DNA of 64,000 nt from Bacteroidota bacterium (GTDB taxonomy: Bacteria > Bacteroidota > Bacteroidia > 2-12-FULL-35-15). Shown piece after piece: positions 1 to 64,000 of this stretch. Under the pieces are notes generated by a model. It was given only the letters and a program-made list of their open reading frames with translations, ran no database searches and had not been told where the DNA came from. Each line of letters opens with the position of its first letter. Within the stretch, counting starts at the first letter, position 1. A program made the position numbers and the translations under genes. Location of the stretch: NCBI GenBank assembly GCA_947479085.1, contig CANJYB010000008.1, positions 1-64,000 of the forward strand. The letters run 5' to 3'.

Positions 1-137
1 TAGAAAAGTTGTTTGTGAAAAATGTTATTCCGATAAGACCAAAAAGGAGTTTTGAACGAAATACATCGAAGTATCGAAACCGAAAGAAACCTCCGTTAAC
101 AAAGAACTTTAAGCATGCTTTCTAATTCCTTAACTTA
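1..137 (+). other. Possible C-terminal end of an upstream gene
   Basis: One forward frame is open from base 3 to a TAA at 123-125 (40 codons, very rich in Arg and Lys) and would end 12 bases before the next gene. This could be the tail of a gene that starts outside the window. It is short enough to occur by chance in AT-rich DNA and shows no motif, so it is only a possibility. Confidence 0.2.
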
Positions 138-512
138 ATGACATTGCCCGTGCAGGTGCCGGTCCAAAAACAAGTAGCAGTATCGCGCAACTATCAGTTG
201 CTTCCCGACAAGGCATTAACGGAGTTTGCACGGAAAGTGATTTTTGCCATGCACTTTAACCCCAACTTCGCGCAATCGAAAAGCAACATAAATGTGCTGG
301 TGCGTTCGGTTACCGAAATGGAAGACAGGCTGAATCAACGTGGAATGGATAACAACCTCCATAACTTTCATTCATTAAAAACACAACGAATGGAAGTGCT
401 AAACCATCTGCATAACCTTTCCAAAACAGTAAAAGAAATAGCAAAAAACAACCCGGAACAGGCAAGTACAATTATTAAAGAGGCAGGATTTGAATGTATG
501 CCTGGTTTGTAG
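138..512 (+). CDS. Hypothetical protein, short member of a small Bacteroidota family
   Basis: A 124-residue soluble protein with no signal peptide or membrane segment; it is mostly predicted helix and I do not recognise a named domain. Its layout (a basic amphipathic segment followed by FNPNF near residue 42, a central helix pair, then NNPEQASTIIKEAGFE near the C-terminus) parallels the N-terminal half of the 206-residue protein at 29485-30105, which has LGNPGYF and then DNSSTVEDSIAIIQAAGL at corresponding places. I infer that both belong to one family and that this copy lacks the fibronectin-like C-terminal part. The start is the first ATG. It lies alone upstream of a terminator-like hairpin. 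Function unknown. Confidence 0.6.
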   Translation: MTLPVQVPVQKQVAVSRNYQLLPDKALTEFARKVIFAMHFNPNFAQSKSNINVLVRSVTEMEDRLNQRGMDNNLHNFHSLKTQRMEVLNHLHNLSKTVKEIAKNNPEQASTIIKEAGFECMPGL

Positions 513-830
513 TTTCCTGGAATTATTTTAAAAAATAACCAAAAAAAAAGTGTAGCGAAAGGCTTTACAAAATTGGGCGTTGCTTAGTTTTTCTGGACAT
601 TTGGGTTGTAGCGAAGGTTGCTACAAAAAGGAAATATATTTTGGGTTATATTGCCGGGGGGTGTTTTGATGTTGATTCAAATGTGATTCATTCGCAAACG
701 GTGATTAAAGAGTAAGAACAGATTTTAGTAAAAGCTGAAATTCAAAACCTCCCGGTAGAAATATCGGGAGATTTTTATTTTACTAAAAGGAGAAACTAAG
801 AAAGTTTGATTTCATTTAATTAAAAGACAG
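513..830. other. Intergenic region with small hairpins
   Basis: No gene is seen. It contains a short perfect hairpin TTGTAGC (606-612) / GCTACAA (620-626), with a diverged version of the same GTAGCGAA motif near 552-575, and a terminator hairpin at 749-770. The -7 promoter box of the following gene starts at 831. Confidence 0.5.
749..780 (+). terminator. Intrinsic terminator
   Basis: Stem CTCCCG (749-754) / CGGGAG (765-770) with a 10-base loop, preceded by an A-rich run and followed by ATTTTTATTTT. It lies between the small protein gene and the aldo/keto reductase gene. Confidence 0.6.
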
Positions 831-838
831 TAGCTTTG
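831..838 (+). promoter_or_regulatory. Bacteroidota -7 promoter box
   Basis: TAGCTTTG is an exact match to the Bacteroidota consensus TAnnTTTG; a TTTG at 805-808 may be the -33 element. Predicted leader to the ATG at 901 is about 55 bases. Confidence 0.55.
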
Positions 839-900
839 CATTTCAATAATTATCAAAACAAGAGTACTTTAAATAAGTATCACTAAAAATAGAATTAAAA

Positions 901-1749
901 ATGAGCAATTCGAAAACAGGAAAAACATTTACTTTAGGTGAGGACTTAACCGTTAACCGCCTTGGTTTCGGTGCAATGCGAATAACAGGTTCAGGAGTTT
1001 GGGGGCCTCCCGAAAATAAACCGGAGGCAATAAAAGTATTGAAACGAGCAGTGGAACTTGGTGTTAACTTTATAGATACTGCCGATAGTTACGGACCTAA
1101 TGTTTCGGAAGAGCTTATAGCCGAAGCGCTCTACCCCTACTCCAACGATTTGGTGATTGGCACTAAGGGAGGATTCCGCAGGTCAGGGCCTGGCGAATGG
1201 AGCATTGATGCCAGTCCCAAGCATTTAAAACAAGCTCTCGAAGGCAGCCTAAAACGGCTAAAGCTGGATTGTATTGACCTCTATCAGTTGCACCGCATCG
1301 ACTCTAAAGTTCCGGCAGAAGAAACTTTTTCATTCCTTAAACAGGCGCAACAAGATGGGAAAATAAAACACATCGGTTTATCAGAAGTAAACATATCGGA
1401 AATAAAAATGGGAAGAACGTTTTTTGAAGTGGTATCAGTGCAAAACATGTACAGCATAGATAACCGAAAATGGGAAAGTGAACTGGAATACTGCGAGGCA
1501 AATAATATTGCATTTATACCCTGGTATCCCTTAAATGCTGGCAAGGTGGAAAAATTAACTGTGTTACAAAAAATAGCAGACCAAAATAAAAGCACTGTTC
1601 ATCAGGTGGCGTTAAGCTGGTTGCTGCATCATTCCAACGCCATTTTGCTTATACCCGGCACCTCGAGTGTGAAACATCTGGAAGAAAATATAAAAGCTGC
1701 TGCTCTCGAACTTTCGGATGAGGATATGAAAGAACTGGATAAACTGTAA
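901..1749 (+). CDS. Aldo/keto reductase family oxidoreductase
   Basis: A 282-residue (beta/alpha)8-barrel NADPH-dependent oxidoreductase that would reduce aldehydes or ketones; the substrate cannot be read from the sequence. The AKR catalytic tetrad is visible: Asp59 and Tyr64 in FIDTADSYG, Lys89 in IGTKGGF, and His131 in YQLHRID. The cofactor-binding end is present in LIPGTSS (about residue 251) followed by HLEENI. Length is normal for the YdbC/IolS-like short AKRs and the C-terminus (LSDEDMKELDKL) looks complete. It is monocistronic with a TAnnTTTG box at 831. Its 3' end is overlapped for about 100 bases by the converging truncated gene 1649-2494, which reads antisense through its last codons; the reductase is the intact partner. 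Confidence 0.93.
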   Translation: MSNSKTGKTFTLGEDLTVNRLGFGAMRITGSGVWGPPENKPEAIKVLKRAVELGVNFIDTADSYGPNVSEELIAEALYPYSNDLVIGTKGGFRRSGPGEWSIDASPKHLKQALEGSLKRLKLDCIDLYQLHRIDSKVPAEETFSFLKQAQQDGKIKHIGLSEVNISEIKMGRTFFEVVSVQNMYSIDNRKWESELEYCEANNIAFIPWYPLNAGKVEKLTVLQKIADQNKSTVHQVALSWLLHHSNAILLIPGTSSVKHLEENIKAAALELSDEDMKELDKL

Positions 1750-2494
1750 AGAATAATGAGTATTCCAGTTTTACTGTGGAATAAAAAGAGGCTGCATTCC
1801 ACGTGATGGCATAATTACATTGGGAGTTTAATACTTCCCCTCCGTTTGGTGTTATCAATATTGGTGTGGCCGGTGTGATGGTAAATACTGCGTTGCTTAC
1901 ATCCTGCATACAATTTTGAACATAATCCATAACTCTAACCAGACAATTGGTTGATGGAAGATTTGGAACAGTCCACGCATAAATACCTGTAACATTTGAA
2001 TAGTTGGTAACAATATTCACCCAGGTTGCTCCGCCATCTATAGAATATGCTATGTTATAAATATTAGATGTACCCTGAGCATTCCACGTAATATTATGAA
2101 CAGTATTGCCCTGCCATGTTTCTCCACCATTTGGAGATGTAAGAACTACCGGAACGTTAATAGTAAAATACGCATTGCTTTGGTCAACAGTCGAACTGTT
2201 CAATGCATCTTTCACACGCATAAGCACGGTGGAAGATTGCACGTTCGGCACCGTCCATACAAAAGTTCCGTTGGTGGAAAGATAGTTACTGCTTACAGAA
2301 GACCAAATGGTTCCTCCATCAAGTGAGTAATCAATGTTCCAGTAATTGGAAGGACTTCCTGTTTGTGTCCAGGTGACAGTATATTGCTGACAGGAGTATA
2401 ATACCTCCCCACCGTTAGGTGCTGTAACTGTAATTGTTTGTGCATTCAAATGCGAAATAAAAAGCACAGCGATAAATAGTAATAATTTCTTCAT
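1649..2494 (-). CDS. Secreted Ig-like repeat protein, apparently 3'-truncated
   Basis: Starts at ATG 2494 with a clear signal peptide (MKKLLLFIAVLFISHLNAQ). Mature protein is a series of about 95-residue beta-sandwich repeats beginning TPNGGE and containing YSLDGG.TW and WTVPN motifs, as in many Bacteroidota T9SS cargo proteins. Two repeats are complete; the third stops at KLEYSL (about base 1754), just where DGG.TW should follow. From there the frame runs antisense into the aldo/keto reductase gene to a stop at 1649, giving a tail with no similarity to the repeats, and no T9SS sorting domain remains. I infer that a deletion or rearrangement removed the 3' part; a longer TTG start at 2530 is rejected because it overlaps the promoter box. 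Confidence 0.6.
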   Translation of the reverse strand: MKKLLLFIAVLFISHLNAQTITVTAPNGGEVLYSCQQYTVTWTQTGSPSNYWNIDYSLDGGTIWSSVSSNYLSTNGTFVWTVPNVQSSTVLMRVKDALNSSTVDQSNAYFTINVPVVLTSPNGGETWQGNTVHNITWNAQGTSNIYNIAYSIDGGATWVNIVTNYSNVTGIYAWTVPNLPSTNCLVRVMDYVQNCMQDVSNAVFTITPATPILITPNGGEVLNSQCNYAITWNAASFYSTVKLEYSLFFTVYPVLSYPHPKVREQQLLYFLPDVSHSRCRV

Positions 2495-2527
2495 GTTTAA
2501 TAGTTTTGTTTGTTTTTTAAAGGGTAA

Positions 2528-2535
2528 CAAAAGTA
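2528..2535 (-). promoter_or_regulatory. Bacteroidota -7 promoter box
   Basis: Reads TACTTTTG on the minus strand, an exact TAnnTTTG match about 30 bases before the ATG at 2494. It supports that ATG over an upstream TTG. Confidence 0.55.
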
Positions 2536-2672
2536 ATCAAACTAATCAAAGAAACGGATGCCGAACACAAAGATTTTTGCACAGAAAAAACATCTTCCTT
2601 CAATGGTTATGCATATACAAACAAAGCACTTCTTAACAGTTTTTAAATCTTTATATTTTTTATTGTAAAAGT

Positions 2673-2680
2673 TAAATTTG
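2673..2680 (+). promoter_or_regulatory. Bacteroidota -7 promoter box
   Basis: TAAATTTG matches TAnnTTTG exactly, 54 bases before the ATG at 2735. With the box at 2528-2535 on the other strand it forms a divergent promoter region. Confidence 0.5.
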
Positions 2681-2734
2681 TAATATTGTCGAAGAATAAT
2701 TTTTCTTGAAATAATTAATGTCAATTAAATAAAA

Positions 2735-4117
2735 ATGCGAAACAGGGTTAAGAGTTTTTTTCTGTTTTTAAAACGAATAGGGTTTTACATTCCTTTCACA
2801 TGGTATTTTGTTTTGTTCACTGTTGCTTCCGGCCTTGGTACTTTATGGTTGAAAAAACAAGACAGCTTTCCTGATTCGGCCTTTTCTGATATTTTTTCAT
2901 TACTGTTTCGCTTCGCAGTTTATTTTGTTCTGGTTCTTCTTGGCCTGGCGCTTCTTTTTACCGGTATTTCTGTCATTTACTTTTTATGGAAAAAAAAGAA
3001 AACCGGGATAGATTTCAGAATTACCACCCCTACCGCTTCTGAAATACAAATGGGAAAACAGCCAATCGAAATTTATCTTCACCCGGTATTGAAACCTTTT
3101 TTAGGGTTTATCAAATTACGTTTGAAGTACGACAAAACGCATTACTCAGAAAAGTTTTATTTAATAAAACCAACTCAATTCAAATTCTTTAACACTACCC
3201 TTGAAGGTAAATACAACTGGGGTTTAACGGAAATAAAAGAATACCGGGTTGAAAAAGTGATACTTTATTTTGAAGATTTTTTTCAATTCTTTTCTTTTGC
3301 TTTAACTATCCATACAAACAGTAATTTCCATACTCAGCCTGTTGCTCATTCTTCTGAAATGATGAATGCCTTTCCTCGAAAAACAGAAGAAACCAGCACC
3401 CGGATTGAAGAAATAAAAAAAGTGGAAGGCGAACACATCAATTATAAAAACTTTGAAAGCAATGACGATGTGCGAAGAATTGTCTGGAAAATTTATGCAA
3501 AAAACAAAGAACTGGTGGTTCGTATTCCCGAAATATTAGACCCCTATGCTTCTCATATTTATCTTTATGCTTCTTTCTTTTCTGCTTTCGAAATTTCAGG
3601 AAATGAAGTCGTGGAAATTCCTTTCCTGAACTATTATAAAACCTTATGCTGGAGTGTCTACAAACAATTGCAGGGAAAGGGCCTTGAAGTTCGATTTGTT
3701 GCCGACCAGAATATTCCACAGTCTAAAATGAATAATCAGGATGAACAGGTAAAGTACACCATCTCGGTAAGTCAATGGCACAAGGAAAAGGAACTGCGCG
3801 ATTACATAAAACCAAAAGACGCTTCGGTGGTTATCATTTCTTCTTTATCAGATATTGACCAGGTCAATCAACTGATAGAACAATTTGGAAATGAAATTTC
3901 ATTTATTTTTGTTCCTTTAACCGACAGCCTGAACAAACAACACCTTGGAGATTGGCTTCAGTGGTTATTTGTTCAGCAGGAAAAAGATGCCATTGCAAAA
4001 TATAAAACCAACTGGAGCCTATCCTTATTGAGATTAAAAATTGCCAAAAACGAAAAACAGTTAAAACAATTACTGGAGCAATACGACAAATCTACAGTCA
4101 TTAAAAAGATAAGTTAA
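2735..4117 (+). CDS. DUF58 domain-containing membrane protein
   Basis: A 460-residue protein with two N-terminal transmembrane helices (about 17-38 and 55-85), then a large soluble part. The DUF58 signature is present near residue 245: NFESNDDVRRIVWKIYAKN, corresponding to the family pattern Y-x-x-x-D-D-x-R-x-I-D-W-K-x-x-A-R. Family members usually have a vWA-like fold after this motif and sit next to a MoxR-type AAA ATPase; no such ATPase is encoded nearby, so this is a solitary copy. In related systems the protein works in envelope stress, aerotolerance (Bat) or surface maturation, but the role here cannot be assigned. It precedes the TonB receptor gene by 133 bases with its own promoter, so co-transcription is not certain. 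Confidence 0.82.
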   Translation: MRNRVKSFFLFLKRIGFYIPFTWYFVLFTVASGLGTLWLKKQDSFPDSAFSDIFSLLFRFAVYFVLVLLGLALLFTGISVIYFLWKKKKTGIDFRITTPTASEIQMGKQPIEIYLHPVLKPFLGFIKLRLKYDKTHYSEKFYLIKPTQFKFFNTTLEGKYNWGLTEIKEYRVEKVILYFEDFFQFFSFALTIHTNSNFHTQPVAHSSEMMNAFPRKTEETSTRIEEIKKVEGEHINYKNFESNDDVRRIVWKIYAKNKELVVRIPEILDPYASHIYLYASFFSAFEISGNEVVEIPFLNYYKTLCWSVYKQLQGKGLEVRFVADQNIPQSKMNNQDEQVKYTISVSQWHKEKELRDYIKPKDASVVIISSLSDIDQVNQLIEQFGNEISFIFVPLTDSLNKQHLGDWLQWLFVQQEKDAIAKYKTNWSLSLLRLKIAKNEKQLKQLLEQYDKSTVIKKIS

Positions 4118-4200
4118 CGCCTCCCCTCCCCCGTTTACAATTCATCCTTTAAATTCAACAACTCATCCGTTTTCAACTTTCCCATGTTTGCCATTCAAAG

Positions 4201-4208
4201 TAATTTTG
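4201..4208 (+). promoter_or_regulatory. Bacteroidota -7 promoter box
   Basis: TAATTTTG, an exact TAnnTTTG match, 42 bases before the ATG at 4251. It lies downstream of an in-frame alternative start at 4188, which it therefore argues against. Confidence 0.55.
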
Positions 4209-4250
4209 TCGCATCAAAACCAAATAACTCTTAACACAAAAATTATTCAA

Positions 4251-6632
4251 ATGAAAAAAATTCACACCTTCTTAGTACTCTTCATTGCAGGAGTATTTGC
4301 AACCACAACTGTTAATGCACAATCATCCACTCAAACCATTAAAGGAACAGTCACCGATAAACTTTCTCAGGCAACTATACCTGGGGTTAACATTATTATA
4401 ATGGGTTCCGAACCATTAAAAGGAACAACCTCCGACCTTGACGGGCATTTTAAAATTTCGGATGTTACCCCCGGTCGTTACGATTTAAAAATAACTTATG
4501 TGGGGTACCGCGAAATTGTAATTCCCAATGTGGTGGTTACTTCAGGTAAAGAAGTTTCAGTCGACATTGGCCTGGAAGAAAATGTAAATTCGCTAAAGGA
4601 AGTCGTCATTTCAGGAACAAAGAAAAACGAAACCAATAACGAACTGGCAACGGTGAGTGGTCGTTCGTTTTCCATGGAAGAAGTGAACCGGTATGCAGGT
4701 GGTCGTTCCGACCCATCCCGATTAGCAGCTAATTTTGCAGGAGTAAGTTCTCCTGACGATTCCCGAAATGATATTGTCATTCGTGGTAATTCACCAACGG
4801 GTGTTTTATGGAGAATTGAAGGATTAAACATTCCAAACCCTAACCATTTTTCCACAGTGGGTACCACAGGTGGTCCTGTAAGTGCAATTAATACAAACGT
4901 TCTCAAAAACTCTGATTTCTTTACTTCTGCTTTTCCTTCCGAATATGGCAATGCAAATGCAGGCGTTTTTGATTTAGGTTTTCGTAACGGCAATTCCGAT
5001 AAACGCGAACATACAATTCAATTTGGCGCGCTCACCGGATTGGAAGCCATGACCGAAGGTCCCATTAACAAGGAAAAAGGTTCTTCCTATCTCATTGCAT
5101 ATCGTTACTCCTTCACTGGGTTTGCACAGGCATTAGGTTTATCTGTAGGTACTACTGCTACTCCATTCTACCAGGACATTTCTTTTAAAATAAACAGCGG
5201 AACTACAAAATTCGGAAAGTTCACTCTTTTTGGATTAGGTGGACGTAGTAAAATAGAATTTAAGCATGATAAAATTGACAGTACGGATTTGTTTGCCGAC
5301 CCAACTATGGATAGCTACTTTACAAGCGATGTAGGATTAATCGGGTTAAAACATTTTATACGTGTTGGAGAAAAATCTTATTTCAGTACCGTTATTGGTT
5401 CCACTTATGCAGCTTCATATTTTACCCAGGATTCCGTTTCAAGGTCGGATGCATCAACCCTGAGAATCATTGAAAACAAAGTAACGCAGATTCATTATTC
5501 AATCAACACCTCATTTAACACAAAAGTAAATTCCAAATTATTTATTAAAATCGGTGCTATCGGTGAAGAACTTTACCTTCATCTCTTCGATCGCAGAAGG
5601 CAGTTTACTCCTTACTGGAAACAAATCTGGGACTTCAACGATTATGCTACTTTAGTGCAGGGGTACGTTCATGCCAAATACAGCTTTACAGAAAAACTAA
5701 CGCTCAATGCAGGTTTGCACGGTCAATGGCTGACATTAAATAATTCCTATTCCGTTGAACCACGCGTAGGATTCAAATACCAGGTGAATGAAAAAAATGC
5801 ATTAAGTCTTGGTTATGGCATGCATAGCCAGATGCAACCTACCGATGTTTATTTTTATCGTGCCTTAAAGCCGGATGGGACTTATGATGAATCGAACCAC
5901 AACCTGGATTTCACAAGAAGTCAGCATTTTGTATTGGGCTATGATGTATTGCCAGCAAAAGATTGGAGAATAAAACTGGAAACGTACTACCAGATGTTGT
6001 CTAATGTACCCGTAACAGTTCAACCAGGTAGTTTTTCGATGTTAAATACTGGTGCAAGTTTTAATCCGAACGAAAATAGTTACCTTGAAAATAAAGGAAC
6101 AGGGACTAATTACGGAGTGGAATTTACTTTAGAGAAATTTTTCAGCAAAGGATATTATGGCTTGCTTACAGGAACTTTATACGAATCGAAATACAAAGGC
6201 AGTGATGGGGTGGAACACAATACCGCCTTTAACGGAAAATACGTTTACAATATATTAATCGGAAAAGAATTTAAAATTGGCAAACAAAAACGCAATGCCA
6301 TTTCTATTGATGTTAAAATGACAGAAGCCGGAGGGAGATATTATACACCGGTAGATTTGGCTGCATCTCAGGCCGCACATCAGCAGGTATTGCAGGGAGA
6401 TGATTATGCATATACCGAACGCAATACAGATTTTTTTCGCCTTGATGTAAAAGCTGGTATAACAGTGAACAGTAAAAAAAGAAAACTGGCGCAATCATTA
6501 TTCTTTGACATTCAAAACGTGACCAACAACAAAAATGTATTTGCTGAAAGATACAATCCGCAAACAAACAACATCAACACAGCTTATCAAATCGGGTTTT
6601 TCCCTAATTTTGTTTATAAGGTTCAGTTTTAG
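4251..6632 (+). CDS. TonB-dependent outer-membrane receptor with carboxypeptidase-like domain
   Basis: 793 residues. Signal peptide MKKIHTFLVLFIAGVFATTTVNAQ; then a carboxypeptidase-D regulatory-like domain (about residues 27-112, starting IKGTVTDK and containing TTSDLDGHFKI and YVGY), a plug domain (about 118-245, with VVISGTKK and a NDIVIRGNSPTGVLWRIEG segment), and a large 22-strand type barrel ending in an aromatic residue (YKVQF), the usual outer-membrane assembly signal. This is the Bacteroidota family that imports ligands using TonB/ExbBD energy; the ligand is unknown and there is no SusD-like partner, so it is not a typical polysaccharide locus. The start is set by the signal peptide and a -7 box. 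A LytS/LytTR pair lies 140 bases downstream and might sense or regulate it. Confidence 0.88.
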   Translation: MKKIHTFLVLFIAGVFATTTVNAQSSTQTIKGTVTDKLSQATIPGVNIIIMGSEPLKGTTSDLDGHFKISDVTPGRYDLKITYVGYREIVIPNVVVTSGKEVSVDIGLEENVNSLKEVVISGTKKNETNNELATVSGRSFSMEEVNRYAGGRSDPSRLAANFAGVSSPDDSRNDIVIRGNSPTGVLWRIEGLNIPNPNHFSTVGTTGGPVSAINTNVLKNSDFFTSAFPSEYGNANAGVFDLGFRNGNSDKREHTIQFGALTGLEAMTEGPINKEKGSSYLIAYRYSFTGFAQALGLSVGTTATPFYQDISFKINSGTTKFGKFTLFGLGGRSKIEFKHDKIDSTDLFADPTMDSYFTSDVGLIGLKHFIRVGEKSYFSTVIGSTYAASYFTQDSVSRSDASTLRIIENKVTQIHYSINTSFNTKVNSKLFIKIGAIGEELYLHLFDRRRQFTPYWKQIWDFNDYATLVQGYVHAKYSFTEKLTLNAGLHGQWLTLNNSYSVEPRVGFKYQVNEKNALSLGYGMHSQMQPTDVYFYRALKPDGTYDESNHNLDFTRSQHFVLGYDVLPAKDWRIKLETYYQMLSNVPVTVQPGSFSMLNTGASFNPNENSYLENKGTGTNYGVEFTLEKFFSKGYYGLLTGTLYESKYKGSDGVEHNTAFNGKYVYNILIGKEFKIGKQKRNAISIDVKMTEAGGRYYTPVDLAASQAAHQQVLQGDDYAYTERNTDFFRLDVKAGITVNSKKRKLAQSLFFDIQNVTNNKNVFAERYNPQTNNINTAYQIGFFPNFVYKVQF

Positions 6633-6761
6633 ATAATAATAAAATCAAAAAGACGATAAGAATGAATTGAAAGATGTCACGCAAAGACTTAAAGAGCGCA
6701 AAGGATTTATTACAAAATATGTTCTTTGGGAACTTTGGTCTTTGTGTGAAATATTTTTTGT

Positions 6762-6769
6762 TACTTTTA
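6762..6769 (+). promoter_or_regulatory. Candidate -7 box with -33 element
   Basis: TACTTTTA matches seven of eight positions of TAnnTTTG, with TTTG at 6741-6744 (17-base spacer). It lies only 4 bases before the ATG at 6774, so the mRNA would be near leaderless. Confidence 0.35.
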
Positions 6770-6773
6770 ACAC

Positions 6774-7790
6774 ATGAGGAATAACCCAAAGCGTTTTATA
6801 TACATGGTACTGGTCGGGATAGGTATTTCCTTACTCCTCGATTCGATCATGCCGTTTCAAAACCCGAATTACAACAGGTTTTACGGAATGCTCATGTCCA
6901 TCATCATCACCATTACAGTTTGGGAAGGAGTATTGCGCATTGATAGCTGGATGAATATAAAATACCCATGGCAGTCCAAATCCATGAAAAGAGTACTCAT
7001 CCAATCTCCCGTAAGTATACTTTACAGCGCATTGGTTATTTATTTCATGATGCTGGTATTTAACCGTATTATATGTAAACTTCCTTCTCAAAATCAAGGC
7101 ACCTTACTTAGTGTATGTATAGTAGTAGGCTTATTGGTTACATCTATATTACTAGCCATCGAAATCAGCATGCAGTTTTTTTACAACTGGAAAAACTCCT
7201 TACTCGAAATTGAAAAACACAAAACCGAAACCGCACAGGCTCAATTACAAAACCTGAAAAACCAAATCAATCCTCACTTCCTTTTCAACAACCTGAGTGT
7301 GCTTTCTTCATTGGTTTACAAAGACCAGGACAAGGCAGTAGATTTTATCAACCAGCTTTCAAAAGTATATCGTTACCTTTTGGATAACAGGAACAGCGAA
7401 CTGGTAACGCTCGAAAATGAAATGACTTTTATTCATTCTTACACTTACCTGCTCAAAATTCGTTTCGATAAAAACATTCTTTTTAATATCGACATCGAAC
7501 CTACTATGCAGCAGCGTTTGATTCCTCCTATGTCATTACAAATGCTGATTGAAAATGCCATCAAACACAATGAAATTTCAAACGAACTTCCATTAACCAT
7601 TTCCATTTCAGCAGCCAAAGAAGTGTTGAGTATTTCCAATAATCTTCAACTTCGCAGCAATGCCGAACCAAGTTCCAAAACAGGCCTGCAAAACATCATC
7701 GACCGTTACCAATACTTTACTACCAACGAAGTAAAAGTAATCAATGACGAAAAAACATTCAATGTCACTCTTCCTTTATTACATCCATAA
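6774..7790 (+). CDS. LytS-family sensor histidine kinase
   Basis: A 338-residue inner-membrane kinase. Four N-terminal transmembrane helices (about 9-27, 38-52, 78-100, 110-134) are followed by a short coiled coil and the His_kinase (PF06580) domain: QINPHFLFNNLSVLSSL carries phosphoacceptor His168, and the ATPase part shows PPMSLQMLIENAIKHNE (N box) and a shortened G-box region (SSKTGLQNIIDRY). The family phosphorylates LytTR-type response regulators; the next gene is exactly that. The two genes overlap by one base (TAATG), showing translational coupling. The sensed signal is unknown; no extracellular domain of size is present, so sensing is within the membrane. Confidence 0.9.
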   Translation: MRNNPKRFIYMVLVGIGISLLLDSIMPFQNPNYNRFYGMLMSIIITITVWEGVLRIDSWMNIKYPWQSKSMKRVLIQSPVSILYSALVIYFMMLVFNRIICKLPSQNQGTLLSVCIVVGLLVTSILLAIEISMQFFYNWKNSLLEIEKHKTETAQAQLQNLKNQINPHFLFNNLSVLSSLVYKDQDKAVDFINQLSKVYRYLLDNRNSELVTLENEMTFIHSYTYLLKIRFDKNILFNIDIEPTMQQRLIPPMSLQMLIENAIKHNEISNELPLTISISAAKEVLSISNNLQLRSNAEPSSKTGLQNIIDRYQYFTTNEVKVINDEKTFNVTLPLLHP

Positions 7791-8545
7791 TGAATGCAAT
7801 TATCATAGAAGACGAACAACTTTCGGCCGAGCACCTGGTTACCCTTTTACATAAAATTGATAAAAGCATTACCATCATTGCCACTTTCGACAGTGTAAAG
7901 AAAAGTCTTGAAGCTTTTCAGAAAGGAATAAAAGCCGACCTATTGTTTGTAGATATTCACCTGGCCGATGGATTAAGTTTCGAGCTGTTCAACAAAATCA
8001 GTATCGATATTCCTGTAATATTTACCACCGCTTATGATGAATATGCCATCAGGGCTTTTAAAACAAACAGCGTAGATTACCTTTTAAAACCAATTGGAAT
8101 AGACGACCTGCGGAATGCTATTACCAAATTTAACAAACTGAATGAGCGCCATCAGTCGCTGATTATCGAAAATATTACCAATGCCTATAACAGCCTGAAC
8201 AAACAATACAAAAACCGTTTCATGGTAAAAATGGGCGAAAACATTACCTCAGTAAAGGCTGATGACATCTCTCATTTTATTGCAGAAGATAAAATAGTGC
8301 TGCTTACCACCACTGCCGGAAAACGTTTTGCAATTGATTATACTCTCGACCAACTAGAAACACTCATTGCTCCCGAATCATTTTTTCGGATGAACCGCAA
8401 AGTCATTATTAATATCAATGCCATTCAAAAAGTAAGTGCCTATTTTAATAGTCGCCTCATCATCACCTCTCCCGCCCTTTCAGGTGACGATTGCATAGTT
8501 AGCCGCGAAAGAGTAAACGATTTCAAATCGTGGCTCGATAAATAA
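7790..8545 (+). CDS. LytTR-family response regulator
   Basis: 251 residues. Receiver domain 1-120 with acidic pocket Glu7-Asp8, phosphoacceptor Asp55 in LFVDIHLADG, the Thr in FTTAYDEYA and Lys in LLKPIG. A LytTR DNA-binding domain follows (about 145-250), with typical IAEDKIVLL, FFRMNRKVIININAI and VSRERVNDFKSWL segments. It is the cognate regulator of the LytS-like kinase immediately upstream and is co-translated with it. LytTR proteins bind direct repeats upstream of target promoters; a natural candidate target is the neighbouring TonB receptor gene, but no operator was identified. Confidence 0.92.
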   Translation: MNAIIIEDEQLSAEHLVTLLHKIDKSITIIATFDSVKKSLEAFQKGIKADLLFVDIHLADGLSFELFNKISIDIPVIFTTAYDEYAIRAFKTNSVDYLLKPIGIDDLRNAITKFNKLNERHQSLIIENITNAYNSLNKQYKNRFMVKMGENITSVKADDISHFIAEDKIVLLTTTAGKRFAIDYTLDQLETLIAPESFFRMNRKVIININAIQKVSAYFNSRLIITSPALSGDDCIVSRERVNDFKSWLDK

Positions 8546-8574
8546 AAAATACTTATTACACAAACCTTATAAAC

Positions 8575-8608
8575 AAAAAAATCCCCCGAAATATTCGGAG
8601 GATTTTAA
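8575..8608. terminator. Bidirectional intrinsic terminator
   Basis: Arms TCCCCCGAA (8582-8590) and TTCGGAGGA (8594-8602) pair with one mismatch or wobble. A run of seven A precedes and TTTTAATT follows, so it can end the plus-strand LytTR operon and the converging lipoprotein gene; pairing is better on the minus strand. Confidence 0.7.
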
Positions 8609-8633
8609 TTAATCGAAAGCGAGTGTTTGTTTT

Positions 8634-9257
8634 CTATTTTATCGTTGCTGAACCTTTTACAAGGTCATATAATTTCTTTGCATTCTCTTCACTATAAGTA
8701 CTTCCCGCTAAAAACATATTATCCATCGGGCGGGCATCCATTATAGAATAAATAGCTCCGTCTTTCTCCAGATAAAAAGCAAAATGTGCTTCCGGCTCAT
8801 ATTTATTGCCATTTGCTTCGTCTTTCATTTGCATGGAATATACAAAACCATTTGGCTCGTCCACTATTGCTTTACCATTCATATAAGAAGTAGTATTCGT
8901 AACACTCAAACTTTTATCAGAAGTAATTGCATCAGCCACACTGCTCGAAGCATTCATAGAAACTGTAATAGTATATGCTTTGTTCAACATAATATCAACT
9001 CCACCATTCCCGTTCTTTTCCATCTTTGCATCAGTTGGCACATTCATAGTTACATGAATCATTGGAGCAATAGTACTCAAATCAACCGGAGCCCAGCCTG
9101 TACCGTCAATAGTAATTTTTTCTGCAGCCGGTGCAGCACTTTCTGTTGTTGCTTCTGTTTTTACATCACTTGAACCTCCACATGAGCTCAATGAGATAAT
9201 AGCTACTGCAGAAAAGCAATAAAATAATTGATTGATTGATTTTTGTTTCATTAACAT
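8634..9257 (-). CDS. Lipoprotein of unknown function
   Basis: 207 residues. A lipoprotein signal peptide is clear: hydrophobic stretch then SLSSC with lipidated Cys26 followed by GGSS, so export and anchoring to a membrane are expected. A low-complexity Thr/Glu/Ala linker follows and then a single domain of about 150 residues rich in beta structure, with no catalytic motif I recognise. Two ATG starts two codons apart (9257 and 9251) are both plausible. It is monocistronic, converges on the LytTR gene with a shared terminator, and has a weak -7 box (minus strand TAnnTTTG, 7 of 8, near 9317-9324). Confidence 0.75.
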   Translation of the reverse strand: MLMKQKSINQLFYCFSAVAIISLSSCGGSSDVKTEATTESAAPAAEKITIDGTGWAPVDLSTIAPMIHVTMNVPTDAKMEKNGNGGVDIMLNKAYTITVSMNASSSVADAITSDKSLSVTNTTSYMNGKAIVDEPNGFVYSMQMKDEANGNKYEPEAHFAFYLEKDGAIYSIMDARPMDNMFLAGSTYSEENAKKLYDLVKGSATIK

Positions 9258-9873
9258 ACTTGTTCCTTTTGTTTATTATTATTTGTTTCTAATTATTAAA
9301 AAAAATTCCACCGGTTTACAAAAATGAAAAATGAAATGCCTCCTAATTATTATAACCCAAAACAACAACTCTAAGTACATTCCCGATTCATCTTAGCGAA
9401 CCGATGTAATTTTTCGGCAACAAAAGTAGATATTCCGTTTTCATTGCTTCTACCGTTAAAAAGGTTTTTAACACAATTCCATTTTATTACCTGTAAGAGC
9501 ATGAATAAGTGGATATAGTTTATTGATACGGAAGTTACTTTATCCTATTTCAGGTGGTTCAAAAAGGTTCTACCATTTAAAAATGTAACCTTTACATCCT
9601 TATATAGAGTTCGTAATAACCATATCGTTTTTTGAATACAAAACTGAATCATTTGGGGAACTATTCCTTTTGATGTGAGAACTATGGTTTTGGGTTGGGA
9701 TAATTTGTTTTTCTAAGGCTTATGAGCATTTCACCTGCGCTTATTATGATTTGGCGTCTCTCCTCTGCATAACTGTCCAACTCGCTGGGGTTTATGTTTA
9801 AAAAAAGTTGACTAGGTTACTCGTCCAAGCCACCCCAGGTAATAGTAAAACTGGAAGAAAGAAAAAAAATTAA
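9258..9873. other. Intergenic region without recognised feature
   Basis: About 600 bases between the start of the lipoprotein gene and the end of the histidine kinase operon. No convincing open frame, RNA gene or repeat family is visible; the first 70 bases hold the lipoprotein promoter. It is long for this genome and could contain decayed coding sequence or a small RNA that cannot be recognised by eye. Confidence 0.4.
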
Positions 9874-11130
9874 TTATGCAGGAATATAAATATCAAACGA
9901 TGCACCTTTCTTTAATTGACTTGTAGCAGTAATAACTCCATTATGGTTTTCTATTATTTTTTTAACAATTGCCAGCCCTATACCAGTGCCTCCATATACC
10001 TCTTTGCCATGAAGTTTTTGAAACACTTCAAAAATACGTTCGCTGAAATGTGGCTCGAAACCAATGCCATTGTCTTTAATAGTTATGTGGCAATAGTCTT
10101 TTACGAACGAAAGTTTTTTATTCTTTGCCGCACTTCCTTTTACTAAAATGCTCTTTATAAGTATATGCGATGGAATATCGGGTTGTGAAAACTTGAGAGC
10201 ATTGCTAATAAGATTGTACATAAGTTGGCGAAACTGAAACGGAATAATGTTAACAAAACCAAGTTCAGAAGCCTCTATGGTGGCCTTCTTTTCGAGAATA
10301 GTATCTTTTAACTCTGCTTTTACCTGATCAATAATGTTACTGAGTGATGTCTTTTCAAACTTAAGTTCGGTGGTAGTGATACGAGAAAAGGCAAGCAAAT
10401 CATCAATCAATTGCTGCATTCTTCCCGCAGCCATTTGCATTCGACCAAAATTATATTTACCGTCCTCAGATAGGTTTTTACTTTCGTTTTCCAGTATAAT
10501 GGTAACAAAGGTTTGTATTTTTCGCAGCGGTTCCTGCAAATCGTGGCTTGAAATATAGGTAAAGGCCAGCAGCTCTTTGTTAGCTATAATTAATTCGGCT
10601 GCCCGTTTTTCCTTTTCTTTATTTTGAAACAATAATTCTTTATTGGCAATAATAAGTTCTTCTGCCCTTTTTTCTTTTTCTTTGTTTTGAAAAAGTAATT
10701 CTTCATTGGCTATTATTAACTCCTCGGCTCGTTTTTCTTTTTCCTGATTTTGAAACAGCAATTCCTTATTGGCAATAATAAGTTCTCCAGCCCGCTTGCC
10801 TTTTTCTTCATCCTGAAATGCAAGTTCTATATTGGCAATACCTAACTCTTCGGCTCGTTTTCCTTTTTCTTCATCCTGGAATGCAAGTTCTATATTAGCA
10901 ATGCCCAACTCTGCAGCCCGTTTTCCCTTTTCTTCATCCTGAAACACAAGTTCTTTATTGGCAATACCCAATTCTGCTAATCGTTTTTCTTTTTCCTTCT
11001 TTAAAAAGGAAAGTTCTTTTTTTGCAATTACTAATTCCGCAGCTAGTTTTTCCTTTTCGCTTTTTTGAAAAACAAGTTCTTTTTGCGTATTGCTTAATTC
11101 TTCTACGTTTGATTTTATTTTTTTTGCCAT
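9874..11130 (-). CDS. Histidine kinase with long tandem-repeat coiled coil
   Basis: 418 residues, soluble, no transmembrane segment or PAS domain. Residues about 15-188 are eight and a bit copies of a 21-residue unit (IANKELLFQNKEKEKRAEEL with variations), forming a continuous coiled coil. It passes directly into a HisKA domain with phosphoacceptor His196 (TYISSHDLQEPLRKI) and a HATPase domain (NALKFS N box, DNGIGFEP G1, GTGIGLAIVKKI G2), so the catalytic part is complete. The SHDLQEPLRKI box is that of phytochrome-type/HWE-neighbour kinases common in Bacteroidota. It is the last gene of an operon after three single-domain receivers, which are its likely phosphoacceptor partners. The coiled coil presumably sets kinase geometry or binds another sensor. 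Confidence 0.88.
   Translation of the reverse strand: MAKKIKSNVEELSNTQKELVFQKSEKEKLAAELVIAKKELSFLKKEKEKRLAELGIANKELVFQDEEKGKRAAELGIANIELAFQDEEKGKRAEELGIANIELAFQDEEKGKRAGELIIANKELLFQNQEKEKRAEELIIANEELLFQNKEKEKRAEELIIANKELLFQNKEKEKRAAELIIANKELLAFTYISSHDLQEPLRKIQTFVTIILENESKNLSEDGKYNFGRMQMAAGRMQQLIDDLLAFSRITTTELKFEKTSLSNIIDQVKAELKDTILEKKATIEASELGFVNIIPFQFRQLMYNLISNALKFSQPDIPSHILIKSILVKGSAAKNKKLSFVKDYCHITIKDNGIGFEPHFSERIFEVFQKLHGKEVYGGTGIGLAIVKKIIENHNGVITATSQLKKGASFDIYIPA
10563..11088 (-). repeat. 63-bp tandem coding repeats
   Basis: Eight consecutive 63-bp units in the kinase gene encode 21-residue coiled-coil repeats. Units 3-5 share the variant FQDEEKGKRA and units 6-8 the variant FQN.EKEKRA, which suggests two rounds of unit duplication. 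Confidence 0.85.
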
Positions 11131-11165
11131 ATTTTCACTTTTATTAATTAATCATGTTACAGCTT

Positions 11166-11642
11166 TCACCCCTTTTGCAAAGAGATTACAAAGTTTTCCC
11201 TGGTTCGTTCAGGGGTGTTTCCGTTAGCTATAAAGCTAACCGTCTTCCGTATTATTTTTTTGAGTTGTGAAAATTCAGCGGGCTTGCGAATAAAATAATG
11301 TGCACCGTTTTGGTAAAGATTATTCACTACTTCTTTTTCATACGAAGTGGAAAATACTATTACCGGTAACTTTTTCAACTTGTTGCTTTGTTGTATTTCT
11401 GATAAACATTCGCTGCCGTTTTTGCGTGGCATATTCAGGTCAAGAAACAGCATATCCGGAAGAGGTAAGGATTTTAGCCCGTTTAGTTTATTAATGCTCG
11501 ACAGAAGTTGCATCAGTTGTTCGCCATTTTGCAAAGTGGTAAGCAGTGTTGGTATGTTAAAATCTATTAAGGCCTGTTTAAAAAAAGTGCAATCGTCCAT
11601 GTCGTCATCTGCCAGTAATATGTTTAGTGGTTTTATACTCAC
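11166..11642 (-). CDS. Single-domain response regulator (CheY-like)
   Basis: 158 residues, one receiver domain only, no output domain. Acidic pocket Asp12-Asp13-Asp14, phosphoacceptor Asp68 in LFLDLNMPRKNG, Thr/Ser in VFSTSYEKE and Lys in IRKPAEF. Starts with GTG at 11642 and overlaps the stop of the preceding receiver gene by four bases (GTGA), so it is translationally coupled. Such receivers with the MPRKNGSECL signature act as phosphorelay intermediates for the HisKA kinase encoded 35 bases downstream. A short Arg-rich tail (NTPERTRENF) is specific to this copy. Confidence 0.9.
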   Translation of the reverse strand: MSIKPLNILLADDDMDDCTFFKQALIDFNIPTLLTTLQNGEQLMQLLSSINKLNGLKSLPLPDMLFLDLNMPRKNGSECLSEIQQSNKLKKLPVIVFSTSYEKEVVNNLYQNGAHYFIRKPAEFSQLKKIIRKTVSFIANGNTPERTRENFVISLQKG

Positions 11643-12082
11643 GCGTTCAGTATATATTTCACTTTACTTGCAGGTACCATTTTATCGTCTGCAATAGGAA
11701 GCGCATGGCTAATTACTTGTTTTAGTTCTGAAAAATCGCTGGGTTTGTGAATATATACGTGTGCACCGCTTTTAAACAGCATACTTATTTCCTGAGAATC
11801 ATTCGATGTCGAAAACATTACCACGGATAGTAGTTTAAGCTTTTCATTGCATTGTATTCCCTGCAAACATTCCAGCCCGTTTTTGCCCGGCATATTAATA
11901 TCCAGAAAAAGAATATCGGGTAGTTGTTCCGAATTTTCTGAAAGGTAGGCCATCAGTGCTTCCCCATCATTAACTGTAATAAGGTTTGCGGAGACCTCTA
12001 TTTCTTTTAATGCCTTGTCAAAGAAATAACGATCATCCTTGTCATCATCTGCTAATAAAATGTTACGTTGCTTTGTTTTCAT
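11639..12082 (-). CDS. Single-domain response regulator (CheY-like)
   Basis: 147 residues, a receiver domain alone. Acidic residues Asp12-Asp13-Asp14, phosphoacceptor Asp61 in LFLDINMPGKNG, Ser/Thr in MFSTSNDSQE and Lys in IHKPSDF. It is the middle of three tandem paralogues; its TGA overlaps the GTG of the next. The three proteins share the LADDDKDD..FF.KAL N-terminus and the G.EC L..IQ segment after the phosphosite, so they arose by tandem duplication. Confidence 0.9.
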   Translation of the reverse strand: MKTKQRNILLADDDKDDRYFFDKALKEIEVSANLITVNDGEALMAYLSENSEQLPDILFLDINMPGKNGLECLQGIQCNEKLKLLSVVMFSTSNDSQEISMLFKSGAHVYIHKPSDFSELKQVISHALPIADDKMVPASKVKYILNA

Positions 12083-12091
12083 TTATTTTTG

Positions 12092-12544
12092 TTATTGGTT
12101 ATCACCTGTCATTTTTCTATCTATCAGTTCGGTAAGCTTTGTATGAATTATTTGCCTTAGTTCAGTATAATTAAAAGGTTTGCGAATGTATTCCAATGCT
12201 CCCATGTTAGTAAGCGTTTTGCTCATCGTTTCTTCAAAATGAATATTCCTGGGTATGGAAGTGGTTAATACAATGACAGGAAGATTTTTTAATTGTTCAT
12301 TTTGTTTTATTTCTATCAGGCATTCGAACCCGTTTTTGCGAGGCATACTGAGGTCCAGAAAAAGAAGAACAGGAAAAAATTCGTGATCAGTGGTTATGTA
12401 CTGCATCAGTTCTTCTCCATCATTCACAATGGTAAGTCGTGTTGAAATTGGAATTTCGGCCAATGCTTTTTTAAAGAAATAAATATCGTCCTTATCGTCT
12501 TCTGCGAGCAGAATAAACAGTGGTGCTTTGTGTGTGGTGTTCAT
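12092..12544 (-). CDS. Single-domain response regulator (CheY-like)
   Basis: 150 residues from ATG 12544; a receiver domain with Asp pocket (AEDDKDD), phosphoacceptor Asp64 in LFLDLSMPRKNG, Thr in VLTTSIPRN and Lys in IRKPFNY. It has an insertion of about six residues after the fourth strand compared with its two neighbours. First gene of the operon 12544-9874; the next receiver starts 9 bases after its stop. A longer TTG start at 12553 is unlikely because that TTG belongs to a near-consensus -7 box (minus strand AACCTTTG, 12551-12558), which would put the transcript start within a few bases of the ATG. Confidence 0.88.
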   Translation of the reverse strand: MNTTHKAPLFILLAEDDKDDIYFFKKALAEIPISTRLTIVNDGEELMQYITTDHEFFPVLLFLDLSMPRKNGFECLIEIKQNEQLKNLPVIVLTTSIPRNIHFEETMSKTLTNMGALEYIRKPFNYTELRQIIHTKLTELIDRKMTGDNQ

Positions 12545-12553
12545 AATTGGCAA

Positions 12554-12890
12554 AGGTTGATTTTGTGAGCATGGGGCCTGTTGTTTAATTAATTCAAAAA
12601 CTTACACAATTCACACATTGCTCCCTTTTTCCCAGCAGGTGATGGCGTGTTTCTCCTGAGCCGATTATTCAATAGCGTCTCGCCAAAAAACATAAAACTT
12701 CTTTCAATCATTCTATTTCCACTTTTTTGTCAAAGTAAACAAATATGCCTTTGACCATTGCATTAAAAAGGAGTGACCTTACCCTATAGCTCGTTCTAAG
12801 AAACAATCGAAGTGTCAATGGATTTCAATTTTCCTCATTACCTCTCACCTAAACCATCAACTTGTTGCTTTTTTAGCTTTTCTTAATTCA
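12554..12890. other. Intergenic region
   Basis: No gene recognised. It separates the receiver operon promoter from the 42-bp palindrome array that starts at 12891. Confidence 0.4.
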
Positions 12891-13420
12891 GGAATAGGGC
12901 AAGACATGTGTCTTGACACATTCCTAAGTTAGGGAATGGGCTAAGACAAGTGTCCGAGAATATTCCCTTATTCGACATAACGCCAAGACAAGTGTCTTGA
13001 CGAATTCCTTAGTTGGGGAATGGGCCAAGACAAGTGTCCGAGACTATTCCCTTATTCGACATAACGCCAAGACAAGTGTCTTGACGCATTCCTTAGTTGG
13101 GGAATGGGCTAAGACAAGTGTCCGAGACTATTCCCTTATTCGACATAAGGCCAAAACAAGTGTCTTGACGCATTCCTTAGTTGGGGAATGGGCCAAGACA
13201 AGTGTCCGAGACCATTCCCTTATTCGACATAAGGCCAAGACAAGTGTCTTGACGCATTCCTTAGTTGGGGAATGGGCTAAGACAAGTGTTCGAGACTATT
13301 CCCTTATTCGACATAAGGCCAAGACAAGTGTCCGAGCCTTATATTAATTAAGGAATGGGGCAAATGAACCTATTTGCCCTTATGTCCAATTGGGGAACGA
13401 GGCAAATGAACCTATTTGCC
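12891..13420. repeat. Array of 13 palindromic units at 42-bp spacing
   Basis: Eleven copies of a core AAGACAAGTGTC begin at 12901, 12943, 12985, 13027, 13069, 13111, 13153, 13195, 13237, 13279 and 13321, exactly 42 bases apart. Two forms alternate (followed by TTGAC or by CGAG), so the longer period is 84 bases. Each unit is an extended inverted repeat: GGAAT..GGC on the left, GCC/..CATTCC on the right, about 34 bases long, as in 12891-12924. Two final units keep the framework and spacing but carry a different palindromic core, GGCAAATGAACCTATTTGCC, at 13359-13378 and 13401-13420. No coding capacity other than an artefact of a period divisible by three. No spacer diversity, so not CRISPR. Confidence 0.92.
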
Positions 13421-13560
13421 ATATTCTGAATTTCGTAAGTCTGTAAAAATGGATTTTTTACTAAGAAAAGTGGTTGTTAGATTTAACCTGAAAAATAAAA
13501 ACAAATAAAAAAAAGAGGAAACATAACCGGTAACCATTTCAGAAGAATCATACCCCTCTC

Positions 13561-16536
13561 CTACTCGATCACATTAATATTGCCAATCCGTTTTACTGAT
13601 TTTTTATCATTAAAGGTGCAATACACCACATATACATATACCCCGAGCGGCACAGGTATGCGGTTAATGGTGCCATCCCAACCCTTGGATTTATCAATAC
13701 TTTCAAATATCAGTTCGCCCCAGCGGTTAAATACCTGCATGTGGATATCGTGAATATTGATACCATATACATAAAACACTTCGTTTCTATCATTGCCGTT
13801 CGGGGTAATGGTATTGGGAATGTATAATTCATCTTCGCCCGGCAATACGGTGATGGTAAAGTAATCGGTACTTACACAGCCGTTGGTATCTGTTCCGGTA
13901 AGGGTATAAGTGGTAGTGGTAAGTGGTGTAACAACAGGGTTTGGGCAGGCGGTACAGGATATTTCGCTGCTGTTGGAACCCGACCATACATACGAACTGC
14001 CACCTGCAGCATAAAGCTGAACGGAAGTTCCGCCCGTTACAGTAGTATCATTATTAGGAGTAGTAATAACAGGCAATGGATTTACAAAAACAATGGCGGT
14101 ATCGTTAGCAGTGCCACAGGCAGTACTTCCGGTAACGTAAAAAGTGGTGGTAACGGCAGGTGAAACAACAATGGAAGCATTGGTACTGTTGGTGCCTCCG
14201 CTCCATACATACGTGTTAGCACCGGTTGCAGTAAGGGTGGTACTTTCGCCAACACAAATGGTTTGATTACCCGCAACCGTAGGCACAGGAAAGGCAGCCA
14301 CAGCAATGGTTACACTGTCCCAATCGGTACATAGGCCTGAACCAACTGTCAGGGTATAAGTGGTGGTAGCAGCCGGAGATACGGTGATGGTGGAGTTAGT
14401 AGAAGTACTTCCCCCGCTCCACTGGTAAGGAGGCCCACCCGAACCGGTAAGAGTAACGGGTTGTCCGCCACAAATAAAAGTACCTGTATTGGCAATACTG
14501 GCAGTAGGTTGCGGAGCAGCTGTAGCGGTAACAGTGGCAGTACCTCCGGCACAGCCATTGGCTGTAGGTGTTACCGTATAGGTGACTACTCCTCCATTGG
14601 CAATATTATCCGTAATATTTCCTGTCCCATTATTAAGGTTGCTTCCCGTCCATGCAAAAGTGGCAGTGGCCACACAGGAAGTAAGCGGTATGGTGACAGG
14701 AGTTCCGGCACAAACGTTAACATTGGTGGCCTGCACATCAGGTGCAGGGTTTATGGTAATATTTTTAGGAGTTAAACCAGCAACAGTATTTCCACAAACA
14801 TCCACAATGGATGGTGGAGGAACAGCAAGTGTCTGGGTAGCTCCACAATAGGTAGGACATCCGGGTATGGTTAATAATATGGTATCTGTACCGCTGCTAT
14901 TACATCCGCTGGAAGATTGCCCGTAAGTAATACTTCCGGCAGCCCAAGGATGGGTGAGCGTATAAGGTGGCACACCATAATTGGTAATGGCCCGGAGTTT
15001 AATGGTACAACTGTCTGAACAAACAGGTGAAGGAAAAACGAACCATTGGGCCTGGGTAGTTTCAACTGTATGTCCTATAAAAAAACAATGAAACCTCCAT
15101 GGGCTGTTGGGGCTGTAATACACATAACTCAAATTGCAACCAGGCCCCAGGAAAGCCATGCGGGAAAAGTGATGAGACAAATAAAAGGACTGCGTATTGC
15201 AGGAAGGCATAAAACAACAACCCAAATAGGATTTTAAATCAGCACTATCCAGGTATGCATATCCTGCAGAATCTGCTCCCACTCCACCGGCTACATATAC
15301 GGGGGTAGTTCCGCATACATCGTTGAGGTACATTTTCCCCCAAATCATTTGTATAGGCTGAATAGGATTTACAAGGTCGGCATAATAACTGTCCCAGACT
15401 ATAAAGTTAGTAACGGTAATATTTGCAGGAACTGTAACCAGCATACTATCCGAAGACCAGTTAGGAAACTGGCAACTTGGCAACCAGCCAATGGGATAAG
15501 TGAAAGGTCCAATAACAGGAGGATACCAAGAATACGGCCCGAACACAACAGGGTCGATAGTAACAGGGAAAGCACGGGAAGCATCATTCAGCCATGCATT
15601 GGGAACTATGAGTTGCAAAATGGTTTTATTGTTTTCAAACATCAGGTTGTATTTGCCTGCCATAAAGGCCATTTTTTTATCATAATACACAGGAGTTTTT
15701 AACTGAGCCTGCACCCTTCCTGCTGCATCCATCACCACATATTCGTCCATGTCTTCCTCGCTTATCCTTGGCACTCCTTCCATAGCAAACGGAACAGGTT
15801 TTGGATTTCGCCTGATGGAATACCCCTCCGGTAAATTTATCTCTTCCGAAAAAACAAGATTTTGTTGCGAAGTGGAAACCGGTTGATGAATAATGTAATC
15901 GGTTTCTATCATATTTTCATTGAACAGAATTTTTTTGTCAATAAAAGGAACAACATTTCGGGCATACATGCCATCTTTACCTACAGTATAATCAGCAAGG
16001 TTAATTTCCTGGTTATTTATTTTACAATTGGAATTGAATTCAAAAGTCTTTTCGTAAAGTGAAATTTCTGTGCTTCCATTTCTGTTAAGAAAAGCTGGGA
16101 ACTCCTGTCTTTGGGCTTCCCAGCCATTTACGCACGAAGAAAGTTTAGGGTATAATGGTTGAAGTTGTTTATTCCGGTCATAATAATTGATGCTCTCCAA
16201 GGCGCTTTCCACCACCACCTGCCCGTCATCCGAAATGTATGTGCGCGATTTCAAAGTACGTTTGCTGAGGTCTTCAGTGCAATGTTTTTTATCCAAAGGA
16301 AATTTATCAGGAAAGAAATCTGAAGTGGTTTCTCTCTCAGAAACAGCAGAAGGATTTAATGAAGAATACATACCGGATAAGCGGGGATTATAATGCCCCA
16401 CTTTTAAGCGTGCTTCACTTTCCTGGGAAAAAGACAAAGGAACTATTCCTGAAATAAAAAAACAGGAAAGCAGCAAAACAAAAAAGTATGATTTCCTTTT
16501 AACAGGAGTATTAATTATGTATGTAAGGAACTTCAT
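13561..16536 (-). CDS. T9SS type B sorting-domain surface protein with Ig-like repeats
   Basis: 991 residues from ATG 16536 (a TTG 7 codons earlier is less likely). N-terminal positively charged stretch and a hydrophobic signal segment ending LSFSQ. Residues about 40-340 form an unassigned domain with a PVSTSQQN and TIDPVVFGPY segment reminiscent of the N-terminal part of secreted repeat proteins; a Cys-rich middle follows, then three or four Ig-like CHU repeats (ICGGQPVTLTGSG, ICVGESTTLTATGANTYVW). The last 85 residues are the gliding-motility-associated C-terminal (CHU_C) domain, with PNTITPNGNDRNEVF, MQVFNRWGELIF and GWDGT motifs: the type B signal for T9SS export to the cell surface. It is preceded by a terminator after the similar gene upstream, so it is probably transcribed separately. 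Role: likely adhesin or surface-layer component. Confidence 0.85.
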   Translation of the reverse strand: MKFLTYIINTPVKRKSYFFVLLLSCFFISGIVPLSFSQESEARLKVGHYNPRLSGMYSSLNPSAVSERETTSDFFPDKFPLDKKHCTEDLSKRTLKSRTYISDDGQVVVESALESINYYDRNKQLQPLYPKLSSCVNGWEAQRQEFPAFLNRNGSTEISLYEKTFEFNSNCKINNQEINLADYTVGKDGMYARNVVPFIDKKILFNENMIETDYIIHQPVSTSQQNLVFSEEINLPEGYSIRRNPKPVPFAMEGVPRISEEDMDEYVVMDAAGRVQAQLKTPVYYDKKMAFMAGKYNLMFENNKTILQLIVPNAWLNDASRAFPVTIDPVVFGPYSWYPPVIGPFTYPIGWLPSCQFPNWSSDSMLVTVPANITVTNFIVWDSYYADLVNPIQPIQMIWGKMYLNDVCGTTPVYVAGGVGADSAGYAYLDSADLKSYLGCCFMPSCNTQSFYLSHHFSRMAFLGPGCNLSYVYYSPNSPWRFHCFFIGHTVETTQAQWFVFPSPVCSDSCTIKLRAITNYGVPPYTLTHPWAAGSITYGQSSSGCNSSGTDTILLTIPGCPTYCGATQTLAVPPPSIVDVCGNTVAGLTPKNITINPAPDVQATNVNVCAGTPVTIPLTSCVATATFAWTGSNLNNGTGNITDNIANGGVVTYTVTPTANGCAGGTATVTATAAPQPTASIANTGTFICGGQPVTLTGSGGPPYQWSGGSTSTNSTITVSPAATTTYTLTVGSGLCTDWDSVTIAVAAFPVPTVAGNQTICVGESTTLTATGANTYVWSGGTNSTNASIVVSPAVTTTFYVTGSTACGTANDTAIVFVNPLPVITTPNNDTTVTGGTSVQLYAAGGSSYVWSGSNSSEISCTACPNPVVTPLTTTTYTLTGTDTNGCVSTDYFTITVLPGEDELYIPNTITPNGNDRNEVFYVYGINIHDIHMQVFNRWGELIFESIDKSKGWDGTINRIPVPLGVYVYVVYCTFNDKKSVKRIGNINVIE

Positions 16537-16572
16537 TAATGTTGTACGATGTTTCAATCACAAAAAAACAAT

Positions 16573-16611
16573 CTGATTTATTCTCCATTAAACAAAAGGA
16601 GAACAAATCAG
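16573..16611 (-). terminator. Intrinsic terminator
   Basis: Arms CTGATTTATTCTCC (16573-16586) and GGAGAACAAATCAG (16598-16611) pair at 13 of 14 positions; on the minus strand the stem is followed by TTGTTTTTTTG. It ends the transcript of the 999-residue surface protein. Confidence 0.75.
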
Positions 16612-16618
16612 GTTTAAA

Positions 16619-19618
16619 TTATTTTCTGGTTAAAGTAAGAAAGCCTGCCTGCGAAGCGGCTTCTTTTCCTGCCTGCTGATAATTGGCTATGTAATAATAC
16701 ACCCCTTCCGGACATTTTTTTCCATTGTGAGTTCCGTCCCACATAAAGAATGGATCGGCAGATTCAAACATCAGCAATCCCCAGCGGTCGTATATCTTTA
16801 TTTTAAATGTTTCAAAATCTCCCGAAGTAATAGGAGTAAAGAAATCATTGTTTGCACTTCCGTCAGGTGAAAACACATTCGGCAACACAAGGTACATATC
16901 ATACGGGCACGGTTCAGGACCAACATCAAAGGTTACCAATCTCGGACAAGCTCTGCCCGGCATGGTAATAGAAACAGAATATACACCTGTATCGTTTACT
17001 GTTATACTTTGTGTGGTTTCTCCGCCCGGACTCCATAAATAGCTAGTGCCGGCACTATCAGCAGCAAGTGTAATCGGATTACTTCCCAAGGGACAAACTG
17101 CATCTGTCAGCCCAGCAGTTGAAGGTGTCTGTACGATAACATCTATTGTATCTTTGCTCTTACACTGACCGGGACCCGTAACGGTTAAAAAATAAGAAGT
17201 TGATACCTGCGGATTGACTGTAGCCGTTTGCGAAGAACTTACTGTACTTCCCCCATTCGACCAGACATAGGAGTACCCTGTGCCCGAATTAGTAGTTAAT
17301 GTAATAGGCTGGCTATTACAAATAACTGTATCATCAAATGCGGAAGCAGCAGTGATGTTAGGATGGTCTTTCACCTGTATGGTTCTTGAACTTGTAGCTG
17401 TTCCGCAGGTGTTGAAAGCCTGTATGGTAAGCACAAATGCTCCTACCCCATTGGCTATGGCATCTGTTTCGGTATTGGTGGAATTAATTAATTGATCGAT
17501 GGCAGGTTGATTGGTGGCACTCCATACCCCACCGGTAACAACACCCTGAGCAGGAATTGAATAATGCAAAGTATCGCCCAAGCAAATTATGGGAGGACCG
17601 GAAATGGTAACAACAGGAGGGCCTAACACAACTATGGTTTCCAAAGGAGACCATGGACCTACACAACCATTGTTTGTTTCCTGAACAGAAAAAGTATAAG
17701 TACCGGGATTAAAATTAAAAGCATATCCGGAACTGTTTTGGTTTGCCCCACTTGGATTTTGAAAAGGATTTCCGCCATTAAACCCGCTTATAGACCATAA
17801 ATATGTGGAGTTATCTGCAGGATTCCAAATAGGATATGGTATGTAAGGATATACCTGTTCTCCCACACAGAATGTATCTTTTTCAGTAAATGTAGTATAG
17901 TCAACTATAGTTATATTTGGTCCAACAGCATGAGTAGCTCCAACAGTAACCCTTATAAGGCTGCCCAAAGCATCATCCGGTTCGGTAGTACTGGTAGCAA
18001 TTGCCCGCATATAATTCATTCCAAGAGGTATCCCGTAAGTTGGTAAACTATCCTTGCAGGGAACATGAATAGGCATAATAGTATCATGAGTAGCTGCAAC
18101 AGAACCCAAAATTCCGTTTGCTCCGATTTGAGCAAATGTCATGCTGCTCATCAGTTGAGATTTAAAAATATTTCCGGGATTATACAATGCAACCGAATCA
18201 AAAGTATTAATGCCTACCGGGATGGTCGTATTTTGCCCTAAAGGAGCGGCCGAACAGTCGGTAACACAAAAATGAAGGTCGGTATTATTATTTGTTTCGA
18301 TGTCGCATTGCCGGATACAAAATGGCCCCCATGCTGCCCCGATCGCAACCGGATTGGACGAGACGACCCGGATATAATAATTACATCCGGGAGTAACAGT
18401 AGGAACTATTCCTGAAATGCTTCCGGGCTGATAAGGTGGTAATGCAGGGTCGTACGTACTTGAATTAAACATACTATTAATTACCGTAGGCACAGCAGGG
18501 AACACACCATTAGAATCGGAAAGTTCTGCAGTATAGGTGTTAAACACATATACACCGAGGGCCCAGAAAGGTATGTCAATTGCGCTACCAATGCAGACTG
18601 CATTGGTATCCATGGTGACGACAGGCTGTAGCGTTGTGATGGTATTAGGACAACTTAAAATCGTGAAACATGCACTGGCTACTCCCGTTATGGCCGGGAG
18701 CGGGGTCGTTCGATTTATTCGTATCTTATAACAGGTCCCAGGCAATACTGAATTAGGAAGCTGAATGGGAATCACTCCACTTGTTTGAGGATAATAAATA
18801 TTGAATATCCAGTTATTTGTTGTCGGGAAACCACCGGTAGCATTAGATAACTGGATGGTATAACTTCCGTCACATAAAGTATCGGAAAGGTGCCAGTAAA
18901 TGTAAATGTAATTTCCCTGGCAAACAGGATTAGGAACTACGCTGTCTACCGAACAAGTAACCGGATTAAGTGCAGCGCCTCCTCCTGTTGCAATAATATC
19001 CACATCATCAATGGAAAAAGACTCGTTGGCCGGATTGGCCGAATTTCCATTCACCCAGCGGAAACCAAAACGAACATTGAACTGGTTATTAAAAACCGGG
19101 TCCATAATGCTTTCGTATTGCCATTTATACTTATTGTTGTACTGCGCCTGGCCTGTTTGAACCCATGGGCCATTGTTAATACTATAATACACCTCGCCAT
19201 AGGCATTTGAAGAACCCTCGCATAAATAGAAAAATACTAACTGAACGCTATCCATGCCTAAGGTACATAAGCCATTTGTTAGAAAAGCAAAATTATCGGA
19301 AGGATTGGAGGGATCAAAATTTGCATTATCAATTACCGAAGCACTATTATGAATGTGCAGGTACTTACTGAAAGGAGCAAAAGTTATTGCACCACTGTAA
19401 GTACTATCCTGCCTCATGGTATTAGGATAGGTTGGAGCTCCGATATAACTGTCATTAACTATCCAGTTATTGTTACCTGAAGCAGCTGCCGGTCCGCCAC
19501 TATTGAGCGTAAATGCATTGGTAAGTTCAAAATCTTCTGTAAATAATTGAAAAGGTTGGGCCTGAAGCGCAAGAAAATTCAAAATACAGATAACGAGAAT
19601 AAGTAGGAGTTTTTTCAA
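16619..19618 (-). CDS. T9SS type B sorting-domain surface protein
   Basis: 999 residues. The only canonical start at the signal peptide is TTG at 19618 (an in-frame stop lies five codons upstream), giving MKKLLLILVICILNFLALQAQ. The mature N-terminus (about 25-210) looks like a jelly-roll/MAM-like domain: FSIDDVDIIATGG ends it, as in reelin/choice-of-anchor domains. Then several Ig-like segments (IDVIVQTPSTAG, ITLTTNSGTGYSYVWSNGG) and a C-terminal CHU_C domain (about 905-999) with PNVFSPDGSANNDFFTP, KIYDRWGLLMFES and MWDGTHNGKKCPEGVYYY. This is T9SS type B cargo for the cell surface. Candidate -7 boxes (7 of 8) lie at 19654-19667 on the minus strand. Confidence 0.85.
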   Translation of the reverse strand: MKKLLLILVICILNFLALQAQPFQLFTEDFELTNAFTLNSGGPAAASGNNNWIVNDSYIGAPTYPNTMRQDSTYSGAITFAPFSKYLHIHNSASVIDNANFDPSNPSDNFAFLTNGLCTLGMDSVQLVFFYLCEGSSNAYGEVYYSINNGPWVQTGQAQYNNKYKWQYESIMDPVFNNQFNVRFGFRWVNGNSANPANESFSIDDVDIIATGGGAALNPVTCSVDSVVPNPVCQGNYIYIYWHLSDTLCDGSYTIQLSNATGGFPTTNNWIFNIYYPQTSGVIPIQLPNSVLPGTCYKIRINRTTPLPAITGVASACFTILSCPNTITTLQPVVTMDTNAVCIGSAIDIPFWALGVYVFNTYTAELSDSNGVFPAVPTVINSMFNSSTYDPALPPYQPGSISGIVPTVTPGCNYYIRVVSSNPVAIGAAWGPFCIRQCDIETNNNTDLHFCVTDCSAAPLGQNTTIPVGINTFDSVALYNPGNIFKSQLMSSMTFAQIGANGILGSVAATHDTIMPIHVPCKDSLPTYGIPLGMNYMRAIATSTTEPDDALGSLIRVTVGATHAVGPNITIVDYTTFTEKDTFCVGEQVYPYIPYPIWNPADNSTYLWSISGFNGGNPFQNPSGANQNSSGYAFNFNPGTYTFSVQETNNGCVGPWSPLETIVVLGPPVVTISGPPIICLGDTLHYSIPAQGVVTGGVWSATNQPAIDQLINSTNTETDAIANGVGAFVLTIQAFNTCGTATSSRTIQVKDHPNITAASAFDDTVICNSQPITLTTNSGTGYSYVWSNGGSTVSSSQTATVNPQVSTSYFLTVTGPGQCKSKDTIDVIVQTPSTAGLTDAVCPLGSNPITLAADSAGTSYLWSPGGETTQSITVNDTGVYSVSITMPGRACPRLVTFDVGPEPCPYDMYLVLPNVFSPDGSANNDFFTPITSGDFETFKIKIYDRWGLLMFESADPFFMWDGTHNGKKCPEGVYYYIANYQQAGKEAASQAGFLTLTRK

Positions 19619-20180
19619 TCTTTTAGAGTTTTAGATTAGCATTGTTTTGAATTCGAAGATAAATGTATTAAAATAATTTCAATTTAAACAAACATTTATT
19701 AACATTTTTTTAGTTTATTTTTTAAACACCTAACTATTCGTCCACCAATTATTTAACTGAAAGAACTAAAGCCTTTTCTATCATTGAATTTCGGAAGAAC
19801 ACCTTTCTTAAAAACTATGATATATTCAAACTGAAATTCAAAGTCCCCGAATTTTAAAACATTAGAAAATTAATCCGGTGAGTCAAAATAAGAAAGAAGC
19901 TAATCCAAACCAAAAAATGACCTGTTTTTTAATTTGCGAAATGGTTTTAAACAAAAAAAGGAATCAATAGTTATTAAAAAACAATTGTTAATAACGTGTG
20001 GATTTCTTTACAAAACACAAAACTTACCTAAGTCTTAAAACCATTGATTTTATTAACAGAATAAGGCACATTTATTTTACATTAAGCACCTATTTTTATT
20101 TTCATCAAAAAATCAGTTATCAACATAATGCTGTTTGCAATTACAAATCGTACTGGTGAAAAAACAATTTTAATTAAGAA
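19619..20180. other. AT-rich divergent intergenic region
   Basis: About 560 bases between two divergently transcribed genes. Very AT-rich with no open frame or repeat; the left end holds minus-strand promoter candidates TATCTTCG (19661-19654) and TACATTTA (19667-19660), the right end the exact box at 20181. Confidence 0.4.
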
Positions 20181-20188
20181 TAGATTTG
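20181..20188 (+). promoter_or_regulatory. Bacteroidota -7 promoter box
   Basis: TAGATTTG, exact TAnnTTTG match. Its TTG is also the first in-frame TTG of the following open frame, so that codon is part of the promoter and not the translation start. Confidence 0.55.
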
Positions 20189-20209
20189 CCCAAAGAAAAT
20201 AATAAAGAA

Positions 20210-21568
20210 TTGAAAAAACTCTTGTTACCTATATTGATTAGTACTCACAAAAAGAAAACTTTTTTGCTTCTTTTGGTTGCGATGCTTTCTGTTAAAGGGA
20301 CTTTGTTATCTCAAACAAAAGAAGACGAAGAGAAACCTAAACAGCTGCCATCGGTAGCTTTAGGTATTGGTATCCTGACTTTTAACGGGGATATAGGAAA
20401 TGGAATTAAGCCAAGTAAATACAGCAAGATAAAAGGAGGGCTTAATTTAACAGTAGAACAAAGAATAGGGAAATACATAGGTGTGTCCATTTCGGGACTA
20501 TACGGGAAACTATCAGATAATGAAAGTACGGAGACCCGTAACTTAAATTTTCAATCTAAAATAATACAAGCCGACCTATGCCTTGTTGCGCATTTTGATA
20601 ATGATTTAATATTCCAGCGCAAAAGCATTTTTGCCCCTTATTTAATGGCAGGTGTAGGTTTTTTGAAATTTGACCCTTACGGAGATTTGAAAGATGCAAA
20701 TGGCAACACCTATTATTATTGGAGAGATGGGTCAATAAAAGATCTGGCTGAATCGGACCCGGCTTATTTTAAAGCCAAGGAATTAAAGAGGGATTATACT
20801 TATGAGACCCAATTAAAAGACAGTACCACCGATTATAAAAGAAGTTCACTTTCGTTTCCATTAGGCTTGGGATTCAAATTAAAGCTTGCTTATAATATTG
20901 ATGTAAATCTGGGAGCTACTTATTACGTTACTATGACCGACTGGATAGATAATGTAAAAGATGGCAAAAATGATAAATACCTTTTTACTCATTTTTCACT
21001 GCAGTATAATTTTGGAAAAAGAGAAGATAATAGCCCGGTACGTTATAAATCGGTCGATTTTTCTGCCATTGATAATCAGGATACAGATGGAGATAAAATA
21101 AAAGACAAAGATGATAAGTGTCCGGGAACTCCTGTCGGGGTGAAAGTAGATCTCAACGGCTGTCCATTGGATGGAGACGGAGATGGAGTACCAGATTACC
21201 TTGACAAGGAAGTATTTACAGCACCAGGCGGAATTGTGGATGATGCCGGTGTTACTCTCTCCGATTCAACACTTGCATTAAAACAACAGCAATTTGATTC
21301 ATTGGCTACCGAAAGAAGCAAAATGCTTTATGAAAACCCTTCGCTGTCTTATTTACAGGAAGTGGAAGCTAAAGTAAAAGAATCGGCACAAAACGGTGGA
21401 AAACCAGGAATGACAATTCCTGAATCATTAAAACCCGCAGATAAAGATAATGACGGTTTGATTACAACTGCAGAAATTACCGCAGCAATTGATAGCTTTT
21501 TTGACGGAGAGTCCAGCTTTACAGTAGAAAAACTCAATGAACTGATTGATTTCTTCTTTGACCAATAA
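20210..21568 (+). CDS. Outer-membrane beta-barrel protein with TSP3 and EF-hand motifs
   Basis: About 452 residues. No ATG lies at the signal peptide; the best start is TTG 20210 (reading KKLLLPILIS, then KKKTFLLLLVAMLSVKGTLLSQ), since the earlier TTG 20186 sits in the promoter box. After the signal comes a barrel of about 230 residues with the motif set shared with the genes at 23621 and 25543: RNLNFQSKI, YLMAGVG, DLKDANGNTYYYWRDGSI, RDYTYETQL, QYNFG. Then a thrombospondin type 3 calcium-binding repeat (DTDGDKIKDKDDKCPGTP..GDGDGVPDYLD), and near the C-terminus a perfect 12-residue EF-hand loop, DKDNDGLITTAE. Unlike its two paralogues it has no SPOR domain, and unlike OmpA no OmpA_C domain. 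First gene of the envelope cluster. Confidence 0.78.
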   Translation: MKKLLLPILISTHKKKTFLLLLVAMLSVKGTLLSQTKEDEEKPKQLPSVALGIGILTFNGDIGNGIKPSKYSKIKGGLNLTVEQRIGKYIGVSISGLYGKLSDNESTETRNLNFQSKIIQADLCLVAHFDNDLIFQRKSIFAPYLMAGVGFLKFDPYGDLKDANGNTYYYWRDGSIKDLAESDPAYFKAKELKRDYTYETQLKDSTTDYKRSSLSFPLGLGFKLKLAYNIDVNLGATYYVTMTDWIDNVKDGKNDKYLFTHFSLQYNFGKREDNSPVRYKSVDFSAIDNQDTDGDKIKDKDDKCPGTPVGVKVDLNGCPLDGDGDGVPDYLDKEVFTAPGGIVDDAGVTLSDSTLALKQQQFDSLATERSKMLYENPSLSYLQEVEAKVKESAQNGGKPGMTIPESLKPADKDNDGLITTAEITAAIDSFFDGESSFTVEKLNELIDFFFDQ

Positions 21569-21658
21569 ACTTAATAAACGAATTTCTAAACAACAATTAA
21601 TAACTAAACAACAATTTAAGTAAAAGTAAAAAGTAAGTAAAACCAAAACCAAAACACT

Positions 21659-23530
21659 ATGATAAAATATGTAGTCTTATTATTCAACACTGTAGCATTG
21701 TTGATTTATCAGTTTTTCTTTGCTGATGGAATTACCATTACGCAAAAAGCGCCTGCCAGTGCAAAACCAGGAACCGTGTTTACCGTGGAACTAACCATTA
21801 AAAAAGGTGATGCAGATGGCTTTGCAAAACTTCAGCAGGAATTACCTGATGGCTTTGAGGCTACGGAAGGAACCACAAGTGGTGCTTCATTTGCCTTTAC
21901 CAATAATTCTGTTAAATTTATCTGGATGGCTTTGCCAAGTGATAAAGAATTCAAAGTATCTTACAAAGTAAAAGTAGATGCGAGTATAATAACCGGTGAA
22001 AAATTCATTGCCGGTAAGTTTGCTTACGTTGTTAACAATGTTAAACAGCAGGTTGAAATCTCTCCTGTAACAATTAATATAGATGCGGCAGCAGCTCCTG
22101 TGGCAGCAGCTGCACCACCGGTGGGTATACCTTCAGCTCCTGCTGAAGATAATTTGATTTCCATTTCAGGAACGTATCTGGATGATAAAGATGTTCCCGT
22201 TTCTAACTTAAAGGTTTTGTTGAAAAACGATAAAAATGAAACCATTACTTCAACCACAACTGACAGTTTAGGGTTTTTCGCTTTTTCTAAATTAACGAAT
22301 GACCAAAACAGAATTGTTGGACTGGAAGAAACAGATACTCATATAATAGGACCAAAGTCTAAGGCAAACTATAAAGACGCTAAAGGAACAGTTATATTAA
22401 CAAAAGACTTGACAGGTAATGCACCGGTTGCAAGCAATCCTCCACCTGCCACAACTACTGAAACACCAGTTGTAACAAATGTTGCTCCACCAACAACAAC
22501 TACGGAACCACCTGTAGCTTACCAGGCACCGCCTACCACTACCGAAGCTCCTGCAACTACAACTGTTCCTGAAGTTAAAAGTGCAACAACAGCTCCTGCT
22601 GCTACAGGACCGGAATCAGCCACCGTTGTTTGTTCAAGAGTTGCCCCTGAAAGTGTTAGCGAATCATCATTTATTGTGGAAATAACTATTAATAAAGGTA
22701 ACATCAGTGGTTTTGCAAAATACATAGAAACTTTACCTAATGGACTTGTAGCTTCTGCAAAAGAATCTTCCGGAGCTTCTTTTTCATTTTCTGATGGAAA
22801 AATAAAATACGTTTGGGTTTCCTTGCCAACGGCTACTAGTTTTAAAATATCTTATAAAGTTTCAATTGTAGCAGGTACAACAGGAATGCAGCCAATAGAT
22901 GGTTCGTTTTCTTACATTGAAAATGATGAAACAAAACGATTTGCACTTCCTTTAAATAATGTTAATATTAGTTCTACAGCTGCTCCTGCAGTAACCAGCG
23001 CTAATCCGCCAACTACAACGACAGAACAACCTGTTGTAACGCCTCCGGCAACTACCACTGAAACTCCGGTAGCTACCATTACTCCGGTTACCAAGGAACA
23101 ACCGGTTGTTACACAACCTGTGGTGATAACAGAACAACCAACAGAAACCAAAGCAGTAGAAACTGCAGTAACAGCAAGTGCAACAAAATCTAATCCTGAA
23201 CCAAAAGTACAGGAAATGGCTGCAACATCTATTCCTGCTCCTCAAGGTGATGTTGCTTATAGTGTTCAGATTGCAGCATTGCACAATGCAAGACAACCAG
23301 AACAACTGGCTGCAATGTATAATATCAATCAAAAAGTAAACACAGAAATGGCTGATGGATATACTAAATACGTAGTAGGTTCTCATAAAGTGTATAAAGA
23401 AGCTCATGATGCACGCGACCAGATAAAAATAAAAGGAGTTTCGGATGCATGGGTTACTGCCTATAACAAAGGAAAAAGAATTACTGTACAGGAAGCATTA
23501 ATGATTACAAGTCAGAAATGGTATAAGTAA
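21659..23530 (+). CDS. Secreted SPOR-domain protein with duplicated beta-domain and Pro/Thr linkers
   Basis: 623 residues. A hydrophobic N-terminal segment (MIKYVVLLFNTVALLIYQFFFADG) serves as signal or anchor. A beta-sandwich domain occurs twice, at about 24-137 and 320-440: KPGTVFTVELTIKKGDADGFAKLQQELPDG versus the second copy's ESSFIVEITINKGNISGFAKY, each followed by G.SF.F....KF.W..LP....FK.SYKV. Between them lie a carboxypeptidase-regulatory-like domain (about 163-235) and a Pro/Thr-rich linker with TTTET/TTTE repeats; a second such linker precedes a C-terminal SPOR domain (about 538-610, YSVQIAALHNARQPEQL to DAWVTAYNKGKRI). SPOR domains bind denuded peptidoglycan glycan strands. Position among barrel proteins suggests an envelope scaffold bridging outer membrane and wall. 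Confidence 0.78.
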   Translation: MIKYVVLLFNTVALLIYQFFFADGITITQKAPASAKPGTVFTVELTIKKGDADGFAKLQQELPDGFEATEGTTSGASFAFTNNSVKFIWMALPSDKEFKVSYKVKVDASIITGEKFIAGKFAYVVNNVKQQVEISPVTINIDAAAAPVAAAAPPVGIPSAPAEDNLISISGTYLDDKDVPVSNLKVLLKNDKNETITSTTTDSLGFFAFSKLTNDQNRIVGLEETDTHIIGPKSKANYKDAKGTVILTKDLTGNAPVASNPPPATTTETPVVTNVAPPTTTTEPPVAYQAPPTTTEAPATTTVPEVKSATTAPAATGPESATVVCSRVAPESVSESSFIVEITINKGNISGFAKYIETLPNGLVASAKESSGASFSFSDGKIKYVWVSLPTATSFKISYKVSIVAGTTGMQPIDGSFSYIENDETKRFALPLNNVNISSTAAPAVTSANPPTTTTEQPVVTPPATTTETPVATITPVTKEQPVVTQPVVITEQPTETKAVETAVTASATKSNPEPKVQEMAATSIPAPQGDVAYSVQIAALHNARQPEQLAAMYNINQKVNTEMADGYTKYVVGSHKVYKEAHDARDQIKIKGVSDAWVTAYNKGKRITVQEALMITSQKWYK

Positions 23531-23554
23531 ACTAATTATGCTTTTGTAAAAAGG

Positions 23555-23599
23555 CCCGATTTAACATTAAGCATATCTAAATGTTAAATTGGGTTTTTT
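23555..23599 (+). terminator. Intrinsic terminator, duplicated element
   Basis: Perfect 14-bp stem with one G-U pair: CCCGATTTAACATT (23555-23568) and AATGTTAAATTGGG (23580-23593), followed by six T. A close copy occurs at 25477-25521, in the same position before the paralogous gene. Only 4 bases separate its T run from the next promoter box. Confidence 0.8.
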
Positions 23600-23603
23600 G
23601 TTT

Positions 23604-23611
23604 TAAATTTG
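23604..23611 (+). promoter_or_regulatory. Bacteroidota -7 promoter box
   Basis: TAAATTTG, exact TAnnTTTG match, ending 9 bases before the ATG at 23621. The transcript would begin about 5 bases before the start codon. Confidence 0.6.
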
Positions 23612-23620
23612 CTACTTTAT

Positions 23621-25432
23621 ATGAAACTAAATTTCATTACCTTTTTTATACTATTAAACTACATTGCTTTTTCGCAGAAGGCAACAATTGATTCCAATTC
23701 TGTTTCGAATAATTCACCCTCAAATAAATTTTCTTTTCGTCCTGAACTTGGCTTAGGCTTTTGCAAACTTTCTTTTTACGGTGATATGTATGATAAACAT
23801 TTTTCTCCGCCATCAAAAAATAAAATCGGTTTTGATATTTCTGTAGGTCATGCACTAACTGATTATCTTAAAGCTGATATTTTTTTTCTATATGGAAAGT
23901 TGTCGGCTGAAGAGCGATACGCCAATACGGGCAGGAATCTTAATTTTGAATCTCAAATTATTTCGGGGGGATTAAATTTACAATATAATTTTGGCAATTT
24001 TTTAAAGAAAGAAAGAATGTTAAGCCCTTACATTTCATTAGGAGTTGAAATTTTTCAGTTTAACTCAAAAACAGATTTGAAAGATAAAAATGGAAACATT
24101 TATTGTTACTGGGCAGATGGCAGTATCCGTAATCTTCCTGAAAGCGATATTAATGCTTCGGGCGCAACCGAACTACAAAGAGATTTTACTTACGAAACAG
24201 ATTTGAGAGCCTTGAATGCTGACGGTTTTGGAAACTATTCGAATATAGCTGTGGGGGTGCCGGTAGGTGCAGGTGTTATTTTTAATCTGAGTGATAGAAT
24301 TAAATTAAAAGCAGGTGCTGCTATGCATTTCACTTTTACCGATTATATTGATGGAATTACAGAGAAAAGTATTGGGGCAAGAGCTGGCAATAATAAGAAA
24401 GACAATTTTACAGTAGCTGCACTTTCGTTGAGTTATACGTTTGGAAAGTTAAAAAAAGAAGAATCCGAATTATTTAATGAACTCGAAAATGCGGATGAAG
24501 ACAATGATAAAATACTTGATTTTAATGACCAATGTCCAGGTACGCCAAAGGGAGTTTCTGTTGATAGCAAGGGTTGTCCTTTAGATAAGGATAAGGATAA
24601 TGTTCCTGATTACCGGGATGACGAACCGGAGTCGGCAAAAGGGGCGATGGTTGATGCAAAAGGTGTAACTGTTAAAGATGTCGATACTACAGTTGTCCAG
24701 CAATCTGCTCCTAAAGATTCGTTGGTTACTGCAAGTGATAAAATAATAAAAAAGGATAAAAAGAAAAACACAAAAGCTACGGGGGCATCTGATAATGTAG
24801 AATATATGGTAAGTCTTGGTTCTTTTGAAAAAGGAATTCCTGATACGTTAATGAAAATCCTGTTAAGTATTCCTGATATGGAAATAGTGGAAAGAAGTGC
24901 AAATTCATCCGAATACCTGGTTGGTAATTACACAGATATTTATAAAGCAGAAAAACGAAAACAGGAAATGAATGCAATTGGTTTCTTAAAAGCAAAAGTA
25001 GTTTTGAAAGAGAAAGGAAAACTTCCGAAAAATGCAGGAACAAATGAGTTAAAACCAAATAAAGGAATACAAACAAAAAGTAATGTAACTGTTGAAGGAA
25101 ATAAATCGCATAGAAAGAATGCAAAAAATGAGCGACTGAAAGGAAAGAATTATTACCCTGAAACCAATATACAAATTCCCGGGATTGTTTTTCGTGTTCA
25201 AGTTGGAGCCTTTATTGAACGGCAACCAAAAAGCTTTGTGAAAGATATAAATGATATTATTGAAATTATTATTGGTGATGGACTATATAGATACACAAGT
25301 GGTGCTTTTGACAAATATGCGCAGGCGGATGCTTATAAAAATGAATTGCTAAACAAAGGTTATGCGGGTGCTTATGTTACCGCTTATAAAAATGGGGTAA
25401 GAATACCAATGAAAGAAGCTTTAGGGAAATAA
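23621..25432 (+). CDS. Outer-membrane barrel-TSP3-SPOR protein
   Basis: 603 residues from ATG 23621 (MKLNFITFFILLNYIAFSQ signal peptide). Barrel of about 250 residues closely similar to the product at 25543: FRPELGLGFCKLSFYGDMYDKHF, YGKLSAEERYANTGRNLNFES, DGSIRNLPESDINA, FTFTDYIDGITE. A TSP3 repeat follows (DEDNDKILDFNDQCPGTPKGVSV..DKDKDNVPDYRDDEPES). The C-terminal part has a diverged SPOR-like unit (about 392-465, EYMVSLGSFEKGIPDTL), a Lys/Asn-rich linker and a canonical SPOR domain (about 525-603, GIVFRVQVGAFIERQPKS to GAYVTAYKNGVRI). The SPOR domains replace the OmpA domain that normally ties such barrels to peptidoglycan. Own promoter and preceding terminator make it monocistronic. Confidence 0.82.
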   Translation: MKLNFITFFILLNYIAFSQKATIDSNSVSNNSPSNKFSFRPELGLGFCKLSFYGDMYDKHFSPPSKNKIGFDISVGHALTDYLKADIFFLYGKLSAEERYANTGRNLNFESQIISGGLNLQYNFGNFLKKERMLSPYISLGVEIFQFNSKTDLKDKNGNIYCYWADGSIRNLPESDINASGATELQRDFTYETDLRALNADGFGNYSNIAVGVPVGAGVIFNLSDRIKLKAGAAMHFTFTDYIDGITEKSIGARAGNNKKDNFTVAALSLSYTFGKLKKEESELFNELENADEDNDKILDFNDQCPGTPKGVSVDSKGCPLDKDKDNVPDYRDDEPESAKGAMVDAKGVTVKDVDTTVVQQSAPKDSLVTASDKIIKKDKKKNTKATGASDNVEYMVSLGSFEKGIPDTLMKILLSIPDMEIVERSANSSEYLVGNYTDIYKAEKRKQEMNAIGFLKAKVVLKEKGKLPKNAGTNELKPNKGIQTKSNVTVEGNKSHRKNAKNERLKGKNYYPETNIQIPGIVFRVQVGAFIERQPKSFVKDINDIIEIIIGDGLYRYTSGAFDKYAQADAYKNELLNKGYAGAYVTAYKNGVRIPMKEALGK

Positions 25433-25476
25433 TACAGTTTTAAACCCCATAAACCAGATAAACTTTTGTCCAAAAA

Positions 25477-25521
25477 CCTGATTTAACATTCAGCTCATCT
25501 AAATGTAAAATTGGGTTTTTT
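25477..25521 (+). terminator. Intrinsic terminator, duplicated element
   Basis: CCTGATTTAACATT (25477-25490) pairs with AATGTAAAATTGGG (25502-25515) with one mismatch and two G-U pairs, followed by a T run. It is a diverged copy of the element at 23555-23599, together with the promoter box next to it. Confidence 0.7.
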
Positions 25522-25525
25522 ATTT

Positions 25526-25533
25526 TACATTTG
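25526..25533 (+). promoter_or_regulatory. Bacteroidota -7 promoter box
   Basis: TACATTTG, exact TAnnTTTG match, ending 9 bases before the ATG at 25543, exactly as for the paralogue at 23621. Confidence 0.6.
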
Positions 25534-25542
25534 CCAATGTTT

Positions 25543-27816
25543 ATGAAAATTCGAATTATTTTTCTATTCATTTCTATTCATTGTTTCACCTTTTCGCAGG
25601 TAAACACTTCGCCTGTTGATTCAGGCAAGGTGAATACTGCCTCCTCTCAAAAGGCATCCAGTGCGTATGTTTCATCGGAAGATAAACCGGAAAAAAAATT
25701 CTTTTTCCGCCCCAAGTTAGGTTTAGGGGCAGGCATGCTTTCCTTTTATGGCGACATGTATGACAAACATTTTACATCGCCAACAGTAAGTAAAATAGCC
25801 CTTGAAGGATACCTGGGGCATGCCATAACTGACTATCTTGATGTAAACTTATTTGTGTTGTACGGGAAATTATCCGCCAATGAACGCTTTGCTGCCAATA
25901 ACAGGAACCTCAATTTTCAATCGCAAATTACCTCGGGAGGAATAAACCTGCAATATGATTTTGGTAACTTTCTGAAGAAAGAACGAATTGCAAATCCATA
26001 TATAACCGTTGGATTCGAGATGTTTCAATTTGCGTCTAAAACCGACCTGCTTGACAAAGATGGCAATAGCTATCATTACTGGACAGATGGCAGTATACGC
26101 AACCTTGATGAAAACGATATTAATGCTACTTCAGCAGTAATTATTCAAAGAGATTATAAATATGAAACCGATATCCGTTCTTTAAACGCGGATGGTTTTG
26201 GAAATTATTCCACCTCTTCCTTTGCTGTGCCGGCTGGCGGTGGTTTCATTTTTAACATCAACGACAATATTAAATTTAAAATGGGCGCTACCATGCACTT
26301 TACATTTACAGATTATATTGACGGTATTACTGATAAAAGCAGTGGCAACAGAGCAGGGAACAGCAAGAAAGATAATTATATGATGACTTCTGTGGCCTTG
26401 AGTTATACTTTCGGGAAAGTAAAAGACAAGGATTATAAACTGATGAAGGCATTGGAGAAATCAGATGAAGATGGGGATAATGTTCCTGACTTCAGGGACG
26501 ATTGCCCGGGCACTCCTCATGGGGTTTCTGTAACCAGCAAAGGTTGTCCGTTGGATGGAGATATTGATAATGTCCCTAATTTTAAAGATGATGAACCAGA
26601 GTCGGCTAAAGAGGCTATTGTGGATTTACGCGGGGTAACCTTAAATGATTCGCTATTGGCCCGTCAATATCAGGTGTACATGGACTCTACAGGTGCCTAT
26701 AACCCTCAAGTGATACATGATCATAATGAAAAAACTGCTTACGATGAATTTTATAAAAAGGAATACATGGTGGATTTAGGCTCTTTCCGCCAGGGAGTTC
26801 CTGTTCCGGTTATGAATATCTTATTAAGCCTACCTGATGTGGCAAGCAATGAAATAGATGCCAGCACCACCATGTACACTGCAGGCGACTTTAAAATTTT
26901 ACCGGATGCCGAAAACAGGAAATTGGAAATGCAGGTGATTGGTTTTAGCAAGGCAAGGGTAGTTTTAAAACAGCATGGCAGATTTTACAACCCTTATCCT
27001 AAAATCAGGAAGCGCATAAATGCAGATGGTACCATTACTGAGGAAGCTACCGATGATACCAATGTGTTGGCAGATAATACGGAAGATAACAAAGCGACTC
27101 TGGCTAAATTACAAAACCGAACTGTAAAACCGGTTAAGAAAAAAACATTGTTCCGGAATTATAAAGAAGGTGAAAAACTTTCTGAAAAAGATTATTATCC
27201 ATACACGGATATTAAAACTCCGGGAATCGTTTTTCGTATTCAGATAGGTGCTTTTAAGGAACGACTTCCAAAAATAGTTTTGCAGGATATAAAAGATGTG
27301 GTTGAAATTAAAATGGAAGATGAGCTATACCGATACGCCAGCGGTTCGTATAGAAAGTATGAAGAAGCAAACGCTTATAAAAACGAGTTGGTAAATAAAG
27401 GCTATGATGGAACTTATGTTACTGCTTACAAAGACGGTGTGCGCATTACCATGAAAGAAGCAGGGGTTACTCCTATTCTGGCAGAAGAAATAAAAACAGT
27501 GGTGGCGGAAGAAGAACCTGCTATTGCAAATGCTAATAAAAATGAAGTATTTATTAAGGTTCAATTAGGTAAGTTTAAATCTTTGCCTCCAGGTGGTGTT
27601 CAGGCAGTATATGCAAAAATTAATGGGGTGAAATCTCAAAAAGATGCTGATGGAAACATAAGGTATGTGGCAGGTGAGTTCACGGATTATAAACAGGCAA
27701 AAGACTTTAAAGAAGAAATAAGGAAAACATTTGGAATAAAAGATGCTTTCCTGGTGGCTTATAATAAAGACGAATTGATTCCGGTAAAAGATGCGATAAA
27801 GATTTTGGCTAAATAG
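25543..27816 (+). CDS. Outer-membrane barrel-TSP3-SPOR protein, three SPOR-like units
   Basis: 757 residues from ATG 25543 (MKIRIIFLFISIHCFTFSQ signal peptide; ATG 25537 two codons earlier is possible). Barrel about 45-300, nearly superimposable on the preceding paralogue (FRPKLGLGAGMLSFYGDMYDKHF, DGSIRNLDENDINAT, FTFTDYIDGITD). TSP3 region about 310-355 (DEDGDNVPDFRDDCPGTPHGV). Then three SPOR-like units: about 405-485 (EYMVDLGSFRQGVPVPV), 560-640 (GIVFRIQIGAFKERLPKIV to GTYVTAYKDGVRI) and 665-757 (FIKVQLGKFKSLPPGG to DAFLVAYNKDELIPV). It has one more SPOR unit than the product at 23621. Expected to span from the outer membrane to the peptidoglycan. The third unit follows an Ala/Glu-rich linker and looks added later. 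Confidence 0.82.
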   Translation: MKIRIIFLFISIHCFTFSQVNTSPVDSGKVNTASSQKASSAYVSSEDKPEKKFFFRPKLGLGAGMLSFYGDMYDKHFTSPTVSKIALEGYLGHAITDYLDVNLFVLYGKLSANERFAANNRNLNFQSQITSGGINLQYDFGNFLKKERIANPYITVGFEMFQFASKTDLLDKDGNSYHYWTDGSIRNLDENDINATSAVIIQRDYKYETDIRSLNADGFGNYSTSSFAVPAGGGFIFNINDNIKFKMGATMHFTFTDYIDGITDKSSGNRAGNSKKDNYMMTSVALSYTFGKVKDKDYKLMKALEKSDEDGDNVPDFRDDCPGTPHGVSVTSKGCPLDGDIDNVPNFKDDEPESAKEAIVDLRGVTLNDSLLARQYQVYMDSTGAYNPQVIHDHNEKTAYDEFYKKEYMVDLGSFRQGVPVPVMNILLSLPDVASNEIDASTTMYTAGDFKILPDAENRKLEMQVIGFSKARVVLKQHGRFYNPYPKIRKRINADGTITEEATDDTNVLADNTEDNKATLAKLQNRTVKPVKKKTLFRNYKEGEKLSEKDYYPYTDIKTPGIVFRIQIGAFKERLPKIVLQDIKDVVEIKMEDELYRYASGSYRKYEEANAYKNELVNKGYDGTYVTAYKDGVRITMKEAGVTPILAEEIKTVVAEEEPAIANANKNEVFIKVQLGKFKSLPPGGVQAVYAKINGVKSQKDADGNIRYVAGEFTDYKQAKDFKEEIRKTFGIKDAFLVAYNKDELIPVKDAIKILAK

Positions 27817-27865
27817 TTACCCGGATATTTTCCCGAAGGGGAATAAAAATTCTCAGCATCACTCT

Positions 27866-28429
27866 TTACTTTTTTTCGAAATACTTTTGTACAATCTCAT
27901 TCACTTTCAGGGCAGCTTCCCTGCTCCTTTCTGTATTTCCTAAGTTTTTTATTTCTTTAATAAAATCCTCGTTTGCAAAATCGCGTTGCAGATTTTTTTT
28001 AGTTAATACTTTTATGGCACCTTCCATTCCTTTACTGTAGAAAAATATATCTCCTCCATGCAAATACCATTGCGAATAGATAATTAAGGTTTGCGATTGT
28101 TCTATTTTAAAATATCCGAAATAACCGTCTTCATCCTTTTCATCGTAAAAGTATTTGTACTTATTCGCGCCATCATTATATCCAGTTAATTGCCCCAGTT
28201 TAAATTTTTTCTTTCCGCTTTCGGAATCCATGTTTACAATTGAATTATTTCCAACCCATACAGCATTTCCCTTTTTATCGAGGCAAATACTATCGCTGAA
28301 GGTGTTGGTGAGAAAAGTTTCGCTGGTAAAAAAAACACCTGCCCAATGACCACAGGCTGATGATTCCTGCGCATAAGTACTTTGGAGGAGCAGTAAACAA
28401 AAAGCAGGGAACAGCAATTGCTTTTTCAT
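27866..28429 (-). CDS. Secreted protein of unknown function
   Basis: 187 residues with a clean signal peptide (MKKQLLFPAFCLLLLQSTYAQ). The mature part is a single domain with a beta-rich N-terminal half (HWAGVFFTSETFLTN.FSDSICLDKKGNAVWVG) and a helical C-terminal tail rich in Lys and Glu. I recognise no family. It is the second gene of a two-gene operon, starting 8 bases after the stop of the upstream secreted protein gene, and converges with the barrel-SPOR gene 50 bases away. One Cys pair is not conserved in any visible motif. Confidence 0.68.
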   Translation of the reverse strand: MKKQLLFPAFCLLLLQSTYAQESSACGHWAGVFFTSETFLTNTFSDSICLDKKGNAVWVGNNSIVNMDSESGKKKFKLGQLTGYNDGANKYKYFYDEKDEDGYFGYFKIEQSQTLIIYSQWYLHGGDIFFYSKGMEGAIKVLTKKNLQRDFANEDFIKEIKNLGNTERSREAALKVNEIVQKYFEKK

Positions 28430-28437
28430 CTGCTGTT

Positions 28438-29073
28438 TTAATATTTATCAATTCTTTTTACTCCCACACAATCGGGGCAACGGAAACGGACGGATAGTAA
28501 TGCATTGTTTTCGAAGCGGTAAATTTGTTGTATTCCGTAAATGCAGGTTTCGAAAACAATGTAGCGGAAACGGGGTTCCAATTCTTTTGGAAATGAATTA
28601 AAAAAGGTTTTGTAAAAATCAGTTTTGCTGACGCCTATCTGTATGGTTTTGTATAACTTCAGCTGGGGGTCGAAGATGTTTCCGTGTATGATATATGAAT
28701 GAGGTGCGTATTCGGAGCTATGAAAAAAATAAAGGGTGATGTTATTGGTGTCTTTCCAAAGGTTGGCTTGTACTACGTTTACTTCATCTCCAACTCCTGC
28801 CCGCGTTCTCATTTTGTAGGTTTTGAGTTGAGATTTTGGAAGTTGGATGGTGTCGCCAAAGATGCCAAAGGGGGAAAATATGTTATCGGAACAGATTTCG
28901 AGCCATAGGGTGTCCTGATTTGCTTTTTTGAGGGTGGAGAAATCAAACGTGTTTTTGAGCGACACCCAGGATTCGCCTAATTTGAATTGTTTTACCGGAA
29001 ATGTTTTTTCGGCAGGCTGGGCTGCTGCTGCAATGGTGAGGGTGATGAGGAATGAAATAAGATGGACTTTCAT
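28438..29073 (-). CDS. Secreted protein of unknown function
   Basis: 211 residues with signal peptide (MKVHLISFLITLTIAAAAQ). The mature part is beta-rich, with no named domain recognised; a C-terminal segment RYIVFETCIYGIQQIYRFENNALLSVRF ending in CPDCVG is notable because an NTF2-like or periplasmic beta fold would have such strands. First gene of an operon with 27866-28429. A 7-of-8 -7 box (minus strand TACCTTTA, 29106-29099) lies 26 bases upstream. Confidence 0.68.
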   Translation of the reverse strand: MKVHLISFLITLTIAAAAQPAEKTFPVKQFKLGESWVSLKNTFDFSTLKKANQDTLWLEICSDNIFSPFGIFGDTIQLPKSQLKTYKMRTRAGVGDEVNVVQANLWKDTNNITLYFFHSSEYAPHSYIIHGNIFDPQLKLYKTIQIGVSKTDFYKTFFNSFPKELEPRFRYIVFETCIYGIQQIYRFENNALLSVRFRCPDCVGVKRIDKY

Positions 29074-29322
29074 TAGGGCCGGGTGGTTGTTTTTTTTGTA
29101 AAGGTATAAGATTTTAAATTTTAAGAGATGGGGAGATGGGGGGAGTTAATAACAAGTGGTTTTTGATAAAAAAAGGGAGGGGAAAAGATACCTCTAATTG
29201 AAAACCGATTCCATTAGCAGGTAATGGAATAATAGGATAAAGCCAGCTTCTTTCATCAGTAAAAATCAGTACAAAGAGTTGGCAATATTAATATGGGGAG
29301 AAGAAGTAAGAATTCAAATATA

Positions 29323-29396
29323 CGTTATTGCAGGGAACGAAGCAATCTCTTATTAAATCACCCAACAATCAGATTGCTTCGTACCTCGCAATGACG
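29323..29396. repeat. Inverted-repeat element of the CATTGCGAGG/GAAGCAATC type
   Basis: Left arm 29323-29348 and right arm 29371-29396 (26 bases each) pair at 22 of 26 positions, with a 22-base loop. The right arm carries ATTGCTTCGTACCTCGCAAT. Elements with this core are dispersed intergenic repeats in many bacteria; here it lies alone between two gene units. Confidence 0.7.
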
Positions 29397-29432
29397 AAAC
29401 TCCTGTTTTTATAACTACATAATTAAAATAAA

Positions 29433-29465
29433 AAAATCCCGTGCTGATGTGCAACACGGGATTTT
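29433..29465 (-). terminator. Intrinsic terminator
   Basis: Perfect 11-bp arms AAAATCCCGTG (29433-29443) and CACGGGATTTT (29455-29465), with T run on the minus strand; it ends the gene at 29485-30105. Confidence 0.8.
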
Positions 29466-29484
29466 TATTACCTGCAATTTTTAC

Positions 29485-30105
29485 TTACAGTACTATCAGT
29501 TCTGCAGGTTGCCATACTCCGGGCAAGTTGCCGACATTGGCACGTGCGCGAAACATTAACTGACTTCCTCTTGATAACCCTTCCAGGATGGTTTCTGCGG
29601 ACCTTGTTCCCGGCAATGGATTAAAAGTGGCTCCTCTGTCGTACGATACTTGCCAATCGTACGATGCATTTTTAACACTTTTCATTTTTAATACAACCAC
29701 TCCTGAAGCGCCTTCTTTCATTTTTACTCCAAAAGGTGATTTTACATGCACACCATTTACTTTTACATGCAGACCTGCTGCCTGAATAATAGCAATGGAA
29801 TCTTCCACAGTACTTGAATTATCGGCCAGCGACTGCACATCTGCCACCAGGTCGTAAATATTAGTTTTTACTGTTTTAAGAATAACATTACGAAGAGCGG
29901 CTGCTCCAACTTTTTTTGCAACCACATTTCCTTGTTTTAATTCTAAATCGTCAACATTGGTGGTAACCGATGCAGGAGTCGGTACAATACCAGTGAAGTA
30001 ACCGGGATTTCCAAGTAAATTGATAATTAAGGCCCGGACCTTAAATATCAACTTGTCTATCGGCTTAGGTGCTTTGAACACTGCGATGGGCCTTTTTGTT
30101 GCCAT
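29485..30105 (-). CDS. Unknown protein with helical N-terminal and fibronectin III-like C-terminal domain
   Basis: 206 residues, no signal peptide. N-terminal about 115 residues are helical (KLIFKVRALIINLLGNPGYFTG, then AAALRNVILKTVKTNIYDLVADVQSL, then DNSSTVEDSIAIIQAAGLHVK). The C-terminal about 80 residues form a fibronectin type III-like sandwich (GVVVLKMKSVKNASYDWQVSYDRGATFNPLPGTRSAETILEGLSRGSQLMFRARANVGNLPG, read in parts). Proteins of this layout recur in Bacteroidota genomes without known function. The N-terminal part matches the layout of the 124-residue protein at 138-512. Single gene with terminator; a TAnnTTTG box lies 147 bases upstream. Confidence 0.72.
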   Translation of the reverse strand: MATKRPIAVFKAPKPIDKLIFKVRALIINLLGNPGYFTGIVPTPASVTTNVDDLELKQGNVVAKKVGAAALRNVILKTVKTNIYDLVADVQSLADNSSTVEDSIAIIQAAGLHVKVNGVHVKSPFGVKMKEGASGVVVLKMKSVKNASYDWQVSYDRGATFNPLPGTRSAETILEGLSRGSQLMFRARANVGNLPGVWQPAELIVL

Positions 30106-30251
30106 TTTTTTTGATTAAATTGTTAATACTACTTTTTTATTTTCGGAGTACAGCTTTTGTATTTCAAACACTGCCCTCTATATATATGGATTTACTGTGT
30201 ACCGTTTTTGGCTAAAATTGCCTCTGTGTTCCTTTATTGTCAATGCTTTTG

Positions 30252-30259
30252 CAAAAATA
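30252..30259 (-). promoter_or_regulatory. Candidate -7 promoter box
   Basis: Minus strand TATTTTTG matches TAnnTTTG. The leader to the ATG at 30105 would be about 140 bases; AT-rich context makes a chance match possible. Confidence 0.35.
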
Positions 30260-30387
30260 AAAAATGCAAAAAAGTAAATTTGGAAAATTCATAAAAAGGC
30301 AGAAAAAAGAGAGTTGAAAGGGGCAAAAAAGATGTATTTGAAGTGAAACAAAAGTTTTCTGTAAAGCCCCGTTTCATAATTACAACC

Positions 30388-30526
30388 GGAGATTCCTCCC
30401 TGGGTTCGGAATGACAAGTCTGGTTAATTCTTAGGAAGGAGGAGAGAAAACCGGCAAAGCCGGTTTTCTCTCCTCCTTCACATATACACGAAATGTTTGT
30501 CATTCCGAAAGTAGTGAGGAATCTCC
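30388..30526. repeat. Nested inverted-repeat element
   Basis: Outer arms 30388-30416 (starting GGAGATTCCTC) and 30498-30526 (ending GGAATCTCC) are inverted copies with the TTCGGAATGACA core. Inside lies a perfect 21-bp hairpin, 30435-30455 with 30459-30479, loop AAA. The outer sequence type is a common dispersed intergenic repeat in bacteria; the inner perfect stem is separate and stronger. Confidence 0.75.
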
Positions 30527-30634
30527 AATCAATTGCGTTACACATACTGTTTATAAAAGCAAACCGAAAAAAGATGATAAACTATTTCATTCGATAGTCA
30601 CTCTGAACAACCCTATAATAATAGTACATAGAAC

Positions 30635-30823
30635 GTGGTCACGACCGCCCACCGAGTGGTCGCAACCGCCCACTGAGTGGTCGAGACTGTCCACTGAGTG
30701 GTCGAGACTGCCCACTGAGTAGTCGAGACTGCCCACTGAGTGGTCGAGACTGCCCACTGAGTGGTCGAGACTGCCCACTGTGTGGTCACGACCGCCCAAT
30801 GAGTGGGCGAGACCGCCCACTCA
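30635..30823. repeat. Array of nine units at 21-bp spacing
   Basis: Units starting GTGGTC (variants GTAGTC, GTGGGC) begin at 30635, 30656, 30677, 30698, 30719, 30740, 30761, 30782 and 30803, exactly 21 bases apart. Each is an imperfect palindrome with arms GTGG-C and G-CCAC; the last unit is the most perfect (GTGGGC...GCCCAC). Both strands are open in some frames only because 21 is divisible by three; no start, signal or codon bias suggests protein. Confidence 0.9.
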
Positions 30824-30839
30824 CTCATCGGTCTTGCAA

Positions 30840-31013
30840 ACGTGACTTAATTTAAAGACCGAGATTTGCATTGTTGCTTATTTGGAAGAAGACACTAAAC
30901 AAGGGGTGGTTTTGTAACCACAGCCCTTATTTTACGAAAACACTAAAAACAGGAGCGAAAACAGCCCTTTTGGGACAATTTTGAAGAGGCAAACTCAGGA
31001 AAAACCTCCCTGT
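30840..31013. other. Intergenic tail with hairpin
   Basis: Contains AAGGGGTGGTT (30901-30911) pairing with AACCAC..CCCTT (30917-30929), a hairpin that may end transcription of the minus-strand gene at 31014-31442. Nothing else is seen. Confidence 0.3.
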
Positions 31014-31442
31014 TTATTTCTTTTTCCTGAGTTTATCCTTGAGTTTTTTGAGTTTACGTTTTTTGTTCCGTTGCTTTTTATTTCGTCTTTTTTTCCAGGC
31101 AACATCGTTTTTACGTTTCTCTTTTTCCCAATCGTTATTTTTCTGCTGACATTTAATAACGTATTCAGGGTTGGTAGCTTTTTCATTTTCTACCCATTCC
31201 TTTTCCGCTTCCTTTTTTCTTTCCAATGCAGCAGCATTTAGCCGGGCCAGCTGTTCTGCTTTTATTTCCCCGCTAATGCTGCTTTTTACTAAGTTTTTCA
31301 GCCCTTTCAACGATAGTTTCGGGTGGGCTACAAAAATGCTGTTGGCAATATCTCCCGCAAGGATAGTGCCTCTGAACCTCGACCTTATTAATTTATAATT
31401 AATAAAAGCGAGCAATTCCAGATATTCCGCTGTGGTTATCAT
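31014..31442 (-). CDS. Hypothetical Lys-rich protein
   Basis: 142 residues from ATG 31442. The N-terminal 55 residues look folded and mostly helical (MITTAEYLELLAFINYKLIRS, then IANSIFVAHPKLSLKGLKNL); residues 60-142 are an extremely basic helix with Lys/Arg/Asn/Trp, ending in runs such as KKLKDKLRKKK. No domain recognised. The basic tail suggests RNA, DNA or ribosome contact, which is inference only. The open frame is long enough and its composition uneven enough to be a real gene, but codon evidence is modest. Confidence 0.5.
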   Translation of the reverse strand: MITTAEYLELLAFINYKLIRSRFRGTILAGDIANSIFVAHPKLSLKGLKNLVKSSISGEIKAEQLARLNAAALERKKEAEKEWVENEKATNPEYVIKCQQKNNDWEKEKRKNDVAWKKRRNKKQRNKKRKLKKLKDKLRKKK

Positions 31443-31888
31443 GGCTATGTAAGTTTATGGCGATGCGCCTGCAGGTGCAATGCACAAAGCCGGATTAATA
31501 AATAAGTTAATTAATAGGTAAGCGTACTTGTTAAAAGGTTAAGGTGATTGTTTTCTCCGGACCCGGAGCTGGGTTATCCTTTCGATAAACGGAGGATAAA
31601 ATTAAATGCGGTAGTCGTGTTTCATGCAGATTCAGGTTTTAGGTTTCTGTTTGTTCGCCTTTGGCAAACTGTTTAGTTAACTGCTTTATTGGTATTATAC
31701 GTTTGCTTTTATAAAGGGTTACGTTTTTTTGTAATTATTTTAAAATTTATTTCCCCTCTATATATAAGACGCGAAAACGGGAAAAGGTTGCCTCTTTTTT
31801 GTGAAATTGTTTTTCATTTATTTTGTTTCATCATAGATTATGCCATAAATTTTTATTCAAAAGTCGGTTTTGTAATGATAAAATAACT
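31443..31888. other. AT-rich intergenic region
   Basis: About 450 bases between divergent genes with no open frame of note. The right end holds the promoter candidate of the SprB-repeat gene. Confidence 0.4.
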
Positions 31889-31896
31889 TATCTTCG
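31889..31896 (+). promoter_or_regulatory. Candidate -7 promoter box
   Basis: TATCTTCG, seven of eight positions of TAnnTTTG (TTCG variant), with TTTG at 31869-31872; 42 bases before the ATG at 31938. Confidence 0.4.
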
Positions 31897-31937
31897 TTTA
31901 AGCAAATAAAATATTCTCTAAACCAAAACTCAAAAAT

Positions 31938-33869
31938 ATGAATACAATTAAATCAACACCAACAAAAATTATCGCTACGGTAATTTTATTATTTAGTATT
32001 AATCAAATGTACTCTCAGAAAATTACTTACAATGTTTCCACCTATGCGAGTGGTAAAAACATATCCTGCCATGGAGCAACAGATGGTTGGATAAATGTAA
32101 CCGTGGTGGGAGGAACAGCACCAATAACATTCGATTGGAGCAATAGTGCCACTACCGAAGATTTATCGTCAGTAGGTGCCGGTACATATACTTTAATAAT
32201 TACGGACAGCGTGAACAAAAAAGATACTGCGGTAATTCATTTATACGAACCAGGTTCATTATACATAGGAATAACTCCCTCACAATACAACGGGAATTAT
32301 GGGATAAGCAAGCATGGAGGAAATGATGGAAGCATCTCTACTCAAATGTATGGAGGAAGCAGCCCTTTTACTTACCTGTGGAGCAACTCTGCTACAACAG
32401 CAAATATAGATGGATTAACTGCCGGAAGCTATACCGTTACCGTAACGGATGACAACGGCTGTACTGCTAATGATAATAAAACGTTAACTGAACCTTCTGT
32501 ATTGAGTATTACGGGTATTACTGCTGCAAACCACAATGGAAATAATATTTCCTGTTACCGTGGAAAAGATGGATCCATCAACTTAACAGTAACAGGTGGT
32601 GTGCTTAATGCAGAGGGTAAATATTATTATGAATGGAGTAATGGTGATTTTTTTGAGGACCCTTCTAAATTATCGGCTGGGGATTATTCGGTAATAGTTA
32701 CAGATGCCAATGGAGCAACAGCTTACGATTCTATAACATTAACCGAGCCCAATAATTTAAAAATAGTTTTAACACCTTCTTCTTACATAGGGTATAATAT
32801 CAGTTGTAACGGTTGCACCGATGGTACTATCACTACTAATGTTACAGGAGGCACTTCAACTTATACTTATTTATGGGAAGGCAGTCAAATTACTGCTAAC
32901 CGGACCGCTTTGGGTGTTGGTGAATATTCAGTAACGGTTACTGATGCAAATGGATGTACAGCAGAAAACCTGACAAGGTTGGCTGAACCCGCTGCCGGTG
33001 GCTGGACATTGAACAGTAATATTGCTGATACAACTAATTCGATTGGGACGGTTAATAATGCACCGCTGATTTTTAAAACGAATAATACCGAAAGGATGAG
33101 GATAGGAACAACTGGGAATGTTACTATTGATAGCAGTGTAACCGCTTCAGTTTTAAAAGTGGGTACTCCTTCGGATAACCTAGAATTAAAAACATTACAT
33201 TTATCAGGAGGAGGAAGTATAATGTCTATTGGAGGAGGTACCGTAAGGCCAATCCCTTCATGTGCACCGGCATTCGCAACAGGTAATATTCAGTTTAACA
33301 GGGCTAGTATAACAAATGCAGTAAATAATAACATGCTTGATTTTAGAAATGACGGAACTAACGGATATATTGAGTATGGAGATAATGCCGTATTTATTCC
33401 TAACCCGGCTACAACTTTAAAAATTAATTCTTATTGCTCAAGTAATGTTGATATTTGTTATGGAGGCGGACATGTAACTATGGCCAATAACCCTTATAGC
33501 AAAGTATTTATAGGGATGGGCATTTGTTCTACATGTACCAGTAGTACGAATACATTATATAAATTATATGTTGAAGGTGGTATTGCCACCCGCGATGTAA
33601 AAGTAACTGCCAATACTTTTCCTGATTATGTGTTTGAAAAGAACTATAACCTGATGACGATTTATGAATTGGATAAATTCTTAAAAGAAAACAAACACCT
33701 TCCGGGATTGCTTTCTGCCAAAGAAATAGAAAAAAACGAAGGTTATGAAATTGGAGATATGCAAACCAAACTTGTGAAGACAGTAGAGGAGCAAACATTA
33801 TATATTATTGATTTGCAAAAGCAAATGGATGAATTAAAGAAACAACTAGCTGAATTGAAAAACAAGTAA
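31938..33869 (+). CDS. SprB-repeat surface protein with trimerising fibre-like C-terminus
   Basis: 643 residues. A signal peptide ends at MYSQ (about residue 29). Four or five SprB-type repeats (about 40-350), each with SC.G..DG.I...V.GG...YTY.WSNG..T...L.AG.Y.V.VTD.NGCTA; SprB is the gliding adhesin of Flavobacterium. After residue 355 comes an ERMRIGTTGNVTI segment and Gly/Asn-rich part like phage-type fibre proteins, then the Bacteroidota C-terminal module PDYVFEKNYNLMTIYELDKFLKENKHLPG..SAKEIEKN (about 565-600) and a coiled coil IDLQKQMDELKKQLAELKN, which probably trimerises. No T9SS sorting domain is seen, so its export route is unclear. First gene of a three-gene run 31938-37930. Confidence 0.8.
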   Translation: MNTIKSTPTKIIATVILLFSINQMYSQKITYNVSTYASGKNISCHGATDGWINVTVVGGTAPITFDWSNSATTEDLSSVGAGTYTLIITDSVNKKDTAVIHLYEPGSLYIGITPSQYNGNYGISKHGGNDGSISTQMYGGSSPFTYLWSNSATTANIDGLTAGSYTVTVTDDNGCTANDNKTLTEPSVLSITGITAANHNGNNISCYRGKDGSINLTVTGGVLNAEGKYYYEWSNGDFFEDPSKLSAGDYSVIVTDANGATAYDSITLTEPNNLKIVLTPSSYIGYNISCNGCTDGTITTNVTGGTSTYTYLWEGSQITANRTALGVGEYSVTVTDANGCTAENLTRLAEPAAGGWTLNSNIADTTNSIGTVNNAPLIFKTNNTERMRIGTTGNVTIDSSVTASVLKVGTPSDNLELKTLHLSGGGSIMSIGGGTVRPIPSCAPAFATGNIQFNRASITNAVNNNMLDFRNDGTNGYIEYGDNAVFIPNPATTLKINSYCSSNVDICYGGGHVTMANNPYSKVFIGMGICSTCTSSTNTLYKLYVEGGIATRDVKVTANTFPDYVFEKNYNLMTIYELDKFLKENKHLPGLLSAKEIEKNEGYEIGDMQTKLVKTVEEQTLYIIDLQKQMDELKKQLAELKNK

Positions 33870-33870
33870 A

Positions 33871-33877
33871 CAGGAGG
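33871..33877 (+). promoter_or_regulatory. Strong Shine-Dalgarno site
   Basis: AGGAGGG lies 7 bases before the ATG at 33885, between the SprB-repeat gene and the glycosidase gene. It is the only strong Shine-Dalgarno-type site noticed; Bacteroidota rarely use one. Confidence 0.5.
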
Positions 33878-33884
33878 GTTAACT

Positions 33885-36218
33885 ATGAAAAGTATAAAAT
33901 TTATATTTTGTTGTTGCCTGCTGTTTGCCTTTAGTTTACAAACTATGGGGCAATATGTAACCTTGCAGGGCAGGCAGTTTAAGAAAGCCGATGGTAGCAA
34001 TTTTTATCCTTTGGTTTGTAATTATGTTGTCGACTTGGCTTTTGATCATACAAATTATTTTCTAATGCCACATTTCAATTATGGTTCAAATCCTTGGCCT
34101 GGTGCAGGAGGTGAGCAAATTGAGTGCAATGGTGCAGGAGGAGGAAATGGAAGCTGCCTGCAACACCTCCGTTTCGATTTTCGTGAAATAAAAAGAATGG
34201 GATTTAACTCGGTAAGGATTATGGGCGCAGAGGTAAAAAAAGATGATTTCTCATATCCAGCAGCAAATTGTAGTACAGGAAGCTCTGGTGTGAATGTTTA
34301 TAAAGATCATTTTGTATCTACTTTTAAGTATTTTCCTTTTTCCGGATGTGATGCAAATGCATTTGGTTTTTTAGAATATAATACCTTCCCTTAAAGCTCT
34401 AATCCAGGTAGTAATTTACGAAAATTATTAGCAGCAATTAATGATGTTATAGATGTGGCGGATGACGAAGGATTAAAAGTAATACTGATTCCAGGTGGAG
34501 GCAAATATTTACTCAATAATGATACCTCTCCTTTATCAGGTGTTACTTCGGGAAGTGGAAGCACCCAGGATAAAAATGCAGCTGATTATGCTGCTATATT
34601 GTCTGTTTATACTAACTATTTTAGAAACGATACTGCTATTCTGGCTTATGATTTATGGAATGAACCCGGAGGATGGTATAATCCAATGTATTATCATACC
34701 AAACAAGAACTTTGTGAATGGTCAAAATTATGGTTTGATGCTATAAAATCGCCAACCAATGACCCAAACCACCTCGTAACTATTGGCTTGTTTAGCTTCG
34801 AAGATTCATGGCAATGGGATGTAGGTGTAATGAAAATGGATTTTCTTTCCGCTCATATTTATCCTTACCTATCCGGAGCAGATGGCAACGATCCAACTAA
34901 GGCACTTTACCGTTGGACTGACCATGTTGCCTGGCTGCAAAAAAACTGCCCCATTCCATGGATAATTGGCGAAACATCATGTGGTTCAGTTGCTAGCGGC
35001 TATTATGGAACAAGTGAACCAAACCAGGCATACTTTGCAGATTACACATTGAAAGCGGTTCGAAATGCAGGTGGTAGTGGCTATTCGTGGTGGTCATTCG
35101 CTGACGGTGACGATAGCGGAAATCTTGGATTAATAAAGCAATTTGAAGACCCTAATTCGAGCGGAAATTATAGTGCTAACGCTGAAAGGCAAGCCGCATC
35201 ATCTGTATTTTATAATTATTTAACTCCATCCTCCACAGGCATTCCTCCTCTTGTAGCTTCGTTTTCAGGGCCATCACCAGTATATTACAATCCATTTTCG
35301 CATCCAGCGGCAGGTACCTATACCGTTACTGGTAATGTATCAGACCAAAACGGACCTATACCAGATGCTGTGGTAACAGGTAATTCGCCTATCGGAACGA
35401 ATATTAACGGTATTTATTGGGTTCAACATTATACATTTACTGATGCAAATGGTGATTTTAATTTAATTCCCTACGATTATGACCCATCACCTCCAATAAA
35501 CCCATTGGTAAATATTTTGCAAATTTCTGCGGTGGGAACTGACCGCATTGAGAGAGGGAATAATAATACCCATACTGATGCAGGGACAAATACAAACCCA
35601 ACTCTTATTGGAATTTGCAGTGGTAGTGGTTGCAGTAATAATTTTGTATTAACAAGGAATCTTAATTTTCAGAACGATGTTTTTGTCAATAATGTAACGG
35701 TAAATTCAGGTACCCAAAATTTCCCCGGGGGAAATACACTAACCACCCTCAATACCGTTACGGTTCAATCCGGTGCCGTTTCTGATTTCACCGCAAGGGA
35801 GGAAATTCATGTAAATTCAGGATTTCATGCTGAAAATGGAAGTGAAACCCATATTTTTATTGCAGAAACATTTCCTGATTGCCCAGCTTTCAGTAGTTAT
35901 CGGAATACAAGTGCTTCAACTGATAATGGGGACAGCAACAATGGAAATTCGGAAATAGAATTAAAGTTTCTTCCGGCAAAAAACCAATTTGGTTTTTCTG
36001 TTTATCCCAATCCGGGAAAAGATATTTTTAATATAGAAATAATAGATAATGAAACTATTAACCCTCAATACCAGGTAAAAATAATGGATTTGATTGGGAG
36101 ATTCGTATATACTTCAGCCCAATCTGTTCCTTTATTTTCCTTAAATTTAAGCTCTCTATCAAAAGGCATATATTATATTCAAATTAATTCTAAAATTCAA
36201 AAACTAATAATTCAATAA
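33885..36218 (+). pseudogene. GH5-like secreted glycoside hydrolase with T9SS type A domain, interrupted by one in-frame TAA
   Basis: One reading frame of 777 sense codons interrupted only by TAA at 34392-34394 after codon 169 (NTFP-stop-SSNPGSNL); both halves are in the same frame and form one domain. Signal peptide at the N-terminus. The TIM-barrel glycosidase shows LRFDFREIKRMGFNSVRIMG, acid/base Glu260 in AYDLWNEPGG and nucleophile Glu363 in WIIGETSCGS, spaced as in clan A (GH5-like) enzymes acting on beta-glucans or beta-mannans. A carboxypeptidase-like region, a beta-helix-like part with VNSGTQNF and a type A T9SS sorting domain (YPNPGKDIFNIEI to KIQKLIIQ) follow. With the stop, only 169 residues are made, lacking both catalytic Glu residues. 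A GTG at 34455 could restart but would lose the signal peptide. Either a recent nonsense mutation, readthrough, or a sequence error. Confidence 0.75.
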
Positions 36219-36220
36219 AA

Positions 36221-37930
36221 ATGAAAACAATAGAAAAAAAGAAATCAATCATAATCATATTATTATTGATAAATAGTATAACGCAAGCCCAAAGTTGGCA
36301 ATGGGCTAAACATATTGGCGGAGTTAGTGGTTACGATTTTGGTGGCTCTACAATGTTTGTGGACCAAAACAGTAATAGTTATGTTTGCGGAAGTTTTCAA
36401 TTGCCTTGTTATTTTGATACCGATACTTTATATCCGGGCGGGTATAGCGATTTTTATATAGCAAAATACAGTAGCAGCGGAACGGAGCAGTGGGTTAAAA
36501 GATTTGGAGGCAATAATTCACCTTCCAATTCTGAAGGAATAGGAGGAATGTGTTACGATGCAGCAAACAATTATTTCTATGTTACAGGAAGTTTTTCCCC
36601 ATCCGCATTATTTGGAAGCACCTTACTATCCTGTCCCCAACAAGGGTTTTTTCTCGCAAAGTTCGATTTGAACGGGAATTGTATTTGGGCAAAACAAGAT
36701 ACATCTGGCGGGAAATCAGGAGGAAGTGGAGTAACAGTAGATAACAGCGGAAATATATATGTATGCGGACAGAATACTTTGAGTTCAACTTTTGGCTCAA
36801 ATTCGATTTCTGCAGGAGGTTTTATTGCAAAATACGATGCCAGCGGAAATTGTATGTGGGCTAAAAATGAATTCAGGATGGCAAACCCTGTTTGGCAGGG
36901 TTATTCAGAAGTCCTTTCCCAGGGGATAAGAATTTTCAATTCCAACATTATTGTTGCTGGTTTCTCAATAAATGATACAATTATAGTTGATACTATTACT
37001 GCTTATAACAATCCATTACAAGCAACTGTAATTGCCTCCTTTAATCTGAATGGTGACGTACAATGGTTAAAACTTACTGGGACCAGCAGTACTGGGAGTT
37101 TTATCGGATCTGATTTTTCAATGGATAACCAAGGTAATAGTTATCTTCCAGGTCTTTTTTATGATAGTGCTCATTTTGGGAATAGTACATTAATTGATCC
37201 TAATGGTTTGGGAGATGGTTTTATAGTCAAGTTTGATATTAACGGAAATTTAAAATGGGTAAAACAATTGAACTCCAGCGGTGATACGATAGGTCATTCA
37301 GGAGGATGGGCAATGAATATTTCTACAAATAGCGATGGGTATAGTTATCTTTCAGGCTATTTTTCAGGTACAGCTCACTTTGGGCCTTATACTGTTACCT
37401 CCTCTACTTCCGCCTCTAGTGTAAGTTCGCAGGATATGTTTGTAGCCCGCTACGACAGTAGTGGGGTTTGTTTAGGCGTAAAAAACTTTGGAAGAGCTGA
37501 TGCTACAGCAGTTTGTTCAGATGGTAATTCATTTTGGGTTACGGGGGCTTTCTCGAGCAATACCGTTACAATAGGTAGTTCAACTTTTACAAATTATAGT
37601 AACGCTGGGCCTAATAACGATTTATATGTTGCAAAATGTGATGCGATAACCAAAGTGGAAGAAAAAATGTTAAATACCAATAATACCTTAACCATCTATG
37701 CCAACCCAAACAAAGGCACCTGCAACATAACAGTACCTAATGATTTACTAAATGAGCAAAACCTGGTATTAAATATATACGATGCCAATGGAAAACTAAT
37801 ACAACAGCAACCTGTGCAGGTGCAACAGGAAAAGGTAAAAATAAATATACAAGAAGAAGCTACGGGAATATATAATGTAACGCTGGGTAATAAAAATAAA
37901 GTGTATAGCGGGAAGATAGTGTTTGAATAA
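36221..37930 (+). CDS. SBBP beta-propeller secreted protein with T9SS type A sorting domain
   Basis: 569 residues. The ATG is 2 bases after the preceding stop. Signal peptide ending SITQAQ. Repeats of WAK..GG....G....D..GN.Y..G.F with FIAKYDASGNCMWAK-like segments (about 27-465) are SBBP/Beta-propeller repeats (six or so visible) that form a lectin-like propeller. The C-terminal 75 residues are a type A T9SS sorting domain (ANPNKGTCNITVPND, VLNIYDANGKLIQQQPV, GIYNVTLGNKNKVYSGKIVFE read in parts), which targets the protein through the Por system to the surface. The tight spacing shows co-transcription with the glycosidase; the pair may act on the same carbohydrate, which is inference. Confidence 0.85.
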   Translation: MKTIEKKKSIIIILLLINSITQAQSWQWAKHIGGVSGYDFGGSTMFVDQNSNSYVCGSFQLPCYFDTDTLYPGGYSDFYIAKYSSSGTEQWVKRFGGNNSPSNSEGIGGMCYDAANNYFYVTGSFSPSALFGSTLLSCPQQGFFLAKFDLNGNCIWAKQDTSGGKSGGSGVTVDNSGNIYVCGQNTLSSTFGSNSISAGGFIAKYDASGNCMWAKNEFRMANPVWQGYSEVLSQGIRIFNSNIIVAGFSINDTIIVDTITAYNNPLQATVIASFNLNGDVQWLKLTGTSSTGSFIGSDFSMDNQGNSYLPGLFYDSAHFGNSTLIDPNGLGDGFIVKFDINGNLKWVKQLNSSGDTIGHSGGWAMNISTNSDGYSYLSGYFSGTAHFGPYTVTSSTSASSVSSQDMFVARYDSSGVCLGVKNFGRADATAVCSDGNSFWVTGAFSSNTVTIGSSTFTNYSNAGPNNDLYVAKCDAITKVEEKMLNTNNTLTIYANPNKGTCNITVPNDLLNEQNLVLNIYDANGKLIQQQPVQVQQEKVKINIQEEATGIYNVTLGNKNKVYSGKIVFE

Positions 37931-37965
37931 TTAAAAACATAACCTCCAAACTCGCAAAGTAACAG

Positions 37966-37998
37966 AAACCTTCAAGGTTTTTAAAACCTTGAAGGTTT
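37966..37998. repeat. Perfect 16-bp palindrome element
   Basis: AAACCTTCAAGGTTTT (37966-37981) and its exact inverse AAAACCTTGAAGGTTT (37983-37998) around a single T. This is a dispersed-repeat-like sequence found at ends of Bacteroidota genes; it may also act as a terminator after the beta-propeller gene. Confidence 0.7.
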
Positions 37999-38020
37999 AT
38001 CTAAGTAACTTTAAAACAAA

Positions 38021-38057
38021 AAAACTCCTTACCAAACCGTAAGGAGTTTTTCTTTTT
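38021..38057 (+). terminator. Intrinsic terminator
   Basis: Perfect 12-bp stem AAAACTCCTTAC (38021-38032) / GTAAGGAGTTTT (38039-38050) followed by TCTTTTTC. Ends the surface-protein operon before the tig promoter. Confidence 0.85.
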
Positions 38058-38107
38058 CAGCCTCCTTTGCCGGAAGGCAAAATATACCTTACATCCAAAA
38101 AAATATG

Positions 38108-38115
38108 TACTTTTG
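38108..38115 (+). promoter_or_regulatory. Bacteroidota -7 promoter box
   Basis: TACTTTTG, exact TAnnTTTG match, 38 bases before the ATG at 38154. It lies inside a longer possible reading frame that starts at TTG 38067 and so supports the later start. Confidence 0.6.
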
Positions 38116-38153
38116 TGCTCCTTTTCAAAAATAAAAACAAAAACTACAAAAAA

Positions 38154-39500
38154 ATGAATATTAATCACGAAGCGATTGACGAATTAAACGCAGTATTAAA
38201 AGTAAAAGTGGTGGCAGAAGATTACCTGCCAAAAGTGGAGACGGCATTAAAGGAAGCACAGCGCAAACACAGTGCTCCGGGTTTTCGCCCCGGCAAAACC
38301 CCTGTAGGGTTAATTAAAAAAATGTATGGAAAAGCCATCGTGTCGGATGAGGTGTACAAGGTGCTGAACGACTCGATGCAGAATTATATTAAAGACAACC
38401 AGATTGAACTGATTGGTCAACCGATTCCGAACGAAAAGTCGGCTAGAATAATGGATTGGGAAAACCAAAAGGAATTTGAATTTATGTTCGATATGGGCCT
38501 GGTTCCAAAGTTTGATGTGGAACTTTCGCCTAAAACAAAGTTTGAATACCAGACCATTAAAATAGATGATGAGTTTTTGAACACCTACATTTCTGACGTG
38601 GCAAAACGTTACGGTAAAGTGGAGCAGGCAGAAATAGCACAGGACGGAGATTTGCTGTACGGAGATTTTGTGGAGCTGGATGCAAACGGAGAAATACTGG
38701 CAGGTGGTATTTTCAAAACAGGTTCCCTGTTTATGGATAAAATAAAAGATGGTGCTGCTAAAAAATCATTGACCGGAATTAAAAAAGACGATAAGGTGGT
38801 GTTGGATACAGCACAACTGAGAGAAAGTAATGTGGATCTGGCAGTAGTTTTATCAATTGATAAAGCCGTGGCAGAAACGCTTATGACAAAATTGCAGTTC
38901 ACCCTGAAAGGAATTACCAGGATGTTGCCTGCCGAAATCAATCAGGAATTATTTGATAAAATATTCGGACCGGGCGATGTAACAAGCGAAGAAGAGTTCC
39001 GTTTGAGGTTTAAAACCGAACTTGCAGGCATGTTTGTGAACGACAGTGAAACGAAATTTTACAATGACGTGGTTCAGTATTTGATGGACAACGTGAAAGT
39101 AAACCTTCCGGACGAATTTTTGAAACGTTGGATATTGGTGGCTGATGATAAAATAACACCGACTGACGTGGAAACAGATTATGTGAAATATGCTAACGGT
39201 GTTAAATGGCAGCTGATAGAAGGAAAACTGATAAAAGACAATAACCTTTCGGTAACGCAGGAAGAGTTGGTGGACTTTACAAAAATGCTGATTAATGAGC
39301 AATACCGCCAGTACAGCCCAAATCCTATTTCGGATGAAGAAATGGACAAGAGTCTGAAAACGGTTTTATCAAACAACGAAGAAGTGAAGAAAATAGCAGA
39401 ACGCATTTTCGAAGGTAAAATGAAGGATTTGTTCAAGTCTAAATATACACTTGAAAACAAAGAGGTGAGCTATACTGATTTTTTCAATGTTAAAAAATAA
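38154..39500 (+). CDS. tig: Trigger factor
   Basis: 448 residues from ATG 38154. A ribosome-associated chaperone that meets nascent chains at the exit tunnel. The ribosome-binding signature GFRPGKTP is at residues 43-50, the exact place of the E. coli motif. The N-terminal domain covers about 1-140; the middle (about 150-250) occupies the FKBP/PPIase position but is diverged, as usual in Bacteroidota; the rest is the helical arm domain. Neighbours clpP and clpX are downstream in the common bacterial order tig-clpP-clpX, which links folding and proteolysis, although each gene here has its own leader. Confidence 0.95.
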   Translation: MNINHEAIDELNAVLKVKVVAEDYLPKVETALKEAQRKHSAPGFRPGKTPVGLIKKMYGKAIVSDEVYKVLNDSMQNYIKDNQIELIGQPIPNEKSARIMDWENQKEFEFMFDMGLVPKFDVELSPKTKFEYQTIKIDDEFLNTYISDVAKRYGKVEQAEIAQDGDLLYGDFVELDANGEILAGGIFKTGSLFMDKIKDGAAKKSLTGIKKDDKVVLDTAQLRESNVDLAVVLSIDKAVAETLMTKLQFTLKGITRMLPAEINQELFDKIFGPGDVTSEEEFRLRFKTELAGMFVNDSETKFYNDVVQYLMDNVKVNLPDEFLKRWILVADDKITPTDVETDYVKYANGVKWQLIEGKLIKDNNLSVTQEELVDFTKMLINEQYRQYSPNPISDEEMDKSLKTVLSNNEEVKKIAERIFEGKMKDLFKSKYTLENKEVSYTDFFNVKK

Positions 39501-39503
39501 AAG

Positions 39504-39511
39504 TACTTTCG
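39504..39511 (+). promoter_or_regulatory. Candidate -7 promoter box
   Basis: TACTTTCG, seven of eight positions of TAnnTTTG, 48 bases before the clpP ATG. The stretch between has repeats of AATTCATAA. Confidence 0.4.
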
Positions 39512-39558
39512 TGTAATAATTTATAATTCATAACTAATAATTCATAATTCTATAAAAT

Positions 39559-40233
39559 ATGTTCGACAACAATGAATTTCGCAAATACGCTGTAAAGCAC
39601 AGAGGAATCAGTGGAAGCACATTCGATTCTTATTCCCGTCACAATGTCACCAGCATGACACCTTATATTATTGAGGAGCGTCAGTTAAACGTGGCCCAGA
39701 TGGACGTTTTTTCCCGTCTGATGATGGACCGCATTATTTTTCTGGGGACAGGTATTGACGACCAAGTGGCAAATATTATCCAGGCACAGCTTTTGTTTTT
39801 ACAATCAGTGGATGCCAAAAAAGACATCCAGATATACCTGAACAGCCCTGGTGGTTCGGTATATGCAGGTTTAGGTATTTATGATACCATGCAATACATC
39901 TCTCCGGATGTAGCTACTATCTGTACAGGTATGGCAGCATCAATGGGTGCAGTATTAATGTGTGCAGGAGCAAAAGGAAAACGTGCAGCTTTGAAACATG
40001 CGCGTGTAATGATTCACCAGCCAATGGGTGGTGCTGAAGGACAGGCTTCTGATATCGAAATTACTGCAAAGGAAATACAGAAACTGAAAAAGGAATTGTA
40101 CGAAATCATTGCTAAACACAGTGGTCAGACGTATGAAAAAGTATGGGCAGACAGCGACCGTGATTATTGGATGACTTCGGAAGAAGCCAAAGATTACGGT
40201 ATGGTGGATGAACTTTTATTAAGAACTAAATAG
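39559..40233 (+). CDS. clpP: ATP-dependent Clp protease proteolytic subunit
   Basis: 224 residues. Serine protease that forms a 14-mer chamber; catalytic Ser128 (TGMAASMGA), His153 (MIHQP) and Asp202 (SDRDYWM) have the 25- and 49-residue spacing of E. coli ClpP. Loops and the Gly-rich handle region (NSPGGSVYAG) are present. It works with ClpX, encoded just downstream, to degrade ssrA-tagged proteins made by the tmRNA in this same window. The first 25 residues resemble a propeptide. Normal length. Confidence 0.97.
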   Translation: MFDNNEFRKYAVKHRGISGSTFDSYSRHNVTSMTPYIIEERQLNVAQMDVFSRLMMDRIIFLGTGIDDQVANIIQAQLLFLQSVDAKKDIQIYLNSPGGSVYAGLGIYDTMQYISPDVATICTGMAASMGAVLMCAGAKGKRAALKHARVMIHQPMGGAEGQASDIEITAKEIQKLKKELYEIIAKHSGQTYEKVWADSDRDYWMTSEEAKDYGMVDELLLRTK

Positions 40234-40240
40234 TATTGTT

Positions 40241-40316
40241 TGGATGTTAGATGTTGGATTTTAGATATTAGAAACGCTAAAATCCAACATCCAACATCAA
40301 ACATCCAATATCCAAC
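40241..40316. repeat. ATCCAACA direct repeats forming a long inverted repeat
   Basis: GATGTTGGATTTTAG (40250-40264) pairs perfectly with CTAAAATCCAACATC (40277-40291), 12-base loop. To the right the octamer ATCCAACA is repeated with small changes up to 40316; to the left its complement appears twice. The element fills almost the whole clpP-clpX gap. Confidence 0.7.
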
Positions 40317-40332
40317 ATCTGAATAAAAAATA

Positions 40333-41589
40333 ATGGCAAAAGAAAAAGAAGAAAAGGAAATTAAATGTTCTTTTTGCGGACGAAGCAAACAAGGCACAGA
40401 TGTGCTGATTGCGGGTATTACCGGGCATATCTGTAACCATTGTGTTACCCAGGCACAAACCATAGTACGCGATGAGGTGAGCCAGCGGACCAATGCTTCC
40501 ATGTTTTCTGCTTTGCATTTGCTGAAGCCACATGATATTAAGAAGCACCTGGACGAGTATGTTATTGGCCAGGATGAAGCCAAGAAAGTACTTTCTGTGG
40601 CGGTGTATAACCATTACAAACGGTTGATACAAACACAATCAAAGACTACTCATAAAGACGATATCGAAATAGAAAAGTCGAACGTAATTATGGTTGGCGA
40701 AACAGGTACCGGTAAAACATTACTGGCCCGCACCATTGCCAAGGTATTGAATGTTCCGTTCTGTATTGCTGATGCTACTGTATTAACGGAAGCCGGTTAT
40801 GTGGGAGAGGATGTGGAAAGTATATTGTCCCGCTTGTTGCAGGCAGCCGATTTTGATGTGGCAGCAGCAGAAAGAGGAATTGTATTTATTGATGAGTTGG
40901 ATAAAATAGCCCGTAAAAGTGATAACCCTTCCATTACCCGTGACGTTTCTGGAGAAGGCGTTCAGCAGGGATTACTTAAACTATTGGAAGGTTCTACCGT
41001 TGGCGTTCCCCCGCAAGGCGGACGTAAACACCCGGAACAGAAAATGGTGCAGGTGAATACCAAAAACATTTTGTTTATTTGCGGAGGTGCTTTTGATGGT
41101 ATTACCCGTCACATTGGTAACCGTTTAAATACACAAGCCATTGGATACAGCATTGATAATGATGTGGAAAGCATTGACAAGGAAAATTTACTTCAATACG
41201 TTTCTCCGCAGGACATCAAACGTTTTGGTTTAATACCCGAACTGATTGGTCGTTTGCCGGTATTAACCTACCTCAATCCGTTGGATGCAGATACCTTGCT
41301 TAGAATATTAACGGAACCAAAGAATGCTTTGATAAAACAATACACTCATTTGTTTGAAATGGATGGTGTTAAAATTAAGTTTGAAAAAGGAGTGTTGGAT
41401 TATATTGTGGAAAAAGCAATGGAATTTAAACTGGGAGCAAGAGGTCTGCGTTCCATTTGCGAAGCCATTATGATGGACATGATGTACAATACCCCTTCCG
41501 ATGCTTCTGTAAAAGAGATCAGTGTGTCTCTTCGTTATGCAAAAGAAAAGCTGAAAAAATCGATGCTGAACAAATTAAAGGTGGCATAG
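40333..41589 (+). CDS. clpX: ATP-dependent Clp protease ATP-binding subunit ClpX
   Basis: 418 residues. Hexameric AAA+ unfoldase that feeds ClpP. N-terminal zinc-binding domain with Cys12, Cys15, Cys34 and Cys37; Walker A GETGTGKT at 122-129; Walker B IVFIDELDKIA; pore-1 loop and arginine-finger regions (EAGYVGEDVES; LKLLEGSTVGVPPQGGRKHP in parts); C-terminal ClpB_D2-small-like domain. Length and order match the usual family. It recognises the C-terminal AA of ssrA tags, consistent with the GESNYAMAA tag here. Confidence 0.97.
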   Translation: MAKEKEEKEIKCSFCGRSKQGTDVLIAGITGHICNHCVTQAQTIVRDEVSQRTNASMFSALHLLKPHDIKKHLDEYVIGQDEAKKVLSVAVYNHYKRLIQTQSKTTHKDDIEIEKSNVIMVGETGTGKTLLARTIAKVLNVPFCIADATVLTEAGYVGEDVESILSRLLQAADFDVAAAERGIVFIDELDKIARKSDNPSITRDVSGEGVQQGLLKLLEGSTVGVPPQGGRKHPEQKMVQVNTKNILFICGGAFDGITRHIGNRLNTQAIGYSIDNDVESIDKENLLQYVSPQDIKRFGLIPELIGRLPVLTYLNPLDADTLLRILTEPKNALIKQYTHLFEMDGVKIKFEKGVLDYIVEKAMEFKLGARGLRSICEAIMMDMMYNTPSDASVKEISVSLRYAKEKLKKSMLNKLKVA

Positions 41590-41610
41590 ATAAACGAATA
41601 CTAAAATTTA

Positions 41611-41650
41611 AAATCCTGTTCAGCAATTATGCAGAACAGGATTTTTTTTA
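41611..41650 (+). terminator. Intrinsic terminator
   Basis: Perfect 11-bp stem AAATCCTGTTC (41611-41621) / GAACAGGATTT (41634-41644) then an eight-T run. Ends clpX transcription. Confidence 0.85.
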
Positions 41651-41751
41651 TTCATACTTTTCAACACTCAAAAAATAAAAGGGTTTAATTTTTACCTTTA
41701 CAATCAAAGAAAAGGGCTACAGTTGCGCCTTCCAAAAATCAAATTATCAAA

Positions 41752-44700
41752 ATGAATTTTTCTCATCTTCACGTACATACACAGTTTTCATTACTTGACG
41801 GGGCTGCCGATATTTCCACGATGTATAAAAAAGCCATCAAGGACAATATGCCTGCCATTGCAATTACTGACCATGGTAATATGTTCGGGGTATTCAAGTT
41901 TGTTGCGGAAGCAGCAAAACACAATACTCCTGAAAACCCAAACAAGATAAAACCAATTGTGGGCTGCGAATTTTATGTGGTGGAAAACCGTGATAAGCGC
42001 GCATTTACCAAGGAAGATAAAGATGTTCGATATCACCAGTTATTACTTGCAAAAAATACGGAAGGATATAAAAACCTGTTGAAGCTTTGTTCGGCAGGTT
42101 ATATGGAAGGGTTATATGGAAAGTATCCCCGCATTGATAAAGAACTGATTTTAAAATACCATACCGGCTTAATTGCAACCACTTGCTGCCTGGGGGCTTC
42201 CGTTCCTCGCGTTATTCTTAAAAAAGGAGAAGAAGAAGGTGAAAAGGAATTCAAATGGTGGCTGGATATTTTTGGTGAAGATTATTATGTGGAGTTGCAA
42301 CGTCATGATATTCCGGAGCAAAATCAGGTGAATGAAGTATTGATTAAACTGGCCAGAAAATACAATGTAAAAATCATTGCTTCCAATGATTCGCATTATG
42401 TGGACCAGGCTGATTCTAATGCGCACGACATTTTACTATGCATCAATACAGGGGAAAAGCAAAGCACACCAACGATGAAGGATTTTGGTGATGATGATTC
42501 TGTGTCTACCAAAGGCAAGCGTTTTGCTTTTTACAACGACCAGTTTTATTTTAAAACCACTGCCGAAATGTCGCAATTGTTCAGCGATATACCGGAAGCA
42601 ATTGATAATACCAATGATATAGTTGGCAAGATAACCCCGCTAAAACTGAAGCAGGACATCATGTTGCCTAATTTTGTAATACCTACTACTTTCCTTACCC
42701 AGGACGACTACCTGCATCACCTTACATTTAGCGGTGCCAAGGAGCGATACAAAGAGATAAGTCCTGAAGTAGAAGAACGATTAAATTTCGAATTGAATAC
42801 CATCCGCATCATGGGTTTTGCAGGGTACTTTCTTATTGTGGCCGACTTTGTTAAAGCAGGAAAAGATATCGGAGTGTTTGTGGGCCCTGGCCGTGGTTCG
42901 GCTGCAGGTTCTGCGGTGGCTTATTGTATTGGCATTACCAACATTGACCCGATAAAATATAATTTACTATTCGAGCGTTTCCTAAATCCGGACAGGAAAA
43001 CAATGCCCGATATTGATACGGACTTTGATGATGAAGGCCGTCAGAAAGTGATTGATTATGTGGTGGAAAAATACGGCCGTAACCAGGTGGCACAAATTGT
43101 AACCTATGGTACAATGGCCGCCAAGAGCAGTATTAAAGATGTAGCCCGTGTGTTGGATTTGCCTTTGCAGGAATCCAATTTGCTTGCAAAGATGGTTCCC
43201 GAACGTCCGGGCATTGAATTGAAACGGGTACTTAAAGCTCCGCTTACAGGTGATGACAGCCTTGAAACCAAAGAAGGCTTGTCGAAAGAAGAGATAGAAG
43301 ATGCAAAAAAATTAAGGGCTATTCTTGCAGGAACGGATATGCAGGCAAGAGTATTGCGAGAGGCATTAATTCTGGAAGGCTCTGTAAGAGGCACCGGTAT
43401 TCATGCTTCTGCCATTATCATTGCTCCGAAAGATTTAACGGAGATTATTCCGGTTGCATCATCAAAGGAAACTACTTTGTTAATTACCCAGTACGATGGT
43501 AAAGTGATTGAAGATGCAGGGGTTATTAAGATGGACTTCTTAGGTTTAAAAACTTTGACCATTATCAGGGATGCCTTACGATTAATAAAAGAGAACCACG
43601 GAATTGATTTAGTGATTGATGATGTTCCGCTGGATGATTTAAAAACATTTGAGCTTTACCAGCGTGGCGATACCAACGGTACATTCCAGTTTGAAAGTCC
43701 CGGGATGCAAAAACATCTTATCAACCTGAAGCCCGATAAGTTTGCGGATTTGATAGCCATGAATGCCTTGTATCGTCCGGGCCCGATTGAGTATATTCCG
43801 AATTTCATTGCCCGTAAAAATGGGAAAGAAGCCATTACCTACGATTTGCCGGAGATGGAAGAATACCTTGCTGATACTTATGGTATCACAGTTTACCAGG
43901 AACAGGTGATGTTGCTTTCTCAAAAGTTAGCCGGCTTTACAAAAGGAGATGCAGACGTTTTGAGGAAAGCAATGGGAAAAAAAGACAGGGCTACCCTTGA
44001 TAAAATGAAAAGTAAATTCATTGAAGGAGCAACTGCTAAGGAATTACCAAAGGATAAACTGGAAAAAATCTGGACCGATTGGGAAAAGTTTGCACAGTAT
44101 GCATTCAATAAATCGCACTCCACCTGTTATGCATTTGTTGCATTTCAGACAGCCTATTTAAAAGCACATTATCCGGGAGAATACATGTCAGCGGTACTTA
44201 CCCATAACTTAAGTAATATTGATAAGATTACTTTCTTTATGGATGAGTGCAAACGAATGGGGGTTCCGGTTCTTGGTCCTGATGTTAATGAAAGTCAATA
44301 CCAGTTTTCAGTAAATAAAAACGGGCAGATTCGTTTTGGAATGGGTGCAGTAAAAGGTGTAGGAGAGAGTGCAGTGGCATCTATTGTGGAAGAGCGTAAA
44401 GCAAATGGTCCGTACAAAACCATTTTTGATTTTGTGAGAAGAATTAATCTTCGCGCAGCAAATAAGAAAACCTTTGAAAGCCTTGCGTATTCTGGTGGTT
44501 TAGACTCATTCGGAATTCACCGGGCTACCTATTTTTTTACCGAAGGAAATGACAGCACTAATTTTCTGGAACGTGTTATCCGATACGGAGGTTCTCACCA
44601 GGATGGTATTAACTCGGCACAGGTATCCTTGTTTGGTGACGAAACTTCTGAAGATATGCCTGAACCTAAGGTTCCTGTTTGCGAAGAATGGAATAAACTA

Positions 44701-45348
44701 ATCCAGTTGAAAAATGAAAAGGATGTGGTGGGATTCTTTATTTCCGGGCATCCATTGGATACTTATAAATTGGAAATGGAGAATTTCTGTTTTCATTCCG
44801 TAACCGATACCAAGAAATTGCAGGAGAATAAAAATAAGGAATTGGTGTTTGGAGGAATTGTCACAGCAGTTCACAATGGGGTAACCAAGACCGGAAATCC
44901 ATGGGGTAAAATCACGGTGGAGGATTATCGTGAATCGGCTGAACTTGCTTTCTTTGGCGAAGATTACGTGAAGTTCAAACAATACATGGTGAATGGTTTA
45001 TTTCTCTATATCAAAGGAAAAATACAGGAACGCTTCCGGCAGGCAGATAATTTGGAATTTAAGGTAAGTACTATTCAATTACTTTCTGAATTAAGGGATA
45101 AGCTGGCCAAAATAATTACCGTGAATGTTTCATTAACTGATTTGAATGATGAGTTCATTGAAAAGGTGAACGGGATAATTAATGAAAATGCGGATGCACT
45201 GCCAAGGAATTGTACATTGAGATTTAAAGTAATTGACCCGGATGAGAATATTTCTGTGTTTCTTCCCGCAAAAAAAATAAAAGTGAACCCAAATAATGAA
45301 ATGATAGAATTATTGGAGCAGCATCATTTGACCTATTCATTGAATTAA
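41752..45348 (+). CDS. dnaE: DNA polymerase III subunit alpha
   Basis: 1198 residues, replicative polymerase catalytic subunit. N-terminal PHP domain (HLHVHTQFSLLDGAADI at residues 5-21, then ITDHGNMFG). Catalytic palm motif PDIDTDFDD near residues 419-427; finger helices with GPGRGSAAGS (nucleotide binding) and the conserved FNKSHS segment near residue 785. Helix-hairpin-helix (VKGVGESAV) and OB fold (about 1010-1095, VFGGIVTAVHNG) follow, with the tau-binding C-terminus. Length and PHP metal residues are normal for the Bacteroidota DnaE1 type. No intein. Between the clpX terminator and an ABC exporter. Confidence 0.97.
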   Translation: MNFSHLHVHTQFSLLDGAADISTMYKKAIKDNMPAIAITDHGNMFGVFKFVAEAAKHNTPENPNKIKPIVGCEFYVVENRDKRAFTKEDKDVRYHQLLLAKNTEGYKNLLKLCSAGYMEGLYGKYPRIDKELILKYHTGLIATTCCLGASVPRVILKKGEEEGEKEFKWWLDIFGEDYYVELQRHDIPEQNQVNEVLIKLARKYNVKIIASNDSHYVDQADSNAHDILLCINTGEKQSTPTMKDFGDDDSVSTKGKRFAFYNDQFYFKTTAEMSQLFSDIPEAIDNTNDIVGKITPLKLKQDIMLPNFVIPTTFLTQDDYLHHLTFSGAKERYKEISPEVEERLNFELNTIRIMGFAGYFLIVADFVKAGKDIGVFVGPGRGSAAGSAVAYCIGITNIDPIKYNLLFERFLNPDRKTMPDIDTDFDDEGRQKVIDYVVEKYGRNQVAQIVTYGTMAAKSSIKDVARVLDLPLQESNLLAKMVPERPGIELKRVLKAPLTGDDSLETKEGLSKEEIEDAKKLRAILAGTDMQARVLREALILEGSVRGTGIHASAIIIAPKDLTEIIPVASSKETTLLITQYDGKVIEDAGVIKMDFLGLKTLTIIRDALRLIKENHGIDLVIDDVPLDDLKTFELYQRGDTNGTFQFESPGMQKHLINLKPDKFADLIAMNALYRPGPIEYIPNFIARKNGKEAITYDLPEMEEYLADTYGITVYQEQVMLLSQKLAGFTKGDADVLRKAMGKKDRATLDKMKSKFIEGATAKELPKDKLEKIWTDWEKFAQYAFNKSHSTCYAFVAFQTAYLKAHYPGEYMSAVLTHNLSNIDKITFFMDECKRMGVPVLGPDVNESQYQFSVNKNGQIRFGMGAVKGVGESAVASIVEERKANGPYKTIFDFVRRINLRAANKKTFESLAYSGGLDSFGIHRATYFFTEGNDSTNFLERVIRYGGSHQDGINSAQVSLFGDETSEDMPEPKVPVCEEWNKLIQLKNEKDVVGFFISGHPLDTYKLEMENFCFHSVTDTKKLQENKNKELVFGGIVTAVHNGVTKTGNPWGKITVEDYRESAELAFFGEDYVKFKQYMVNGLFLYIKGKIQERFRQADNLEFKVSTIQLLSELRDKLAKIITVNVSLTDLNDEFIEKVNGIINENADALPRNCTLRFKVIDPDENISVFLPAKKIKVNPNNEMIELLEQHHLTYSLN

Positions 45349-45414
45349 TAACTAAGTTGCATTCTACCCTAAGCTTGTTTCAAAAACCAACAGGAAGAGT
45401 GTGTCAAATTTTAT

Positions 45415-45422
45415 TAACTTCG
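45415..45422 (+). promoter_or_regulatory. Candidate -7 promoter box
   Basis: TAACTTCG, seven of eight positions of TAnnTTTG, 17 bases before the ATG at 45439. Confidence 0.4.
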
Positions 45423-45438
45423 CGGTGCTTTTGAAAAA

Positions 45439-46191
45439 ATGAATAACGATTCTATAATAGAGATAAAAAATTTATCGAAAACCTTTATTGGAGCCTTCGA
45501 ACCAGCCGTTAAAAATCTCTCTCTTACCATACAAAGAAATGAAATTTTTGGTTTGCTTGGCCCTAATGGTGCCGGTAAAACTACAACTATCTCAATATTG
45601 TGCGGTTTATTTCCTCCAACCAGCGGGCAAGTAACAATTAACGGACTTAATTTACATAATGACCTTGAAGGCATAAAACAAATTGTCGGGGTGGTACCTC
45701 AGGATATTGCTTTGTATCCAACTCTTACCGGTCGCGAAAACCTGAACTTTTACGGTCACATGTATGGTTTAAAGGGAAAGCAACTCAAGGATAAAATTGA
45801 TGTATGGCTTTCAAATTTCGGGTTAACGGAAGCTTCAAACAGGCGCGTATCTGGCTATTCAGGCGGTATGAAACGAAGGGTAAATTTGATTGCTGGTATT
45901 CTGCATAGCCCAAAAGTTTTGTTTTTAGATGAACCTACTGTGGGGGTGGATGTACAGTCAAGAAATGTGATTATTGAATATTTAAAAGAATTGAACAGGC
46001 AGGGTACTACCATTATTTATACTTCGCACCATATGGATGAAGCAGAGCATTTTTGTTCCCGTGTTGCTATTATTGATAATGGTAATATTATTATTGAAGG
46101 TAGTCCGAAACAACTGGTAAATGATAATGAAGGATGCAGCAACTTGGAAAATGTATTTTTGAAATTAACCAATAAAGCATTAAGAGATTAA
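45439..46191 (+). CDS. ABC-2 type transporter ATP-binding protein
   Basis: 250 residues. Walker A GPNGAGKTT (about residue 40), Q-loop VPQDIALYP, ABC signature YSGGMKRRV, Walker B VLFLDEPTVGVD, and the switch His in IYTSHHMDEAE. This is the CcmA/DrrA-like class that energises ABC-2 exporters. The permease gene starts 5 bases after its stop, so the pair is an operon. The C-terminal region is short (ends LENVFLKLT) without extra regulatory domain; drug, polyketide or surface-polymer export is possible but not determinable. Confidence 0.93.
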   Translation: MNNDSIIEIKNLSKTFIGAFEPAVKNLSLTIQRNEIFGLLGPNGAGKTTTISILCGLFPPTSGQVTINGLNLHNDLEGIKQIVGVVPQDIALYPTLTGRENLNFYGHMYGLKGKQLKDKIDVWLSNFGLTEASNRRVSGYSGGMKRRVNLIAGILHSPKVLFLDEPTVGVDVQSRNVIIEYLKELNRQGTTIIYTSHHMDEAEHFCSRVAIIDNGNIIIEGSPKQLVNDNEGCSNLENVFLKLTNKALRD

Positions 46192-46196
46192 TTGCA

Positions 46197-47495
46197 ATGA
46201 TTGAAAAACTTTTAGCAGCGATAAAAAAGGAAACCCTTATTCTATTGAGAGACAGGGTAGGGCTTTCCAGTTTGTTTATTATGCCAATGGTTTTAATATT
46301 TGTGATGACTCTTATCCAGGATTCAGCATTTAAAACATTAAACGAAAAAGGTATTCTTATTGTCTTTGTCAATAACGACAAAGATTCCATGGGCTATGCC
46401 ATTGAACAGGGGTTAAGAAGTTCAAGCTTATGTTCTTTCCACGATTCTATTAATGGTGTTCCTGCCACTGAGGAATCTGCAAAAAAAGCAGTAACTGACG
46501 GTAAGTTCTTGGTGGGGGTTATTATTCCGAAAGGAGCTACGCAGGCTATTCGGAATAATGTGACTAAACTGGTTCAGCAGACATTAAATACCGATTCTGT
46601 TCCTGTGGCATCAGATAAATCGTCAGTAAAGGATTCTGTGGATATCACCATCTTCGTAGACCCTATTACTAAAAAATCTTTTTTAACTTCGGTAAGCAGC
46701 ACTTTACGCGAATTCGTATCGAATATAAAGACCAAGATCATGTTCAAAACCTTTGCCGACCAATTGGCAGAGATAATTCCTGATAAGAAAAAAACTCCTT
46801 ACAATGCGTTCGGACAAACACAAATTATTAAGTTCAGTGAGGTGTATGCTTCCAAAGGCTTTGGCGAAATTGTTCCCAACTCAGTTCAGCATAATGTTCC
46901 TGCCTGGACCATATTTGCTATGTTCTTTATTGTTCTTCCTCTTGCCGGAAGTATGGTGAAGGAAAAAAATGAAGGAAGTGTTTTCAGGCTGCATACCATG
47001 CCCAGCTCATTTTTAATATTGATAAATGGGAAAATTGTGGTGTATGTAATTGTTTGTTTATTACAATTTGCCTTAATGTTATCAGTCGGTCTGGTGTTTC
47101 TTCCTATGCTCGGCCTACCTGTATTGGACATTGGTAATAGCATTCCTGGGGTGCTCATTTTGTCAAGTGCTACTGCGTTTGCGGCAACCGGTTTCGGAGT
47201 AATGATGGGAACCATTGCTAATACCGAACAACAAGGTGCAATAACAGGTTCGTTATCGGTTTTGCTTTTATCAGCTATTGGCGGTATCTGGGTACCTACT
47301 TATGTAATGCCTGAAGTAATGCGCCACATAAGTGTAGTATCTCCTCTCAACTGGGCCTTATCAGGATTTTATGAATTATTTTTAAGAGGTGGAGGAGTAA
47401 AGGATATCATAATTGATTCTGTTAAGCTCATGATATTTTTTGTGGCTACCATGTCAGTCGCATCCATTGTTAACAGGATAAAAAGGAAGGTATAG
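46197..47495 (+). CDS. ABC-2 type transporter permease
   Basis: 432 residues. One N-terminal transmembrane helix (LSSLFIMPMVLIFVMTLI, about 22-40), a large periplasmic loop of about 190 residues, and five C-terminal helices (about 235-430), including AWTIFAMFFIVLPLAGSMVKEKNEGSV (read in parts), the ABC2 membrane signature, and LSSATAFAATGFGVMMGTI. This YhhJ/YbhR-like topology is typical of bacterial ABC-2 exporters. The ATPase is encoded directly upstream; no membrane-fusion protein gene is present in the window. Confidence 0.9.
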   Translation: MIEKLLAAIKKETLILLRDRVGLSSLFIMPMVLIFVMTLIQDSAFKTLNEKGILIVFVNNDKDSMGYAIEQGLRSSSLCSFHDSINGVPATEESAKKAVTDGKFLVGVIIPKGATQAIRNNVTKLVQQTLNTDSVPVASDKSSVKDSVDITIFVDPITKKSFLTSVSSTLREFVSNIKTKIMFKTFADQLAEIIPDKKKTPYNAFGQTQIIKFSEVYASKGFGEIVPNSVQHNVPAWTIFAMFFIVLPLAGSMVKEKNEGSVFRLHTMPSSFLILINGKIVVYVIVCLLQFALMLSVGLVFLPMLGLPVLDIGNSIPGVLILSSATAFAATGFGVMMGTIANTEQQGAITGSLSVLLLSAIGGIWVPTYVMPEVMRHISVVSPLNWALSGFYELFLRGGGVKDIIIDSVKLMIFFVATMSVASIVNRIKRKV

Positions 47496-47503
47496 CTGAA
47501 ATA

Positions 47504-47540
47504 AAAAGGGGATAAATATATTTATTCATCCCACTTTTTT
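47504..47540. terminator. Bidirectional terminator
   Basis: GGGAT (47509-47513) and ATCCC (47528-47532) with AT-rich inner pairing, flanked by AAAAA on the left and TTTTTT on the right. It lies between two converging genes and serves both. Confidence 0.6.
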
Positions 47541-47550
47541 AGCTTAACTA

Positions 47551-48756
47551 TTAATAAGCATAATCACTCAAATACTCAAAAGGAGGAGTTAATTTGCCAT
47601 CTTTACAGATAGAAGCCCGTTCAATCACAGCATCCTTATCTTCCCCAATTATATTTGGTAATGCTCGCTCCATCAGGTCTTTTCCAAAATCATCACTTGC
47701 ATCGCGCGGTAGTTCGCATGGTAAATTATCCACGGCCATAATACAAACGGTATCTTTATTAAAAGGTAAATCTTCCTTGTCCTGTTTAATATTATATCCA
47801 TAAAAAGGCTCAGTAATGGTGCTGGAACGAATGGTGGTTGGCACAGAGCCGTTCATATCACAGGTTATATCTGCAATTACACTGATACGGAAATCATTTG
47901 CTTTTATATCCGAAAGCTCAAACAATCTTGGGGCTTTAGGATCCCAGTAATGAGCGGAGATGTAGATGTCTGCAGACTTGGTATAAGGGTTAAATATGGA
48001 TTTGAAATGTTCAGGATGTTTAAAAAAGTCGTGTAAATCAAAATTGTGATCATCGGTGCGTTCCACATAATCTCTTGGATTCAGCTGACAATAAACCGGC
48101 TCCCTGAATGCTCCCATCAGAAATTCTTCAGCAGTAACTTTGCGAATGCGCAATGCGCTAAGTGTTTCTATAACACCGTTTGCAACTCTTCCTCCACCGG
48201 TAAGGGCAATTTTAATATTCGGAAGTTTGGCACGTTTCAGTTCATCTTCCATTTCAGCCCGGTCACGGCATTGGTTGGCTGGTTTTAATAAAAACAAATC
48301 ATATTTTTTTCCATAACCCAATATAGCATTGTAAGCCCCCACAATACCCGCATACCTTCCAAATCCAATGATGCGGTTGTTATGTTTGTCAGTTAATGTT
48401 TCATAATCAATCATCTGAATTTTCTTTTCTATCAGGGCGTGCATCAGTTTTTGGTTATGCGCTTGTTTTTTGATGGTATGAGAAAAGAAAAAATATTTTT
48501 TCCCTTCTATCAATCGTTCCTTGGGAACTTCTTTAACTCCCATCAATATATCGCAACCGCTCAGGTCTTCTTTTAGCATTACTCCAAATGCGGTGTATTC
48601 ATCATCTGCATAACAACGTATTTTGCTCGGTTGAACATAAATTTTAAGGTTCGGGTAAGTTCGCATTAACTCGGCACAAATTAGCGGAGTCAATGGCACC
48701 CTTTTATCCGGTGGATTTTTTTCTTCCCTCAATACACCTATTCTCAGTTTATTCAT
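47551..48756 (-). CDS. Alanine dehydrogenase/PNT-family, saccharopine dehydrogenase-like oxidoreductase
   Basis: 401 residues from ATG 48756 (the TTG three codons earlier is unlikely: a -7 box at 48780-48773 gives a 12-base leader). N-terminal AlaDH/PNT_N domain with LRIGVLREEKNPPDKRVPLTP at the very start, including the Arg-Glu and Lys-Arg-Val-Pro contacts, and FFFSHTIKKQ (as in lysine-forming saccharopine dehydrogenases). The Rossmann NAD-binding motif IALTGGGRVANGVIETL is at about 214. Related proteins oxidise saccharopine to lysine plus 2-oxoglutarate or belong to the lysine degradation route; substrate here is inferred from the FSHTIK motif and the SVIADITCDMNGSVPTT segment. Solitary, converging with the ABC operon. 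Confidence 0.75.
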   Translation of the reverse strand: MNKLRIGVLREEKNPPDKRVPLTPLICAELMRTYPNLKIYVQPSKIRCYADDEYTAFGVMLKEDLSGCDILMGVKEVPKERLIEGKKYFFFSHTIKKQAHNQKLMHALIEKKIQMIDYETLTDKHNNRIIGFGRYAGIVGAYNAILGYGKKYDLFLLKPANQCRDRAEMEDELKRAKLPNIKIALTGGGRVANGVIETLSALRIRKVTAEEFLMGAFREPVYCQLNPRDYVERTDDHNFDLHDFFKHPEHFKSIFNPYTKSADIYISAHYWDPKAPRLFELSDIKANDFRISVIADITCDMNGSVPTTIRSSTITEPFYGYNIKQDKEDLPFNKDTVCIMAVDNLPCELPRDASDDFGKDLMERALPNIIGEDKDAVIERASICKDGKLTPPFEYLSDYAY

Positions 48757-48772
48757 TTTCTTCAATTTGCGG

Positions 48773-48780
48773 CAAAGATA
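48773..48780 (-). promoter_or_regulatory. Bacteroidota -7 promoter box
   Basis: Minus strand TATCTTTG, exact TAnnTTTG match; the transcript would begin about 12 bases before the ATG at 48756. Confidence 0.6.
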
Positions 48781-48868
48781 GAAATTTGTTCATTAGTCAT
48801 TGGTCATTTGTCACTAGTTGTTTAAGGTAAACATTACTAAATTATAAAAATTGCAGATTAATTTTCCG

Positions 48869-48876
48869 TACCTTTG
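48869..48876 (+). promoter_or_regulatory. Bacteroidota -7 promoter box of ssrA
   Basis: TACCTTTG, exact TAnnTTTG match 22 bases upstream of the mature tmRNA 5' end; the short extra 5' piece would be removed by RNase P. Confidence 0.6.
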
Positions 48877-48898
48877 TATTTAGGTTCTTTGACCACAT

Positions 48899-49261
48899 GG
48901 GGTCGTACGGTTTTGACAGCGAGTGCGATTTTTATGTAAGCATGTCGTGTGTTGTGAATATGACACGTAAATACTAATTCTCAAATTTCTATATGGCGAG
49001 TCTAACTACGCTATGGCTGCTTAATACCAAGTATTAAGTGCCTTTGTTTCCGGAGAAGCTCTGATCTTCTGCGTCTCCTGTGAAGCATCACAAATGAAGA
49101 AATAGTTGCGGGGAGCTTCGACCCGTGATGAGATAAAGAAGATAAGTAAACCTGTTGGCCCGTAGATTTGCCTAAGTTTAACGAAAATCAAAAGTCTGCT
49201 ACACATGTAGAAAGCATATTAGTTCCTTGTTTGGACGAGGGTTCGAATCCCTCCGACTCCA
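48899..49261 (+). ncRNA. ssrA: Transfer-messenger RNA (tmRNA)
   Basis: Rescues stalled ribosomes and tags the nascent protein for ClpXP. The 5' end GGGGTCG (48899-48905) pairs with CGACTCC (49254-49260), a 7-bp acceptor stem with one G-U pair; discriminator A is 49261 and CCA is not encoded. The T-arm GGTTCGAATCC lies at 49241-49251. The 5' domain continues TACGGTTTTGACAGC. The tag frame runs 48995-49024: Gly-Glu-Ser-Asn-Tyr-Ala-Met-Ala-Ala-stop (GESNYAMAA), the Bacteroidota type; E. coli has YALAA. Preceded by a -7 box and followed by a strong terminator. Confidence 0.95.
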
Positions 49262-49269
49262 CAACCATC

Positions 49270-49298
49270 AAAGCCCTTGAGTAATCAGGGGCTTTTTA
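49270..49298 (+). terminator. Intrinsic terminator of ssrA
   Basis: AAAGCCCTTGA (49270-49280) and TCAGGGGCTTT (49285-49295) with a GTAA loop, one G-U pair, then TTTTT. Confidence 0.85.
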
Positions 49299-49377
49299 TT
49301 CCTCCTATTATTTCACGAAGCAATGTCAGCCTAAATTCTTCTGACTGGTAATTTTTGTATGATTTAAATAAATATCA

Positions 49378-49385
49378 GACCTTTG
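49378..49385 (+). promoter_or_regulatory. Candidate -7 promoter box
   Basis: GACCTTTG, seven of eight positions of TAnnTTTG, ending 8 bases before the ATG at 49394; near-leaderless arrangement. Confidence 0.35.
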
Positions 49386-49393
49386 CACCTCAA

Positions 49394-51259
49394 ATGAAAA
49401 AGAAAATAGAAATATTGTCACCTGCTAAAAACCTGATACAGGGAATGGCTGCCATCAATGCCGGTGCTGATGCTGTTTACATTGGGGCTCCGCAATTTGG
49501 TGCTAGGTCCAATGCTACCAACTCCATTGAGGATATTGCAGAACTGGTAAAATATGCTCACTTATTTAAGGCGCAGGTTTTTGTGGTGGTCAATACTATT
49601 TTGTATGACTATGAACTGGCGGATGTAAAAAAGATGATTTATGAGTTGTATGATATTGGTGTGGATGCACTGATAGTGCAGGATATGGCAATAATGGAAA
49701 TGGATTTGCCGCCAATTGTAATTCATGCAAGTACACAGGCCAATAACAGGGACCCAAAGCATGTAAAATTTCTGAAAGATGCCGGAATGAAGCGCGTGGT
49801 GCTTGCCCGTGAATTAAACCTTGACCAGATAAAGGAAATAAGTAATGCCACCGATGTGGAGCTGGAGTTTTTTGTTTCCGGAGCGCTTTGTGTTTCTTTC
49901 AGCGGCAATTGTTACATGAGTGTGGCCAATGGCGAACGTAGCGCCAACCGTGGTTCTTGCGCACAAAACTGCCGTTTGCCTTATACGTTGATAGATGGCA
50001 ATGGCAAGACACTTATCAGCAATAGTCATTTACTTTCTATTAAAGATTTAGACCTGAGTGATAAATTGCCCGAGCTGATTGAAGCAGGAATTACTTCTTT
50101 TAAAATAGAAGGGCGGTTAAAGGACATGGTGTATGTAAAAAATAACACTTCTTATTTGCGCAAAAAGTTGGATGCTTTTTTAGAAAATAATGATACCTAC
50201 CAAAAAGCTTCTTCCGGAAAAACGCATTATAACTTTGAAGCTGAAATGGACAGGAGCTTTAACAGGGGCTACACCAACTACTTTGTGGACAAGCGCACCG
50301 ACAAAATTGGTTCCTGGGAAAGCCCCAAATCGCAAGGGCAATTGATAGGAAAACTTGTTGAAACAAAAGCCAATGGTTATGTGATTGAAAATTACAATAA
50401 GCTGAATAATGGTGACGGTCTTTATTTCATAAATGAAAATAACGAACCAGATGGCATGCAGGTAAATGTTATCAATAATAATATTGTCGTGCCTAATTCT
50501 TTTAAAGAGATAAAACCCGGAACCATGATTTACAGAAATTCAGATGCTGAATTTAATCGCTTGGTGGAAAGGGAAGATAGCGCCATTCGTAAGATAAGTG
50601 TAAAATTAAAATTTACTGAAACTATTGATGGGTTTCAATTATTAGCCATTGATGAAGATGGGCATGAAAGTGTTTCTTCATTTCTTGCAGAAAAAGAGGT
50701 TGCTAAAAATAGCGAGTCTACTATTCCAAATATTAAAAAGAACCTGAGTAAAACCGGGAATACTCCTTTCATTGTTGATGATATAGAGATTGAATTTTCA
50801 CAAAACTGGTTTCTGCCTATTTCTAAAATAAATGAAATAAGAAGAGTGGTGCTGGAGCAATTGATTGATATCAGAGTAAAAGGTTATCAGCGAAGGGAAA
50901 TTGAGATAAAAAAAACAGACCACCCCTACCCTGTTTCCAAATTAGATTTCACTTACAATGTTTCCAACCAATTGGCAAGGGCCTTTTACACAAGGCATGG
51001 CGTAACTGAAATGGAAAAGGCATTTGAGTTGCAATGGGACCCTGGTAAATCAAGAGTGATGACAACAAAGTATTGTGTAAAGTATGAATGTGGCAAGTGC
51101 TGGAGATACAACAAAGACACAATGGGAGAAAAGCTTGTGGAGCCACTTACCTTAAAACATGGAGAGAACGAATACAAACTTAAGTTTAACTGCAAGCCCT
51201 GCGAAATGGAAATATGGGAAAAGGAAGCAGAGCTTACGTTTGAGAATGATGAGGATTAA
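49394..51259 (+). CDS. U32 family protein (RlhA/TrhP-like)
   Basis: 621 residues from ATG 49394; a TTG 13 codons upstream is in the promoter region. N-terminal TIM-barrel U32 domain: KKIEILSPAKNLIQGMAAINAGADAVYIG, IHASTQANNRDPKHVKFL, and the Cys cluster GALCVSFSGNCYMS..GERSANRGSCAQNCRLPY that binds an iron-sulfur cluster in family members. Once called collagenases, U32 proteins hydroxylate RNA bases from prephenate (TrhP: tRNA U34; RlhA: 23S rRNA C2501). This one is longer than TrhP and has a C-terminal part with a second Cys group (CVKYECGKCWRY and CKPCE near 568-612), as in the RlhA/collagenase-DUF3656 group. The RNA target is not certain. Confidence 0.85.
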   Translation: MKKKIEILSPAKNLIQGMAAINAGADAVYIGAPQFGARSNATNSIEDIAELVKYAHLFKAQVFVVVNTILYDYELADVKKMIYELYDIGVDALIVQDMAIMEMDLPPIVIHASTQANNRDPKHVKFLKDAGMKRVVLARELNLDQIKEISNATDVELEFFVSGALCVSFSGNCYMSVANGERSANRGSCAQNCRLPYTLIDGNGKTLISNSHLLSIKDLDLSDKLPELIEAGITSFKIEGRLKDMVYVKNNTSYLRKKLDAFLENNDTYQKASSGKTHYNFEAEMDRSFNRGYTNYFVDKRTDKIGSWESPKSQGQLIGKLVETKANGYVIENYNKLNNGDGLYFINENNEPDGMQVNVINNNIVVPNSFKEIKPGTMIYRNSDAEFNRLVEREDSAIRKISVKLKFTETIDGFQLLAIDEDGHESVSSFLAEKEVAKNSESTIPNIKKNLSKTGNTPFIVDDIEIEFSQNWFLPISKINEIRRVVLEQLIDIRVKGYQRREIEIKKTDHPYPVSKLDFTYNVSNQLARAFYTRHGVTEMEKAFELQWDPGKSRVMTTKYCVKYECGKCWRYNKDTMGEKLVEPLTLKHGENEYKLKFNCKPCEMEIWEKEAELTFENDED

Positions 51260-51285
51260 TTATTAAGTCTTAAATAATTCAAATA

Positions 51286-51324
51286 AAAAGGGAAGGTTAC
51301 TTAATGTAGCCTTCCCTTTTTATT
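51286..51324. terminator. Bidirectional intrinsic terminator
   Basis: AAAAGGGAAGG (51286-51296) pairs perfectly with CCTTCCCTTTT (51310-51320), with further GTTAC/GTAGC pairing inside. Shared by the converging U32 and YjdM genes. Confidence 0.85.
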
Positions 51325-51338
51325 TACTATTTAAAAAT

Positions 51339-51896
51339 TTATCCCTTCTTCACAAACTTGCAAAGAATAACAATAGTCTGGTCGTTTATCTTTCCTTCAA
51401 TCTGTTCAGCATTGTCGTGCACCAGTTTTATCTTTTTCACCACCGTTCCTTTTGATGCTGTAAAGTTGGTTCCCTTTACATTTAATGCTTGAGTAAGCAC
51501 AACAGTATCTCCATTTTCAAGTGTGTTTCCAAAAGCATCTTTGTGTACCTCTGCCACTTCAAAAGCAATCATAGCCCATTGCACCACATTTTCATCCAGG
51601 TCAACAGAACTTATTAAATCGCTTGCCCATCCTTCTTCTTTGTATTTGTTGAGGATGCGGTAACTCAATGCCTGCACACTTGCATAAGGGCTCCAGATAC
51701 TGCCTTCGATGCAACGCCAGTGAAAGCCCGCATCTTTATCATCCATAGCTTTCAGGCAGGTTTCGCAAATGCCTACCTGATTATCTATTGAATCATCATT
51801 TTTAGGACTTACTGTATACTCAATTGTTGCTGGTTCTGTATTGCATAATTCGCATAAATCCTGATTCCTGTTTTTTAACTCCTGACTGATAGACAT
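51339..51896 (-). CDS. yjdM: YjdM/PhnA-type protein
   Basis: 185 residues. The C-terminal 70 residues are the YjdM (formerly PhnA) domain: DAFGNTLENGDTVVLTQ, LNVKGTNFTASKGTVVKKIKLV, EGKINDQTIVILCKFVKKG, clearly aligning with E. coli YjdM. The N-terminal part has a zinc-ribbon with paired cysteines (CELCN near 15, CETC near 44) plus an extra C-terminal-flanking domain (WRCIEGSIWSP); this longer form is usual in Bacteroidota. Despite the old name it is not a phosphonatase; function unknown. A TACTTTTG -7 box lies 39 bases upstream on the minus strand (51942-51935). Confidence 0.85.
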   Translation of the reverse strand: MSISQELKNRNQDLCELCNTEPATIEYTVSPKNDDSIDNQVGICETCLKAMDDKDAGFHWRCIEGSIWSPYASVQALSYRILNKYKEEGWASDLISSVDLDENVVQWAMIAFEVAEVHKDAFGNTLENGDTVVLTQALNVKGTNFTASKGTVVKKIKLVHDNAEQIEGKINDQTIVILCKFVKKG

Positions 51897-51934
51897 ATAT
51901 TATTGATTCTATTAATGAATATTTTTTATGGCCG

Positions 51935-51942
51935 CAAAAGTA
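51935..51942 (-). promoter_or_regulatory. Bacteroidota -7 promoter box
   Basis: Minus strand TACTTTTG, exact TAnnTTTG match, 38 bases before the ATG at 51896. Confidence 0.6.
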
Positions 51943-52034
51943 TAAATTATTTAATACAATTGTTCCTTGGGATGTTTTAACTGGTGACCAAGAATAAGGA
52001 AAGCTATTGAGCGGTTGGGTTGGATTATATCAAT

Positions 52035-55000
52035 TTATTTTACGATAGTAACACTGCCCATATATTTATGGCCCTCGTTATGATTGTCGGTTAAATTAAT
52101 TAAATATACATATACATCTTCCTGCACTATACTTCCCATATAGGTTCCATTCCAATGTTTACTTATATCATCTCCGTAAAAAACCTGGTTTCCCCAACGG
52201 TCAAAAATTGTCATTTCGTATTCAGTAATGCCTTCGCCCACTCCAAAGAATTCATCATTCAAGCCATCCCCATTAGGAGAAAATGAATTTGGAACATAAA
52301 AAGTAAAAACACCTTCGATTGAAATACAATGATTAGTCGTGTCAATACAGTTCGCATTGGAAACTGTAAGCAATACGCAATAACTTCCAATTTGAGAATA
52401 TTCATGTGTAGGATTCTTAATGGTACTTGTATTGGTGGATGCATTGAAATTATCTCCGAAATCCCAGTTCCAAAGGGTTGCATCGGTAGATGTATTTGTA
52501 AAGTTAACAACCGGGTAAAGTATACTTGTTGTAAGAGGAGCAGTAAATTCAGCCACCGGCATAACGTTTACTGTTACTGTACCTGCTCCGGTACTTGAAC
52601 AGCCGGTTGTTGTTCCGGTAGCTGTATAAGTAGTTGTGGCGTCAGGTGTAACTACTATAGTATTGGAATTAGAACCGTTATTCCATAAATAACTGTTAGC
52701 TCCGGTAGCAGTCAATATTACAGAAGTACCTGCGCAAACTGTTTGTGAATTAACTGTTACAACAGGAATACTATTTACGGTTACTGTGGCAACAGCGCTG
52801 CTGCTGCATCCCAAAGTTGTTCCTGTTACTGTATAGCTTGTAGTAGTCATCGGTGAAACAGTAATAGAATCTGTAATGACTCCTGTAGACCAATTGTAAG
52901 TTGCCAAATTTCCAATTGCTATTAAAGTAGCAGACTGTCCGGTACAAATACTAAGTGAATTAAGGATTACGAAAGGTAGATTATTCACAGTAACTGTTGA
53001 AACTGCGGTTGCTGAACAACCGAGAGAAGTACCCGTTACTGTGTAAGTAGTTGTTACAACCGGAGAAGCAGTCGCTATGGTTAAACCTGTCGAAGTGGCT
53101 CCTGCACTCCAGGTATAGCTGGTGGCACCGCCTGCCGTTATTGTTGCGGAACTTCCAGCACAGATAGTTGGTGAACTAACTGTAACGCTCGGAAGAGGAT
53201 TAACAACCACAGTTATATCCGCTCTCGGACTTTCACATCCGGCTGAAGTTTGCGTAACATAATAATCTATTGTTCCTGCCACCGAAGTAGAAGGAATTGG
53301 TGCGGCAGCATTGCCTATGCCTCCTGAAGCGTTTGTATACCAGAGCAGGCTAACCCCGATTGCAGTTAATGCCGGAGCTACATCATTCTGACAATAAGTT
53401 AACGGAGAAATAACAATTGGAGCAGTAGGAGCACTGATAACGACATTATACGTAACACCTGCCCCGGCACCGCATGTACCAGTCTCAGTAACTGAAATTG
53501 CACCTGCTCCGGCAGCACCAAAAGTGACAGTAATTTGATTTGTTCCTTGTCCCGCTGTAATAGCAGCTCCTGCAGGAACTGTCCATGCATAAGTACTCCC
53601 AACGGTATTGGTAACAGAATAAATTATTCCTGTTGCATTTGGACAAACAGGAGTTGTGCCAGTTATTGCAGAAGTAACAGGCAGTTGAGTAACTGTAACA
53701 TTAAAGTTAACAGCTGTTCCTGGTCCGCAATTATTTGTTTCGATAACGGAAACAGTTCCACCAGTCGTTCCAAAATCAACTGTTATTTGATTGGTGCCTT
53801 GTCCTGCTGTGATGATTGCACCTGCAGGAACTGTCCAGTTGTAAGTATCTCCAACAACATTGGTAACTGAATAGGTTATTCCGGTTGAATTCAGACAAAC
53901 AGGTGTAGTTCCTGTAATAGCTGATGTTGCAGGTAATGATGAAATAGCAACTGCGAAATTAACCTGGGTTCCGGGTCCGCAATTATTTGTTTCTATTACG
54001 GAAACATTTCCTGCTGTTACTCCCAAATCAACTGTAACCTGATTTGTACCCTGACCAGAGGTAATAGTTGCTCCTGCCGGAACCGCCCATGCATAAGTGT
54101 TTCCAATGGTATTAGTAACAGAATAAATTACTCCGGTTGCGTTCGGACAAACAGGTGTAGTTCCGGTAATAGCTGATGTTACAGGCAATGGGAAAATAGC
54201 AACAGCAAAATCAACCTGTGTTCCCGGTCCGCAATTATTAGTTTCTATCACAGAAACATTTCCTGCAGTTCCTCCAAAGTCAACTGTAATCTGGTTTGTA
54301 CCCTGACCAGAAGTAATAGTTGCTCCAGCTGGAACTGTCCATGTATATGTATCGCCCACGGTATTAATAACTGAAAAAACAACTCCGGTTGCAGTAGGGC
54401 ATACAGGTGTAGTGCCTGTAATAACTAATGTTGCAGGTAGTGAGGAAATAACAATAGGTAAGTTAACTACAGTGGAAGCCCCGCAAATATTAGTTTCAGT
54501 GACAGAAACATTACCTGCTGTAGCGCCAAAATCAACAGTTAACTGGTTGGTTCCCTGACCTGCTGTAATAGTTGCTCCTGCCGGAACAATCCAGGCATAG
54601 GTGTTACCAGTATTATTCGTTACGGAATAGGCAAGTCCTGTTGCATTCGGGCAAACGGGAGAGGTGCCTGTAATAGCAGACGTGGCAGGTGCGTTTATAA
54701 ATGTAACCACAAAATTAATGGCAACTCCAACACCGCAGGAAGCTGTTTCAGTGACAGAAATTGTTCCTGCTGTGGCACCAAAATCAACTGTTATTTGATT
54801 GGTTCCTTGTCCTGAAGTTATTGTTGCACCAAAAGGAGCTGTCCATGCATAGGTACTTCCTGTTGTATTGATAACAGAAAAAGTTATTCCTGTTGCATTC
54901 GGACAAACAAGTGCGGTCCCTGTAATAGGAGATGTAACTGGCAACACTGTTATTCCAAGAGCCAGGTTAACTGCAGCACCACTGCCGCAAACATTTGATT

Positions 55001-58000
55001 CAATTACAGAAATAGTTCCAGCTGTAATTCCAAAGTCAACCGTTATTTGATTTGTTCCTTGTCCTGCTGTAATGGTAGCACCTGCCGGAACTGTCCATGC
55101 ATAAGAACTTCCGACAACATTGGTTACCGAATATACAATTCCAGTAGCGTTCAAACAAACAGGTGAAGGGCCTACGATAGCAGAAGTTACAGGGATAGGA
55201 GTAATAGCAACAGCGAAATTAACGGTAGTTCCAGGGCCACAATTATTCGTTTCAACTACTGAAACATTTCCTCCTGTTCCTGCAAAAGTTACTGTAATTT
55301 GATTGGTTCCCTGCCCTGCTGTAATAATTGCACCAGCCGGAACTGTCCAGTTATAAGTATCTCCGGCAACGTTAGTAACTGAATAAATAATTCCTGACGC
55401 AGTAGGGCATACAGGAGTAGTTCCTGTAATAACAGATGTTACAGGAAGTGTAGAAATAACAATAGGTAAATTAACCACAGTATTAGCTCCGCAAATATTG
55501 GTTTCCGTGACAGAAACATTTCCTGCTGTGGCACCAAAGTCAATAGTTATCTGATTCGTGCCTTGCCCCGAGGTAATGTTAGCGCCTACGGGGACTGTCC
55601 ATGCATAAGTATTACCGGCATTATTTGTAACGGAATATATAACGCCTGTTGCATTTGGGCAAACTGGTGTGGCACCTGCAATAGCAGATGTAGCAGGCGC
55701 TGTAATAGATGAAACAGCAAAATTAACTGTAGCTCCAACTCCGCAGGATGCAGTTTCAGCAACAGAAATTGTGCCTGCTGTGGCACCAAAATCAACTGTT
55801 ATTTGGTTGCTACCTTGACCGGAAGTTATTGTTGCACCAACAGGAGCTGTCCATGCATAGGTACTTCCTGTACTATTAATTACAGAAAAAATAATCCCTG
55901 TTGCATTCGGGCAAACAGGTGAAGTACCCGTGATAGCTGATGTTATCGGCAATACCGTAATTCCAAGTGCTAAATTAACAGCAGCACCACTGCCGCAAAC
56001 ATTTGATTCAATTACAGAAATAGTTCCAGTTGTAATTCCAAAGTCAACTGTTATTTGATTTGTTCCTTGTCCTGCTGTAATGGTAGCACCTGCCGGAACT
56101 GTCCATGCATAAGAACTTCCGACAACATTGGTTACCGAATATACAATTCCTGTTGCGTTCAAACAAACAGGTGAAGGACCTACGATAGCAGAAGTTACAG
56201 GGATGGGAGTAATAGCAACAGCAAAATTAACGGCAGTTCCAGGGCCACAATTATTCGTTTCAACTACTGAAACATTTCCTCCTGTTCCTGCAAAAGTTAC
56301 TGTAATTTGATTGGTTCCCTGCCCTGCTGTAATAATTGCACCAGCCGGAACTGTCCAGTTATAAGTATTTCCGGCAACATTAGTAACTGAATAAATAATT
56401 CCTGATGCAGTAGGGCATACCGGTGTAGTTCCGGTAATAGTTGATGTAACAGGTAATGGTGATATTGCAACTGCAAAAATTACGGCTGTGCCGGGTCCAC
56501 AATTATTTGATTCAATAACCGAAACATTCCCTGCTGTTCCTGCAAAAGTTACTGTAATTTGATTTGTACCTTGCCCGGAAGTAATTACTGCCCCTGCCGG
56601 CACTGTCCATGCATAAGTATTTCCAACCGTATTGGTAACAGAATAAATAACTCCTGTTGCATTAGGACAAACAGGAGTTGTGCCTGTTATTATGGATGTA
56701 ACCGGAAGCTGAGTCACCGCAACTGCAAAGTTGACAGCCGTTCCGGGACCGCAATTATTTGATTCGATAACGGAAACAGTTCCGGAGGTTGCTCCAAAAT
56801 TAACTGTAATTTGATTAGTGCCTTGTCCGGCTGTAATGGTTGCACCTGCGGGCACAGTCCATGCATAAGTGTTTCCAATTGTATTAGTAACAGAATAAAT
56901 TACTCCTGTTGAATTCAAACAAACAGGAGTAGTGCCGGTTATTGCTGATGTTGCTGGTAAAGACGAAATAGCTACTGCAAAATTAACCGCAGGTCCTGGT
57001 CCGCACATATTTGTTTGGATTACAGAAACTGTTCCTCCTGTCACTCCCCAATTTACTGTAATTTGATTTGTTCCTTGCCCGGCTGTAATGGTTGCTCCGG
57101 CTGGCACTGTCCATGCATAGGTATCACCCGCAACGTTGGTCACAGAATAAATTATTCCTGTTGCATTCGGACAAACTGGTGTTGTTCCTGTAATGGCTGA
57201 TGTTACAGGCAATGGGAAAATGCTTACAGGAAAGTTAACAGTTGCTCCAACTCCGCATGATGCGGTTTCCGTAACCGAAACATTTCCTCCGGATGAACCC
57301 CAATTAACTGTTATTTGATTTGTTCCCTGTCCTGCCGTTATAGTTGCACCAGCCGAAACTGTCCATGCATAGGTGCTTCCAGCAGAATTGATAACTGAAA
57401 AAGTTAAACCTGTAGAATTTGAACAAACGGACGAAGTACCTGTTATAGCAGATGTTACAGGTAATAATGTAATAGCAACAGGAAGATTTACTGCTGCCCC
57501 GATTCCACAAACATTCGATTCGATAACGGAAACAGTACCCCCGGTGGCACCCCAATTAATTGTTACCTGGTTTGTACCTTGCCCTGAGGTGATAACTCCA
57601 CTTCCGGTTACAGACCAGTTATAGGTATTTCCAGCCACATTGGTTACGGAATAAACGATTGCCGTTGAATTTGCACAAACAGGTGAAGGACCTGTAATAA
57701 CAGAAGTTACAGGAATAGGAGTAACAACCAATGCAAAATTAACTGCTGGTCCCGGTCCGCAAATATTGGTTTCTATAACAGAAATAGTTCCACCTGTTGC
57801 TCCAAAATTAACTGTAATCTGATTAGTTCCTTGTCCTGAAGTAATTGTTGCTCCCGCAGGAACTGTCCAGTTATAAGTATCACCAACCACATTCGTTACT
57901 GAATAAATTACTCCTGTTGTGTTAGGGCAAACGGGTGTAGTGCCTGTAATAGCAGATGTTACAGGTAATGGAGTTATTGCAACAGCAAAGTTAACTGCTA

Positions 58001-61000
58001 CTCCCGGTCCGCAAATATTTGTTTGAGTTACCGAAACATTTCCTCCAATACCGCCCCAATTCACTGTTATCTGATTTGTTCCCTGTCCTGCAGTAATTGT
58101 TGCTCCGGCCGGAACTGTCCAGTTATAAGTATCTGCGGCAACATTGGTTACAGAATAAACGACTCCTGTCTGTGTCGGACAAACGGGGGTAACACCTGTA
58201 ATGGCAGATGTTACAGGTAATGGAAAAATGGCTACCGCAAAATTTACTGCTACACCCGGACCGCAATTATTTGTTTCAATTACAAAAACGGTTCCACCTG
58301 TTCCTGCAAAAGTTACTGTAATCTGATTGGTTCCCTGACCAGATGTGATGGTCGCTCCTGCAGGAACAGTCCAGTTATAAGTATTTCCAACAACATTGGT
58401 GACAGAATAGATAACTCCCGCTGCGGTTGGGCAAACAGGTGTAGTGCCAGTAATAGCTGATGTTACAGGCAATTGAGTTACTGTTACCGGTAAAATAACG
58501 GCCGGTCCTGGTCCGCAAATATTTGTTTGTACCACAGTAACATTTCCACTGGTCACACCCCAGTTTACAGTTATTTGATTGGTTCCTTGCCCGGCTGTGA
58601 TGGTTGCTCCGGCTGGTACAGTCCAGTTATAAGTATCTCCTGCAACATTGGTTACAGAATAAACGACTCCTGTCGAATTAAGACAAACTGGAGTAGTGCC
58701 TGTTATTGCAGAAGTTACAGGTAATGGAGTTATAGCCACAGCAAAGTTAACTGCTGTTCCGGATCCGCAGGTGTTGGTTTCTGTAACCGAAACATTACCG
58801 CCTGTTCCTGCAAATGTAACGGTTATCTGATTAGTTCCTTGTCCTGCAGTAATGATAGCACCAGCCGGAACAGTCCATGCATAGGTGTCACCAGGAACAT
58901 TGGTTACTGAATAAACAACTCCTGCTGCGGTTGGGCATACGGGTGTGGTTCCTGTGATGGAAGAAGTAACAGGCAGAGGAGTAACTGCAACAGCATAATT
59001 CACTGACGCACCGGAACCGCAAACATTTGTTTGCACGACTGAAACAGTGCCACTGGCAGCACCCCAGGTTACAGTTATTTGATTGGTTCCCTGACCTCCT
59101 GTAATGGTTGCTCCGACCGGAACGATCCAGGCATAAGTATCTCCCGGAACATTGGTAACGGAATAAACTAGACCTGTCTGGTTTGCACAAACAGGCGTGA
59201 CACCGGCAATGGCAGAGGTTACCGGCAATGGGAAAATTGCTAAAGGAAAGTTAACTGCCGGAGCAACCCCACAGGGATTACTTTGAATAACTGAAACATT
59301 TCCACCTGTTCCTGCAAAGTCAACTGTTATCTGATTAGACCCTTGTCCGGCTGTAATGGCTGCCCCTGCCGGCACAGTCCAGTTATAGGTACTTAGTGCG
59401 ACATTGGCAACAGAAAAAATAATACCGGTGGCATTTGGACATACTGGTGTAGTTCCCGTAATTGCCGTTGCTACAGGCAAAGGGGTCATGGTAACTAAAA
59501 AGGTGATAGCAGGGTCGCTTCTGCAAATATTAGATTGAACAACGGATACCGTTCCTGCGATTGCACCAAAGTTGACCGTTATTTGATTTGTTCCTTGTCC
59601 TGAAGTAATTGTTGCCCCTGCAGGTACTGCCCAGGTATAGGTAATTCCGACTGTATTGGGAATCAAATATACCATCCCGGTTGCATTCGGACAAACCGGA
59701 GTTGGACCAGAAATAAGGCCTGGCACAATGGCTACTCCATTAATGGTGACAACAACAGGTTTACGATAGGTACCAGGACAAAATCCTGCATAGTAAGTGG
59801 TGGTTGCAAATAAAGGAGGGGTGGTGAATGTTGTCCCAGTTGCTATAGGAGCACCTCCTACCAGGGTGTTGTACCAATAGATGGTAGCTCCTATAGGACC
59901 AGCAATAGATGCAGTAAGTGTTGCCGTATTCCCGTTACAAATTGTAACATTGGTTGTTGTTATGGTGTCATGAGTTATCACCTGATTAGTTAATCCTGCT
60001 GCACCTTTTGTGGCTCCATTGGGTGGAAATTCAGTAAGCCCTCCCGCGTTGGTTGTCCCACTTCCTCCTCCATTCGAAATTTGTGTAAATACTCCTCCAG
60101 ATTGGGCAATGTAGCCGGCACCACCGCCACCACCAGGTCCTTCTGATTCAATAATTCCTGCAACAAGCATTTGATTCCCACCGGTACCTCCATTAACAGA
60201 TGCGGTAATTCCGGAAATCGGACCAACTGAATTCAATATAATTGTACCACCGCCACCTGCACCACCAGCTCCATCCCCTCCGGCATTCAGGCAATTACCC
60301 CCATGTGAAACAACAGAACCTATCCCACTTATATTTCCATAACTCATAAAATAAATTAATCCTCCCCCGGCCTGACCAACGCCACCTGTTGAATTATCCC
60401 TGTCTCCGGCACCACCGCCACCACCCATAAATAACTTTCCTGTTGAATAATCCAGGTTTCGTCCTCCCAAACCACCATTTGCCAGCCTGTTATCTCCTCC
60501 CCAAAGCGGATTATTTGGTCCGATAAGTGTCGCATCCTGATTATTTAAAGCTGTGGAATATCCTCCCCTTCCTCCTCCCGGTGAAGTATGCAAAGCAAAT
60601 CCGGGAGCTTCCAGGTTCCATGCATTTACCCATCCGGCACCACCACTCACATCAGGATTTCCCAAACCATCCCATCCAATAAGAGAGCCTGCATTCGAAC
60701 CTCCGCCACCTCCGGAATTTTTACAATCGCCTCCTCCACCTGCATTTGCAGCTGAACCTCTTCCGTATTGTCCTCCCATCGAATTGTAATCCGACTGGTA
60801 TCCTCCTATTCCTTCCCCTTTATTTGAACCTATTGTATAACTTGTTCCGGCAAATTGTGAACCACCGAACCCAGCAGGATTATTGGTAGCCAGGCCACCT
60901 CCTCTGAAACCAATTGCTGATGCTGTAATTCCGGCAACAACATTAATTACAGTATTATACTGAACTTCAATGGCTATTACGCCACCTACATAAGCAGCTC

Positions 61001-61535
61001 CCCAAACAGTCCCATATATATTTCCGGGGCTATTAATGGTAAGTGAACTGAATCGGGGAACTCTTACAATCTGTACCCTTCCAGCGGCTGTATAATTATG
61101 CAATAAGCCACAATCAACGGTAATAGTTGTGGCATTAGGAACCGCATTTACTTCACAAAATTCGTAATTACCACAGTTATTATAGGATACCACAGCACCT
61201 AAGGAATTATTATTTGGTGAACCAACAAATATACCACTGCCAACCGGGGATTCAACAGCGGAACCACTTAGCGTAGCTCCCTGCATTTGTATAATCATTA
61301 TTAAATCACCCGGAGCAAGAGATGCGGCAAATCTGGCATTAGCATTTAGTCCGCTTGCAGCAACTGTGATAGAGGTTGAACCAATAGAAGCATCAGCTGT
61401 TAGCCTGGTGTATTCATTTACAATAACATTTGCGGTGTTAATTGTTCTGGGGCCATCTTTCCCGCGCTGAGAAAAGGAAAGAAAAGACAAACCTATAAAA
61501 AATAATAAAAGAAAAGATTCTTTTAGAGGTTTCAC
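52035..61535 (-). CDS. Giant T9SS type B adhesin with 25 tandem Ig-like repeats
   Basis: 3166 residues; the start at the signal peptide is GTG 61535 (MKPLKESFLLLFFIGLSFLSFSQ), with an in-frame stop shortly upstream and no ATG. Residues about 25-200 are a conserved N-terminal beta domain (TRLTADASIGSTSITVAASG), followed by a Gly-rich region (200-500, many GGGGG and GGAGG runs). From about 606 to 2706 there are 25 copies of an 84-residue unit, ITGTTPVCPN..Y.VTN..G.TY.WTVPAGATIT.GQGTNQI.V, each with two conserved Cys (PVC and CGPG). Then three or four CHU Ig-like repeats with SATITA-type motifs, a PKD domain (WNWDFGDNF) near 3035, and a C-terminal CHU_C sorting domain (PNSFSPNGDGLNDEF, IFDRWGNQVFY). 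It should be exported by T9SS and attached to the surface. It is the largest gene here and likely an adhesin. Confidence 0.9.
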   Translation of the reverse strand: MKPLKESFLLLFFIGLSFLSFSQRGKDGPRTINTANVIVNEYTRLTADASIGSTSITVAASGLNANARFAASLAPGDLIMIIQMQGATLSGSAVESPVGSGIFVGSPNNNSLGAVVSYNNCGNYEFCEVNAVPNATTITVDCGLLHNYTAAGRVQIVRVPRFSSLTINSPGNIYGTVWGAAYVGGVIAIEVQYNTVINVVAGITASAIGFRGGGLATNNPAGFGGSQFAGTSYTIGSNKGEGIGGYQSDYNSMGGQYGRGSAANAGGGGDCKNSGGGGGSNAGSLIGWDGLGNPDVSGGAGWVNAWNLEAPGFALHTSPGGGRGGYSTALNNQDATLIGPNNPLWGGDNRLANGGLGGRNLDYSTGKLFMGGGGGAGDRDNSTGGVGQAGGGLIYFMSYGNISGIGSVVSHGGNCLNAGGDGAGGAGGGGTIILNSVGPISGITASVNGGTGGNQMLVAGIIESEGPGGGGGAGYIAQSGGVFTQISNGGGSGTTNAGGLTEFPPNGATKGAAGLTNQVITHDTITTTNVTICNGNTATLTASIAGPIGATIYWYNTLVGGAPIATGTTFTTPPLFATTTYYAGFCPGTYRKPVVVTINGVAIVPGLISGPTPVCPNATGMVYLIPNTVGITYTWAVPAGATITSGQGTNQITVNFGAIAGTVSVVQSNICRSDPAITFLVTMTPLPVATAITGTTPVCPNATGIIFSVANVALSTYNWTVPAGAAITAGQGSNQITVDFAGTGGNVSVIQSNPCGVAPAVNFPLAIFPLPVTSAIAGVTPVCANQTGLVYSVTNVPGDTYAWIVPVGATITGGQGTNQITVTWGAASGTVSVVQTNVCGSGASVNYAVAVTPLPVTSSITGTTPVCPTAAGVVYSVTNVPGDTYAWTVPAGAIITAGQGTNQITVTFAGTGGNVSVTETNTCGSGTAVNFAVAITPLPVTSAITGTTPVCLNSTGVVYSVTNVAGDTYNWTVPAGATITAGQGTNQITVNWGVTSGNVTVVQTNICGPGPAVILPVTVTQLPVTSAITGTTPVCPTAAGVIYSVTNVVGNTYNWTVPAGATITSGQGTNQITVTFAGTGGTVFVIETNNCGPGVAVNFAVAIFPLPVTSAITGVTPVCPTQTGVVYSVTNVAADTYNWTVPAGATITAGQGTNQITVNWGGIGGNVSVTQTNICGPGVAVNFAVAITPLPVTSAITGTTPVCPNTTGVIYSVTNVVGDTYNWTVPAGATITSGQGTNQITVNFGATGGTISVIETNICGPGPAVNFALVVTPIPVTSVITGPSPVCANSTAIVYSVTNVAGNTYNWSVTGSGVITSGQGTNQVTINWGATGGTVSVIESNVCGIGAAVNLPVAITLLPVTSAITGTSSVCSNSTGLTFSVINSAGSTYAWTVSAGATITAGQGTNQITVNWGSSGGNVSVTETASCGVGATVNFPVSIFPLPVTSAITGTTPVCPNATGIIYSVTNVAGDTYAWTVPAGATITAGQGTNQITVNWGVTGGTVSVIQTNMCGPGPAVNFAVAISSLPATSAITGTTPVCLNSTGVIYSVTNTIGNTYAWTVPAGATITAGQGTNQITVNFGATSGTVSVIESNNCGPGTAVNFAVAVTQLPVTSIITGTTPVCPNATGVIYSVTNTVGNTYAWTVPAGAVITSGQGTNQITVTFAGTAGNVSVIESNNCGPGTAVIFAVAISPLPVTSTITGTTPVCPTASGIIYSVTNVAGNTYNWTVPAGAIITAGQGTNQITVTFAGTGGNVSVVETNNCGPGTAVNFAVAITPIPVTSAIVGPSPVCLNATGIVYSVTNVVGSSYAWTVPAGATITAGQGTNQITVDFGITTGTISVIESNVCGSGAAVNLALGITVLPITSAITGTSPVCPNATGIIFSVINSTGSTYAWTAPVGATITSGQGSNQITVDFGATAGTISVAETASCGVGATVNFAVSSITAPATSAIAGATPVCPNATGVIYSVTNNAGNTYAWTVPVGANITSGQGTNQITIDFGATAGNVSVTETNICGANTVVNLPIVISTLPVTSVITGTTPVCPTASGIIYSVTNVAGDTYNWTVPAGAIITAGQGTNQITVTFAGTGGNVSVVETNNCGPGTTVNFAVAITPIPVTSAIVGPSPVCLNATGIVYSVTNVVGSSYAWTVPAGATITAGQGTNQITVDFGITAGTISVIESNVCGSGAAVNLALGITVLPVTSPITGTALVCPNATGITFSVINTTGSTYAWTAPFGATITSGQGTNQITVDFGATAGTISVTETASCGVGVAINFVVTFINAPATSAITGTSPVCPNATGLAYSVTNNTGNTYAWIVPAGATITAGQGTNQLTVDFGATAGNVSVTETNICGASTVVNLPIVISSLPATLVITGTTPVCPTATGVVFSVINTVGDTYTWTVPAGATITSGQGTNQITVDFGGTAGNVSVIETNNCGPGTQVDFAVAIFPLPVTSAITGTTPVCPNATGVIYSVTNTIGNTYAWAVPAGATITSGQGTNQVTVDLGVTAGNVSVIETNNCGPGTQVNFAVAISSLPATSAITGTTPVCLNSTGITYSVTNVVGDTYNWTVPAGAIITAGQGTNQITVDFGTTGGTVSVIETNNCGPGTAVNFNVTVTQLPVTSAITGTTPVCPNATGIIYSVTNTVGSTYAWTVPAGAAITAGQGTNQITVTFGAAGAGAISVTETGTCGAGAGVTYNVVISAPTAPIVISPLTYCQNDVAPALTAIGVSLLWYTNASGGIGNAAAPIPSTSVAGTIDYYVTQTSAGCESPRADITVVVNPLPSVTVSSPTICAGSSATITAGGATSYTWSAGATSTGLTIATASPVVTTTYTVTGTSLGCSATAVSTVTVNNLPFVILNSLSICTGQSATLIAIGNLATYNWSTGVITDSITVSPMTTTSYTVTGTTLGCSSSAVATVTVNSIPVVTVNSQTVCAGTSVILTATGANSYLWNNGSNSNTIVVTPDATTTYTATGTTTGCSSTGAGTVTVNVMPVAEFTAPLTTSILYPVVNFTNTSTDATLWNWDFGDNFNASTNTSTIKNPTHEYSQIGSYCVLLTVSNANCIDTTNHCISIEGVFTFYVPNSFSPNGDGLNDEFFGVGEGITEYEMTIFDRWGNQVFYGDDISKHWNGTYMGSIVQEDVYVYLINLTDNHNEGHKYMGSVTIVK
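53416..59716 (-). repeat. 25 tandem 252-bp coding repeats
   Basis: Unit length is constant at 84 codons across all 25 copies in the giant adhesin gene; the repeated segments ITGTTPVCPN and GQGTNQITV are nearly invariant, while the middle of each unit varies. Confidence 0.9.
54425..56440 (-). repeat. Recent 4-unit (1008 bp) tandem duplication
   Basis: Repeat units 14-17 (55433-56440) and 18-21 (54425-55432) correspond one to one. Units 14/18 and 15/19 differ at only one or two residues each; 16/20 and 17/21 are also closest to each other. Antisense open frames in the two blocks (starting 55120 and 56128) are exactly 1008 bases apart. Confidence 0.85.
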
Positions 61536-61559
61536 ACAATGATTTTTTAAAACATTGTA

Positions 61560-61567
61560 CTAAAGTA
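61560..61567 (-). promoter_or_regulatory. Candidate -7 promoter box
   Basis: Minus strand TACTTTAG, seven of eight positions of TAnnTTTG, 25 bases before the GTG start at 61535. Confidence 0.35.
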
Positions 61568-61665
61568 CCTTTTTTTATAATATAATTGTTAAAAAATACC
61601 AAATTTGCGATAAAAATTCAATTCTCTCAGTTTAAATCAAATTCTTTTTCGATTCAGATACAGAT

Positions 61666-61684
61666 AAAAAAAGGCAACCTTTTG
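61666..61684 (-). terminator. Possible intrinsic terminator
   Basis: Small stem AAAAGG/CCTTTT (loop TTG on the minus strand) followed on that strand by seven T. It could end the hybrid kinase transcript whose stop is at 61745. Confidence 0.4.
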
Positions 61685-61744
61685 GTTTGAGAGCAGGTGG
61701 CATTTTATAAGAACTATTGGTAAGTATTATTTGTTGTTTTTCAG

Positions 61745-63709
61745 TTAAGTATTAATTGTCAGATCATGTATTTTTTCAAAAAGTAAATCTGAGTTTATTG
61801 GTTTCGAAATATAATCGTTCATTCCAAGGTTCAGACATCTTTCTTTTTCTCCTGACATGGCATTAGCCGTCATGGCAATTATTGGGACATTGTTTTTTAA
61901 TTTCTCCCTGATGATGGTAGTGGTTTCATATCCGTTCATTACCGGCATCTCCATATCCATTAGTATAATATCAAAATTATTTTTTTTTAGTTTTTCAATA
62001 CAAACGCTTCCATTCTCAGCCACCTGAAGGTTTAGCTTTTTTGCAATGAACAAACTTAATATCAGTTTTACATTGAGCTGGTTGTCTTCTACAAGCAAAA
62101 TGTTCAGCCTGCTTAATTCTTCGGAGTTATATTTTTTTTCAATCACTCTATTTTTCGGAGCTTCATATGTAGTTTTTTTGTATGGAATAAAGAAGGTAAA
62201 AACGGACCCTTTTTTGAATTTGCTTTTTACGCTTAATTGTCCTCCCTGCAGTTCCACCAGTTGTTTGGCAATGCTTAACCCAAGTCCGGTTCCTCCGTAT
62301 TTTCTTGTAGTATGAGATTCTGCCTGGCGAAAACGTTCAAAGATATGCCCAAGTTTTTCTTCCTGTATTCCTATTCCTGTATCCGAAATAGTAAACTCCA
62401 GCAACACAAGCGAATTTTTTACCTCATGCACTTTAGCATGCACATTCACATTTCCTTGCTCCGTAAATTTTATTGCATTTCCTGCCAGATTGATAATTAT
62501 CTGTATAAGTCTCGTAGGGTCGCCAAGTAAATTTTCCGGCACATCATCGTCACAGGTAAATTGCAATTCAAGATTTTTTTCTTTTGCTTTTTCTATCAGC
62601 ATTTCATTGATGGAGGAAAGTGTTTCTTTTACACTGAAATTACTTTCTTCAAATGCCATCATTCCCGAATCGAGTTTCGAAATATCGAGAATATCATTTA
62701 TTATAGTCAGCAGGTTTTCTCCTGAATATTTTATTATTTTAACGTATTCTTTTTCCTTGGCTTGTAGCTGACTTTTAAATAATATATCCGAAAAACCAAT
62801 GATAGCGTTCATTGGTGTTCTTATCTCATGGCTCATATTGGCAAGGAATGCTTCTTTCAATTTAGTCGATTCTTCTGCTTTTAAAGTGGCTTGTTCGGCT
62901 TTGTTCTTGGATTCTATCAGTTCGTTTTCAAATCTTTTTTGTTCAGTAATGTCTCTTGCTACCATTACCACACCTAATACAATTCCTTTTTCATCTTTGT
63001 ACACAGAACCATTAAATAACACTTTTGTTAAAACTCCATCTTTTATTGTTAATGGAAAATCCACAACAAAACCTTTATCAAATATCTGTAAATAAACAGC
63101 TCTTGCTTTTTCGGGTTCTGTAAAATAATCATGAAAGTCGGAGCCTATTAATTTTCTTCTGGATACACCTGTTACTTTTATGGAAGCATTATTCATGTCC
63201 GTAATTTTTCCATCTGTGCCGATTGCAAATAAAGGATCGTGACTAGCTTCAATTAGACTAAGCGAATACTTGGCAAGTAGTTTTTGAGCAGTTACATCAC
63301 TGATCAGCATTTTCATTTCCTCCGCCTGAATAAGCAACTCATGTTTTTTGTTATACAAATCTACAAACACGGCTACCTTTGCTCTTAGTATATCTGGCGA
63401 AAGAGGTTTAATCATAAAATCAACTGCTCCTGCTTGGTATCCTTTAAAAATATGTCCTGGAGCATCCATATTGGCTGTTAAAAAAATAATTGGTACATGC
63501 TTTAGTTTTTCTTTTTGCCGAATCAGTTCCACAGTTTCAAATCCGTCCATCATGGGCATTTGTACGTCCATCAGTATAATTGCAAATTCATGTTCTTTAT
63601 CCAAAATCTCTAATGCTTCCTTTCCCGAACTCGCTTTTACACAGGCATAATTTTCGTTCGATAAAATTATTTCAAGGGCAAACAGGTTTTCTGCTCTGTC
63701 ATCTACCAA
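61745..63709 (-). CDS. Hybrid histidine kinase (REC-PAS-HisKA-HATPase-REC)
   Basis: 654 residues counted from TTG 63709. N-terminal receiver with phosphoacceptor Asp48 (LMDVQMPMMDGFE) and Lys (MIKPLSPD); PAS about 148-262 (EASHDPLFAIGTDGKITDMN); HisKA with His294 (NMSHEIRTPMNAIIGFS); HATPase with DNxG-type motifs (SDTGIGI, GTGLGLSIAKQL); C-terminal receiver about 533-654 with LMDMEMPVMNG and ISKPIN. The start is problematic: the receiver's first strand VKLLLVDD begins upstream of TTG 63709, and that strand's codons are open back to TAA 63760-63758, but without any ATG, GTG or TTG. Either a rare start codon or a frameshift/assembly error is involved. It follows a receiver gene by about 60 bases. 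Confidence 0.8.
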   Translation of the reverse strand: MVDDRAENLFALEIILSNENYACVKASSGKEALEILDKEHEFAIILMDVQMPMMDGFETVELIRQKEKLKHVPIIFLTANMDAPGHIFKGYQAGAVDFMIKPLSPDILRAKVAVFVDLYNKKHELLIQAEEMKMLISDVTAQKLLAKYSLSLIEASHDPLFAIGTDGKITDMNNASIKVTGVSRRKLIGSDFHDYFTEPEKARAVYLQIFDKGFVVDFPLTIKDGVLTKVLFNGSVYKDEKGIVLGVVMVARDITEQKRFENELIESKNKAEQATLKAEESTKLKEAFLANMSHEIRTPMNAIIGFSDILFKSQLQAKEKEYVKIIKYSGENLLTIINDILDISKLDSGMMAFEESNFSVKETLSSINEMLIEKAKEKNLELQFTCDDDVPENLLGDPTRLIQIIINLAGNAIKFTEQGNVNVHAKVHEVKNSLVLLEFTISDTGIGIQEEKLGHIFERFRQAESHTTRKYGGTGLGLSIAKQLVELQGGQLSVKSKFKKGSVFTFFIPYKKTTYEAPKNRVIEKKYNSEELSRLNILLVEDNQLNVKLILSLFIAKKLNLQVAENGSVCIEKLKKNNFDIILMDMEMPVMNGYETTTIIREKLKNNVPIIAMTANAMSGEKERCLNLGMNDYISKPINSDLLFEKIHDLTINT

Positions 63710-63770
63710 TAATAGTTTAACCCGATTATCTTCTTTCTTTTTTACTAATGTTATTTTTTATTGTTTACTC

Positions 63771-64000
63771 TTATTTACTAAGCCACACCCTCATTAATGA
63801 AAGTAATCTTTCAACATCTATTGGCTTGGTAATATAATCGTTGGCACCTGCATCTATGCATTTTTGTTTATCATCTTTCATCGCCTTTGCTGTTAATGCA
63901 ATTACCGGCAGGTGGCGGTATTTCATCTGTAGCCTTATTTTTTTCATGGCCTCATACCCATCCATTACCGGCATCATTATATCCATCAAAACAAGATCGA
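63771..64000 (-). CDS. Partial protein ending in a receiver domain
   Basis: The last 76 or so codons of a receiver domain: [23 protein letters not shown] with phosphoacceptor Asp, ALTAKAM with the conserved Thr, and [14 protein letters not shown] with Lys, ending VWLSK-stop at 63771. The frame continues past the window edge (at 64000), so whether it is a lone receiver or the tail of a hybrid kinase cannot be seen. Close to the following hybrid kinase gene, suggesting one phosphorelay operon. Confidence 0.85.

Follow-up and report, generated by a model that had tools for sequence, protein, structure and literature searches.

The window, meaning the whole analysed stretch of 64,000 nucleotides from a Bacteroidota bacterium (genome G000), holds at positions 12887-13432 an array of 13 units of 42 bp, 11 with the core ACA(A/T)GTGT and two with the core GGCAAATGAACCTATTTGCC. 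Three Response_reg proteins and a histidine kinase lie on one side of the array and two CHU_C surface proteins on the other; this Pfam annotation of the neighbours confirms the location between a receiver operon and surface-protein genes that a first-pass annotation had given. The features are listed below, with 21n denoting any period of 21 bp or a whole multiple of it.

12092..12553, - strand: receiver-domain protein (Response_reg, Pfam PF00072), first gene of the receiver/kinase operon, 5' end towards the array
12868..12902, + strand: left terminal inverted repeat (TIR) TTTTTTAGCTTTTCTTAATTCAGGAATAGGGCAA, from local alignment against the reverse complement of the right end
12887..13348, no strand: eleven 42-bp units with the ACA(A/T)GTGT core and two alternating flank forms (84-bp period)
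13349..13432, no strand: two 42-bp units with the core GGCAAATGAACCTATTTGCC in a GGGAAT-type frame as in the preceding units
13416..13450, - strand: right terminal inverted repeat TTGCCATATTCTGAATTTCGTAAGTCTGTAAAAA, from the TIR alignment
13561..16557, - strand: CHU_C type IX secretion surface protein (Pfam PF13585), 3' end towards the array
30635..30821, no strand: 21-bp array, 8.9 copies of GTGGTCGAGACTGCCCACTGA, of the palindromic CCCAC..GTGGG family; the second 21n array in the window

The window also contains coding repeats. A 63/126-bp repeat in a histidine kinase gene (10574-11002; units of about 21 amino acids, ..EKRAEELIIANKELLFQNKE.., 21n) has matches in many congeneric genomes, array-poor ones among them, and a very long tandem repeat (252 bp x 23.7) fills a large ORF at 53518-59477.

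The 11 palindromic ACA(A/T)GTGT cores start at 12901, 12943, 12985 and so on to 13321, each step being exactly 42 bp, as originally reported. Nine of them open with AAGACAAGTGT, the first with AAGACATGTGT and the one at 13153 with AAAACAAGTGT. TRF finds 5.2 copies of an 84-bp period with 94% matches, so that the alternation of two flank forms (A/B), proposed along with the true period of 84, is real. The intervals between the cores are thus themselves repeats rather than unique spacers, which rejects a CRISPR array and bears out the initial judgement on this point. The two GGCAAATGAACCTATTTGCC units, at 13359 and 13401, are 42 bp apart, and their dyads (13368 and 13410) follow the last ACA dyad (13327) by 41 bp and then 42 bp more; the swapped core, described at the outset as keeping nearly the same phase, therefore involves a shift of 1 bp. 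Dyads in the array actually recur every 21 bp, since regular tandem repetition of a palindrome gives rise to a further dyad in the linker; the 42-bp unit consists of a 21-mer and, after it, the imperfect reverse complement of that 21-mer.

An imperfect TIR pair (12868-12902 and 13416-13450) bounds the element. Its local alignment with the reverse complement scores 16.0, a value reached in none of 500 shuffles (maximum 13.5). The element reaches beyond the extent first assigned to it, 12891-13420, to about 12868-13450. Both core types lie between the TIRs, which places the core switch inside a single element; the switch as a separate feature is ruled out by the enclosing TIR and by mixed or adjacent core types elsewhere (contig C13).

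The 42-bp family and its turnover in the genus

A covariance model built from 44 units was run, together with DNA searches, over the 4.28 Mb (50 contigs) of the genome. Nine 42-bp arrays were found, all of them intergenic: C8:12.9k (in the window), C8:145.9k, C5:127k, C5:176k, C10:52.5k, C13:57.6k, C13:58.0k, C17:19.9k and C20:2.9k. Beyond these, the model gives a single match in 4.28 Mb (E=0.8). Chance is excluded because a palindromic model finds nine arrays and little else. The arrays share a frame, into which an array-specific palindromic core from a few classes (ACAAGTGT, AAATGAATCC/AAAAGGATTC) is set; the GGCAAATGAACCTATTTGCC class also fills arrays of C13, C20, C5:127k, C10 and the congeneric genome G004. 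A leader AAAATGCTGATTATGTGTAATATGCAGTTA and a tail TGTTGGACATAAGGCCAAAANAAAAAAAGTAG are common to several arrays of the genome. The other 21n array in the window also belongs to a dispersed family: CCCAC..GTGGG arrays occupy about five places (window 30635-30821, C1:93.9k, C1:118.3k, C9:81.7k and C30:48.3k) and share a conserved tail, CTCATNGGTCTTGCAAACGTGA.TTAATTTAAAG.

Other repeats adjoin some of these arrays. Beside the C13 arrays lies a dispersed hairpin repeat, GCCTTTGTTGGTGTTTTCGCCAACAAACGCTGAATGAAGTTTAGTTCG..CCTGCAAAGGCATAAAA (L014:900-1020 and 1280-1380), with dozens of partial matches across the genome. On C17, a 42/21-bp array of different sequence, AAAGACCTTTTTGTTATAAACAAAGACCTTTCTTTCATACCG (L013:583-836), sits between divergent genes and directly adjoins a decayed copy, two units long, of the ACAAGTGT family.

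The search of relatives that had been suggested for the frame, with a listing of the cores, extends the family to sister species with cores of their own. The covariance model detects more intergenic arrays of 42-bp period in G004 and G015, with the cores GGCAAATGAGTTCATTTGGC, AAAACAACTGTTTT, TTAAAGAGTTCTTTAA, CCAAATCANTTGATTTGG and AGACAACTGTCT; the G015 arrays have their own common ends, the first unit ending in CTATGTCAAG and the last beginning with CTTGACAT. Over 104 units from 14 arrays, mean unit identity is 46% between arrays vs 70% within arrays, and the 42-bp register is kept. A few arrays contain 1-bp slips (periods 83 and 41; a 125-bp lag in L098). The relatives do not show the non-phased spacing that had been named in advance as refuting the functional reading. 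The constancy of 42 bp within the family is partly selected, because the collecting model was built on 42-bp units; the TRF survey described below is the independent test. A scan of GTDB genomes for GGGAAT three times at 42 bp returned mostly heptamer or coding repeats and one look-alike array. This array, L118:2536-2751 of Bacteroidetes bacterium isolate RH-15aug16-189, has a GGGAAT..TTCCC frame at 42 bp with a third core, GTTCTCCTCGAACGAGAAAG.

The two arms of the palindromes change together. Across units, 91 cells are changed on both sides, compared with 48.3 +/- 4.9 in shuffles, and this co-variation is lost when the partner is slid by 1-3 columns, a control that leans towards structure because the alignment is already in register with it. 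The proposal of a modular palindromic array, in which cores are interchangeable within a conserved frame, is accordingly sustained by its recurrence in nine arrays and in sister species and by the paired changes of the arms.

Another reading places the role at the RNA level: transcribed palindromes would form an array of hairpins that stabilise mRNA 3' ends, terminate transcription or serve for processing. Strong folding is predicted for several single units (z -3 to -6), others do not fold, and the window array does lie downstream of a CHU_C gene. Wobble mispairs, however, show no strand preference (GT 110 vs AC 127), divergent genes enclose 18 of 45 arrays, so that there is no preference for 3' ends, and the constant linker length is not needed by such a structure. 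The hairpin variant of the functional reading is weakened by the balanced mispairs and the frequent divergent-gene sites, and we consider it improbable. A terminator or 3'-end role is rejected on gene-context counts, which do not favour convergent sites, and an Rfam search gave no family at gathering score, only chance matches.

At orthologous sites the arrays turn over. Beside their orthologues of the CHU_C gene adjoining the window array, G015 and G005 have different 21n arrays, and G004 has none. The flanks of other G000 arrays were also followed into four sister genomes. Of 30 such comparisons, 7 show a 21n array of unrelated sequence at a distance of up to about 600 bp, the background for gene ends in general being 7.8% (P ~0.007, the comparisons not being fully independent). 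The longer-period arrays at orthologous sites all have periods of 21, 42, 63 or 105 bp, and there are in addition one 7-bp and one 24-bp overlapping row. Orthologous spots are either empty with diverged flanks or occupied by other arrays, and a clean empty site is not among them. In G004, about 400 bp separate the 42-bp array at C4:12.3k from the orthologue of a gene that flanks the C5:127k array of G000, an apparent case of vertical inheritance.

Periods of the non-coding arrays

The period survey applied TRF (score >=110) to stretches sampled without regard to arrays (461 kb of G000, 400 kb of G015, 220 kb of G004 and 140 kb of G045, plus controls), and arrays in long ORFs were set aside. 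In these four genomes of the genus, the period is a multiple of 21 bp in 55 of the 77 non-coding tandem arrays (22/29 in G000, 19/29 in G015, 12/17 in G004 and 2/2 in contig C56 of G045; binomial P ~1e-29 even against a multiple-of-3 null), figures that come from draft, related genomes and non-random contigs with a simple ORF filter against coding arrays. The survey is not perfectly blind, because G004 contigs C35 and C7 and G015 contigs C2 and C4 had each earlier shown one array or array-flanking gene; leaving out single arrays does not change the picture. By contrast, none of the eight arrays from array-poor congeners (G002, G009, G010, G016 and contig C5 of G045) and other families is 21n. 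Extrapolated from the samples, a G000-type genome would hold about 200 arrays.

The 21n arrays are unrelated in sequence (for example, AACCTCCCACTGAGTGGGAAC, CTCAAAAACATATTTTGAGCC, AATAGTACTATTTAAACTTTG and TGTCAAAGCAATCCGTTTGGA). About half of them are significantly palindromic against column-shuffled controls and about half are not, so it is the period, rather than the palindrome, that is the general feature. The initial claim of helical phasing, namely, that 42 bases equal four turns, is strongly reinforced by the 21n periods of non-coding arrays across several genomes.

A period of 21 nt is also that of seven amino acids, and 21n is natural for coiled-coil genes; the array could then be a protein-coding heptad repeat, given that its + strand has an open frame of 139 codons (12928-13347) and that genuine 63-bp coding repeats occur nearby in the kinase gene. 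That frame has no ATG start, however, stops interrupt each of the six frames over the full length of the window array, and a palindromic unit is unexpected in coding DNA. Furthermore, of the 32 arrays in which every frame is likewise interrupted, 19 are still 21n (P ~5e-9). The coding explanation is hardly credible, and it is rejected for the window array and for the six-frame-stop set. As a separate observation, coding tandem arrays in the sample of G045 contig C56 (L367-L373) are 21n in 9 of 13 cases (63 bp five times, 126 bp twice, 42 bp and 84 bp), so the excess may reach coding DNA as multiples of seven amino acids.

Comparison with known repeats

The closest described kind is the minisatellite-bearing MITE represented by BrickBuilt and PgRS/MITE464 of Porphyromonas gingivalis, with units of 23 bp and 41 bp and TIRs that match IS5 elements (PMC4596501). 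Both systems are found in Bacteroidota and consist of a dispersed intergenic leader, a tandem minisatellite and a tail with short inverted ends, the body varying in copy number and being predicted to form stem loops. The dispersed intergenic copies of a tandem body are represented here by the nine 42-bp arrays and the five or so places of the CCCAC family, and the conserved flanking parts by the leader AAAATGCTGATTATGTGTAATATGCAGTTA, the tail TGTTGGACATAAGGCCAAAANAAAAAAAGTAG and, for the small inverted ends, the TIR of the window element. The differences are that the BrickBuilt/PgRS units are not 21n, that each of those families has one repeat sequence without interchangeable cores, and that no genome-wide period rule has been described for them. 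Neither their unit nor an IS5-like TIR such as GAGACCTTTGCA is present in the window element, whose unit is 42 bp and whose TIR is AATTCAGGAATA-like; no parent IS was identified.

REP elements and BIMEs resemble the arrays in being short extragenic palindromes of alternating orientation in many copies, and Y1 transposase genes are present in the genome, so that mobilisation of BIME/REP-like palindromes by a REP-associated tyrosine transposase (RAYT) has to be weighed. The arrays, unlike REPs, have strict two-turn spacing and array-specific sequence, and they lack a GTAG/CGTC tag at the side of the palindrome: the 104 units contain 5 GTAG/CTAC and 7 CGTC/GACG matches, all scattered. A link to RAYT is not apparent either, in that Y1 genes (PF01797, 36 genomes) do not follow array richness, with two each in the array-rich G004 and G015 and ten or eleven in the array-poor G016 and G022. 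The GTAG and CGTC families of REPs favour unidirectional and convergent sites (PMC3733652), a preference that the arrays do not share. RAYT/REP mobilisation is contradicted by the tag and Y1 co-occurrence tests, which bear out the early statement that no known REP element is matched, and is very improbable.

Heptamers are another kind of abundant short intergenic direct repeat, and 21 is 3 x 7. TAACTGA and other heptamer repeats occur in Beggiatoaceae, Cyanobacteria and Bacteroidetes as a 7-bp unit of one sequence near start codons (PMC4679880). Like the arrays, they are confined to few lineages; the base unit here, however, is 21 bp, in many sequences, and 7n periods other than 21n are rare among the high-scoring arrays of the TRF survey. 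A perfect 7-bp tandem repeat, GGAATTA, was seen in an array-poor congener (G043:C36:110300-110416).

Plasmid iterons are Rep-binding repeats spaced about two helical turns apart. The likeness lies in tandem sites at about 21-22 bp that place proteins on one helix face, and the 21n periods do amount to an integral number of helical turns. The arrays differ in being chromosomal, many per genome and unrelated in sequence, and at the window locus no replication initiator gene adjoins the array, the neighbours being receiver, kinase and CHU_C genes. Searches of the literature for intergenic arrays of Bacteroidetes with 21-bp units or helical phasing found nothing matching.

Possible origins of the two-turn register

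What has to be explained is directly established: the element with its TIRs, the family to which it belongs, the rule of 21n periods across several genomes, the array-specific cores with compensatory changes and the turnover at orthologous sites. Dispersed non-coding arrays that differ almost wholly in sequence and are yet nearly always built of 21n units hint at an undescribed DNA-level process or a DNA-binding scaffold. The explanation we prefer, tentatively and at somewhat less than an even chance, is a helically phased scaffold, acting at the DNA level, for a putative dimeric protein, carried on a MITE-like, rapidly turning-over element. The window array is one copy of such a dispersed intergenic element, its tandem body built on a 21-bp, two-turn module that is used here as alternating inverted 21-mers, giving the 42-bp palindromic unit with a dyad each 21 bp. 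A putative dimeric or oligomerising DNA-binding or architectural protein might contact one module after another along the same helix face, and the two-turn register would persist because of these contacts. Length and, in many arrays, dyad symmetry would then be constrained and base sequence would not; if recognition relies less on base sequence than on geometry and dyad symmetry, arrays could change in sequence but would have to keep 21n. Unequal exchange or gene conversion would homogenise each array, and recombination within the shared frame may join arrays with different cores, which could have produced the core switch in the window.

Several observations count in favour of this scaffold: the exact 42-bp arrays with different cores in the genome and in sister species, the 21n excess in the TRF survey (55 of 77, and 19 of 32 where every frame has stops, against 0 of 8 in the controls), the 42-bp register kept in all 14 arrays at 46% between-array identity, the arm co-variation (91 vs 48 cells) with balanced wobble pairs, and the 21n arrays at orthologous sites of sister species (7/30). 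Against it count the lack of a candidate protein, none having been found, the possibility that the arrays owe their period to inheritance or to the mutational process generating them, the fact that most relatives in the genus do well without arrays, and the non-palindromic half of the 21n arrays together with the few 1-bp slips.

A close rival, quite possible in our estimate, is that the arrays are functionless or selfish minisatellite elements that arise and become homogeneous through slippage or unequal exchange. Their 21-bp modules would happen to come from a replication or recombination process peculiar to the lineage, or from a mobile element that seeded them, and quasi-palindromes would be perfected by hairpin template switching. 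The fast sequence turnover, the confinement to part of one genus, the absence from some orthologous sites, the dispersed families with leader, tail or TIR and the close analogy to BrickBuilt/PgRS of P. gingivalis (PMC4596501) all fit such an account, which, however, taken alone leaves the 21n periods in unrelated sequences of four species and the modest recurrence at orthologous sites unexplained.

There is a real chance that the geometric (21n) rule itself is something new. A bolder and rather unlikely form of the idea is a class of chromosomal elements that are free to change in sequence and conserved in geometry, with very many intergenic arrays (about 200 per genome) and a module that would be held at two turns by a putative chromatin-like protein reading shape or dyads or by a dedicated enzyme building 21-bp modules. 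Bacterial minisatellites are normally seen as neutral or as copy-number switches, with a unit length that is arbitrary. When the unrelated intergenic repeats of one clade converge on exact multiples of two turns, the clade offers a natural experiment, and this convergence points either to a chromosomal protein that reads geometry and not sequence or to a particular mechanism by which tandem repeats are born.
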